Origin: Flavobacteriaceae bacterium | GTDB lineage: Bacteria; Bacteroidota; Bacteroidia; Flavobacteriales; Flavobacteriaceae | DNA: 40,728 nt | Assembly: GCA_013002065.1 (NCBI GenBank) | Contig: JABDKT010000020.1 | Location: 1-40,728, forward strand | Direction of reading: 5' to 3' | Part shown: piece after piece, positions 1-40,728 of the stretch | Position numbering within the stretch: the stretch's first letter is position 1 | How the letters are laid out: every line of letters begins with the position of its first letter | Program-made: the position numbers and the translations under genes | Notes under the pieces: model-generated | The model's database searches: none | Told to the model about the DNA's origin: nothing | What the model saw: only the letters and a program-made list of their open reading frames with translations

Positions 1-37
1 AAATGAGCACTCGGGACATATTCCCAAATGTATAAAT

Positions 38-994
38 TTAAAATACTTCAGATGCGATCGCTTTTATATTGTCACTTTTACCCATAGAATAATAATGCAA
101 AACCGGAACTCCGGCTTTAATAAGCTCTTTGCTCTGAGCAATACACCATTCGATTCCCACTTGCCTCACAGCCTTGTTGTCCTCACATTTTACCACTTCC
201 ATCACCAAATCATCGGGCAGTTCTACGCTAAAACGATGCGGAATCATATTGAGTTGCTTCTTCGTTGCCAAAGGTTTTAATCCGGGAATTATGGGAACTG
301 TAATACCCGACTCACGGCACTTTTCCACAAAATTGAAATATTTATTATTGTCAAAAAACATCTGTGTCACCACATAAGTAGCTCCTTTTTTTATTTTCTT
401 CTTCAGGAAATAAATATCGCTCTCCATACTTGGAGCTTCTAGGTGTTTCTCAGGATATCCTGCTACACCTATGCAGAAATCGGTTGGCGTGGTATTTTGT
501 AGTTCCTCTTCTAAATATTTTCCCTCGTTCAATTTTGAAATCTGTTTTACTAAGTCACTGGCGTAAGTATGTCCTTCGCGCTCTGGTGTAAAATAGGTTT
601 CACTTTTAACCGCATCACCTCTCAAAGCCATTACATTGTCAATTCCAAGGAATCCAAGATCTATCAGAAAGTTTTCGGTGTCCTCTTTGGTAAATCCGCC
701 ACACAAAATATGAGGAATAGCATCCACATCGTATTTATTCTGAATAGCCGCACAAATGCCCACCGTTCCCGGGCGTTTTCGCACTACTTGCTTCTGTAAC
801 AAACCGTTTTCCAATTCTTTGTAAATGTATTCTTCCCGATGGTAGGTAACGTCTATAAAAGGCGGATTAAACTCCATAAGTGGATCGATACTATCGAAAA
901 TAAAATCGATATTCTGTCCTTTTAAAGGAGGTAGTATTTCGAAGGTAAACTGTGTGTTTCCGTTGGCATTTTTAATATGTTCGGTTACTTTCAT
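38..994 (-). CDS. metF: Methylenetetrahydrofolate reductase
   Basis: Reduces 5,10-methylene-THF to 5-methyl-THF, the methyl donor for methionine synthase; cytosolic flavoprotein. The 318-residue length fits bacterial MetF. Family motifs are visible: the TFEILPP segment (17-23) with the catalytic Glu at 19, LRGD (124-127) with the conserved Asp, GVAGYPE (176-182) and QMFFD (211-215). It starts with ATG directly after the TAG stop of the large MetH part (TAGATG, no spacer), so it is the last gene of the SAM-I-controlled methionine synthase operon and is probably translationally coupled. Supply of methyl-THF next to its consumer makes functional sense. The first 37 bases of the window, downstream of the stop, show no convincing terminator. 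Confidence 0.97.
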   Translation of the reverse strand: MKVTEHIKNANGNTQFTFEILPPLKGQNIDFIFDSIDPLMEFNPPFIDVTYHREEYIYKELENGLLQKQVVRKRPGTVGICAAIQNKYDVDAIPHILCGGFTKEDTENFLIDLGFLGIDNVMALRGDAVKSETYFTPEREGHTYASDLVKQISKLNEGKYLEEELQNTTPTDFCIGVAGYPEKHLEAPSMESDIYFLKKKIKKGATYVVTQMFFDNNKYFNFVEKCRESGITVPIIPGLKPLATKKQLNMIPHRFSVELPDDLVMEVVKCEDNKAVRQVGIEWCIAQSKELIKAGVPVLHYYSMGKSDNIKAIASEVF

Positions 995-3691
995 CTAGTC
1001 TGCGATATTGGGTTGAAGCCACTTAGTAGCTTTTTCGATTGAAATATTTTTTCTTTTTGCATAGTCCTTAACTTGATCTTCCTTTATTTTTCCTAATCCG
1101 AAATAACGTGCTTTCGGATGCGCGAAATAATAGCCGGAAACCGAGGCAGCAGGCCACATAGCCAAACTCTCGGTAAGTTCTACGCCTATTTGTTCTTTGA
1201 CTTTTAAAACGTCCCATATCGTTTCTTTTTCTAAATGATCGGGACAAGCGGGATAGCCGGGAGCCGGCCTAATTCCCGCGTATTTTTCTTTTATTAATTC
1301 TTCATTGCTTAAATGTTCACCATATACATAGCCCCAATGCCACTTTCTGACTCGCTCGTGCAAGTATTCGGCAAAGGCTTCTGCCAAACGATCGGCCAAT
1401 GCTTTCACCATAATGGAGCTGTAATCGTCATTTTCGGCTTCAAATTTAGCGGCCAATTCGGCGGTTCCAAATCCGGTAGAGACACAGAAACAACCTATGT
1501 GATCTTGAATTCCCGATTCTTTCGGTGCAATAAAATCGGCTAGTGCCAGATTAGGTCTGCCTTCTGCTTTTTTCGACTGCTGTCGCAACGTTCGGAAGGT
1601 ATAATTTCCACCAAAATTCACACCTTTAATCTCGCCTTGGGGAACTTCAAGTTCAATATCATCATCATTCACACTATTGGCCTTAAACAGTCCGAAAATA
1701 CCTTTGGCTTGCAAAAGTTCTTCGGAAATAATTCGTTTTAAAAGGGTTTGTGCATCATCGAACAATTCTCGAGCTTGTTCCCCGACCACCTCATCGTTCA
1801 ATATATCGGGATATCTTCCGTGCAAATCCCAACTTCTAAAAAACGGGCTCCAATCAATATAGTCTGTCAACGATTCTAGATTAGTCCATGATACCACTTG
1901 TATCCCTAACTGTTCCGGTTCGACGATATCCTCTTCATTCCAGTCGATTTTAAATTTATTTCTTCGTGCTTCGGAAATGGAAACATACGATTTGGTTTGC
2001 TGTCTATCCAGAAATCCGTCACGGAACTTCTTGTACTCTTCCTTCAAGTTCGATCGGAACAATTCGGCTTTGTCCTTCTGAAGCAAATCGCCCACCACGG
2101 TTACGGCTCTGGAAGCGTCATTCACATGAACTACTGCATGTTGGTACTGCGGATCGATCTTCACCGCCGTATGTGCTTTGCTGGTGGTCGCTCCACCTAT
2201 AAGCAACGGCACCTCAAACTTCTGTCGTTGCATCTCTTTCGCAAGGAAAACCATTTCATCCAATGAAGGTGTTATCAAACCGCTAAGTCCAACCACATCA
2301 ACTTGATGTTTTTTCGCTTCAGCAATGATCTTTTCAGGCGGTACCATGACGCCTAAATCAATAATTTCATAGTTGTTACATGCGAGCACGACCGAAACAA
2401 TGTTTTTACCAATATCGTGCACATCTCCTTTTACGGTTGCCATCAAAATTTTACCGTTAGTAGAAGAAATTTCGTCCTTACTTTCCTCAATGTAAGGCAG
2501 TAAATAGGCCACAGCCTTTTTCATAACCCGGGCACTTTTCACTACTTGAGGCAAAAACATTTTTCCACTTCCGAAGAGATCTCCCACAACATTCATCCCG
2601 GTCATTAAATGACCTTCGATTACCTCGATAGGTTTGTTCACGTTCTGCCTGGCCTCTTCCACATCGGTTTCGATATAGGCATCGATTCCTTTCACTAATG
2701 CTCTGGTTATCCTGTCTTGCAGGGGCTCTTCTCTCCAGGACAAATCGGCTGTTTTTTCTTTCTTCGTTCCTTTGACCGTTTCAGCAAAATCGAGCAAACG
2801 CTCTGTAGCATCGTCTCGCTTATCCAAGATCACATCTTCAACGTGTTCTAACAAATCTTTGGGAATGTCGTCGTATACCTCCAGCAACGCCGGATTCACA
2901 ATACCGATATTCATCCCCGCCTGAATGGCGTGATACAAAAACACCGAATGCATGGCTTCTCTCACCACATCGTTCCCCCGAAAACTAAAGGAAACATTAC
3001 TCACTCCACCACTCACACTACAATGTGGTAAATTCTCTTTCACCCACCGAGTCCCTTCGATAAAATCGACTGCATTTTTTCTGTGTTCGTCCATTCCCGT
3101 GGCCACAGGGAAAATATTGAGGTCGAAAATAATGTCTTGAGGTTTAAAATTCACTTTATCAACAAGGATGCGGTAAGACCTTTCGGCAATTTCAATACGG
3201 CGTTCCAAATTATCGGCTTGCCCAACTTCATCGAAGGCCATGACAATCACAGCAGCACCATATCGTTTGATAAGCTTTGCCTGTCGAATGAACTCCTCCT
3301 CTCCTTCTTTTAGACTTATGGAGTTTACTACACACTTTCCTTGTACTACTTGCAGCCCGGCTTCGATGATCTCCCATTTGGAACTGTCGATCATGATAGG
3401 CACCCTCGCAATGTCCGGCTCGGCCACGACAAGATTTAGGAACTTGACCATGGCTTCTTTTCCGTCGATCAAACCGTCGTCCATATTCACATCGATAATT
3501 TGGGCTCCACCTTCCACCTGATGACGAGCAATGGACAATGCTTCATCGAATTTATCATCTTTAATCAACCGAAGAAATTTTCGTGACCCTGCCACATTGG
3601 TGCGTTCCCCAACGTTGATAAAATTACTTTCAGGAGTGATCACCAAGGGTTCGAGACCCGATAGTTTTAAATATTTGGGTGCTTCGCTCAT
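995..3691 (-). CDS. metH: Methionine synthase, folate/B12/activation part (MetH C-terminal part)
   Basis: The large part of cobalamin-dependent methionine synthase (898 residues): takes the methyl group from 5-methyl-THF via cobalamin to homocysteine. Order seen: pterin-binding domain from about residue 25 ([12 protein letters not shown]) to about 300; helical cap plus B12-binding domain about 340-560 with the DVHDIGKN motif near 423, containing the cobalt-ligating His; activation domain about 590-898 with the SAM-binding RPAPGYP motif. The homocysteine/zinc domain is missing from the N-terminus and is encoded separately at 4632-5645. This split is familiar in flavobacteria, from memory. The gene starts 2 nt after the stop of the PLP-enzyme gene and abuts metF. 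Confidence 0.95.
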
Positions 3692-3693
3692 TC

Positions 3694-4635
3694 TTAAAAT
3701 GGTAGGTTTAACAAGTCAACATTGCCCCCGGAGAGTACAATGCCAACTTTTTTATTCTGAAATTTTTCTTTTTCACGTAAAACAGCAGCAAAAGGAACGG
3801 CACATGAAGGTTCGATGATAATTTTTAATCGTTCCCAAATGAGCTTCATCGCATGGATGATTTCCTCTTCCTCCACTCTAATAATTTCTGAAACCAGCTC
3901 TTTTATAATGGGAAAATTGATGTCTCCAAGGTTGGTTCGTAAACCGTCGGCAACCGTATGGGTTGTCGTATTGGTTTCTATTTTTCCCGACTGTAACGAT
4001 CGATAAGCGTCATCCACGGCAAAGGGTTCACCTCCGATAACTTCACATTCCTTACCGAAATAATACGCCGCCAAAGCCGTTCCTGCAATAAGTCCGCCAC
4101 CACCAACTGGCACCAAAACAATTTCAACATCGGGATGATCTTCTAGGAGTTCAATGGTCGCTGTTGAATTGCCTAGAATTACATTCAAATCATTTGACGG
4201 GTGTAAAAAAGTAGCTCCGGTTTCCTTTTTTATTTTTTCTGAAGTGGCTTCTCTGGCCTCCAGGGTAGATTCACAAATTGTGACTATTCCGCCGTAGCCT
4301 TTCACCGCCTCTATTTTGACTTTGGGAGCATTTTCTGGCATGACGATATAGGCGTTTACTCCCAGATTCCTTGCAGCCAAGGCGACTGCTTGTCCGAAGT
4401 TCCCCGAAGAATGTGTCACCACTCCCTTGGACTTCCGATCGTTACTTAAATTTTCAATTGCATTTAACGCACCTCTCATTTTAAAAGCTCCCATCTTCTG
4501 GAAGTTTTCGCATTTAAATAAAATCTTACAGCCAGCGAGTTCATCCAATAATCTGGAATGCATCACCGGGGTACGATGCGCAAATGATCTCACCACGGCA
4601 TGCGCCTCCAAAAGTTTATGTTTTTTTGGTATCAT
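3694..4635 (-). CDS. Serine racemase / threonine dehydratase-like PLP enzyme
   Basis: A fold-type II PLP enzyme, 313 residues without a C-terminal ACT domain. Seen: PLP lysine K52 in AFKMRGA, phosphate/substrate loop SSGNFGQ (76-82), glycine loop PVGGGGL (176-182), and an EPFAVDD segment with E203 and D209, matching the divalent-metal site of eukaryotic-type serine racemase. This suggests serine racemase, serine/threonine dehydratase or hydroxyaspartate dehydratase; which one cannot be told from sequence. It is clearly a different protein from the ACT-containing IlvA at 21669-22931. Its ATG overlaps the stop of the homocysteine methyltransferase gene (ATGA), and its own stop is 2 nt before the large metH part, so it sits between the two parts of methionine synthase and under the same SAM-I riboswitch. 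Confidence 0.85.
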
Positions 4636-5645
4636 GAAACGGCTACGGATTTTAATAAGGGTCGAGGATTAAATTTTGCCGCTATTTCAGCGATGGCTTT
4701 AATGTGCTCGGGAGTAGTTCCACAGCATCCTCCAATGATATTGACCAATTTCTTATCGAGATATTCCTCAATTTGGGCTGCCATTTGTTCGGGTGATTCG
4801 TCATATTCACCAAAGGCATTAGGTAAACCGGCGTTGGGGTAGGCAGATACCGCAAGATTTGTACGATTCGCCACTACCTCTAAATGGGGCGTCAATTGTT
4901 TGGCTCCCAAGGCGCAGTTGAAACCGACGCTAAGGAGAGGAATGTGCGATACTGAAATTAGAAATGCTTCGGCGGTTTGTCCGGAAAGGGTTCTTCCGGA
5001 GGCATCGGTAATAGTTCCACTTACCATGATGGGCACATCGATTTGTCGTTCCTCTTTTACTTCTTCGATAGCAAACAAAGCAGCCTTAGCATTCAGGGTG
5101 TCGAAAATGGTTTCTACCAGAAGTAAATCGGCTCCTCCATCGAGTAGCGCTTCAGCTTGTTGTTTGTAGGCGATTCTCAAGTCGTCGAAAGTAACGGCTC
5201 TGTATCCCGGGTCATTTACATCGGGGGAGAGACTTGCCGTTTTATTGGTGGGTCCCATGGCTCCAGCGACGAAACGAGGTTTATTTGGATTTTGTTCGGT
5301 GAATTTATCGGCTACTTCTTTAGCGATTTTAGCCGATTCGAAGTTGATTTCATACACGAGATTTTCTAGGTCATAATCGGCCATGGCGATGGTAGTTCCC
5401 GAAAAGGTATTGGTTTCTACAATATCGGCTCCGGCTTCGAAGTATTTGGAATGTACTTCTGCAATGGCTTCGGGTTGGGTAATGGAAAGCAGGTCGTTAT
5501 TTCCTTTCAGCGGCTTGTGAAAGTCTTTAAAACGATCTCCCCGAAAATCTTCTTCGGTGAAATTATAGCGTTGTAGCATGGTTCCCATAGCCCCATCAAG
5601 GACCAGAATTCTTTGTTGTAATTCTTTATGTATGTCTTTTCTCAT
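4632..5645 (-). CDS. metH: Homocysteine S-methyltransferase part of methionine synthase (MetH N-terminal part)
   Basis: Zinc-dependent homocysteine-binding barrel that accepts the methyl group from the cobalamin part encoded at 995-3691. With the ATG at 5645 it has 337 residues. The three zinc-ligating cysteines are present: C244 in GFNCALG and the pair C307-C308 in GGCCGT. The N-terminal [10 protein letters not shown] motif is typical of MetH. A TTG two codons upstream is possible, but ATG giving MRKDIHKEL is preferred. It is the first gene behind the SAM-I riboswitch at 5781-5914 and a structured repeat; its stop overlaps the start of the PLP-enzyme gene by 4 nt. With no pterin, B12 or activation domains here, it must act with the second polypeptide. 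Confidence 0.94.
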
Positions 5646-5655
5646 CTTCAATTTT

Positions 5656-5769
5656 GCGTTAGTGATAGTAACGGCATCCCCTCCTTCACTGCTTTGCAGT
5701 TAATGGAGGGATATAGTGAATAGCACGACCCTTCGAAGCAATGTATCATTGCGAAGTAGGGTAACGCCC
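5656..5769 (-). repeat. Structured Bacteroidota-type intergenic element in the metH leader
   Basis: On the minus strand it begins with GGGCGTTACCC and ends with CTAACGC, its ends pairing as GCGTTA/TAACGC (5762-5767 with 5656-5661). Inside are two strong hairpins: 5728-5762 (ACCC/GGGT with CTTC/GAAG and GCAATG/CATTGC) and 5676-5712 (ATCCC/GGGAT, CTCC/GGAG, ACTGC/GCAGT). From memory it resembles a dispersed intergenic element of flavobacterial genomes (GGGCGTT...GGGTCG.GCTAT...ATGCCG...CTAACGC); this is unverified. It fills the leader between the SAM-I aptamer and the metH start. Confidence 0.6.
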
Positions 5770-5780
5770 TAAAAAATAAA

Positions 5781-5914
5781 TATCAAGAAAGTAGGTAGAA
5801 GTACCTGTTTGTGTGTTATCTATTTCGTTAAACGAATAGAATGTAGCACCTTCTCTGTTCGGACAAAGGGTTGCTAAGGCTTCACAGGGTCTATTCCCTC
5901 CACCTTTCTTGATA
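5781..5914 (-). promoter_or_regulatory. SAM-I (S-box) riboswitch upstream of metH
   Basis: Minus strand shows the S-box core: TATCAAGAAAGGTGGAGGGA, then GACCCTGTGAAGCCTTAGCAACCC, AAGGTGCTACATTCT and AGATAAC. P1 is a perfect 11-bp helix: TATCAAGAAAG (5904-5914) with CTTTCTTGATA (5781-5791). P4 is AGGTA-CTTC-TACCT. Right after P1 comes a U-rich tract (5771-5780), and no separate terminator/antiterminator pair is obvious. SAM binding should reduce expression of the metH-PLP enzyme-metH-metF operon. Confidence 0.93.
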
Positions 5915-5942
5915 ACTTGTTAACATGCAAATGAACTGAGTA

Positions 5943-5973
5943 CAAATAAACAGTATAAAATTGTTTTGAACAA
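5943..5973 (-). promoter_or_regulatory. Promoter of the metH operon
   Basis: Bacteroidota-type promoter on the minus strand: -33 TTG at 5971-5973, 20-nt spacer, -7 box TTTATTTG at 5943-5950 (consensus TAnnTTTG, one mismatch). It is followed by GTACTCA, the same bases found after the -7 box of the other SAM-I promoter at 10944-10976. The transcript would start about 20-25 nt before the riboswitch. Confidence 0.5.
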
Positions 5974-5989
5974 CAGTTCGACCGAATTT

Positions 5990-6622
5990 TTAATTTTTAA
6001 GGTGAATTCCGCATTCGCGATGTGAGTTCGCTTTTACAGGATCGTAATAATCAAATTCGATGGGGAGCTTGTGTTTTTTAATGTATTTCTGCACGTCCTC
6101 ATCGGTAAAATGATAGAAGGGACTTACTTTGAGAATTCCCGTTTTACCGAAGCTAAGAATATCTAGGTTTTCCCTGTGTTGGGTTTGTCCTTTTCTCAGG
6201 TTGGTAAACCAAAGATCGGGTTGGTGTTTTTCGAAAGCGCGTTGAAAGGGTTCCAGTTTTACTTTTTCTGAAAATTTAGCGTGATTCGGATTGTCTAGGT
6301 CGGGTTGACCGAGGGTCGAATTGATAAAAGCGGTGGTAAATTCTGGTGTGAATATTTCGAGATTAAGATTGAGAATGCTTGATAGGTTTTGAACGTGCTT
6401 ATAAGTTGCTTCTGTGTTATAACCGGTATCACACCAAATCACCTGAATTTGTGGATAGATTTTCGAGCAGAGATGAAGGATGGCAGCCGAGTATGCGCCG
6501 AAACTTGTGGTTACAATTGGTTTTTCTGAAATGTCCAACGCAAATGATACGATTTCTTCCGGGGATTCGTACCTTAAATTTCGGTTGAACAACTCTATGT
6601 TATCTGAAGTGATTTTTGACAT
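5990..6622 (-). CDS. cysH: Short CysH-family (phospho)adenylylsulfate reductase
   Basis: Phosphoadenylylsulfate/adenylylsulfate reductase family, which makes sulfite from activated sulfate with thioredoxin. Seen in 210 residues: N-type ATP pyrophosphatase loop TTSFGAYSA (38-46), KLEPFQRAF (122-130), WFTNLRKGQTQHR (138-150) and the C-terminal ECGIH with C204. The paired cysteines that hold the 4Fe-4S cluster of APS reductases are absent, pointing to the PAPS type. Compared with the E. coli protein (244 residues), about 20-25 residues just before ECGIH, including the GDxHTT segment, are missing. No sulfurylase or sulfite reductase gene is nearby. It is 70 nt behind rrf2 and has its own promoter and a dyad that could be the Rrf2 operator. 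Confidence 0.82.
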   Translation of the reverse strand: MSKITSDNIELFNRNLRYESPEEIVSFALDISEKPIVTTSFGAYSAAILHLCSKIYPQIQVIWCDTGYNTEATYKHVQNLSSILNLNLEIFTPEFTTAFINSTLGQPDLDNPNHAKFSEKVKLEPFQRAFEKHQPDLWFTNLRKGQTQHRENLDILSFGKTGILKVSPFYHFTDEDVQKYIKKHKLPIEFDYYDPVKANSHRECGIHLKN

Positions 6623-6631
6623 ATTATATTT

Positions 6632-6663
6632 ATCCTATCGGATTAATAGAGTTTTCAAAAATA
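6632..6663 (-). promoter_or_regulatory. cysH promoter with possible Rrf2 operator
   Basis: Minus-strand -7 box TATTTTTG at 6656-6663 (full match to TAnnTTTG); a -33 box is weak. Just downstream, at the expected transcription start, lies the dyad ATCCTATCGGAT (6632-6643; arms ATCC/GGAT), with a second overlapping CTAT...ATAG dyad (6635-6649). A repressor there would block initiation. The adjacent gene encodes an Rrf2 protein, which makes it the obvious candidate. Confidence 0.45.
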
Positions 6664-6692
6664 CAATCTTTTCTGAAATATTCTAAAATAGT

Positions 6693-7109
6693 TTAAGAGT
6701 CTTTTATAAAATCTTGAAGGCTAGTGTTTTCCATGATAGAAAGCGTGTTATCTCGCACTTGAATCATGAGACGATGAACATCGCAGCTGCGTTCATCTGG
6801 GCAATCGTGGCATTTTTCGTAGAAGTTAAGACTCACGCAGGGAACCATGGCAATGGGGCCTTCCAGAATTCTGTAAATGCTCGCCAAAGGGATATCTCGG
6901 GTTTCTTTTAAAAGATAATAGCCTCCACCCTTTCCTTTTTTTGATCCCAAAAATCCAGCTTTGCGCAGACTCAATAGAATACTTTCTAAAAATTTCTGTG
7001 AAATATTTTCGGCTTCAGAAATCACAGAAATCTGAACCGGTTGATCCGATTCTTGTCTGGCAAGAAAGCTTAAGGCTTTTAATCCGTATTTAGTTTTACG
7101 CGAAAGCAA
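6693..7109 (-). CDS. Rrf2-family transcription regulator
   Basis: Winged-helix regulator of 138 residues. The N-terminal MLSRKTKYGLKAL is typical of the family, followed by the DNA-recognition region (30-50) and the wing GKGGGYYL (59-66). Four cysteines at 91, 100, 103 and 109 lie where IscR/NsrR hold an Fe-S cluster, though the spacing is not that of IscR, so cluster or thiol sensing is plausible. The only available start is TTG: an in-frame stop lies a few codons upstream and no ATG exists between. It is 30 nt behind the osmC-like gene and just upstream of cysH. It likely senses cysteine, sulfur or redox state and may control cysH; this is inference from context. Confidence 0.9.
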   Translation of the reverse strand: MLSRKTKYGLKALSFLARQESDQPVQISVISEAENISQKFLESILLSLRKAGFLGSKKGKGGGYYLLKETRDIPLASIYRILEGPIAMVPCVSLNFYEKCHDCPDERSCDVHRLMIQVRDNTLSIMENTSLQDFIKDS

Positions 7110-7139
7110 TGGTGAAATATTTTCTCAAAGGTAAAGAAA

Positions 7140-7559
7140 CTAGATTTTATGGTCGTTCAATACGACATCGTAGGTGATATTAACACAGTTGTCCATGGTC
7201 ATAGAGACAGAACAGTACTTTTCGAAACTTAATTGTGCTGCCCGTTTCGCCTTTGCAGGGTCAATCTCTCCTTCCAGAATTACGGTTACGTGAATATCGC
7301 TAAAAGGTCTAGCTTGTTTTACTTCTTTTCGTTCTCCTTCGACTTCAACCTTGTACGAATGAATGGACTGCCTTTGCTTTTTTAAGATAGAGACAATATC
7401 GATCGCATTGCAACTTCCCACTGCCATAAGCAATAGTTCCATGGGGCTTGAACCTTGAACCGTTTCGGGAGCGGAGCTGTCGATCAATACCTTCTTTTTG
7501 TGCTGCCCTTCTGCCTCGAAAAGGAATTCATCGTTCAATCGGTTGATGTATACTTTCAT
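7140..7559 (-). CDS. OsmC/Ohr-family protein
   Basis: Family of thiol-dependent hydroperoxide reductases and relatives. The 139 residues carry the two expected cysteines: C50 in VGSCNAIDIVSIL and C116 in EKYCSVSMTM, which in OsmC/Ohr form the peroxidatic and resolving pair. The overall pattern is nearer to the general OsmC (YhfA-like) group than to Ohr itself. It starts 5 nt after proC, so it is co-transcribed with the methionine genes under the second SAM-I riboswitch. A role in protecting thiols or handling reactive sulfur species would fit, but this is inference; the substrate is unknown. Confidence 0.88.
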   Translation of the reverse strand: MKVYINRLNDEFLFEAEGQHKKKVLIDSSAPETVQGSSPMELLLMAVGSCNAIDIVSILKKQRQSIHSYKVEVEGERKEVKQARPFSDIHVTVILEGEIDPAKAKRAAQLSFEKYCSVSMTMDNCVNITYDVVLNDHKI

Positions 7560-7564
7560 ATGAG

Positions 7565-8368
7565 TTATTTTTCGATTTTGTCGAAAGATGCTACAATTCC
7601 TTTAATGAGTGCAGAACTGAATCCGTTATGCTCCATTTCGTTCAATCCGGAAATGGTGCATCCTCTGGGAGTAGTGACCTTGTCAATTTCAAATTCGGGA
7701 TGTTCTCCATTTTGAATGAGCAATTGGGAGGCTCCTTTTACTGTCTGATTCACAATAATACCGGCTGTTTTGGCATCGAATCCAATTTGTATTCCTCCTT
7801 GGATCATCCCGCGAATAAAACGCAGCACGAAGGCAATTCCGCAGGCACCGAGAACTGTTGCAGCTTCCATTAGATTTTCATGAATCACTACCGTGGATCC
7901 TAGCTTATTGAATAACTCCTCTACCAAATGGGTCTTCTCGGTTGCTTCAGAATTACTACAAATACAGGTAAGTGACTCGGCCACGGTGGTGGCGGTATTT
8001 GGCATGGCTCGGAAGATGATGGCGGGCTTACCGGAGGCATTTTGTAGGTCATCTAAACTTATTCCTGTCGCCAGAGAAATGATAATCTGATTCTCTTGTA
8101 TTTCCTCTTTCAGCTTTTCTAGCTCAATGAGTATGTGATGTGGTTTAAGTCCCAGAACTATGATATTTGCCCCAGCGATCGCCTCCACATTATTGGAAGT
8201 TACTTTGACCCCTTGGTGTGCAAACTTATCCAAACTCTCGATATTTCGTCGAGTTGCAGTTAAGTTACTAGCTTTAATCCCTTCCACTTTCAGCAAGCCC
8301 TCAAGAATAGATTTACCGAGGTTACCACAACCAATTATGGCTATTTTTTGTTCTAATAATTTACTCAT
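7565..8368 (-). CDS. proC: Pyrroline-5-carboxylate reductase-like protein
   Basis: Would reduce pyrroline-5-carboxylate to proline with NAD(P)H. In 267 residues: Rossmann motif GCGNLG (13-18), RAMPNT (120-125), and the C-terminal dimer/active-site domain. Two active-site motifs differ from the textbook form: ACGIAF (175-180) instead of SGPAY, and TTPRGCTISG (232-241) instead of TPGGTTIAG. I believe these variants are common in Bacteroidota ProC, so they need not mean a new substrate. It follows the homoserine dehydrogenase gene by 3 nt and precedes the osmC-like gene by 5 nt, which places a proline-type enzyme inside a SAM-regulated operon, an unexpected setting. Confidence 0.85.
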   Translation of the reverse strand: MSKLLEQKIAIIGCGNLGKSILEGLLKVEGIKASNLTATRRNIESLDKFAHQGVKVTSNNVEAIAGANIIVLGLKPHHILIELEKLKEEIQENQIIISLATGISLDDLQNASGKPAIIFRAMPNTATTVAESLTCICSNSEATEKTHLVEELFNKLGSTVVIHENLMEAATVLGACGIAFVLRFIRGMIQGGIQIGFDAKTAGIIVNQTVKGASQLLIQNGEHPEFEIDKVTTPRGCTISGLNEMEHNGFSSALIKGIVASFDKIEK

Positions 8369-8371
8369 TCA

Positions 8372-9511
8372 CTATAGTTTTTCACTTAATCTTAATATAT
8401 CACCAAACACTCCTCTTGCCGTGACCTCGGCCCCCGCTCCTGCCCCTTGTATAACCAGTGGGCGCTTTGCATAATTTTCGGTGTAAATCTCAAATATGGT
8501 ATCGCTTCCTTCCAGTCTTCCTAACACACTGTTCTTAGGAACAGATAAAAGCCTCACCTCGAGTTTACCACCGTCCTCTTTTGATAAATCTCCGTGCAAA
8601 TCGGCAACATACCTCAATACATATCCTTCCTTTTGATTTTTAAGTTTGATGAGATAAGGAATGTCTAGTTCTTTTGCTCTCTTTAAAAATTCATTGGTGG
8701 AAACTTTCCGGAGGTCATTGGGAATCAAATTCTGAACATTTACATCTTCGAGATTTGAGATGAGCTCCAATTCTCTGGCTAAAATAAGCAACTTTCTTGC
8801 AACATCTTTACCCGAGAGGTCTTCTCTTGGATCGGGTTCGGTGTAACCCTGTTTCATCGCACTCTGCAGCACCGAACTAAAAGTTCTATTACCTTCTGAA
8901 AAAACATTAAAAATATAACTCAAAGAACCTGAAAATACACCTTTGATCCTAATGATGTTTTCTCCAGAATTATGTAGAAGTTTGATGGTATCGATCAATG
9001 GTAATCCGGCTCCAACATTAGTTTCATACAAGAATTGCCTTCGGTATTTACTCAATGTCTTTCTCAAATCTTCGTATTTCGTATAGGGCAAGGTATTTGC
9101 GATTTTATTCGCGGAAACAATATGAAATCCATTTTTGACCAAATATTCATAGTTTTCTACAAAATCGGAGCTAGCGGTATTATCTACCGCAATCAGATTA
9201 TCCAAAGTCTCGGACTTTACAAATTCGATTACATCCTGTAATCGATACTTCGCGCCCTTATCAGATTTATGAGTTCTCCAACTATCTGTAAAACCATGAT
9301 CATCGACTATCATGGACGTGGAATTGGCAATTCCTACAATTCTGATATCCAATTCTTTTCTACGACTTACTTCCGCTGCCGACTGCAGTAATTGATCAAT
9401 TAATTTACCTCCTACGTTTCCGTGACCAAACACCACGAGATTGATACGTTTTTTTTTAATGGCACTCAGATTAATCCTAACCTCGGGTGCCTGTTGAACA
9501 ATAGAACTCAT
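8372..9511 (-). CDS. Homoserine dehydrogenase, stand-alone
   Basis: Reduces aspartate semialdehyde to homoserine, the branch-point precursor of methionine and threonine. 379 residues: NAD(P)-binding VVFGHGNVGG (26-35), catalytic-domain ETNVGAGLPL, EPDPREDLSGKDVARK, and the C-terminal GAGAGAEVTARGVFGD (356-371). There is no aspartokinase domain and no ACT domain; it resembles the dehydrogenase half of ThrA (19202-21640) but lacks feedback domains. It starts 2 nt after the cystathionine-synthase gene. Being behind a SAM-I riboswitch, it probably supplies homoserine for methionine, while ThrA serves threonine and isoleucine. Confidence 0.93.
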   Translation of the reverse strand: MSSIVQQAPEVRINLSAIKKKRINLVVFGHGNVGGKLIDQLLQSAAEVSRRKELDIRIVGIANSTSMIVDDHGFTDSWRTHKSDKGAKYRLQDVIEFVKSETLDNLIAVDNTASSDFVENYEYLVKNGFHIVSANKIANTLPYTKYEDLRKTLSKYRRQFLYETNVGAGLPLIDTIKLLHNSGENIIRIKGVFSGSLSYIFNVFSEGNRTFSSVLQSAMKQGYTEPDPREDLSGKDVARKLLILARELELISNLEDVNVQNLIPNDLRKVSTNEFLKRAKELDIPYLIKLKNQKEGYVLRYVADLHGDLSKEDGGKLEVRLLSVPKNSVLGRLEGSDTIFEIYTENYAKRPLVIQGAGAGAEVTARGVFGDILRLSEKL

Positions 9512-9513
9512 AG

Positions 9514-10683
9514 CTATGCGATAACTGCGTTTTTATGTTGGTTAACGATGTTGAAAGTATGTTCCAAATCGGATACAAGATCGATGGCATTTTCTATTCC
9601 GCAAGACAATCTAATAAGTGAATCCGAGATCCCTGAACTAAGCCGTTTCGCCCTAGGAATGGAAGCATGCGTCATTTGAGCCGGGTGACATAGCAAGCTT
9701 TTGACTCCGCCCAGACTCTCGGCCAATTTAAAATATTTTGTGTTGGTGACAAATGCGTTTGCGGCCTCCTGGGTATCGTCCTTTAAAACAAAAGAAACGA
9801 TTCCGCCAAACAATCCGTTTTGTTGTTCGCGAGCGATGTCATGATTTTTATGTCCTTCTAGTCCCGGATAAAACACCTTACCAATTAAAGGGTGTCTTTC
9901 AAGATAATGCGCAACTTCAAGAGCATTTTCACATTGTTTTCTAAATCTTATGTCCAAAGTTTCAATTCCCCGAATGGTTAGAAAACAATCCCATGGACCT
10001 AAAATTCCGCCTGAGGCATTTTGAATGAATTTTATTTTTTCTGAAAGCGCTTCGGTTTTGGTAACTACCAGACCCGCCACCAGATCTGAATGACCGCCAA
10101 TATACTTGGTGCCACTATGGATCACGATATCTGCGCCCAACTCTATGGGTCTTTGTCCTATTGGACTAGCAAAAGTATTGTCTACTACAAGCCAGGCGTC
10201 CACACTCTTGGCAATTTTTGAAATGGCTACAATGTCTGAAACTTTTAATGTAGGATTTGTAGGAGACTCAATCCAGATTAGTTTGGTTTTTGATGTGACC
10301 TCATGAGCCAGGTTTTCTACGTCTGTAGTATCGACGTATTTCACCTTAATGCCCAGTTTTTCGTAGACATGAGTAAAGAGGCGGTAAGCACCCCCATAGA
10401 TGTCATCCACGGCAATGATCTCGTCACCGCTAGCTAATAATTTCAATACCGAATCGATAGCAGCCAGGCCTGTGGCAAATGCAAATCCGCTATGCCCTCC
10501 TTCCAGATTTGCTACAATATCCTCTAAAGCTTTCCGCGTTGGATTGTTGCTTCGAGCATAGTCGAAACCTTTGTTGACTCCAGGAGCTTCTTGAATAAAA
10601 GTTGATGTTTGATACACTGGTACCGCAATGGATCCAGTTAATGGATCGCTTGGCACGGAATGGATAATTTTTGTTGCACTCAT
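9514..10683 (-). CDS. metB: Cystathionine gamma-synthase-type PLP enzyme
   Basis: Cys/Met-metabolism PLP enzyme of 389 residues. Seen: GFAFATGLAAI (66-76), the VVDNTFASP segment before the active site, PLP lysine K193 in HSGTKYIGGHSD, and ESLGGVKSLLCHPAQMTHASIP-type substrate region near 330-350. Length and the last motif fit cystathionine gamma-synthase, gamma-lyase or the short sulfhydrylases; the long O-acetylhomoserine sulfhydrylase type is less likely. The SAM-I riboswitch and the homoserine dehydrogenase behind it argue for methionine synthesis (MetB or direct sulfhydrylation) over degradation. No homoserine acetyltransferase gene is in the window. First gene of the operon. Confidence 0.88.
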   Translation of the reverse strand: MSATKIIHSVPSDPLTGSIAVPVYQTSTFIQEAPGVNKGFDYARSNNPTRKALEDIVANLEGGHSGFAFATGLAAIDSVLKLLASGDEIIAVDDIYGGAYRLFTHVYEKLGIKVKYVDTTDVENLAHEVTSKTKLIWIESPTNPTLKVSDIVAISKIAKSVDAWLVVDNTFASPIGQRPIELGADIVIHSGTKYIGGHSDLVAGLVVTKTEALSEKIKFIQNASGGILGPWDCFLTIRGIETLDIRFRKQCENALEVAHYLERHPLIGKVFYPGLEGHKNHDIAREQQNGLFGGIVSFVLKDDTQEAANAFVTNTKYFKLAESLGGVKSLLCHPAQMTHASIPRAKRLSSGISDSLIRLSCGIENAIDLVSDLEHTFNIVNQHKNAVIA

Positions 10684-10763
10684 TTTTCTAGTTTTTTGAG
10701 TTAATAATTAGATTAAACCAAAAAGTCAAAATCCGTCTAAGGACGTACTTCAATAGAAAAATG

Positions 10764-10913
10764 TTATAAAGAATGATCTTCCAATTAGGGTAATTGGGCA
10801 GGTCGTTATCTATCTCCGGAATAATTCCGACGTAGAATTTAGCACCTTCTTCGTATAGAACGAAGGGTTGCTAAGGCTTCAAAGGGTCTATTCCCTCCAC
10901 CTTTCTTGATAAC
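10764..10913 (-). promoter_or_regulatory. SAM-I (S-box) riboswitch upstream of metB
   Basis: Minus-strand core: TTATCAAGAAAGGTGGAGGG, GACCCTTTGAAGCCTTAGCAACCC, AAGGTGCTAAATTCT, AGATAAC. P3-region stem CTTCG/CGAAG is present, and P4 is a perfect CCAATTA-CCC-TAATTGG hairpin. P1 pairs TTATCAAGAA with TTCTTTATAA (10764-10773) with one mismatch. P1 is again followed by a short U-rich tract. The 80 nt to the start codon hold only a small CGTC/GACG hairpin. Expected effect: SAM lowers expression of metB and the four genes behind it. Confidence 0.93.
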
Positions 10914-10943
10914 ATTTCAATAAAGTTTTGAACTTTGTGAGTA

Positions 10944-10976
10944 CAAATATTGAGAAAGAATATTCAATTCTCCAAA
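10944..10976 (-). promoter_or_regulatory. Promoter of the metB operon
   Basis: Minus strand: -33 TTTG (10973-10976), 21-nt spacer, -7 AATATTTG (10944-10951; one mismatch to TAnnTTTG), then GTACTCA as in the metH promoter. Placed correctly to start transcription about 20-25 nt before the riboswitch. Confidence 0.5.
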
Positions 10977-10988
10977 TTATTACGGAAA

Positions 10989-12530
10989 TTAATTTTCGAT
11001 ATTGGCCTTTGCACGAATAATTTCAGGAATGGAACGACCCGTAATATGGCTTTCCAACCAGGTGAGAATATCTAAGTAAAGAAAACTTCTTCGTTCATAA
11101 GGATCTTCTTCGAGCGGTAATAACCTGTCGTGTAATTTTTGAAATTCACTTTTCAACTCATGGGGATAAATGTCGCCAAGGTTTCGTAAAAATTTTATCA
11201 TTTCTTTTTGCACCTGATACAAATCTTCCATCTTAATCAGAAATTTATAGGTGCTCCTAATGAGTCGGTCCAAGTGATAATCCTCTCCTGCTTCATAATG
11301 AGCCACCAAATTCAAGATACGTGAGAAACACATCAAATCTTCTCTCATTTGAAGACTTTTATTGCTAATAATTTTATCTAGATATTCGATGCATTCCTTG
11401 TTTCGACCACAACCAAAATACAGACAGGCAATCTTATAATAAAACATCATAATATGGTGTTCATCGATGGTTCCGGCATTTTCTTTAATGCCGGCATGCA
11501 CTTCCGGAATAATGGAAAGACCACGTTCAAAGCTTCCTTCCATAAAGTGTAAATTTATTTTATGGGAATAAATATGAAGAAAAATTAGACTGTCGATATT
11601 TTCACTTCGTGGAAAATCTTTTTGTGCAGTAACTTGTTCCAATTTCTCCAGTGCTTCTTTAAATCGGTTGATGTCTTTAATGTAAAAGAGGGCTTCGAGT
11701 AAGTATTGATTTCCTCTTAAAAAGAACACCGGATTTAAATGAATCATCTCTTCTCTTTGGTAAAAGAGTTGTACCCACTTCAATGAATATTTATAACAAG
11801 ATTTAAAATCCTGAATTAGGAAGCTATACCACAAATAAGCTTTATACAACCATAATTTTTCCCGGAATCCCAATTCGTTCACATCGAATTTTGGCATCCT
11901 ATCGTTGAAATAATTCGTAATTATTTGGTATTCCTCATCGTTCTTAACGTAGCCTTTTTTCAGAAATATGCCGTAAAGTTGCAGCGAAAGATTACTCAGT
12001 TTACTCGTTAAAACATTCAATCTACTTACATCCTTAGCCTCTATGGTTAGCTCATCGGCACGGTTGCTAATACTTCGAGTGATGTATTGAGATTCGATCA
12101 CTTTCTCGAGCTCAATTATTTCGTAGGCAATATTTTTCTCTTCATTAGCCAAGGCCTGTATTTTCGCTTTGTCTAATATTCGAAGACTTTGGTTGTATAG
12201 TCCCTTATGATATAAAATGGTCGCAAAATCCAATTGTTCTCTTATTTGGATTCTCACATTTTGGTGAGAAGGACTCAATCGCAAACTAATAAGAATTTGT
12301 TTGTAGAGATGTGCTTTTAAGTTGGATAGTTGTTTTTTCTGAATAACTCCCGTCTTCAAAATTTCCTCTTCGTTATAGCTGTTAATTTTCTCTAATACAT
12401 TAAAAAGAGTCATGAATTTGGCATCTTCATTTACACCCAATCGCCCAACGTACAACTTAAATTGTCTTTTCTCAGATTTGGAGAGTGATTTTACTAAATC
12501 GAACAGATTATCTTTTTGAGTTTTGGGCAT
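10989..12530 (-). CDS. Conserved helical-repeat protein of unknown function
   Basis: 513 residues, no signal peptide or membrane segment seen, so probably cytosolic. The sequence is almost entirely amphipathic helices in tetratricopeptide-like pairs, for example ALYHKG-type and YYKIACLYFGCG segments, over about residues 95-450. The N-terminal region (1-90) contains the LVKSLSKSEKRQFKLYVGR block, which I recall from conserved Bacteroidota hypothetical proteins; no catalytic motif is visible. It is transcribed divergently from leuA with a 149-bp shared region that contains a long palindrome. A scaffold or regulatory role is possible, but the function is unknown. Confidence 0.8.
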   Translation of the reverse strand: MPKTQKDNLFDLVKSLSKSEKRQFKLYVGRLGVNEDAKFMTLFNVLEKINSYNEEEILKTGVIQKKQLSNLKAHLYKQILISLRLSPSHQNVRIQIREQLDFATILYHKGLYNQSLRILDKAKIQALANEEKNIAYEIIELEKVIESQYITRSISNRADELTIEAKDVSRLNVLTSKLSNLSLQLYGIFLKKGYVKNDEEYQIITNYFNDRMPKFDVNELGFREKLWLYKAYLWYSFLIQDFKSCYKYSLKWVQLFYQREEMIHLNPVFFLRGNQYLLEALFYIKDINRFKEALEKLEQVTAQKDFPRSENIDSLIFLHIYSHKINLHFMEGSFERGLSIIPEVHAGIKENAGTIDEHHIMMFYYKIACLYFGCGRNKECIEYLDKIISNKSLQMREDLMCFSRILNLVAHYEAGEDYHLDRLIRSTYKFLIKMEDLYQVQKEMIKFLRNLGDIYPHELKSEFQKLHDRLLPLEEDPYERRSFLYLDILTWLESHITGRSIPEIIRAKANIEN

Positions 12531-12541
12531 AGGCCTTTTTT

Positions 12542-12578
12542 ATAATATAAAATACTGTTTATCAATATTTTATATTAT
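12542..12578. promoter_or_regulatory. Long palindrome between the helical-repeat gene and leuA
   Basis: Perfect 13-bp inverted repeat: ATAATATAAAATA (12542-12554) and TATTTTATATTAT (12566-12578), 11-nt spacer. The right arm touches the proposed leuA -33 box. No U-tract behaviour relevant to either gene end, since both genes start here; an operator is more likely than a terminator. Confidence 0.55.
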
Positions 12579-12607
12579 TGTTTTTAAGTATTAACACCGT
12601 AAAGTTG
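12578..12607 (+). promoter_or_regulatory. Possible leuA promoter
   Basis: -33 TTG at 12578-12580, 19-nt spacer, -7 TAAAGTTG at 12600-12607 (one mismatch to TAnnTTTG). The start would be about 12614, giving a leader of about 65 nt with no evident leader peptide or attenuator. Confidence 0.35.
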
Positions 12608-12679
12608 TATGAATTTTTTCGGTCATAGAACAATCCAAAATATAAATTCGTATTGCAATTATCAACATTTATCTAAAAA

Positions 12680-13855
12680 ATGTCAAAATCACAGATTCAG
12701 ATATTCGATACAACACTGCGAGATGGGGAACAAGTCCCGGGTTGTAAACTAAACACAGAGCAAAAAGTAACTATAGCCGAACAGCTGGATTTGTTAGGTG
12801 TAGATGTTATTGAAGCCGGATTCCCAATTTCGAGTCCGGGCGATTTTTCTTCGGTCTCGGCTGTTTCCGAAGTAGTAAAAAATGCAACCGTTTGCGGACT
12901 TACTCGAGCGGTTGAAAAAGACATAGAAGTCGCTGCTGAAGCAGTTAGGAACGCAAAAAAGCCTAGAATTCATACGGGAATTGGTACTTCCGACTCACAT
13001 ATAAAATTCAAATTCCAAGCCACAAGAGAGGAAATCTTGGAACGTGCTTTCAGAGCCGTTAAATATGCCAAGTCTTTTGTAGAAGATGTTGAGTTTTATG
13101 CGGAAGATGCAGGACGAACGGAAAATGAATACTTAGCCCGTGTTTGTGAACAAGCCATCAAAGCTGGCGCAACAGTTTTGAATATTCCGGATACAACTGG
13201 CTATTGTTTACCGAATGAGTACGGCGCCAAAATTAAATATCTGAAAGAAAACGTGAAAGGTATCGAAAATGCGATTCTTTCCTGTCATTGTCACAACGAT
13301 TTAGGTCTTGCTACCGCCAATTCAATTGAAGGCGTAATTCAAGGGGCTCGACAAATAGAATGTACCATCAACGGAATTGGAGAAAGAGCAGGTAATACAG
13401 CTTTGGAGGAAGTTGTCATGGTCTTGAAACAACATCCTTATCTGGATTTAGACACAAGAGTTAATACTACATTGCTTTACGAGACCAGTCAAATGGTATC
13501 TCAACATATGGGGATTTACACTCAGCCCAATAAAGCCATCGTAGGTTCTAACGCATTTGCTCATAGTTCGGGAATTCACCAAGACGGAGTGATTAAAAAC
13601 CGTGAGACTTATGAGATCATCGATCCTAAAGATGTAGGCGTTACAGAATCGGCGATTGTTTTAACAGCAAGAAGCGGAAGAGCTGCCCTGGCTTACAGAG
13701 CCAAGAAAGTAGGATACGAACTCACCAAGCTGCAACTGGATGAGGTTTATGCCAACTTTCTAAATTTCGCCGATCGCAAAAAAGAAATTAAAGACAACGA
13801 TATTCATCAAATTATCGAAACCAGTAAGGTGTTCGATCAAATCGTTTCAGCTTAA
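12680..13855 (+). CDS. leuA: 2-isopropylmalate synthase, short form
   Basis: Condenses acetyl-CoA with 2-ketoisovalerate, the first step of leucine synthesis. 391 residues: [10 protein letters not shown] (9-18) with metal ligand D10, the EAGFP segment (45-49), HCHNDLG (203-209) with metal ligands H203 and H205, and NGIGERAGN. The catalytic barrel plus linker is complete, but the C-terminal LeuA dimer/allosteric domain of the usual 500-550-residue enzyme is missing, so leucine feedback inhibition through that domain is not possible. Homocitrate or citramalate synthase is an alternative on sequence alone; the leuCDB genes behind it settle the role. Stop and leuC start overlap (TAATG). Confidence 0.93.
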
Positions 13856-15237
13856 TGAAAAAGACATTATTTGATAAGGTCTGGGATAAACACATTGTGG
13901 AGTCCGTACCGAATGGGCCTGATGTATTATACATTGACCAACATTTGATTCATGAAGTAACGAGTCCGCAGGCATTCAACGAACTCAAGGAACGAGGGAT
14001 TCCCATTCTTCGACCAGACAAAATTGTTGCTACCGCAGATCATAATACTCCTACGGTCAACCAACATTTACCGGTTAAAGATTTGCTCTCGCGAAATCAA
14101 CTGAAACAACTCGCTAAAAATTGTAAAGAAAACGATATCACTCTTTATGAATTGGGTCATAAATACAATGGAATCGTCCATGTTATGGCACCTGAACTGG
14201 GTATTACTCAACCTGGAATGACCATAGTGTGCGGGGATAGTCATACTTCAACACACGGAGCATTTGGAACTATTGCCTTCGGAATTGGCACCAGTCAAGT
14301 TGCACAGGTATTTGCTAGTCAGTGTTTACTACTGAAGAAGCCGAAGAGCATGCGCATTACGGTGAATGGACAGCTTAAAAAAGGAGTATTGCCAAAAGAC
14401 GTCATTCTCTATATAATTTCGAAGGTTGGAACCAACGCAGGTACAGGTTATTTCTGTGAATATGCAGGGGAAGTTTTTGAAAACATGACTATGGAAGGCC
14501 GGATGACCGTCTGTAATATGAGCATTGAGATGGGCGCCCGAGGAGGAATGATTGCTCCCGATGAGGTTACTTTCGACTATGTCGAAGGCAGGGAATTTGC
14601 TCCCAAAGGAAACGAATTTCAGAAGAAAAAAGAATATTGGGCCAGTTTAAAAACCGATACGGACGCAGTCTTTGATAAGGAGTTTTTCTTCGATGCTTCG
14701 GAAATAGAACCTATGATTACCTACGGAACTAATCCAGGTATGGGGATCAAAATAACCGAACGCATACCAATTTCAGAAGATAAATCATTTGAAAAGTCAT
14801 TAGAATATATGGGATTTGAAGCCGGTGAATCTTTGGTTAATAAACCCATCAATTATGTGTTCATTGGAAGCTGTACCAACTCTCGAATTGAAGATTTCCG
14901 CGTTGCGGCCAACTTTGTAAAGGGAAAACAAAAGGCCAAAAATGTCACGGCGTGGTTGGTACCGGGAAGTAAACAAGTGGAATCTCAAATTGTCGAGGAA
15001 GGTTTGAACTCAATTTTTGAAGAAGCCGGTTTCCAATTGCGACAACCGGGTTGTTCAGCATGCTTGGCAATGAACGACGATAAGATTCCGCAGGGCGAAT
15101 ATTGTGTTTCAACCTCAAACCGAAATTTTGAAGGAAGACAGGGACAAGGATCAAGAACTATACTTGCGAGTCCTTTAGTTGCGGCTGCCACGGCCATTGA
15201 AGGAAAGATTATCGATATCACCAAACACTTAAATTAA
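13855..15237 (+). CDS. leuC: 3-isopropylmalate dehydratase, large subunit
   Basis: Aconitase-family subunit that isomerises 2- to 3-isopropylmalate together with LeuD. 460 residues, the bacterial LeuC length. The three 4Fe-4S ligands are in place: C340 in GSCTNSR and C400/C403 in GCSACLAMN. Other conserved parts: [19 protein letters not shown] and the [11 protein letters not shown] segment. It overlaps leuA and leuD by one base at each end (TAATG), a sign of tight translational coupling in the leuACDB operon. Confidence 0.97.
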
Positions 15238-15824
15238 TGGAAAAGTTTACCACATTAGTTTCCACGGGAATACCATTGGAGATCGAAAATATCGATACCG
15301 ATCAAATTATTCCTGCGCGTTTTTTAAAAGCGACCGATAAAAAAGGCTTTGGTAACAATCTGTTTCGAGACTGGCGATTTGACAAAAATGGGGCGATGAA
15401 TTTAGATTTCGTCTTAAACCAGGAGAAATACAGCGGTAAAATTCTGGTGGCCGGAGATAATTTTGGTTGTGGTTCCAGTCGAGAGCATGCTGCATGGGCC
15501 TTGGTGGGCTACGGATTCAAAGTAATCGTTTCTAGTTTCTTTGCCGACATATTTAAAGGTAATGCTTTAAACAACGGTCTCCTGCCCGTTCAGGTAAGCC
15601 CAAACTTTTTGAGCGAACTCTTGGGGCTTATAAAGGACAATCCGAAAGCCGAAATTGAAGTAAATTTAAAAGAACAAATCATTTCGGTGGAGGGAACCAC
15701 CTTGAGTGAAAGTTTCGATATCGATCCTTACAAAAAAACGTGTATGATCAATGGCTATGATGATATTGACTATTTACTTTCTCGAAAAGAGAACATTATA
15801 AAATACGAAAACGCTCAAATTTGA
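15237..15824 (+). CDS. leuD: 3-isopropylmalate dehydratase, small subunit
   Basis: Swivelling subunit of isopropylmalate isomerase, partner of LeuC. 195 residues, usual for bacterial LeuD (about 200). Seen: [14 protein letters not shown] near the N-terminus, [13 protein letters not shown] around the substrate site, and NNGLLPV. ATG overlaps the leuC stop. Followed by leuB after 22 nt. Confidence 0.97.
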
Positions 15825-15846
15825 AAATTTCAATATTAAAGAAAAC

Positions 15847-16965
15847 ATGAAATTACATATAGCTGTATTATCGGGAGATGGAATTGGTCCGGAGGTAACT
15901 TCGGAAGCGATAAAAGTACTCAAGGCCATTGCGGTAGAGTTCGATCATAGCTTCAAATTTACAGAAGCACTTGTGGGTGCTTCGGCCATCGATAAAACGG
16001 GAAACCCTCTTCCCAATGAGACATTAGATGTTTGTAAATCTAGTGATGCTGTGTTATTTGGCGCCATTGGCGATCCCAAATATGACAACGATCCTTCAGC
16101 AAAAGTTCGACCGGAACAAGGCCTTTTAAAGTTGCGAAAAGAGCTTGGGTTATTTGCCAATATTAGGCCTGTAAAAGCGTACGACACTTTGTTGGAAAAG
16201 TCGCCACTCAAGGAAGAAATTATAAAAGGAACTGACATATCCATTTATCGAGAACTCACCGGAGGCATCTATTTTGGAGAGAAGAAATTAAATGAGGAGG
16301 GAACGGTCGCTTCCGATCTATGTGTGTATTCCAAAGCCGAAATTGAACGAATCGCTCATTTGGCGTTTAAAGCCGCACAATCAAGACGAAAGAAAGTAAC
16401 TTTGGTAGATAAAGCCAATGTATTGGAAAGCTCCCGTTTATGGCGAAAGGTTGTCACCGAGTTAGCCACCGAATATCCCGATATTACCTTGGATTTCTTA
16501 TTTGTGGACAATGCAGCCATGCAGCTAATTCTCAATCCGAAGCAATTTGATGTTATCCTCACCGAAAACATGTTTGGTGACATTATTAGTGATGAGGCAA
16601 GCGTAATTGGTGGCTCTATTGGTTTGTTAGCATCAGCCTCTGTAGGAGGAGAAATTGGCTTATTCGAACCCATCCATGGATCTTTCCCGGAAGGTACCGG
16701 TAAAGGAATTGCCAATCCTATCGCCTCTATTTTATCGGCTGCCATGTTGTTAGAGCATTTCGGTCTCACAAAGGAAGCTGCTAGCATACATAAAGCGGTT
16801 GAAAAGTCGCTGGAATTAGACATTTCCACTCCCGATTTAAACAGAAATGGAAATCCGATCACCACTCAAAAATTAGGGGATTTTATAGAAGATTATATTT
16901 TAAATCCGGAGGATTCGAACATGAATTTCACAAATATCCACTTGGGACAATCCACTATAATTTAG
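15847..16965 (+). CDS. leuB: 3-isopropylmalate dehydrogenase
   Basis: Oxidises and decarboxylates 3-isopropylmalate to 2-ketoisocaproate with NAD. 372 residues. Seen: VLSGDGIGPEV at the N-terminus, LRKELGLFANIRPVKAY, the RELTGGIYFG loop, metal-binding NMFGDIISDEASVI, and the nucleotide-binding EPIHGSFPEGTGKGIANP. About 15-20 residues at the C-terminus extend past the usual end of the family. Last gene of leuACDB; its stop lies only 7 nt from the stop of the convergent thrC, and no terminator hairpin is visible between them. Confidence 0.97.
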   Translation: MKLHIAVLSGDGIGPEVTSEAIKVLKAIAVEFDHSFKFTEALVGASAIDKTGNPLPNETLDVCKSSDAVLFGAIGDPKYDNDPSAKVRPEQGLLKLRKELGLFANIRPVKAYDTLLEKSPLKEEIIKGTDISIYRELTGGIYFGEKKLNEEGTVASDLCVYSKAEIERIAHLAFKAAQSRRKKVTLVDKANVLESSRLWRKVVTELATEYPDITLDFLFVDNAAMQLILNPKQFDVILTENMFGDIISDEASVIGGSIGLLASASVGGEIGLFEPIHGSFPEGTGKGIANPIASILSAAMLLEHFGLTKEAASIHKAVEKSLELDISTPDLNRNGNPITTQKLGDFIEDYILNPEDSNMNFTNIHLGQSTII

Positions 16966-16972
16966 GATGCAA

Positions 16973-18271
16973 TTAGTTTAATAATTTGGATTTCAATTGG
17001 GAATAGGTCGAAATAGTTTCGGCCTCTTTCTTTTTGTGTAGAATCGCTTGAATGCTTTGCGGGATTATTATTTTTTCTGAAATATCCGCAGGAATTACAT
17101 CCTTAAACTTTACAGGATGTGCTGTTTCTAAAAACACCGCCAAATTTTCGGGGTTTTCATCAAGATATTTTCGAGCTGCCAAATACCCAATGGCACCATG
17201 AGGATCTGCGATATAGCCTTTTTCAGCATAAAGATAAATTAAAGCCTTTTCAGTTTCTGCGTCCGAATATCCATAAGCCGATAAATTCTTTCGGAGTGTC
17301 GAAATATCATTGTTATAAATTTCCTGAATCCTGATAAAGTTGCTGGGTGAACCTACATCCATGGCGTTAGAAATGGTCGCTATCGAGGGCTTCGGATCGT
17401 ATATTCCGCTGTCCAAATATCGAGGTACTACCTCATTTGCGTTCGTGCCGCTAATAAAATGATGAATGGGCAATCCTAATTTTTGCGCCATCATGCCGGC
17501 GCAGATATTTCCGAAGTTACCACTGGGAACACTAAATACCAATGGGAAACCTTTCGATTTCAATTGTTTATAGGCAAAAAAGTAATAGAACATCTGAGGT
17601 AACCAACGCGCTACATTTATCGAATTGGCGGATGTGAGCTTTTTGTGGACTAATAATTCTTCGTCCAAAAATGCTGTTTTTACCATTTCCTGACAATCGT
17701 CGAAAGTTCCTTCTACTTCAATGGCAGTGATGTTTTCCCCAAAGGTGGTGAGTTGTTTCTCCTGAATATCGCTCACTTTTCCCTTCGGAAATAAAATGAC
17801 CACCTCTACGCCTGGCACTTTGAAAAATCCACTAGCCACCGCTCCACCGGTATCTCCAGAAGTCGCCACTAAAACCGTCACATCTTGGGGGTTTTGATTT
17901 TGTTGGTTAAAATATCCTAAGCAGCGAGCCATAAATCGGGCACCTACATCTTTAAATGCAAGAGTTGGACCATGATACAATTCCAAGGCGTACAAGTTTT
18001 GGTCGATTTCAGTCAAAGGAAATTTAAAGTTGAGTGTATCGACCAGAATATTCTTTAAATCCGCTTCAGGAATATCGTCTCCCACGAAAGGTTTGATAAC
18101 TTCTAAGGCAATTTCTACCTCGGTCATTTCACCGATATCCTCAAAGAAGTGCTTAGAAAGAGGTTTTATTTCTGATGGGAAATACAGACCCTTATCAGGT
18201 GCTAATCCCCGAATCACAGCCTCTTTAAAAGAAACATTGGGTGCATTTTTATGTAAACTGAAATATTCCAT
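16973..18271 (-). CDS. thrC: Threonine synthase
   Basis: PLP enzyme that converts O-phosphohomoserine to threonine. 432 residues, close to the E. coli enzyme (428). PLP lysine is K107 in LAFKDVGARF; VLVATSGDTGGAVASGF binds the phosphate, and SVPSGNFGNICAG is conserved. N-terminal MEYFSLHKNAPNVSFKEAV matches the family. Its ATG overlaps the thrB stop (TAATG). Last gene of the ilv-thr operon; convergent with leuB. Confidence 0.97.
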   Translation of the reverse strand: MEYFSLHKNAPNVSFKEAVIRGLAPDKGLYFPSEIKPLSKHFFEDIGEMTEVEIALEVIKPFVGDDIPEADLKNILVDTLNFKFPLTEIDQNLYALELYHGPTLAFKDVGARFMARCLGYFNQQNQNPQDVTVLVATSGDTGGAVASGFFKVPGVEVVILFPKGKVSDIQEKQLTTFGENITAIEVEGTFDDCQEMVKTAFLDEELLVHKKLTSANSINVARWLPQMFYYFFAYKQLKSKGFPLVFSVPSGNFGNICAGMMAQKLGLPIHHFISGTNANEVVPRYLDSGIYDPKPSIATISNAMDVGSPSNFIRIQEIYNNDISTLRKNLSAYGYSDAETEKALIYLYAEKGYIADPHGAIGYLAARKYLDENPENLAVFLETAHPVKFKDVIPADISEKIIIPQSIQAILHKKKEAETISTYSQLKSKLLN

Positions 18272-19197
18272 TACTTATCCAATATTCGTACACCCCTACT
18301 ACTAATTCCCGAAGTATAAATCTTATAATCGATCTCTTTAGTCTTATATAGTTCATTTAGAGCATTGGCTACATTTTGGGCATTGTTTTGTCCTTCGCAC
18401 AGAGCAAACACCGAAGGCCCGGAACCTGAAATACCAGCACCCAAAGCCCCGTTTGCAATTGCGGTTTGTTTTATCTCATCAAAATGAGGGATGAATTTTT
18501 TCCTGTGTGGTTCTGTGACCAAATCGACCAAAGATCGTCCAATTAGGCTATAATTTGAGGAATACAACCCGCTGATAAGTCCGCCCACATTTGCCCATTG
18601 TGATATTGCAATATCCAAATTAATACTTTTAGGCAACACCTCTCTCGCCTCCTCTGTTTTTACTTCAATTTGAGGATGAATTATCGCTACAAAAAGGTTT
18701 TTTGGAGTTGGGATGGAAACAATATCCAAAGGTGTATAATCACGAATAAGTACAAAACCACCATACAGCACAGCAGCCACATTATCTGCAATTGGTGCAC
18801 CGCAAGCCAATTCTTCGCCATACATGGCATAATTCATGAGTTCGGTCTTAGAAAATGGTCTTCCTGTAATTTCATTCACGCCAAAAGCCGCACCTGCACT
18901 ACTGGCAGCGCTACTTCCCAATCCGCTACCGGGTTTATAGTTTTTGAATATTTGAATGTCGATCCCAATATCGGAACCTAGATCTTTCAGCATTTTTTGA
19001 GCCACTGCTCCTGCGACATTCAAGTGAGGTTCGAGGGGTAAATCGGCCCCGGCAATTTTCGATATGGTTACTTCTCCTGATTCATTTTTCTGAAAGATCA
19101 TTTCATCTCCTAATCCGTCGAGCGCGAAAGCCATGGCATCGAAGCCACAGGCCACATTGGCCACAGTTGCGGGAGATAAAATTTTTAAACGATCCAT
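18271..19197 (-). CDS. thrB: Homoserine kinase
   Basis: GHMP kinase that phosphorylates homoserine for ThrC. 308 residues. Seen: SPATVANVACGFDAM at the N-terminus, the ATP-binding PGSGLGSSAASSAGAA (89-104), and GAGISGSGPSVFAL near the C-terminus. Starts 4 nt after thrA and overlaps thrC by one base, giving the classical thrABC order. Confidence 0.97.
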   Translation of the reverse strand: MDRLKILSPATVANVACGFDAMAFALDGLGDEMIFQKNESGEVTISKIAGADLPLEPHLNVAGAVAQKMLKDLGSDIGIDIQIFKNYKPGSGLGSSAASSAGAAFGVNEITGRPFSKTELMNYAMYGEELACGAPIADNVAAVLYGGFVLIRDYTPLDIVSIPTPKNLFVAIIHPQIEVKTEEAREVLPKSINLDIAISQWANVGGLISGLYSSNYSLIGRSLVDLVTEPHRKKFIPHFDEIKQTAIANGALGAGISGSGPSVFALCEGQNNAQNVANALNELYKTKEIDYKIYTSGISSRGVRILDK

Positions 19198-19201
19198 CTT
19201 A

Positions 19202-21640
19202 TTATTTGTTACCCAGACTAATGATGTCTCCGAAAAGTCCGGAGGCAGTTACCTCGGCCCCTGCTCCTGCTCCTTTAATAATGAGCGGTTGATCCACATA
19301 CCTGGAGGTGTAAAATAAGACAATATTATCCTTACCATCCAAATTATAAAACGGATCTTCTTTTTTTACTTGCTGTAGGCCAACTTTCGCTTTGCCATTA
19401 GTGAATTCTGCTACATATTTAAGTCGGCTGTCATTCGCTTGTGCCTCATTATAAAGTTGATCGAAATGATCTGAAAACTGTTTTAAGGTTTCGTAGAAAT
19501 CATCTACCGACTTGGCCTGCATTGATTCTTTGGGAAGAAACATCTCGTTTTCAATATCTTCTATATCCAATTCGAAGCCACTTTCTCTTGCCAGAATTAA
19601 TATTTTTCGAGCCACATCGACGCCGCTTAGGTCAATTCTAGGATCGGGTTCGGTATAACCTTCGGCCTGTGCTTGCTTGACCACATCATGGAAGGTGGTT
19701 GCCTCATTAAAATGATTGAAAATAAAATTCAAACTTCCCGAAAGTACTGCTTTTATGGAAGTGACGGTATCTCCCGAATTGATTAAATTATTTAAGGTAT
19801 TGATTACCGGTAAACCTGCGCCCACATTGGTTTCAAACAAAAACGGTGCATTGTATTTTCGCGATAGATTCATTAGGTTTTTGTAAGAGGTCAACTCGGA
19901 AGAGCAGGCAATTTTATTACAAGCAATAATCGCGATACTTTCTTTTAAATAACTGGCATAACTATTGGCAATTTCAGCATTGGCAGTGATATCAATAAAA
20001 ACACTATTTCGCAGGTTGAGATTTTTGATAGTCTCAAACCATTTTTCTTCAGTTCTAGTTTCTCCCTCATCGATCAATTTTTCCCATCGGGCCAAATCAA
20101 TTCCTTCTTCATCAAATACCATTTTTCGGGAATTACTAAGACCCACCACTTTGGCATTCAGAAATAAATTATCGTATAAATGCTCTTGCTGTTGTTCCAA
20201 TTGATCCAATAATCTCTTCCCAACATTTCCAACACCCACCACAAAAATGTTCAATTCTTTCACTTGGCGTTCGAAGAATCTATAATGCAACGTATTCAAG
20301 GCTTTTTTGACATCTTTTGCTGCTATTACTGCGGAAATATTTCTTTCTGAAGCTCCTTGCGCAATAGCGCGAATATTCACATTGTTTTTTCCCAATGAAC
20401 TGAACATTTTACCGCTTATACCTTGATGACTTTTCATCTGGTCTCCAATAACAGCCACAATGGCCAAATTGGTTTCAACGCTTACCGCATTGATCTTCTT
20501 CAAGGAGATTTCGAATGCAAATTCTTCGTTGATTGCCCTACTCGCTGTCTCGGCCTCTTCTTCTTTGACGGCCACACAAATGGAATGTTCGGAGGAAGCT
20601 TGAGTGATGAGAATCACACTAATTTTTTCGTTCGACAAGGTTTCAAATAACCGTTTAGATGATCCCGGGATACCAATCATTCCTGTACCCTCCAAGGTTA
20701 GCAAAGCAATTTTAGGTAAATGGCTAATGCCTTTAACCGGTTCCTGCCCCTGTTCTATTTCAGAACGGATTAAAGTACCCTCATCCTCAGGCGAAAATGT
20801 GTTTTTCACCAAAATGGGTATTTCTCTATCCAATACCGGACGAATAGTTGGCGGATATAAAACTTTGGCCCCAAAATGGGACAGTTCCATGGCTTCTTTG
20901 TAAGTTATCTCTTGAATGGGGAATGCTTGAGGAACTAATTTCGGATTTGCAGTGTACATTCCGCTTACATCGGTCCAAATTTCAAGCAGATCGGCTTCCA
21001 ACACGGCTGCAAAAATAGCAGCGGTGAAGTCGGAGCCACCTCTTCCCAAAGTAGTACTCTCTCCTTCTTCGCTTTGGGAAACAAAGCCCGGCATTACCGT
21101 TACTTTGGGTTTATAGGCCTTAAAATATTCTCTGATATTCTTTTCCGTTTTCCCTCGATTTACTTGAGCATTCGTGAAGTTTGAGTTTGTGATTATTAAG
21201 TCGCGACTGTCTTTATAAGAAGCATCGGTTCCACCTACTTTTAAACTTTCAGAAATAATATAAGAAGACAGCAACTCGCCAAAACCTAAAACTTTGTCCT
21301 GTGTTTTATCCGAAAATTCATTGATCAAAAATATACCCTGAAGTATTTTTTTAAGCTCCTCGAGTAATTCTTCAACTCTTTCTAATGACTTAGATGAAAG
21401 GCCCAGTTCGTTAGCTGTTTCAATATGGCGTTCGGAAATAGACTTAAATAAAAGAAGGAATCGCTCGTCTTTGGCATGTGCCAAATCACCGACCTGATGC
21501 AAACTATCGGTGACTCCTCCTAAGGCCGAAACCACAGCAATGATTTGATCCTCTTGTGATTTCGAATCGAGAATCTCGATTACTCTTTTTATATTTTGGG
21601 CGTTGGCGACCGAAGTCCCACCGAATTTTAATACTTGCAA
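19202..21640 (-). CDS. thrA: Bifunctional aspartokinase / homoserine dehydrogenase
   Basis: First and third steps of the aspartate pathway in one 812-residue protein. The N-terminal kinase has KFGGTSV (5-11) and the GRGGSDF loop; two ACT-type segments follow (about 310-455), where threonine feedback is expected; the dehydrogenase half starts near 465 with VVGVGNVGKRLLDQL and contains ETNVGAGLPV, EPDPRIDLSGVDVARK and GAGAGAEVTASGLFGD. The start is TTG: it gives the canonical MQVLKFGGTS, and an in-frame stop lies six codons upstream with no ATG between. It is 28 nt behind ilvA. The stand-alone homoserine dehydrogenase at 8372-9511 duplicates its second activity. Confidence 0.96.
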   Translation of the reverse strand: MQVLKFGGTSVANAQNIKRVIEILDSKSQEDQIIAVVSALGGVTDSLHQVGDLAHAKDERFLLLFKSISERHIETANELGLSSKSLERVEELLEELKKILQGIFLINEFSDKTQDKVLGFGELLSSYIISESLKVGGTDASYKDSRDLIITNSNFTNAQVNRGKTEKNIREYFKAYKPKVTVMPGFVSQSEEGESTTLGRGGSDFTAAIFAAVLEADLLEIWTDVSGMYTANPKLVPQAFPIQEITYKEAMELSHFGAKVLYPPTIRPVLDREIPILVKNTFSPEDEGTLIRSEIEQGQEPVKGISHLPKIALLTLEGTGMIGIPGSSKRLFETLSNEKISVILITQASSEHSICVAVKEEEAETASRAINEEFAFEISLKKINAVSVETNLAIVAVIGDQMKSHQGISGKMFSSLGKNNVNIRAIAQGASERNISAVIAAKDVKKALNTLHYRFFERQVKELNIFVVGVGNVGKRLLDQLEQQQEHLYDNLFLNAKVVGLSNSRKMVFDEEGIDLARWEKLIDEGETRTEEKWFETIKNLNLRNSVFIDITANAEIANSYASYLKESIAIIACNKIACSSELTSYKNLMNLSRKYNAPFLFETNVGAGLPVINTLNNLINSGDTVTSIKAVLSGSLNFIFNHFNEATTFHDVVKQAQAEGYTEPDPRIDLSGVDVARKILILARESGFELDIEDIENEMFLPKESMQAKSVDDFYETLKQFSDHFDQLYNEAQANDSRLKYVAEFTNGKAKVGLQQVKKEDPFYNLDGKDNIVLFYTSRYVDQPLIIKGAGAGAEVTASGLFGDIISLGNK

Positions 21641-21668
21641 GTTTTTTGGTTTGGTTTAGATAATAAAA

Positions 21669-22931
21669 TTATACTAAAAACTGGAATAACTCAGGTTTAT
21701 CGTTGAGATAATCGCCATAGAAATCATGTAGTTTCATCTTATCGATCAATGGCTGCAAATCTTTTGGTGACTTTATTTCAAGTCCGACCACCGCCGAGCC
21801 ATTTTCCCGATTGCTCTTTTTGGTGTATTCGAAATGAGTAATATCGTCGTTCGGACCTAAGATCTCGGCGACAAATTGCCTTAACGCACCGGCTCTCTGC
21901 GGAAATTTTACAATGAAGTAATGCTTTAGGTTGGAATACAAAAGGGCTCTTTCCTCAATCTCGGCAGTGCGCGTAATATCATTGTTACCGCCACTTACAA
22001 CGCAAACCACTTTTTTATTCTGAATTTCATCTTTGAGAACATCCAAAGCAGCGATACTCATTGCTCCCGCCGGTTCTACAACCATAGCCTCCTTGTTGTA
22101 CAAGTCTAAAATAGTCTGACATATTTTTCCCTCTGGTACTGAAATAACCTCATCGAGTAATTCTTTACAAATGGTAAAGTTTAAATCACCCACCTTTTTT
22201 ACGGCAGCTCCGTCAACGAATTTGTCAATTAAAGTCAACGGCACATTTTCACCAATGGTTAATGAGTTTTGCATCGCTGCTGCTCCTTTCGGTTCAACAC
22301 CAATGATCTTAGTTTTAGGAGATAATTTCTTCACCACCGCCGATAAGCCAGAGGCTAATCCGCCTCCACCTATGGGTACTATAATATAATCTGGAAGTTC
22401 CGACGCTTGTTCAAGAATCTCAATTCCTACTGTCGCTTGACCTTCAATCACTTTCTCATCATCGAAGGGGTGAACAAAAGTTTTATTCAATTCTTTACAT
22501 TCTTCGAGAGCCAAATCTTGAGCATCATCGAAAGTGTCGCCTTCAAGCTTTATTTCAACAAAGGACTCACCAAACATTTTCACCTGTTCGATTTTCTGCC
22601 AGGGCGTGGTAGCAGGCATATAAATCGTTCCTTTTATCTTTAATAATTTGCACGACAAGGCCACTCCCTGCGCATGATTCCCGGCACTGGCACAAACAAT
22701 TCCATTCGATTGTTTGTCCGATTCTAATGAAGACATTTTGTGATAAGCTCCACGAATTTTATACGACCTCACCTGTTGCAAATCTTCCCTTTTCAGTTGT
22801 ATATAGGCATCGTAAGATTTAGACAATCTGGTGTTTACAACCAAAGGCGTAGTGAATACCACATTCTTTAGAATTTGAGAAGCCTTTTTTACATCTTCTA
22901 CATTTGGATAAAAGGAGGTCGTTACTTCCAT
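21669..22931 (-). CDS. ilvA: Threonine dehydratase, biosynthetic
   Basis: Deaminates threonine to 2-ketobutyrate, the committed isoleucine step. 420 residues: PLP lysine K58 in SYKIRGA, SAGNHAQG (82-89), PIGGGGLASG, and a single C-terminal ACT-like domain (about 335-420), the short form of the enzyme, where isoleucine control would act. Lies 3 nt behind ilvC and 28 nt before thrA, so it links the threonine and isoleucine/valine segments of one operon. Confidence 0.96.
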   Translation of the reverse strand: MEVTTSFYPNVEDVKKASQILKNVVFTTPLVVNTRLSKSYDAYIQLKREDLQQVRSYKIRGAYHKMSSLESDKQSNGIVCASAGNHAQGVALSCKLLKIKGTIYMPATTPWQKIEQVKMFGESFVEIKLEGDTFDDAQDLALEECKELNKTFVHPFDDEKVIEGQATVGIEILEQASELPDYIIVPIGGGGLASGLSAVVKKLSPKTKIIGVEPKGAAAMQNSLTIGENVPLTLIDKFVDGAAVKKVGDLNFTICKELLDEVISVPEGKICQTILDLYNKEAMVVEPAGAMSIAALDVLKDEIQNKKVVCVVSGGNNDITRTAEIEERALLYSNLKHYFIVKFPQRAGALRQFVAEILGPNDDITHFEYTKKSNRENGSAVVGLEIKSPKDLQPLIDKMKLHDFYGDYLNDKPELFQFLV

Positions 22932-22934
22932 AGT

Positions 22935-24431
22935 TTAAGACAAGGCAAATTCTTTGTTCGTTTGGAGATTGATAGCTTTCATCGCTGTCATCGCCGATCT
23001 CAGCGTTTTCCCAATTCTCTCTATATCGTGAGAACGCACTGCTTCGTTTACTGCAATCAATTCTACATTATCGACAGAACCTTTCGGATAGTCGCTTCCG
23101 ATGTCTTCAACAGTTATAGTTTCCATAAAATTGGTTAGTAATGGCTTGGCTGCGTGATCAAACAAATAACAGCCATATTCCGCAGTATCAGAAATAATTC
23201 GATTCATTTCAAAAAGTTTTTTTCTGGCGATGGTATTAGCAATTAGCGGAAGCTCATGAAGAGATTCGTAATATGCCGACTCCTCAATGATTCCTGAAGC
23301 TACCATAGTTTCATACGCCAATTCTACTCCAGCTTTTACGAAGGCTACCATTAAAGTGCCATGATCGAAATAGGTTTGTTCCGAAATATGATCGGGTGTA
23401 GCCGGTGTTTTTTCAAAGTTGGTTTCGGCTGTAGCTGCTCTCCATGACAATAGTTTTTCATCGTCCTTAGCCCAGTCTGCCATCATTCCAGAGGAAAAAG
23501 TACCGTCAATGATATCGTCCATATGCTTTTCGAACAAGGGAGTCATAATGGTTTTTAATTCTTCGGAAAGTTTGTATGCTCTCAACTTTGCCGAATTCGA
23601 TAATCGATCCATCATGTTCGTAATTCCTCCATGCTTTAGAGCTTCGGTAATGGTTTCCCATCCAAACTGAATTAATTTAGAAGCGTATTCGGGATCGGTT
23701 CCCTGTTCTACCATTTTATCGAAGCATAAGATGGATCCGGTTTGCAAGACACCACATAGGATAGTTTGTTCCCCCATTAAATCACTTTTCACTTCCGCCA
23801 CAAAAGAAGAAGCTAAAACCCCGGCTTTATGGCCGCCGGTAGCAAAGGCATAGGCCTTAGCCTGATCCCATCCTTTGTTATCGGGATCGTTTTGAGGATG
23901 AACTGCAATAAGAGTTGGCACTCCAAATCCGCGTTTGTATTCCTCTCGCACTTCGGTTCCGGGACATTTTGGTGCCACCATAATCACGGTAATATCTTCG
24001 CGAATTTGCATTCCTTCTTCCACGATATTAAAACCATGTGAATACGAAAGCGTAGCTCCTTTTTTCATCAATGGCATTACCTCTTGTACAACCGCAGTAT
24101 GCTGTTTGTCGGGTGTGAGATTGCAGACCAAATCGGCAGTTGGAATTAGCTCTTCGTAGGTTCCTACATTGAATCCATTGTTGGTTGCATTTTGATACGA
24201 AGCTCTTTTTTCATCAATCGATTGCTGCCTTAATGCGTAAGAGATATCCAAACCGGAGTCTCTCATATTTAAACCCTGATTTAAGCCCTGTGCACCACAT
24301 CCCACAATAACAACTTTTTTATGGGCAAGCGCGTCGATTCCTTTATCAAATTCGGAAGCATCCATAAATCGGCACTTTCCTAATTGTTCTAACTTTTCTC
24401 TTAAGGTTAAGGTGTTGAAATAATTTTCCAT
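22935..24431 (-). CDS. ilvC: Ketol-acid reductoisomerase, class II
   Basis: Converts acetolactate and acetohydroxybutyrate to the dihydroxy acids with NADPH and Mg2+. 498 residues: the long, knotted-duplication class II form (E. coli type), not the roughly 340-residue class I. N-terminal NYFNTL and LGKCRFM, cofactor loop [30 protein letters not shown] and [20 protein letters not shown] are all very close to the enterobacterial enzyme. Sits between ilvN (12-nt gap) and ilvA (3-nt gap). Confidence 0.97.
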
Positions 24432-24443
24432 CTAAATATATTT

Positions 24444-24974
24444 TTAGGCGTGAAATGCCTCTAATAGTTCTGTTATTTTCATTTCTTCTTTGGTCACTGA
24501 AATCCTCCCCGAGCGCACAAATTGCATAATTCCGAAGGGTTTCAATTCTCGGTAAAGCAGATCCACTTCGCTGCGTCTTCCCGATTTTTCCAACACGAAA
24601 AATTTGCGATTTACGGTCACGATACGAGCGTTGCTTTCTTTGATTATATTCTGAATCTGGCGGTCTTCAAATAGGAGATCGCTTTTAATTTTAAACAAAC
24701 ATGATTCCTGATATATGGTTTCCTCATCGGTGTGGTAATAGGCTTTTATGACCTCCACTTGTTTCTCTATCTGACCAATAATCTTCCTTATTTGTTCTTC
24801 GGAAACGGATACGACTACTGCCCAGCGGGAAACGCCGTCAATTTCGGAAATGGACGTGTTTATACTTTCAATATTGATATGCCTTTTCTGAAAAATAGCC
24901 GAGATTCGATTGAGCAAACCCACGTTATTTTCGGTGTAAATAGAAACCGTATAAAGTTGTTTTTGTGCTTCCAT
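24444..24974 (-). CDS. ilvN: Acetolactate synthase, regulatory small subunit
   Basis: 176-residue regulatory subunit; N-terminal ACT domain (about 6-80) with YTENNVGLLNRISAIFQKR and SINTSISEIDG, where valine normally binds, followed by the second small-subunit domain (about 85-170). Activates and confers end-product inhibition on IlvB. Two nt after ilvB. Confidence 0.95.
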   Translation of the reverse strand: MEAQKQLYTVSIYTENNVGLLNRISAIFQKRHINIESINTSISEIDGVSRWAVVVSVSEEQIRKIIGQIEKQVEVIKAYYHTDEETIYQESCLFKIKSDLLFEDRQIQNIIKESNARIVTVNRKFFVLEKSGRRSEVDLLYRELKPFGIMQFVRSGRISVTKEEMKITELLEAFHA

Positions 24975-24976
24975 AA

Positions 24977-26710
24977 TTAACTTAGTCTTATGTCTGAAAC
25001 CGATGCTCCTGTAGGAATCATGGGAAATACATTATCTTCTTTTTCTACGCAAACTTCCAAGAAATAAGCACCTTCATGCTCCATCATGGTTTTCACTGCT
25101 TCTTCTAAATTTTCTCTTTTTGACACCTGCTGAGCTTCGATATAATATCCTTTGGCAATATTCACAAAGTTGGGATTTACCATTTCTGTGGAGGCATATC
25201 TTTTATCAAAGAAAAGCTGTTGCCATTGGCGGACCATTCCGAGGAAATCATTGTTGAGCACTACTATTTTCACCGGTACTTTGGTTTGAAAAATAGTCCC
25301 CAATTCCTGAATCGTCATTTGATATCCCCCATCCCCAATCACTGCGACGACATCGCGTTCTGGAGCAGCCATCTTAGCGCCTATAGCAGCCGGCAAAGCA
25401 AAACCCATAGTTCCGAGACCGCCGGAAGTGATATTACTTTTGGTTAGGTTAAATTCGGCATAACGACAAGCGATCATTTGGTGCTGCCCCACATCGGAGA
25501 CAATTGCCGCGTTTCCTTTGGATTGTTTATTAATTTCCTTTAGTACCTCTCCCATGGTTAGACCTTCTTTGGTAGGGAATAAGTCTTTATCTATTACTTT
25601 TTCGAATTCGATTTGGTACAGTTCTTTAAATCTTTGTATCCACTCCGGATGAGTATTCTTAGCAAGTAAGGGAAGTAATTTTTGCAAGCTTTCCTTTGCA
25701 TCTCCCAGAACGGCAACATCGGTTTTTACATTCTTATCGACTTCTGCAGGATCAATTTCAAAATGAATCACCTTTGCTTGTTTGGCGTAGGTTTGTAAAT
25801 TGCCGGTCACCCTATCGTCAAAGCGCATACCTATGGCGATTAACAAATCGCATTCGTTGGTCAATATATTGGGCGCGTAGTTTCCGTGCATGCCAACCAT
25901 TCCAACGTTCAAGGGATGCGAAGTTGGAACGGCAGACGCTCCTAAAATCGTCCAGGCAGAAGGAATCCCTGCTCTCTCCATGACTTCGATAAGTTCATTT
26001 TCGGCTTGGCCTAAAATCACTCCTTGCCCCCATACAATAAAAGGTTTTTTGGCTTCATTAATAAGTACGGCGGCCTTTTCTATTTTAGAAAGATCCAATT
26101 TTGGAACAGGCGTATAACTGCGAATACCCGTGCACTTCTCATAATGAAAATCAAATTCTTCAAATTGTGCATCCTTTGTAATATCAATTAAGACTGGTCC
26201 CGGTCTTCCACTTTTGGCTATATAAAAGGCTTTGGCTAAAACCTCAGGAATTTCGGAGGCTTTGGTTATTTGATGATTCCACTTCGTAACAGGAGTAGAA
26301 ATACCCACAATGTCGGTTTCCTGAAAAGCATCACTACCTAACAAATGTGATCCCACTTGTCCTGTAATACACACCATGGGTGTCGAATCGATTTGTGCGT
26401 CGGCGATTCCCGTGATTAAATTTGTTGCGCCCGGACCTGAAGTAGCAATCGCAACTCCCACTTTTCCGGAAATTCTTGCATAGCCTTGAGCCGCATGAGT
26501 AGCCCCCTGTTCATGCCTGGTCAACACATGATGAATTTTATCTTGATATTTAAAAAGTTCATCGTAAACAGGCATGATGGCCCCTCCCGGGTAACCGTAA
26601 AGGATATCAACTCCTTCCGCCAACAAACATTTTACTACCGCTTCACTTCCTGAAATACGTTGGGTACTTTGTGTTGCTTTTTTAGATTCAACCAGTGTTT
26701 GTGTATTCAT
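24977..26710 (-). CDS. ilvB: Acetolactate synthase, catalytic large subunit
   Basis: Thiamin-diphosphate enzyme that makes acetolactate (valine/leucine) or acetohydroxybutyrate (isoleucine). 577 residues: catalytic Glu at about 51 is preceded by GYPGGAIMPVYD; ATSGPGATNL; the ThDP motif GDGGYQMTIQELGT with the usual NND segment following; and LNNDFLGMVRQWQ near the C-terminus. An N-terminal extension of about 20 polar residues precedes the catalytic domain. 9 nt after ilvD, 2 nt before ilvN. Confidence 0.97.
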   Translation of the reverse strand: MNTQTLVESKKATQSTQRISGSEAVVKCLLAEGVDILYGYPGGAIMPVYDELFKYQDKIHHVLTRHEQGATHAAQGYARISGKVGVAIATSGPGATNLITGIADAQIDSTPMVCITGQVGSHLLGSDAFQETDIVGISTPVTKWNHQITKASEIPEVLAKAFYIAKSGRPGPVLIDITKDAQFEEFDFHYEKCTGIRSYTPVPKLDLSKIEKAAVLINEAKKPFIVWGQGVILGQAENELIEVMERAGIPSAWTILGASAVPTSHPLNVGMVGMHGNYAPNILTNECDLLIAIGMRFDDRVTGNLQTYAKQAKVIHFEIDPAEVDKNVKTDVAVLGDAKESLQKLLPLLAKNTHPEWIQRFKELYQIEFEKVIDKDLFPTKEGLTMGEVLKEINKQSKGNAAIVSDVGQHQMIACRYAEFNLTKSNITSGGLGTMGFALPAAIGAKMAAPERDVVAVIGDGGYQMTIQELGTIFQTKVPVKIVVLNNDFLGMVRQWQQLFFDKRYASTEMVNPNFVNIAKGYYIEAQQVSKRENLEEAVKTMMEHEGAYFLEVCVEKEDNVFPMIPTGASVSDIRLS

Positions 26711-26719
26711 ATCAACTAT

Positions 26720-28399
26720 TTAGAATTCGTCGGTAACACAGCCTATTGAGGCAGGTGATACCGTTTTTGCATATTTATAAAGTACTCCTCGTTCAAATTT
26801 GAGCGGTGGAGCGATCCATTTACTTTTTCTTTTTTGTAATTCTTCTTCGGAAATTTCCAACTCGATACTATTGCTTTCTGCATCGATGGCGATGATATCA
26901 CCGTTCTCCACTAGCGCGATATTGCCTCCTTCTTGTGCTTCGGGAGTGATATGTCCCACCACGAATCCATGTGTTCCACCCGAAAATCTTCCATCTGTAA
27001 TCAAGGCGACATCTTTCCCCAATCCGGCTCCAATAATTGCAGCCGTGGGTTTCAACATTTCGGGCATCCCGGGGCCGCCTTTCGGACCTTCATATCGAAT
27101 CACCACCACATCTCCTTTTTCTACTTTTCCGTCTCTTATTCCGTCATTCGCTTCATATTCACTGTTAAATACTTTCGCCGGACCGCTAAATCGCAAGCCT
27201 TCTTTTCCTGTTATTTTTGCGACACTACCCTCCGAGGCCAGGTTTCCATAGAGCATTTGTAAATGACCACTAGGTTTTATGGGTTGTTCTATTGGTTTTA
27301 TCACATCTTGATCTTCATCCAGATCCTTAACATCGAGTAAATTTTCGGCCAGTGTTTTTCCGGTAACGGTAAGACAATCTCCATGTAACAGGCCTTTTTT
27401 CAGCAAATATTTAAGAACTGCTGGTATACCACCGATTGCATGAATATCTTCCATCAAATACTTTCCGCTAGGTTTTAAGTCGGCAAGGAATGGAGTGTCA
27501 TCGCTAATTCGCTGAAAATCTTTTAAGTCGAACTTTATTTGCGCTGCCCGAGCTATTGCCAAAAAATGTAGAACGGCATTGGTGGAACCACCTAGGATGG
27601 TCACCAATCGCACGGCGTTTTCCAACGATTTTTTTGTGATGATATCGCTGGGTTTGATATCCTTTTCGAGCAATAATCGCAATGATTTCCCGGCTTGAAT
27701 AGACTCCTCTTTCTTTTCATTGCTTAAAGCCGGATTTGATGAATTATACGGAAGTGACATTCCCAAAGCTTCAATAGCCGAAGCCATAGTATTTGCCGTG
27801 TACATTCCGCCGCAGGCACCTGCTCCGGGACAAGCTTTTTGAACCACTTGTTGGTATTCGGTTTCGGTCATCGTACCTGCCACCTTACTTCCCCAGGCTT
27901 CGAAGGCAGAAACCACATCTAATTTTTTTCCGTTATGACAACCCGAATCGATCGTACCTCCATAAACTAGAATGGAAGGCCTATTTAAACGGATCATGGC
28001 CATTAATGCGCCCGGCATATTTTTGTCGCAACCAACGACGGTGATAAGACCGTCGTAACTCATCGCCTGCACCACAGTTTCCATGGAATCTGCTATGATA
28101 TCGCGTGAGGGCAATGAATATCTCATTCCTGGAGTTCCCATGGAAATCCCGTCGCTTACACCTATAGTGTTGAATATAAGTCCGACGACATCTTCTTCCT
28201 TCGTACCTTCTTTGGCCAATTTGGCGAGATCGTTCAAGTGCATGTTACAAGGATTCCCTTCGTAACCTGTACTAGCAATTCCTACAATGGGTTTGTAAAA
28301 ATCTTCGGTGGTAAGTCCGATGGCATACAGCATTGCCTGAGCCGCTGGCTGTGTCGGATCCTGAGTAACTGTCTTGCTGTATTTGTTGAGTGAATTCAT
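26720..28399 (-). CDS. ilvD: Dihydroxy-acid dehydratase
   Basis: Dehydrates the dihydroxy acids to 2-keto acids of valine and isoleucine; Fe-S enzyme. 559 residues, the standard IlvD length. Cluster-region cysteines are C51 (GNPCNMHL), C124 (VGCDKNMPG) and C196 ([14 protein letters not shown]). The C-terminal [11 protein letters not shown] and [11 protein letters not shown] motifs are present. First gene of the ilv-thr operon, behind a promoter with an overlapping palindrome. Confidence 0.97.
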
Positions 28400-28467
28400 T
28401 GTAGCTCCAAGCCCTTGTTTACTAAGATTAGTTCGAAAATAGACTATGTATATCGCTCGACTTTGAG

Positions 28468-28490
28468 CAAATTTATTTTCAGAATAAATT
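28468..28490 (-). promoter_or_regulatory. Possible ilvD promoter with overlapping palindrome
   Basis: Minus-strand -7 box TAAATTTG (28468-28475) matches TAnnTTTG fully; the nearest TTG upstream gives a rather short 15-nt spacer. A perfect 8-bp inverted repeat, AATTTATT (28470-28477) and AATAAATT (28483-28490), overlaps the -7 box and spacer, as expected for a repressor site. Leader to ilvD is about 60 nt without a leader peptide or attenuator. Confidence 0.4.
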
Positions 28491-28518
28491 CAATCGAGAT
28501 AAAATTAATTTAAAGCCC

Positions 28519-28647
28519 TCATTCACAGTTTCTTAACCTTGGTATTTCTACGATGCCCATGTTTTTAACTTTGATCAAAAAAAACTCGAAAAGTCTTTGA
28601 TTGAGTGGTAATTCGGGCATATTTGGGTCTAAAATCGAATTACTCAT
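28519..28647 (-). CDS. Possible small ORF behind gltD
   Basis: Forty-two codons from an ATG placed one base after the gltD stop codon (TAA-a-ATG), so it could be translated by coupling. The peptide begins MSNSILDPNMPELPL and is mixed hydrophobic and charged, with a FEFFLIKVK stretch; no signal peptide, clear membrane helix or known motif. It contains an 8-T run. Either a real small protein of unknown function or a chance ORF in the 249-bp gltD-ilvD gap; nothing in the sequence alone decides. Confidence 0.3.
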   Translation of the reverse strand: MSNSILDPNMPELPLNQRLFEFFLIKVKNMGIVEIPRLRNCE

Positions 28648-28648
28648 T

Positions 28649-30115
28649 TTAAACACGAGGTAAATCATGCGGGCCCTTTAGAGGTAGTTCTGAAGTTCCC
28701 ATTAAATATGCATCTACATGGTGAGCCACTTCACGACCTTCGGAAATCGCCCAAACAATAAGAGATTGTCCTTTTCTTATATCCCCTGCGGCAAATATTC
28801 CCTTTACGTTTGTTGAATAATTGGAAACTTTGGCTTGTACGTTTGTTCGATAATCCATGGCAACACCAAACTGTTCCGGTAATAATTTTTCTGCACCCGT
28901 AAATCCGAGTGCGAGTAAAACCATGTCACATTCCCAAATCTTTTCCGTTCCCGAAATTTCTTTTAGTTCGGGTCGTTTGCCTTCCTTTTTGATCCATTCA
29001 ACATTGACAGTTTTCAACCCAACCAAATTTCCGTGCTTATCCCCGATAAATTCCTTGGTCGCAATGGCAAAAACTCGTTCTCCTCCTTCTTTGTGCGAGG
29101 AACTTTCCCGATACTTCAAAGGCCAATACGGCCAAGGTTGGTGGGCGGGTCTGCTATGTGTTGGCTTTTGCATTATTTCAAAATTTATGACGCTCTTCGC
29201 TCCTTGTCTGTGTGAAGTTCCAATGCAATCGGATCCAGTGTCGCCGCCACCTATCACAATAACTTTTTTGTCTTTTGCAAGCACTTCTGTTCTAAAACCT
29301 TTGTAACCTGAAATGCGTTCATTGTTGCTTTTTAAAAAATCCATCGCCTGATAGACCCCCTTGAGATTGGCACCGGGAATTGGGAGTTCCCTTTTCACCG
29401 TCGCTCCTCCACATAACACAACCGCATCGAATTGGGATTTTAATTCATCCGCTTTTATGTCCATTCCAACATGCACATTGGTCTTAAAAATAATTCCTTC
29501 GTCTTCTAGCACTTCTATTCTTCGATCGATTATACTTTTTTCAAGTTTGAAGTCCGGGATTCCGTATCGTAGCAGTCCGCCAACTTTCGCGTCCCTTTCA
29601 AAAACGGTCACTAAATGTCCTGCTCTATTTAGTTGTTGAGCGGCGGCTAATCCTGCGGGGCCGGATCCAATAACTGCAATTTTCTTACCACTACGTTCCA
29701 CGGGTGGAATGGCTTTAATCCATCCTTTGTCAAAGGCTATTTCAACAATATTCTTTTCTATATTTTCAATGCTCACCGGATCTTTATTGATTCCCAACAC
29801 ACAAGCCTCCTCGCAGGGGGCAGGGCACAATCGTCCCGTAAATTCTGGGAAATTATTGGTAGAATGAAGAATTTTAGCTGCTTGCTCCCAATTCCCCTTA
29901 TAGACCATGTCATTAAAGTCGGGAATAAGGTTGCCCAACGGGCATCCACTATGACAAAAAGGTATTCCGCAATCCATGCATCTGGCACCCTGATCTTTGA
30001 GATCCGTCTCAGTTAAAGGTATGGTGAATTCATTGTAGTCATTTATGCGGTTTTTTATATCCCGTACACTTTCATCTTTTCTTTGATATTCTAAAAATCC
30101 TGTAATTTTTCCCAT
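28649..30115 (-). CDS. gltD: Glutamate synthase, small (NADPH) subunit
   Basis: Feeds electrons from NAD(P)H through FAD and Fe-S clusters to GltB. 488 residues. Seen: N-terminal cysteine clusters CMDCGIPFCHSGCP and CPAPCEEACVLG, the FAD motif VIGSGPAGLAAAQQL near 150, a second nucleotide-binding GGGDTGSDCIGTS, and C-terminal AAGDIRKGQSLIVWAI. Starts 5 nt after gltB. Similar proteins occur as subunits of other oxidoreductases, but the neighbour fixes the role. Confidence 0.97.
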   Translation of the reverse strand: MGKITGFLEYQRKDESVRDIKNRINDYNEFTIPLTETDLKDQGARCMDCGIPFCHSGCPLGNLIPDFNDMVYKGNWEQAAKILHSTNNFPEFTGRLCPAPCEEACVLGINKDPVSIENIEKNIVEIAFDKGWIKAIPPVERSGKKIAVIGSGPAGLAAAQQLNRAGHLVTVFERDAKVGGLLRYGIPDFKLEKSIIDRRIEVLEDEGIIFKTNVHVGMDIKADELKSQFDAVVLCGGATVKRELPIPGANLKGVYQAMDFLKSNNERISGYKGFRTEVLAKDKKVIVIGGGDTGSDCIGTSHRQGAKSVINFEIMQKPTHSRPAHQPWPYWPLKYRESSSHKEGGERVFAIATKEFIGDKHGNLVGLKTVNVEWIKKEGKRPELKEISGTEKIWECDMVLLALGFTGAEKLLPEQFGVAMDYRTNVQAKVSNYSTNVKGIFAAGDIRKGQSLIVWAISEGREVAHHVDAYLMGTSELPLKGPHDLPRV

Positions 30116-30120
30116 ATGTC

Positions 30121-33100
30121 CTAAACTTTAACTTCTTCTTCCTCTGCAATTCTTATAAGTGCCAACCTATATTCTTCAGGAAGAACTTTCACAAATTTTG
30201 GCAATTCTATTTCCCAATTTTCAAGTATTCTTTGTGCCAGGGCACTTTGTGTTGCGTTGTAGTGATTCTCGATAAGTTCCTTTAGTCCCTGTATATCGTC
30301 CGCTTCAGTAAGGCTTAAAAAGTTTAAACCTGTACTATTAGATCGGTTTTTTAGTTCTGAATTAGGGTCATATACATAAGCGATTCCACCACTCATTCCA
30401 GCTCCAAAATTTCGACCCACTTCTCCCAAAATAACGGCACGACCTCCAGTCATGTATTCACAACCGTGATCTCCAATTCCTTCCACTACCGCAGAGGCCC
30501 CGGAATTTCGTACACAGAAACGTTCTCCCGCTTTTCCATTGATATATACCTCTCCAGAGGTAGCGCCGTAGAGTGCCACATTTCCAATAATGATGTTCTC
30601 TTCTGCCTTAAAAGTGGTTTCCTCGGGTATTTTTACAATTATTTTAGCCCCAGAAAGACCTTTCCCCAAATAGTCGTTAGTGTTTCCATTTACGACTAAT
30701 GTTAGGCCGGATGTTGCAAAAGCTCCGAAACTTTGGCCTGCACTTCCAGTTAAATTTATCTTTAGTGTATTTTCAGGTAAACCTTGCTCACCATAAATTT
30801 TAGAAATCTCATTGCTGAGTACTGCCCCAAAGGCACGATTCATATTTGTAATCTTACTATCAAGAGATATTTTTTCTTTTCTGAACAATGCCGGATGAAT
30901 TTTCTTGATTATTTCAAAATCGAGGGCGTCCTCTATAAAATGTTCCTGTGTTTTTGTATTATGTAAACTCACAGATTCATCAACCTCGACCTTATGTAGA
31001 ATGGGAGATAAATCAAGTCCAGCGGCTTTGTAGTGATCTATACCTTTATTGCGATCCAACCTATCAATTTTTCCTACCATTTCGTCCACAGTACGAAAGC
31101 CCAGACTAGCCATAATATGACGTAATTCTTCTGCGACGAAATACATAAAGTTTACGACATGCTCTGGTTTTCCTTTGAATTTTTTTCGCAAATCCGGATT
31201 CTGTGTGGCTATTCCAACTGGGCAGGTATTTAAATGACAAGCCCTCATCATTACGCAACCCGAGGCAACTAATGGAGCTGTGGCGAAACCAAATTCCTCG
31301 GCACCTAATAAGCAGGCGACAGCCACATCCCTTCCTGTTTTTAACTGGCCATCACATTCCAACACAACCCTGCTACGTAGGTCGTTCATCACCAAGGTTT
31401 GCTGCGCCTCTGCCAGACCAATTTCCCACGGTAAACCCGCGTGTTTCAATGAGGTCAAAGGCGACGCTCCTGTTCCGCCATCATGCCCGGAAATGAGTAT
31501 AACATCACCTTTGGCCTTGGCAACTCCTGCAGCTACGGTACCTACCCCAACTTCAGAAACAAGTTTAACATTTATACGAGCATCACGATTAGCGCATTTT
31601 AAATCATAAATTAGTTGTGAGAGGTCTTCAATAGAATAGATATCGTGATGTGGCGGTGGAGAAATGAGGCCCACATAGGGCGTCGAATTTCTGGTTTTGG
31701 CTATGTCCGGATTCACTTTGGGCCCGGGCAATTGCCCTCCCTCTCCCGGTTTCGCACCTTGAGCCATTTTAATTTGTATTTCGGAAGCGTGAGTCAAATA
31801 GTTGGAAGTAACTCCAAATCTACCAGACGCCACCTGTTTTATGGCACTATTCTTCCAATCCCCTTTTGAATCTTTATAGAACCTAGTTTGGTCTTCACCA
31901 CCCTCGCCCGAATTGCTCTTTCCTCCTATACGATTCATTGCGATAGCTAAATTCTCATGAGCTTCTTTACTAATCGAACCGTACGACATAGCTCCCGTTT
32001 TAAATCTTTTAACTATTGAAGTCCATGGTTCTACTTCTTCCAAGGGAATAGGGTCGAAGTTTGTAAAGTCAAACATGCCCCGCAGGGTCATTAATTCTTT
32101 ATTCTGATTATTTATCAACTCGGCATATTCCTTATAAGTTTCAAAATTATTACCTCGTACGGATTCCTGTAATTTTGCCACAGATAGCGGATTGAACAAA
32201 TGTGGTTCGCCATTGCGTCTCCATTTATATTGCCCGCCATAAGGTAGGGTCGATTCATTTTGAACCAATTTTGAATTGTACGCTGCACGGTGTCTTTTTC
32301 GTACCTCTTTTTCAATTTCACGCAATCCAATTCCTTGTATTCTCGTAATGGTAGAAGGGAAATAAGTGTTCACCAGTTGTGAATTCAATCCAACACATTC
32401 GAATAATTGTGACCCACGATAGGAGTTTAAGGTTGATATTCCAATTTTGTTCATCACCTTTAGTATTCCTTTTCCAATGGCTTTATTGTAATTTTTTATC
32501 GCGGTTAAATAATCATGTTCGGTAATGGCTCCCTCCTCTACTTGTTTAAAGACTATTTCATTTACGATATAGGGATTAACGGCACTTGCCCCAAATCCAA
32601 ATAAGGTGGCGAAATGATGAACTTCTCTGGGTTCGGCCGATTCAATAATGAGACTCACTCTTGATCGCATACCTAATTTATGTAGGCCATGATTGACATA
32701 CGAACAAGCCAGCAAGGCCGGTATGGGCGCCATTTCAGCATTCACTCCTCTGTCGGAAAGAATGATAATATTCGAACCCGCATTTATTTTTTCCGAAGCC
32801 TCCTGCAATAGATTTTCAAGACGGTTCTCCAATTCATTCAACCCTTTCTCAACTTCATATAAAATGGGTAAGGTCGTGACAGAAATCCCCATATTTCCAG
32901 AATAGTTTTTGATCTTGTCAAGATCATGTTTGGAAATAACCGGGTTTTCAATCTTTAGTTTGTTACAATGTTTTTCGTAAATATCAAAGAGATTCTCATC
33001 CCTTCCCAGAGTTAAACTGATATCGGTAATAAGTGCTTCCCGAATACCATCCAATGGCGGATTAGTAACTTGAGCAAATAACTGTTTAAAATAATTATAT

Positions 33101-34626
33101 ATCAGCTGTGGCTTCTGAGAAATTGCTGCCAACGGTGTATCATTACCCATGGATCCTAAGGGTTCTTTAGCATTTTGAGCCATAGGACGTATAATCACGT
33201 TCAAATCTTCCTCGGTATATCCGAAAGCGGTTTGACGCAAATGGAGAGGATCCTCCTCATGTAAGATGGGTCCCTTTTTGGAAGGGATATCCTTCAATCT
33301 AAGTAAATTTTTATCGAGCCATTTACCGTATGGCTTGCGCTGCACGATTTCCTTCTTGATCTCCTCGTCATTTACGATTCTTCCGGCGTTCATATCTACA
33401 AGAAACATCTTACCCGGTTCGAGCCTTCCATGGTATTCAATATTTTTGGGGTCGATATCTACGACACCTACTTCCGAAGACATTATCACATATCCATTCT
33501 TAGTAACTGTGTATCTGGACGGCCGGAGTCCGTTTCGATCCAACACAGCTCCCAGGTAATTCCCATCGGTAAAGGGAATAGACGCAGGCCCGTCCCAAGG
33601 TTCCATAACACAAGAATTAAACTCGTAAAAAGCCTTTTTTGCGGCATTCATTTCCTCGTTTTTTTCCCAAGCTTCTGGGATAAGCATCATCATTGCTTCG
33701 GGCAACGACCTACCGCTCATTAAGAGTAACTCGACCACCATGTCCATGCTAGCCGAATCTGATTTCCCGGGTAATATCGTTGGAAACATTTCTTTTAATT
33801 CGTCTCCAAACCAATCCGATTTCATTATTTCCTCTCGGGAAAACATTCTGGAAATATTTCCTCTTAAAGTGTTTATTTCTCCATTGTGGCACATATATCT
33901 GAAAGGCTGCGCCAAATCCCATGTTGGAAAAGTATTGGTCGAAAAGCGTTGATGAACCAATGCCATTCTCGTCACCAAGGATGGATCTTGTAAATCGATA
34001 AAGAACAATTTTATGTCCTCGGGGACCAGGAGACCTTTATATATAATGATCTTATGAGAGAGACTAGGAAGATAAAAAAACGTGCTTTCAGAAATTTTTG
34101 AATTGTATATTTTGTGTTCTGCTTTTTTTCTAGCCGCAAATAGTTTTCTCTGAAAGGTAAATTCATTTTCATTCACATCCGATTTCCCAACAAAGAACTG
34201 TTTTATATATGGAAGGGTTTGTTCGGCTATTTCTCCAATCACGGTATCGTCTACAGGTAGTTCTCTCCATCCCAGAATTTGTAGTCCTTGTTCTGAAATA
34301 CAATTCTCTAATATTTGAATGCAGAAATTTCTTTGATTTTCTTTTTTGGGAAGGAAAACATTGCTCACGGCATACTCACCGGCTTTGGGAAGATCAAATT
34401 CGCAATTTTGTACAAAGAATTTGTGAGGGATATCGATAAGAATTCCGGCACCGTCTCCAGTTTTTCCGTCGGAACTAACGGCACCTCTGTGCTCCAGATT
34501 TTCTAATATTTGAAGTGCCTTGTGAATAATGTCGTTCGTCTTCTGCCCGTTCAGATTACATATAAATCCAGCGCCACAATTTTCGTGTTCGAACTCGGGC
34601 AAATACAGTCCTTGTTTTATTAGCAT
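30121..34626 (-). CDS. gltB: Glutamate synthase, large subunit
   Basis: Makes two glutamates from glutamine and 2-oxoglutarate. 1501 residues, the full length of bacterial GltB. The N-terminal amidotransferase nucleophile is C17 in ENCGAGFICNL, implying removal of a 16-residue propeptide, shorter than the 42 residues of E. coli. The FMN/synthase domain has the TGASPLTSLKHAG loop and the 3Fe-4S cysteines in CVMMRACHLNTCPVG; a C-terminal beta-helix domain with repeated glycine-rich turns (GDHGCEYMTGGRAVILG) follows. The 5' region, 34627-34930, shows no clear promoter that I could assign. Confidence 0.98.
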   Translation of the reverse strand: MLIKQGLYLPEFEHENCGAGFICNLNGQKTNDIIHKALQILENLEHRGAVSSDGKTGDGAGILIDIPHKFFVQNCEFDLPKAGEYAVSNVFLPKKENQRNFCIQILENCISEQGLQILGWRELPVDDTVIGEIAEQTLPYIKQFFVGKSDVNENEFTFQRKLFAARKKAEHKIYNSKISESTFFYLPSLSHKIIIYKGLLVPEDIKLFFIDLQDPSLVTRMALVHQRFSTNTFPTWDLAQPFRYMCHNGEINTLRGNISRMFSREEIMKSDWFGDELKEMFPTILPGKSDSASMDMVVELLLMSGRSLPEAMMMLIPEAWEKNEEMNAAKKAFYEFNSCVMEPWDGPASIPFTDGNYLGAVLDRNGLRPSRYTVTKNGYVIMSSEVGVVDIDPKNIEYHGRLEPGKMFLVDMNAGRIVNDEEIKKEIVQRKPYGKWLDKNLLRLKDIPSKKGPILHEEDPLHLRQTAFGYTEEDLNVIIRPMAQNAKEPLGSMGNDTPLAAISQKPQLIYNYFKQLFAQVTNPPLDGIREALITDISLTLGRDENLFDIYEKHCNKLKIENPVISKHDLDKIKNYSGNMGISVTTLPILYEVEKGLNELENRLENLLQEASEKINAGSNIIILSDRGVNAEMAPIPALLACSYVNHGLHKLGMRSRVSLIIESAEPREVHHFATLFGFGASAVNPYIVNEIVFKQVEEGAITEHDYLTAIKNYNKAIGKGILKVMNKIGISTLNSYRGSQLFECVGLNSQLVNTYFPSTITRIQGIGLREIEKEVRKRHRAAYNSKLVQNESTLPYGGQYKWRRNGEPHLFNPLSVAKLQESVRGNNFETYKEYAELINNQNKELMTLRGMFDFTNFDPIPLEEVEPWTSIVKRFKTGAMSYGSISKEAHENLAIAMNRIGGKSNSGEGGEDQTRFYKDSKGDWKNSAIKQVASGRFGVTSNYLTHASEIQIKMAQGAKPGEGGQLPGPKVNPDIAKTRNSTPYVGLISPPPHHDIYSIEDLSQLIYDLKCANRDARINVKLVSEVGVGTVAAGVAKAKGDVILISGHDGGTGASPLTSLKHAGLPWEIGLAEAQQTLVMNDLRSRVVLECDGQLKTGRDVAVACLLGAEEFGFATAPLVASGCVMMRACHLNTCPVGIATQNPDLRKKFKGKPEHVVNFMYFVAEELRHIMASLGFRTVDEMVGKIDRLDRNKGIDHYKAAGLDLSPILHKVEVDESVSLHNTKTQEHFIEDALDFEIIKKIHPALFRKEKISLDSKITNMNRAFGAVLSNEISKIYGEQGLPENTLKINLTGSAGQSFGAFATSGLTLVVNGNTNDYLGKGLSGAKIIVKIPEETTFKAEENIIIGNVALYGATSGEVYINGKAGERFCVRNSGASAVVEGIGDHGCEYMTGGRAVILGEVGRNFGAGMSGGIAYVYDPNSELKNRSNSTGLNFLSLTEADDIQGLKELIENHYNATQSALAQRILENWEIELPKFVKVLPEEYRLALIRIAEEEEVKV

Positions 34627-34930
34627 AAGCTACATTTTTAGCATCGAAAACGAGCAATATACAAGCAAATTACCTCCCCGCAATGACATGTTATTACATT
34701 TGCGATATCCGCATTTTACCCCCTATCAGAATTTTAATATCATAATTTTAGAGGCCGAAATTTATCATATTCGCACAGGTATTTTCATAAATAGTTATTA
34801 ACAAAATGGAACGCATGGCTTCATATTTACAAAAAATTTGAATTTTCCTTCAAAATTTGACAAGGTTTCATAACTACTCCAGCAATTTCTACAAATCAAA
34901 ATTATCATTTTATTAAAATTTGTACTTAAA
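34627..34930. other. AT-rich intergenic region, gltB side
   Basis: About 300 bp upstream of gltB and the divergent porin gene. Very A+T-rich, with no ORF, RNA gene or strong hairpin. A minus-strand TAATTTTG at 34897-34904 matches a -7 box but lacks a -33 box and would leave a 270-nt leader; I see no riboswitch or attenuator in it. Confidence 0.5.
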
Positions 34931-34960
34931 ATTATTATACCCCTATTTTTTTAGGGGTCT
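34931..34960 (+). terminator. Terminator-like hairpin, copy 1 of a direct repeat
   Basis: Plus strand: stem ACCCCTA/TAGGGGT with a T5 loop, followed by CTTTTTTTA, the form of an intrinsic terminator. No plus-strand gene ends upstream, so it may end a leader or antisense transcript from the gltB side. Imperfect copy at 34984-35012. Confidence 0.45.
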
Positions 34961-34983
34961 TTTTTTATAAATAATAAATGTTA

Positions 34984-35012
34984 ATTATTATACCCTATTT
35001 TTTTGGGGGTCT
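34984..35012 (+). repeat. Copy 2 of the direct repeat
   Basis: ATTATTATACCC, TATTTTTTT, GGGGGTCT: 29 nt that match the 30-nt copy at 34931-34960 apart from one C deletion and one A-to-G change; 53-bp period. The U-tract is replaced by CTAAAAAAA, so this copy is not a terminator. Its T-run and first G form the -33 box of the porin promoter. Confidence 0.7.
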
Positions 35013-35034
35013 AAAAAAATTTGATATAGTTTTG
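35002..35034 (+). promoter_or_regulatory. Promoter of the porin-PII-amtB operon
   Basis: -33 TTTG (35002-35005), 21-nt spacer, -7 TAGTTTTG (35027-35034), both full matches to the Bacteroidota consensus. Start near 35041 gives a leader of about 25 nt to the ATG at 35065. It also rules out the upstream in-frame ATG at 34978 as the start. Confidence 0.6.
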
Positions 35035-35064
35035 ACGCTTCATCAATCAAAAATCAAACAGTTT

Positions 35065-36135
35065 ATGAAGTTAATTTACTACCCAATGGTATTTTTATTG
35101 GTTTTCAATTTAAATGCTCAAGAAACAGATTTGGAAAAAGAAAAAGAACCCGTTAAGAAATTTCAATTTTCCGGAAGCGTAGATGCGTATTTCCGGCAAA
35201 ACATTTCCGGGCCCAATGGGGCAGATGCCATTAGCCCAAATACTTCATTTGCCAACCTCAATGGTTTTGCTCTGGGCATGGTAAATGTTATTGCTAGTTA
35301 TCAAGGAGAGAAAGTAGGATTCGTGGGTGACTTGGTTTTCGGTCCACGTGGCGAGGATGCTACCTTCCTATCAGAGTTTTTGCGTCCGGATGGCAACAGC
35401 AGTATTGTAAACCAATTATATGTTTACTGGAATGTGAGTGATGCCGTCACGTTAACCTTTGGAAATTTCAACACCTTTTTGGGATACGAAGTTATTTCTC
35501 CTACGGCTAATTTTAATTACAGCACTTCTTATATGTTCTCTTATGGTCCGTTTTCACATACTGGATTGAAAGCAGATTTTGTTATAACCGACGACTGGTC
35601 TGCTATGGTTGGAATATTTAACAACACAGACAGTACCGAATTTAATTTAAATAACAACTACACGCTGGGAGCACAAGTTGGTTTCAAAGACACCTTTCTC
35701 AATTTTCTTTACGGAAGACAAGGTAACGGAAGTCTTGAACCTACATTTCAGGTGGATCTAACCACAGGTCATGACTTAACCGACTCCTTTTTCCTTGGGT
35801 TGAACGCTACTTATAACGATACGGACGGAAGCGCATTCTACGGAGTGGCACTTTATCCTCAGTTTCAGGCAAGCGATGCTTTCAGCATTGGAGTGAGAGG
35901 CGAATATTTTGCCGAAACCGAAGGAGGGGCCGGAGCTATTGGCGTTTATGATACCGATGGAGATGCCAGCGTGATAGACATCACACTTACTGGCAGTTAC
36001 AGCGTAGGAAACTTAACAATAAAACCTGAATTAAGACTGGACAGCACAAGCGAAGAGTCCTTTTTGGACAACGATTTGGAACCCACCAAGTCATTGACCT
36101 CCTTCGTGCTGGCAGCCATATATGACTTTAATTAA
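35065..36135 (+). CDS. Outer-membrane beta-barrel porin linked to ammonium uptake
   Basis: With the ATG at 35065 the protein has 356 residues and a clean signal peptide (MKLIYYPMVFLLVFNLNAQ, cleaved after Ala or Gln about 18-19). An earlier in-frame ATG at 34978 would bury the signal and precede the promoter. After a short charged linker come many alternating strands with aromatic girdles (FSGSVDAYFRQNIS, GFALGMVNVIASYQG, YVYWNVSDAVTLTFGNF) and it ends in a strand with terminal Phe-Asn (LAAIYDFN), as in barrels. Probably a diffusion channel; the PII and amtB genes 11 nt and further downstream suggest it admits a nitrogen compound through the outer membrane. Specificity is inference. Confidence 0.8.
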   Translation: MKLIYYPMVFLLVFNLNAQETDLEKEKEPVKKFQFSGSVDAYFRQNISGPNGADAISPNTSFANLNGFALGMVNVIASYQGEKVGFVGDLVFGPRGEDATFLSEFLRPDGNSSIVNQLYVYWNVSDAVTLTFGNFNTFLGYEVISPTANFNYSTSYMFSYGPFSHTGLKADFVITDDWSAMVGIFNNTDSTEFNLNNNYTLGAQVGFKDTFLNFLYGRQGNGSLEPTFQVDLTTGHDLTDSFFLGLNATYNDTDGSAFYGVALYPQFQASDAFSIGVRGEYFAETEGGAGAIGVYDTDGDASVIDITLTGSYSVGNLTIKPELRLDSTSEESFLDNDLEPTKSLTSFVLAAIYDFN

Positions 36136-36146
36136 AAACCATTCTC

Positions 36147-36485
36147 ATGAAAAAAGTAGAAGCAATCATTAGGAAATCAAAATTTTCCGCAGTAAAGAAA
36201 GCGCTCCATGAAGTAGGAGTCAATTTCTTTACCTATTGGGATGTTACTGGACAAGGAAACGAAAAAGAAGGACATGTCTATAGAGGTGTTAGTTATAGCA
36301 CTAGCGACATTCAAAGAAGATTCCTTTCGATCGTAGTCAATGATGAATTTGAAGAAATCACCATCAAGACAATTATCGAAGCTGCCAGTACCCACGAAGT
36401 AGGTGATGGAAAAATATTTGTGAGCGAAATAAAAGAAGCTTACAGAATCCGTACCGGCGAAAAAGGAAAAGACACCCTAAACTAA
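36147..36485 (+). CDS. glnK: PII nitrogen-regulatory protein, divergent T-loop
   Basis: PII trimers sense 2-oxoglutarate and ATP/ADP and gate AmtB. 112 residues, the PII length. The core is intact: MKKVEAIIRK start, B-loop VGDGKIFV (85-92) with G86 and K89, C-loop YRIRTGEKG (99-107) with R100 and R102. The T-loop differs from GlnB/GlnK: position 39 is Glu where Gln is the Mg-2-oxoglutarate ligand, R57 replaces the usual Lys58, and the signature is YRGVSY rather than YRGAEY; both tyrosines (45, 50) remain. So sensing or covalent modification may be altered. Adjacent amtB (21 nt downstream) implies the GlnK role. Confidence 0.92.
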   Translation: MKKVEAIIRKSKFSAVKKALHEVGVNFFTYWDVTGQGNEKEGHVYRGVSYSTSDIQRRFLSIVVNDEFEEITIKTIIEAASTHEVGDGKIFVSEIKEAYRIRTGEKGKDTLN

Positions 36486-36506
36486 AAATCAATCAAAAAA
36501 CGAATT

Positions 36507-37772
36507 ATGGAAATTTTTACTGCAAATAATATATGGATGATGTTGTGTACAGCATTGGTGTTTTTTATGCATCTTGGTTTTGGACTGCTAGAAATTGGCC
36601 TTACCCGTCCTAAAAATACCATTAATGTTCTTTTCAAGAATATTTTTATCATCACCGTAGGCTTACTTCTCTACTATATTGTTGGTTTTAATTTAATGTA
36701 TCCCGGAGAATTTAACGGCTTTATTGGCTCAATAGTTCCCGGGATTGCCCCTCCTGAAAACGGGATGACTCCAGATTATGCAGACGGAGGATACACCTGG
36801 TGGACCGATTTTCTATTTCAGGGAATGTTCGCAGCCACTGCTGCCACCATTGTATCTGGAGCTGTAGCGGAACGTATCAAAATTGGCCCCTTTATGATTT
36901 TCACCATTATCTATGTGGGAATTGTATATCCCATAGCCGGTTCATGGCAATGGGGAGGTGGATTTCTTTCCACTCTCGGAAACGAAGTAAATGAAGCAGG
37001 TGAATTAATAAAAGAAGCCGGATTCTACGATTTCGCGGGATCGACACTTGTACACTCGGTTGGCGGCTGGGCTGCCCTAATTGCCGTTTGGTTGCTGGGC
37101 TCAAGAATTGGCAAATTCAAAGACGGAAAACCCCGCGCTATTCCCGGCCACAATATCCCGCTGGCGACGGCAGGAGTTCTCATACTCTGGCTAGGTTGGT
37201 TTGGATTTAACGGAGGTTCGGTACTTTCGGCAGATCCCGAAGCCACTTCACTTACACTTGTCACCACATGTCTTGCAGCAGCATCGGGAGGAGTCGCAGC
37301 TTTTTTAACATCCACGGTACTATACAGAAATCTCGATCTTACCATGTTCCTAAACGGAATCCTAGGAGGCTTGGTCGCCATCACAGCAGGTGCAGATCAA
37401 ATGAATCCCAATGAGGCCGTCATCATAGGAATTATTGGTGGGATTATTATTGTTTTGGGTGTCGCACTCATCGACAGATTCCTAAAACTGGACGATCCAG
37501 TGGGCGCCATAGCCGTTCATCTAATTTGCGGAATATGGGGAACACTGGCAGTAGGGATATTTGGCGCCAAAGCTGGATGGGAGCAATTTTCTTATCAGCT
37601 TGCAGGTGTAGGATGCTATGCTGCTTTCTGTATCATCACCTCATTTATTATCATTTTTGCCCTAAAGAAGACAGTAGGAATACGTGTTTCGGAAAAAGAA
37701 GAAATGGAAGGACTAGATCTTCACGAGCATGGAATGACTGCTTACCCAGATTTCAGACTTAACGAACATTAA
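36507..37772 (+). CDS. amtB: Ammonium transporter
   Basis: Inner-membrane ammonium channel, 421 residues, with 11 hydrophobic segments expected. Conserved pore features: phenylalanine-gate region FLFQGMFAATAATIVSGAVAER around 103-123, DFAGSTLVHSVGG (175-187) with the structural Asp and pore His183, AVHLICGIWG (336-345) with pore His338, and LGWFGFNGGS (229-238). There is no cleavable signal peptide of the E. coli kind; the first helix starts near residue 9. Last gene of the operon, followed by a strong terminator. PII just upstream is the expected regulator. Confidence 0.97.
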   Translation: MEIFTANNIWMMLCTALVFFMHLGFGLLEIGLTRPKNTINVLFKNIFIITVGLLLYYIVGFNLMYPGEFNGFIGSIVPGIAPPENGMTPDYADGGYTWWTDFLFQGMFAATAATIVSGAVAERIKIGPFMIFTIIYVGIVYPIAGSWQWGGGFLSTLGNEVNEAGELIKEAGFYDFAGSTLVHSVGGWAALIAVWLLGSRIGKFKDGKPRAIPGHNIPLATAGVLILWLGWFGFNGGSVLSADPEATSLTLVTTCLAAASGGVAAFLTSTVLYRNLDLTMFLNGILGGLVAITAGADQMNPNEAVIIGIIGGIIIVLGVALIDRFLKLDDPVGAIAVHLICGIWGTLAVGIFGAKAGWEQFSYQLAGVGCYAAFCIITSFIIIFALKKTVGIRVSEKEEMEGLDLHEHGMTAYPDFRLNEH

Positions 37773-37792
37773 GGGTTGTTTTGTTAATTGCG

Positions 37793-37828
37793 AAACGCCG
37801 TCACGAATATTTTGTGGCGGCGTTTTTT
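37793..37828 (+). terminator. Intrinsic terminator after amtB
   Basis: Stem AACGCCG/CGGCGTT extended by CAC/GTG, loop AATATTTT-type, followed by six T. Strong plus-strand terminator that isolates amtB from the metK promoter. Confidence 0.85.
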
Positions 37829-37853
37829 CGTATTTCAATTATTCCCAAAACAA

Positions 37854-37884
37854 TTTCAAAATGTAACAGATTTATGTACATTTG
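37854..37884 (+). promoter_or_regulatory. metK promoter
   Basis: -33 TTTC (37854-37857; one mismatch to TTTG), 19-nt spacer, -7 TACATTTG (37877-37884; full match). Start near 37891, immediately before the riboswitch, giving a leader of about 110 nt. Confidence 0.6.
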
Positions 37885-37894
37885 TGCGCTGAAT

Positions 37895-37944
37895 GAGGAA
37901 AGATTTGACTGATTGCAACCTCGAAAAAAAATGCTAAAGGCAGT
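37895..37944 (+). promoter_or_regulatory. SAM-II-like riboswitch upstream of metK
   Basis: H-type pseudoknot of the SAM-II fold: P1 GAGG/CCTC (37895-37898 with 37919-37922), enclosing GATTTGAC and GATTGCAA; then an A-rich loop, ATGCTAAAGG and CAGT. The pseudoknot pairs ACTG (37908-37911) with CAGT (37941-37944) and GCA (37915-37917) with TGC (37932-37934). GATTTRAC, TTGCA and GCTAAA are the conserved SAM-II core as I recall it; SAM-V shares a similar core. Upstream of SAM synthetase, it fits end-product control. Confidence 0.8.
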
Positions 37945-37957
37945 GCAAACTACCTTC

Positions 37958-37976
37958 GACGCTCACGTCAAATCTT
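37958..37976 (+). promoter_or_regulatory. Possible expression platform of the metK riboswitch
   Basis: GTCAAATCTT (37967-37976) is perfectly complementary over 10 bp to AAGATTTGAC (37900-37909) in the aptamer. It competes with the aptamer loop and pseudoknot and also with a local GACG-ctca-CGTC hairpin (37958-37969). No U-tract follows, so translation or RNA stability may be the target. Confidence 0.5.
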
Positions 37977-38001
37977 CACAATTTTTAAAGTAGTACCATT
38001 T

Positions 38002-39258
38002 ATGGCGTATTTATTTACTTCAGAAAGTGTTTCTGAAGGACACCCGGATAAAGTAGCAGATCAAATTAGTGATGCTCTTATTGATAATTTTTTGGCTTTC
38101 GATCCACAATCTAAAGTGGCTTGCGAGACCCTCGTTACTACGGGACAGGTTGTGCTTGCCGGTGAAGTAAAATCGAAGGTGTATTTGGATGTTCAGAAAA
38201 TTGCAAGGGATGTGATCAATAAAATAGGTTATACCAAAGGGGAATATCAATTCGATGGAAATTCCTGTGGGGTTTTATCGGCCATACACGAACAAAGCGA
38301 CGATATAAATCGCGGAGTAGATCGAGAAAACGAAGATGAACAAGGCGCCGGTGACCAGGGAATGATGTTTGGTTATGCAACCATAGAAACCGATCACTAT
38401 ATGCCGTTGGCATTGGATTTGTCTCATATTATTTTGAAGGAACTGGCTGCATTGCGACGTGAAAATAATGAAATCGATTACCTAAGACCCGATTCTAAGA
38501 GTCAGGTGACTATAGAATACAATAACGACAACAAACCCATTCGAATCGATGCCATTGTAATTTCTACGCAACACGACGATTTTGATGAAGATGATGATAG
38601 AATGCTCGCAAAAATTAAGAATGACATGATCAACATTCTTATTCCGAGAGTTAAGGCAAAATGTAAGTCGGAGATACAAGATTTATTTAACGATGATATC
38701 AAGTTTCATATCAATCCCACTGGAAAATTCGTAATTGGCGGACCTCACGGAGATACCGGCCTCACCGGCCGAAAAATTATTGTGGATACTTACGGCGGAA
38801 AAGGAGCACACGGTGGTGGCGCCTTTAGCGGCAAAGACCCAAGTAAAGTGGATCGATCTGCAGCCTATGCAACACGACATATAGCCAAGAATTTAGTGGC
38901 CGCCGGATTATGTGATGAAGTATTGGTTCAGGTGAGTTATGCAATTGGAGTGGTAGAACCCATGGGTATTTTTGTAAATACCTACGGAACGTCCAAAGTG
39001 GATTTGACCGACGGAGAAATCGCTAAGAAAGTTTCAGAATTATTTGATATGAGACCTTCGGCCATTGAGAAGAGACTCAAATTGAGGCAACCTATGTATT
39101 CTGAAACAGCTGCCTACGGACATATGGGCAGAACCAATGAAGTGGTAACCAAAACTTTTTATACTCCCGATCACAGAGAGAAGACGTTAGAAGTTGAATT
39201 ATTTACCTGGGAGAAATTGGATTATGTGGATGCCGTGAAGAGCGCTTTCGGACTGTAA
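38002..39258 (+). CDS. metK: S-adenosylmethionine synthetase
   Basis: Makes SAM from methionine and ATP. 418 residues, somewhat longer than E. coli MetK (384). Seen: [17 protein letters not shown] (5-21) with the ATP/substrate His14, [12 protein letters not shown] near 115, [21 protein letters not shown]-region P-loop (two stretches, [13 protein letters not shown] and IIVDTYGG) and [17 protein letters not shown]-type methionine/metal site. A short acidic insert around 195-205 (DDFDEDDD) is present, which adds part of the extra length. Single gene with its own promoter, riboswitch and terminator. Confidence 0.98.
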
Positions 39259-39280
39259 TTTCAAGCTCGTTCAAAATATA

Positions 39281-39306
39281 AACCCCTCTATTCGAGGGGT
39301 TTTTTT
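39281..39306. terminator. Terminator between metK and the response regulator gene
   Basis: Perfect 8-bp stem AACCCCTC/GAGGGGTT (39281-39288, 39294-39301), loop TATTC, followed by T6 on the plus strand. On the minus strand it is followed by TTATATTTT, so it may also serve the convergent regulator gene, whose stop is at 39305-39307. Confidence 0.85.
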
Positions 39307-39955
39307 ATATCAAATTGTGATTTTTTGCTTTTTGAACAGCCTCAATTTTACTGTGTACCTGAAGCTTCTTATAAATATTTTCGATATGTTTTCGCACCGT
39401 GCTTGGAGAGAGAAAAAGATTATCGGCTATTAAGGTATAACTCAATCCCTTGCTCAATTGTTCCAGCACTTCAACTTCCCGTTTTGACAATGAAATTTCT
39501 TCCTTTTCCTTTTCGTTTTGAATACTCATGGGATTCCGAAGTAATTTCAACGTCTTGAGAGCTATGGATGGATTCATAGCGGCACCACCATTTAAAGTTT
39601 CGATAATACCGTTGTACAACTTTTTGGGGTCTATCTCTTTGAGTAAATACCCATCGGCTCCCGCTTTGATGGCATTAAAGATATTCTCATCGTTGTCGAA
39701 GGCCGTAAGCATGATGATCTTGATTTGCGGATATTTTTGCTTCACCATTTGAGTGGATTCGATACCGTTGAGTACCGGCATTTCAATATCCATTAAGATT
39801 AAATCAAGATTGTGATTCTCTTCTAACTTTGCCAAGAGTTCGCTCCCATTGAGGGATGTGTGCTTTACGGTTATATCCTCAAAGAAAGATAGCTTTTCCT
39901 TAATCGCATGGATAAGGAATGAATTATCATCTACTATGGCAATTTTGATGTTCAT
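39305..39955 (-). CDS. NarL/FixJ-family response regulator
   Basis: Two-component transcription regulator; 216 residues from the ATG at 39955 (MNIKIAIVDDN). An in-frame TTG three codons upstream is less likely. Receiver domain 1-125: acidic D9/D10, phospho-acceptor D56 in LILMDIEMP, T in MLTAFD, K in YLLKEID. LuxR-type helix-turn-helix about 150-212 with LSKREVEVLEQLSKGLS and SPSTVRKHIENIYKKL. No histidine kinase gene is in the window; the gene behind it in the transcript direction is the convergent metK. Target genes are unknown. Confidence 0.93.
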   Translation of the reverse strand: MNIKIAIVDDNSFLIHAIKEKLSFFEDITVKHTSLNGSELLAKLEENHNLDLILMDIEMPVLNGIESTQMVKQKYPQIKIIMLTAFDNDENIFNAIKAGADGYLLKEIDPKKLYNGIIETLNGGAAMNPSIALKTLKLLRNPMSIQNEKEKEEISLSKREVEVLEQLSKGLSYTLIADNLFLSPSTVRKHIENIYKKLQVHSKIEAVQKAKNHNLI

Positions 39956-40049
39956 AAGTAACAACGTTTATAAAGTTACTTAAAAATAGTAGGTTTCCGA
40001 CATTTGGGAAATAAGGCATCTGCCCTATTTATAGAATGCCTCTAATTTT

Positions 40050-40728
40050 TTATCGAGTTAAAACCTCTCTTCTCAAAGTATTAAAGGCTTGCAACACATT
40101 CTCTATATTCGGGGCTATGTCTCCGTTTGAGGTTTGAAGTCCCATCGAATAGCTGCCTTTGTTTATTCCTCCTTCAAGGCAGTCTCCCGATACGCATTTC
40201 ATCACAATCCATTTATTGTCATAATCAATATAGAAAGTAAGGTCTTTAATCGCCCCCGAAACATTCGCCACAAGACTGTCCCAATGAAGGCGTCCACTTT
40301 TTACACTAAAAACCGTACCGTAGCTGTTGTATTGATTGAAAGCGTTATTGATTATAGAAAGTTGAGTTTGTACTTCGGAAGAAACCGGGTTTGGAACACT
40401 TGGAACCGACTTCCCCTGCAAATTTTGCAGCATGGCATTTAACTTCGAAATGGCGATGTCGGTTTCTGGAATAGCGACTCCGTTTCTCTTTATCCCGAAA
40501 GTGTATCGTTTTCTAGGAGATTCTCTATCTCCCGACTCAGTATCGTTGCTTCTTAGGCAATCGGTTGCATCGATACAAAAAATCCCCATACTCTCATTGT
40601 AACGACGAAATTCTACCTCGTCGAAATAACCTTTTAGCACCGAAAATTTATCGGTGAAAATAATTTCCCTTGTGAGCAAATCAACACGAATCGATGAATT
40701 ATAATTATTGTGGAGATTAAGTAGGTTG
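40050..40728 (-). CDS. Unknown protein, 5' end beyond the window
   Basis: Reading frame stays open from the stop at 40050 to the window edge, so the N-terminus is missing; the visible part is about 225 residues. The TTG at 40679 is internal to the frame and probably not the start. Contains NNAFNQYNSYGTVFSVKSG, DNKWIVMKCVSGDC and C-rich spots (CIDATDC, SGDC). No known domain recognised; mostly polar, no membrane segment in the visible part. It precedes the response regulator by about 94 bp and could be in the same transcript, but function is unknown. Confidence 0.75.
   Translation of the reverse strand, partial: NLLNLHNNYNSSIRVDLLTREIIFTDKFSVLKGYFDEVEFRRYNESMGIFCIDATDCLRSNDTESGDRESPRKRYTFGIKRNGVAIPETDIAISKLNAMLQNLQGKSVPSVPNPVSSEVQTQLSIINNAFNQYNSYGTVFSVKSGRLHWDSLVANVSGAIKDLTFYIDYDNKWIVMKCVSGDCLEGGINKGSYSMGLQTSNGDIAPNIENVLQAFNTLRREVLTR

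Follow-up and report, generated by a model that had tools for sequence, protein, structure and literature searches.

REP and REPIN elements are short, intergenic and palindromic, occur in many copies and do not duplicate their targets. MITEs are short, non-autonomous and dispersed elements with inverted terminal sequences, and the attC sites of integrons are imperfect palindromes with a variable terminal structure and GTTA/TAAC ends, whose polarity is RYYYAAC at the 5' end and GTTRRRY at the 3' end. Flavo-1 (RF01705) is listed by Weinberg et al. 2010 as probably RNA and probably not cis-regulatory (PMC2864571). According to the consulted sections of a Flavobacterium psychrophilum transcriptome study, Flavo-1 matches lie sense or antisense to transcribed regions, and many fall outside any of them (PMC9723704). 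The part of a 2022 review that deals with the family counts it among the most abundant sRNA families and gives no function (PMC9029176), and Flavo-1 also appears in a benchmark table of PMC3765529. An account of Flavo-1 as a mobile repeat was not found in the openly accessible full-text literature, and a search for papers on palindromic repeats or MITEs of flavobacteria yielded nothing pertinent.

The window, i.e., the whole analysed stretch of 40,728 nucleotides from a Flavobacteriaceae bacterium, contains at 5656-5769 a 114-nt element with the ends GCGTTA/TAACGC and two hairpins, exactly as reported in a preliminary description made from the sequence alone. The likeness to an intergenic element of many flavobacterial genomes that was pointed out there is confirmed: the 114 nt are a Flavo-1 copy and thus a new member of the known family RF01705. 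The Rfam model matched 5651-5734 on the + strand by cmscan with 45.2 bits, which passes the curated gathering cut-off of 42 bits. The covariance model that the preliminary description had proposed was built from 20 trimmed genus copies, the window copy included (model R1), and it recovers 5656-5769 on the + strand with 69.6 bits, in agreement with the first coordinates to the base. At E<=1 this is its sole match in the window; thus the metB leader lacks the element, as had been noticed. The placement between the SAM-I aptamer and the start codon of metH, a gene name that we assign from sequence knowledge, also stands. The orientation has to be reversed. The element is antisense to metH because Flavo-1 matches on the + strand with both models, while metH and both SAM-I aptamers of the window (the second at 10803-10915) are on the - strand. 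Both strands of the element fold well in comparison with shuffled sequences (z -3.26 and -3.27), which may explain why it was first described as sense. The features of the element and its neighbourhood are as follows.

5656-5769, + strand: complete Flavo-1 element, antisense to metH, matched by RF01705 and R1
5656-5660, + strand: 5' strand of helix P1, GCGTT, pairing with 5763-5767, with double-sided changes in all 5 pairs
5662-5679, + strand: 5' half of the P2 core, GTGATAGTAACGGCATCC, conserved in the seed alignment, pairs counted
5680-5709, + strand: variable arm of P2, a hairpin, from sequence and parsing
5710-5727, + strand: 3' half of the P2 core, GATATAGTGAATAGCACG, from the seed alignment and pair counts
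5728-5761, + strand: variable hairpin P3 with its 5' linker A, outside the Rfam model
5763-5767, + strand: 3' strand of P1, AACGC, followed by the conserved CC at 5768-5769
5782-5791, - strand: switch segment CUUUCUUGAU, complementary to aptamer positions 5904-5913, outside the element
5813-5918, - strand: neighbouring SAM-I riboswitch aptamer of metH (RF00162, 77.0 bits)
4632-5645, - strand: neighbouring metH N-terminal ORF, start ATG at 5645

The window copy shares the sequence and structure of the core hairpin with RF01705. However, the Rfam family is a single hairpin typed as an sRNA gene, whereas the copies analysed here contain two further helices and behave as a dispersed repeat. The Rfam model comprises one hairpin of 76 positions, and the match shows eight unpaired positions at either end. 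Beyond this hairpin (P2), the copies hold a closing helix (P1) and a hairpin (P3) that follows P2 and precedes the 3' strand of P1. Flavo-1 copies are therefore three-way junctions composed of the terminal helix P1, the conserved core P2, which is purine-rich and conserved in the seed alignment, and the variable hairpin P3. In the seed, which consists of 20 of the 25 parsed copies (five were omitted for poor parsing of P1 or P3, one more was unparsed, and the seed parser was not given the six poorest copies of the genus), 96.8% of 500 cells are paired and 17 of 25 pairs show double-sided changes. The corresponding values for 100 copies are 96.7% of 2386 cells and 22 of 25 pairs. The covariation score is 0.585 versus 0.169 after shuffling in the seed, and 0.409 versus 0.134 in the larger set; in both sets, all 5 pairs of P1 have changed on both sides. 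As a model containing P1 had served to find or align these copies, this helix was tested separately on the copies found with the Rfam model (32 of 33 used). The exact five-base complement followed by CC is present downstream in 17 of the 32, compared with a mean of 3.4 when P1 strands are swapped among copies, and none of 2000 swaps reached 17. At L100:2864-2962, at L131:2880-2993 and in L252 upstream of trxA, variant copies have another sequence in place of the AGCGGCATCC core and retain the lower P2 pairs. REP-like palindromes such as TTCGACTGCGCTCA occur in the P2 arms of five copies of the window's own genome (L001, L004, L005, L006 and L007) and look as if other repeats were nested in the loop.

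The pairing pattern also indicates which strand folds. In alignments fitted to a model, the 2386 cells of the Flavo-1 strand include 44 G-U and 11 A-C pairs (binomial p 9e-6), which implies that folding is required of the Flavo-1 strand. The SAM-I aptamers of the fetched loci contain 70 G-U and 16 A-C pairs among 1444 cells. The lower share of G-U pairs in Flavo-1 (1.9% versus 5.1% in the aptamers) could be taken as an argument for a pure DNA function, yet the excess of G-U over A-C is alike in both (44:11 and 70:16), which weakens this argument. The pattern is compatible with a single strand that folds, whether as DNA or as RNA.

The copies are widely dispersed. In the window's own genome, at least 13 places match over several searches, the weakest of them (L010) judged by eye. 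At E<=0.001, the number of matches ranges from 2 to 29 in seven of the nine genomes of the genus, and the remaining two gave no match. The element is present in at least 76 of 120 genomes sampled from the family and in at least 36 of 296 sampled from the phylum, mostly of the same family; since few candidates were scored in each genome, both figures are minimum counts. One genome contains copies that are 96% identical and flanked by unrelated 40-nt sequences. A query of 2083 bases from the complete genome G079 gave 33 further matching pieces in that genome, all confined to query positions 961-1134, with the element at about 1002-1083. Near-identical copies with unrelated flanks, together with orthologous sites free of the element, demonstrate dispersal, and the suggestion of the preliminary description that the segment could be just an insertion gains support in the form of a dispersed element. 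The two outcomes named there as arguments against its own reading, a single copy without relatives or the lack of a conserved structure, did not occur.

The boundaries of the repeat unit are sharp. Among 100 copies with 60 nt of flank per side, the only conserved positions outside the unit are -2, -1 and +1 to +3. TY before the element and AAA after it are weakly preferred. In the same set no promoter was seen in the repeat unit, TAnnTTTG occurs upstream of 9 of the 100 copies versus 5.8 after shuffling, and the identity of 2- to 6-nt flanks is at the chance level, i.e., no target-site duplication was detected. Flavo-1 resembles MITEs in its terminal inverted repeats (P1, 5 bp, covarying) and differs from them in the absence of target-site duplication and of a long autonomous version; none with a gene between the core halves was seen in the fetched loci. 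Integron attC was rejected as a candidate on polarity, since Flavo-1 has the opposite one, with GTTA at the 5' end and TAAC at the 3' end (GCGTTA ... TAACGC). The element is intergenic, and its orientation relative to genes is near-random: the 98 of 100 copies with two flanking ORFs (called by length alone) fall into orientation classes of 35/25/21/17, compared with 51/40/22/30 for 143 background gaps. No strand bias was detected along the replicon of one complete genome, which has 16 versus 16 copies, and the best two-arc contrast was reached by 62% of shuffles. The Flavo-1 core pattern was also found in nine viral-contig stretches (L254-L262), which may be prophage flanks.

The metH leader is one of the sites at which the element has been kept in several species. 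Eight leaders were readable in the genus; in five genomes (G000, G002, G003, G004 and G008) the element occupies the same position with the same orientation, and three (G001, G005 and G007) lack it. Among 80 named metH loci of other genera, R1 found it upstream of metH in six, always antisense. All 11 metH-leader copies are antisense, two of them being weak matches (E 0.07, and E 0.18 for the G002 copy), and they could trace to few insertions. In other genera (L088, L098, L111 and L129), a sense-orientation copy directly follows the long ORF located after the metH N-terminal ORF. In genus leaders parsed by script, the distance from the switch segment to the ATG is 53-55 nt without the element and 144-223 nt with it; a regex survey of SAM-I parsed 18 of 88 metH loci. 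The switch segment is predicted to form a helix with the aptamer 5' strand with a mean probability of 0.86 in the window leader, and the same helix is predicted in three element-free leaders (0.89, 0.99 and 0.97). In the window leader, 34.2 of the pairs expected for the element are internal and 2.45 involve the rest of the leader. Like SAM-I expression platforms, the element lies downstream of the aptamer, but the switch helix is formed outside it. As the switch segment is located outside the element and is kept in leaders that lack it, the element is, as far as folding can tell, not an expression platform, and the recruited platform envisaged in the preliminary description was rejected. The metH mRNA carries the reverse complement of Flavo-1, which would fold by itself, flanked by the SAM-I switch helix and the A-rich start region. 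Judging from these predictions, the element in the metH leader most likely acts as a self-folding spacer that is tolerated, and is neither a regulator nor a working part of the riboswitch. The case is a warning against taking every structured leader segment for riboswitch machinery. In three element-free metH leaders (L053, L054 and L058), a short hairpin is predicted in the slot of the element.

A second shared site lies upstream of trxA, presumably in the dnaE-trxA spacer. Here the element is present in G000, G001, G003, G004, G006 and G008, the G002 copy has its core replaced, and G005 gave no trxA match. G007 has no element between the flanks GGTAGnGAATTT and ACTATAnATAAAAACAATCTG that it has in common with G001; about 35 other nucleotides lie between them, so the slot is not perfectly empty. 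Assigned by hand through protein matches of the flanking genes, 25 genus copies form eight site groups, and the orientation is the same within all eight. The arms do not follow the sites. Of 55 aligned rows, 53 were compared, leaving out an arm shorter than 15 nt and an unlabelled second copy. P2 arms that share a site but come from different genomes have a mean likeness of 0.464 (36 pairs), versus 0.452 (1043 pairs) for arms from unrelated sites in different genomes (p 0.27); for different sites of one genome the mean reaches 0.533 (299 pairs), a value that none of 2000 permutations attained. Without G008, the source of many pairs, the means are 0.444 for orthologous sites, 0.454 for other sites and 0.495 within the same genome. 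In P3, too, the arm of the window copy is similar to those of L016 and L017 from its own genome. The likeness of arms within genomes suggests that copies overwrite one another, i.e., that they evolve in concert by conversion or overwriting. At sites kept across species the structure stays paired, and selection at the site could be involved.

We consider it probable that the Flavo-1 copy is a short, non-autonomous dispersed repeat with the form of a folded single strand, placed antisense in the metH leader by a mover, refreshed there and serving as a passive spacer. Flavo-1 would move as one unit, from P1 to CCC, and would be maintained as a folded single strand, in the form of single-stranded DNA or RNA recognised by some factor that puts new copies in intergenic DNA. 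The metH leader may have received its antisense insertion in an ancestor of part of the genus and retained it since. Resident copies would be refreshed from other copies of the same genome, leaving the core intact and the arms genome-specific. Mobility as such is inferred from the genomes, with no transposition event among the data. More tentatively, and with a probability that we place somewhat below even, Flavo-1 may form its own class of mobile elements: a promoterless, strand-specific three-way junction without target duplication, handled by a factor outside the tested Y1, Y2 and reverse-transcriptase families, whose copies are continually overwritten within the genome, inheriting site and orientation while their arms change in concert. 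If Flavo-1 is a mobile repeat, many 'sRNAs' of flavobacteria are misleadingly annotated, and an abundant 'sRNA' family would be recast as a dispersed, mobile and structured repeat. The Rfam model should then be extended by P1 and P3, and the question shifts to the factor that moves and rewrites the copies.

Several other explanations have to be weighed against the dispersed repeat. A function of the element within the metH leader (as a platform, insulator or stabiliser), maintained by selection on the metH mRNA, would agree with its constant place and orientation in five genus genomes, its antisense presence in 6 of 80 further loci, the structure kept despite diverged flanks, and the short hairpin predicted in the same slot of element-free leaders. 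We find this unlikely, as three genus leaders without the element retain the switch segment, its predicted folding is independent of the leader, related elements occur in all orientations genome-wide, and the arms at orthologous sites are not conserved. A stand-alone sRNA gene on the + strand, antisense to metH, corresponds to the Rfam type 'Gene; sRNA' and could account for the conserved purine-rich core and the fourfold higher tolerance of G-U than of A-C on the Flavo-1 strand. The repeat unit nevertheless has no promoter, conservation ends 2 nt upstream, orientation is near-random and G-U pairs are rarer than in SAM-I aptamers; in the consulted sections of the F. psychrophilum study the matches lie on either strand of transcribed regions and many lie in none (PMC9723704), and such a gene seems very improbable to us. 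The arm differences could also have arisen without any overwriting, if the shared sites were hot spots hit repeatedly and independently in the same orientation. The unlike arms at shared sites and the weak TY/AAA preference would suit such hot spots, but so few preferred bases could not determine site and strand together, and the orientation is identical in eight of eight groups, which makes hot spots a rather unlikely explanation, though one with some weight.

Another rival concerns the mover rather than the repeat. Flavo-1 shares with REP/REPIN elements its short, intergenic, palindromic and multi-copy character, the absence of target duplication and a strand-specific structure, and its mover might accordingly be an IS200/IS605 enzyme or a transposase of the RAYT (Y1 tyrosine) kind. 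Y1_Tnp, however, was found in just 2 of 9 genomes of the genus, in 2 of 12 high-copy genomes and in 4 of 14 zero-copy genomes, with no match in the window's own genome or in the complete genome G079, which holds dozens of copies. In form, Flavo-1 differs from the simple hairpin of REP/REPIN by its three-way junction with a conserved internal loop. Such a mover appears very improbable, and a RAYT mobiliser was rejected on the absence of Y1_Tnp from the own genome and from 10 of 12 high-copy genomes. RVT_1 was detected in 5 of 12 high-copy and 3 of 14 zero-copy genomes, and Y2_Tnp in 1 of 12 and 0 of 14. An HUH Y2 (IS91) or reverse-transcriptase mobiliser was likewise rejected, Y2_Tnp being missing from 11 and RVT_1 from 7 of the 12 high-copy genomes. 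None of the Y1, Y2 and reverse-transcriptase families is required for Flavo-1.

Two further observations concern the surroundings of the element. metH is split into two ORFs of 339 and 898 aa within 995-5651 on the - strand, with a 313-aa ORF between them, the product of which we take to resemble threonine dehydratase or serine racemase. Besides its two SAM-I riboswitches, the window also carries a SAM-II riboswitch at 37889-37947 on the + strand (64.3 bits).

What the first reader, a model, noticed from the sequence alone, without database searches (positions are those of the whole stretch)
37895..37944. SAM-II-like riboswitch on metK in a genome region that also uses SAM-I
The metK leader has the SAM-II core (GATTTGAC, ATTGCAA, ATGCTAAAGG) with P1 GAGG/CCTC and pseudoknot pairs ACTG/CAGT and GCA/TGC, while two SAM-I aptamers control methionine genes about 27-32 kb away. 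Two unrelated SAM-sensing folds thus divide the pathway: one on methionine synthesis, another on SAM synthesis. SAM-II is best known from Alphaproteobacteria; its use on metK in a flavobacterium is noteworthy.
Basis: partly seen in the sequence, partly recalled or inferred. Interest (0 to 1): 0.75.

Follow-up and report, generated by a model that had tools for sequence, protein, structure and literature searches.

The report
SAM-II switch with fold-back platform

Summary
Two SAM-I aptamers (82.1 and 77.0 bits) precede methionine-synthesis genes.

It is not unusual for the clade. RF01726 was defined in Bacteroidetes in 2010, occurs in 283 of 299 genomes of this family, and 91 of 120 carry SAM-I as well. 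A 2007 survey had found no species with both.

Between aptamer and start codon, GTCAAATCTT (37967-37976) is a perfect reverse complement of the aptamer core AAGATTTGAC (37900-37909). Across 150 metK leaders the platform is complementary to the aptamer beyond shuffles (mean z -2.8). Forty relatives conserve both mutually exclusive folds, with compensatory changes. SAM-I leaders show the same property (-3.8); TPP leaders of the family do not (-0.4).

Best model: without SAM the leader folds back and leaves the metK start open; SAM locks the aptamer and frees the platform strand, which closes the start in some relatives. In the window itself that last step is not predicted, so the readout is inferred. 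New variant of a known kind.

The parts
37792..37826 (+). intrinsic terminator of the upstream ammonium-transporter gene (36507-37772); implies metK has its own transcript
   Evidence: terminator-like site, 16 pairs then T-run; Pfam Ammonium_transp
37877..37884 (+). probable Bacteroidota -7 promoter element TAnnTTTG (TACATTTG), 10 nt before P1, so the transcript would start at the aptamer
   Evidence: sequence; TAnnTTTG within 40 nt upstream of P1 in 158 of 166 leaders, 8.2 expected from shuffles
37889..37947 (+). SAM-II aptamer (RF01726)
   Evidence: 64.3 bits, E 2.8e-10; pair conservation
37895..37898 (+). P1 5' strand GAGG, pairs with CCTC 37919-37922
37900..37909 (+). AAGATTTGAC: aptamer core and first two bases of the pseudoknot strand; also the 5' arm of the fold-back helix
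   Evidence: perfect 10-nt inverted repeat with 37967-37976
37908..37911 (+). pseudoknot P2 strand ACTG, pairs with CAGT 37941-37944
37915..37917 (+). GCA, pairs with TGC 37932-37934
37937..37944 (+). AAGGcAGT at the aptamer 3' end: competing hairpin arm of the SAM-free state, pairs with ACTaCCTT 37949-37956 (7 of 8) across the loop GCAA
   Evidence: sequence; helix 2, 84% of cells paired
37949..37956 (+). ACTACCTT: platform strand that pairs with the aptamer 3' end without SAM; could weakly pair with GTAGT 37990-37994 with SAM (not conserved)
   Evidence: L001 z -1.3, not significant
37967..37976 (+). GTCAAATCTT: anti-aptamer element, 3' arm of the fold-back helix; about as conserved as the aptamer core in 40 relatives
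38002..39258 (+). metK, SAM synthetase; start codon just past a 54-nt platform that follows the aptamer match
   Evidence: Pfam S-AdoMet_synt N, M and C domains
10803..10915 (-). SAM-I aptamer upstream of Cys/Met PLP enzyme and homoserine dehydrogenase
   Evidence: 82.1 bits; Pfam
5813..5918 (-). SAM-I aptamer upstream of homocysteine S-methyltransferase, PLP enzyme, B12-dependent methionine synthase and MTHFR; also followed by an anti-aptamer strand (CTTTCTTGATA)
   Evidence: 77.0 bits

Best explanation
The metK leader is a SAM-responsive OFF switch made of a standard SAM-II aptamer and a fold-back, anti-aptamer expression platform. Shown by sequence and comparison: (a) the aptamer; (b) a downstream strand that is the reverse complement of the aptamer core, conserved with compensatory changes, so that the leader can form one of two mutually exclusive folds. 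Inferred: (c) without SAM the platform invades the aptamer (AAGATTTGAC/GTCAAATCTT plus AAGGcAGT/ACTaCCTT), building a long hairpin that ends about 25 nt before the AUG and leaves the A/U-rich start region single-stranded, so metK is translated; (d) with SAM the pseudoknot holds GATTTGAC and CAGT, the platform strand is set free and lowers expression. In a subset of relatives (streamlined marine lineages and some others) the freed strand is itself complementary to the bases just before the AUG, which would close the start. In the window's own genus that last step is not predicted, and the readout could instead be an exposed Rho-loading site. Translational readout is favoured because Bacteroidota lack Shine-Dalgarno recognition and initiation there is tuned by mRNA structure at the start (PMC6847099, PMC9976891).
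For: Aptamer. Perfect 10-nt inverted repeat. The GTCAAATCT element is about as conserved as the aptamer core in 40 relatives while its surroundings vary. Fold-back pairs form in 88.0% of cells and fall to 28-54% when partners are slid; 8 two-sided cells against 2.5 in shuffles, 0 of 500 reaching it. Across 150 metK leaders aptamer-platform duplexes have mean z -2.8 and 72% have p<=0.05. Exact hexamers complementary to aptamer segments are enriched against reversed and complemented controls: CAAATC in 52 leaders, CTTTAG 31, GCAATC 21, controls 0-3. Covariation of A/G before GATTTG with T/C after CAAATC: 30/3 against 2/15, Fisher p 4e-8; of GCTAAAR with YTTTAG: p 0.002. Fold-back energy -16.3 against -12.3 kcal/mol for shuffled platforms; cost of opening the start region rises from 3.1 to 5.0 kcal/mol when the aptamer is locked (shuffles 4.3 to 4.6, p 1e-15). 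Start-closing hairpins in a subset. Specificity: TPP leaders of the same family show nothing, mean z -0.36.
Against: In the window alone the complementarity is only p 0.02, and locking the aptamer barely changes start opening (3.9 to 4.1 kcal/mol; +0.2 against +0.3 in shuffles). Its closest relatives show no significant start-closing hairpin either. RNAalifold run without guidance on the 40 sequences did not choose the fold-back helix. Leaders are related, so pooled z and Fisher values overstate independence; a tree-based test had only two well-supported independent pairs and decided nothing. No binding or expression data exist here.
Confidence: 0.7

Rival explanations
1. Same aptamer and fold-back, but the readout is transcriptional: SAM frees a C-rich, G-poor strand that loads Rho before metK; without SAM this strand is locked in the hairpin.
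For: The window's own start region is not predicted to close. The platform is C-rich and largely unstructured once the aptamer is excluded. No intrinsic terminator lies between aptamer and AUG.
Against: C-richness follows from complementarity to the purine-rich aptamer. In the pooled set start accessibility does shift beyond shuffles, and a subset has explicit start-closing hairpins. No Rho test was possible.
Confidence: 0.25
2. The aptamer works as SAM-II does elsewhere, by directly hiding the ribosome site or feeding an intrinsic terminator, and the complementarity is incidental.
For: This is the accepted mode for SAM-II (PMC10907184, PMC1273637, PMC9373788).
Against: The AUG is more than 50 nt past the aptamer and the phylum does not use Shine-Dalgarno pairing (PMC6847099, PMC9976891). 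A T-run follows the TCAAATC element in only 2 of 48 leaders. The complementarity is conserved, covaries and beats shuffles.
Confidence: 0.08
3. The inverted repeat is a DNA site (a dimeric regulator) or a decoy structure unrelated to SAM sensing.
For: Inverted repeats often mark protein-binding sites (general knowledge); the arms are perfect.
Against: The arms are 57 nt apart with variable spacing between relatives; one arm is the invariant aptamer core; other lineages use complements of other aptamer segments; G-U pairs are accepted.
Confidence: 0.04
4. The fold-back hairpin is the OFF state and SAM switches metK ON (feed-forward).
For: The long hairpin exists without ligand and the window has a short T-run after it (CACAATTTTT).
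Against: The T-run is not conserved (2 of 48); feed-forward control of SAM synthetase by its product would be metabolically odd; the start region is more open in the fold-back state.
Confidence: 0.06

Closest known systems
RF01726 SAM-II (formerly 'SAM-II long loops'; Weinberg et al. 2010, PMC2864571)
   Same: Aptamer sequence, P1, pseudoknot, phylum; the match is full length and 20 bits over threshold.
   Different: The Rfam model stops at the aptamer. No platform is described in the passages of the main text found here; the paper's additional files could not be opened.
SAM-II of Alphaproteobacteria (RF00521; metX, metA, metZ)
   Same: Same fold class and conserved core; upstream of Met/SAM genes.
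   Different: Scores only 15.4 bits against 36. There SAM hides the Shine-Dalgarno sequence or forms a terminator; here neither is present.
Competing-fold platforms of other riboswitches (general model, PMC2258182)
   Same: A ligand-stabilised aptamer strand pairs with platform sequence when no ligand is bound.
   Different: Here the platform pairs with the conserved ligand-binding core itself and often with most of the aptamer, in a phylum without Shine-Dalgarno recognition, and two unrelated SAM classes share the layout.

Membership tests
SAM-II (RF01726) | covariance-model match above the curated threshold | tested here: met
   64.3 bits against 44
SAM-II (RF01726) | P1 plus H-type pseudoknot supported by relatives | tested here: met
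   98.4% of cells paired, 3 pairs with two-sided changes
SAM-II (RF01726) | conserved core GAUUUG, UGAUUGCA, UGCUAAAG | tested here: met
SAM-II (RF01726) | placed before a methionine/SAM gene | tested here: met
   metK by Pfam; metK in 160 of 167 related leaders, 152 by motif and 8 read from their translations
SAM-II (RF01726) | binds SAM and discriminates SAH | not testable with these tools
   needs in-line probing or ITC
SAM-II canonical mechanism | Shine-Dalgarno sequence inside P2 next to the AUG, or an intrinsic terminator after the aptamer | tested here: not met
   AUG more than 50 nt downstream; no terminator on the + strand after the aptamer; phylum without SD use (PMC6847099)
SAM_alpha (RF00521) | covariance-model match above threshold | tested here: not met
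   15.4 bits against 36
SAM/SAH and SAM-V | covariance-model match above threshold | tested here: not met
   absent from the lists
fold-back (anti-aptamer) platform | platform strand complementary to the aptamer core beyond shuffles, conserved with compensatory changes | tested here: met
fold-back (anti-aptamer) platform | freed platform strand closes the start region (window's own leader) | tested here: not met
   opening cost 3.9 against 4.1 kcal/mol; z -1.3

The most novel reading that the evidence does not exclude
Flavobacteriia, whose ribosomes ignore Shine-Dalgarno sequences, have evolved a shared riboswitch output: the platform is a near-complement of the aptamer itself, it dissolves the sensor when SAM is scarce, and when SAM is bound it is released to capture the start region. 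Two structurally unrelated SAM classes (SAM-I and SAM-II) acquired this same fold-back design, often at one back-to-back locus, while TPP riboswitches of the same family did not.
Probability: 0.4. Interest if true: 0.7.

Novelty: new variant of a known kind. Interest (0 to 1): 0.5.

Why it matters
SAM-II is the textbook case of a riboswitch that works by hiding the Shine-Dalgarno sequence, and Bacteroidota do not use that sequence, so how SAM-II can regulate there has been open. A conserved anti-aptamer platform gives a concrete, testable answer and a rule for predicting switch points in this phylum. [quoted passage not shown]

Tried and rejected
Intrinsic-terminator readout: rejected, T-runs after the element in 2 of 48 leaders and no + strand terminator after the aptamer in the window. 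A conserved mini-hairpin GACG/CGTC (37958-37961/37966-37969) as a bound-state partner: 78.6% of cells pair, but covariation does not exceed shuffles; left open. Start-closing hairpin ACTAC/GTAGT in the window: not conserved and not significant. Guide-free RNAalifold on 40 sequences returned the P1 stem and a local GAUU pairing, not the fold-back. Tree-based test of covariation: undecided, short metK stretch and weak branches. The general explanation 'all riboswitches here look like this' was rejected with TPP leaders. Bacteroidales leaders (GTGG-type P1) show a weaker signal, mean z -1.3, n 14.

Full report
WHAT WAS CLAIMED AND WHETHER IT IS THERE. The finding names a SAM-II-like element before metK and two SAM-I elements elsewhere in the window. 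All three are confirmed by Rfam covariance models: SAM-II RF01726 at 37889-37947 (+), 64.3 bits against a threshold of 44, and SAM-I at 10803-10915 (-) and 5813-5918 (-) with 82.1 and 77.0 bits. They are kept in 98.4% of cells of a 40-sequence alignment, three of them with two-sided changes. The downstream ORF is SAM synthetase. The SAM-I elements precede a Cys/Met PLP enzyme with homoserine dehydrogenase, and a homocysteine methyltransferase / methionine synthase / MTHFR set. The genome assembly holds one SAM-II and two SAM-I in all.

HOW ORDINARY IT IS. RF01726 was described from Bacteroidetes and marine samples in 2010 (PMC2864571), and SAM-II was reported from the Bacteroides group in 2005 (PMC1273637). 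Here the model matches in 8 of 9 genomes of the window's genus, 283 of 299 of the family and 172 of 246 of the order. Of 167 related leaders extracted, 160 precede metK (152 found by motif, 8 more by reading their translations). The closest named metK genes come from Flavobacteriaceae such as Patiriisocius marinus. The division of labour is also common: 94 of 120 family genomes have SAM-I, and all but three of those (G056, G074, G126) also have SAM-II, so 91 carry both. A 2007 survey found no species with both classes (PMC2258182), and a phrase search found no other paper on the point. In 41 genomes whose two elements were listed on one contig (coordinates typed by hand), SAM-I and SAM-II are divergent in 30 and lie within 500 nt in 9, six of those 126-129 nt apart.

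Between aptamer and start codon the window holds GTCAAATCTT (37967-37976), a perfect reverse complement of AAGATTTGAC (37900-37909) in the aptamer core. In addition, AAGGcAGT at the aptamer's 3' end can pair with ACTaCCTT just behind it, across the loop GCAA. Both helices use bases that the SAM-bound pseudoknot needs, so the two folds exclude each other. Minimum-energy folding of the leader gives the fold-back.

IS IT MORE THAN CHANCE. For the window alone the aptamer-platform duplex beats shuffles only modestly (z -2.8, p 0.02). The comparative evidence is stronger. In 40 relatives the GTCAAATCT element is nearly invariant while the bases around it vary. The fold-back pairs form in 88.0% of cells against 28-54% when slid, with 8 two-sided cells where shuffles give 2.5. 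Over 150 metK leaders the mean z is -2.8 and 72% have p<=0.05. Hexamers complementary to aptamer segments are strongly enriched over reversed and complemented controls (52, 31 and 21 leaders against 0-3). Different lineages target different segments: the GATTTG core, the GATTGC loop, or the GCTAAAG strand. Two positions covary: A/G before GATTTG with T/C after CAAATC (30/3 against 2/15, p 4e-8), and GCTAAAG/GCTAAAA with CTTTAG/TTTTAG (p 0.002). These p values ignore relatedness. A tree-based test on a short metK stretch was inconclusive, and unguided RNAalifold did not pick the helix.

HOW IT MOST LIKELY WORKS. A promoter element TAnnTTTG lies within 40 nt of P1, mostly 8-18 nt before it, in 158 of 166 leaders (8 expected), so transcripts should start at the aptamer. 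With the aptamer free to pair, the fold-back dominates (-16.3 against -12.3 kcal/mol with shuffled platforms) and the start region is easier to open than in shuffles. With the aptamer locked, the cost of opening rises by 2.0 kcal/mol against 0.3 in shuffles. In a subset, mainly small-genome lineages, the strand behind the aptamer is complementary to the bases just before the AUG, for example GTTGCTTTTA/TAAAAGCAAC in L010. This fits an OFF switch: SAM locks the aptamer, frees the platform strand, and the start is closed. It suits a phylum whose ribosomes do not recognise Shine-Dalgarno sequences and whose initiation depends on structure around the start (PMC6847099, PMC9976891). For the window's own genus the start-closing step is not predicted (3.9 against 4.1 kcal/mol), so a Rho-type readout is the main rival. 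An intrinsic terminator is unlikely.

A WIDER PATTERN. The two SAM-I leaders of the window and 40 from relatives were tested for a downstream strand complementary to the first bases of their aptamer: mean z -3.8, 71% below -2; of the window's own two, one is z -1.6 and the other -0.4, so the signal there rests on relatives. TPP leaders from the same family, tested the same way, do not show it (mean z -0.36, n 27). Bacteroidales SAM-II leaders show it more weakly. The fold-back layout is therefore shared by two unrelated SAM classes in this family and is not a general property of its riboswitches.

VERDICT. Observation confirmed; identity correct; rarity not supported. The platform makes it a new variant of a known kind. 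SAM binding, direction of control and readout are inferred, not shown.

Noticed in passing
window 5782-5918 (-) and L250-L289: SAM-I leaders of Flavobacteriaceae have a downstream strand complementary to the 5' end of the SAM-I aptamer (GTTATCAAGAAAGG / CTTTCTTGATAAC-like), mean z -3.8 over 42 leaders.
   Followed up: partly
window 5651-5734 (+): A Flavo-1 RNA match (RF01705, 45.2 bits) lies on the opposite strand between a SAM-I aptamer and the homocysteine methyltransferase start; the stretch is strongly palindromic (CCCTCC..GGAGGG).
   Followed up: partly
L038, L065, L053, L128 and other family genomes: SAM-I and SAM-II are often back to back and divergent, several at 126-129 nt, suggesting an ancestral shared met/metK regulatory region; in the window they are 27-32 kb apart.
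   Followed up: partly
L012:1510-2624, also L040 and L042: In small-genome flavobacteria a SAM-II element with a slightly changed core (GATTTGATTGATTGC) precedes queF, followed in L012 by a membrane-protein ORF that resembles DUF6580; a possible SAM link to queuosine, or a ligand variant.
   Followed up: partly
L034, L057, L062: In genus g5, whose member G012 has no SAM-I match, SAM-II stands before a Cys/Met PLP enzyme and before DUF6580, as if SAM-II took over the SAM-I role; DUF6580 may belong to methionine or SAM metabolism.
   Followed up: partly
L171 (Patiriisocius marinus), about 1300-1500: A variant aptamer (GAGGCCAGATTTGACTGCTTGCTCCCTC) keeps the platform element CGTCAAATCT, fold-back z -5.9.
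   Followed up: no
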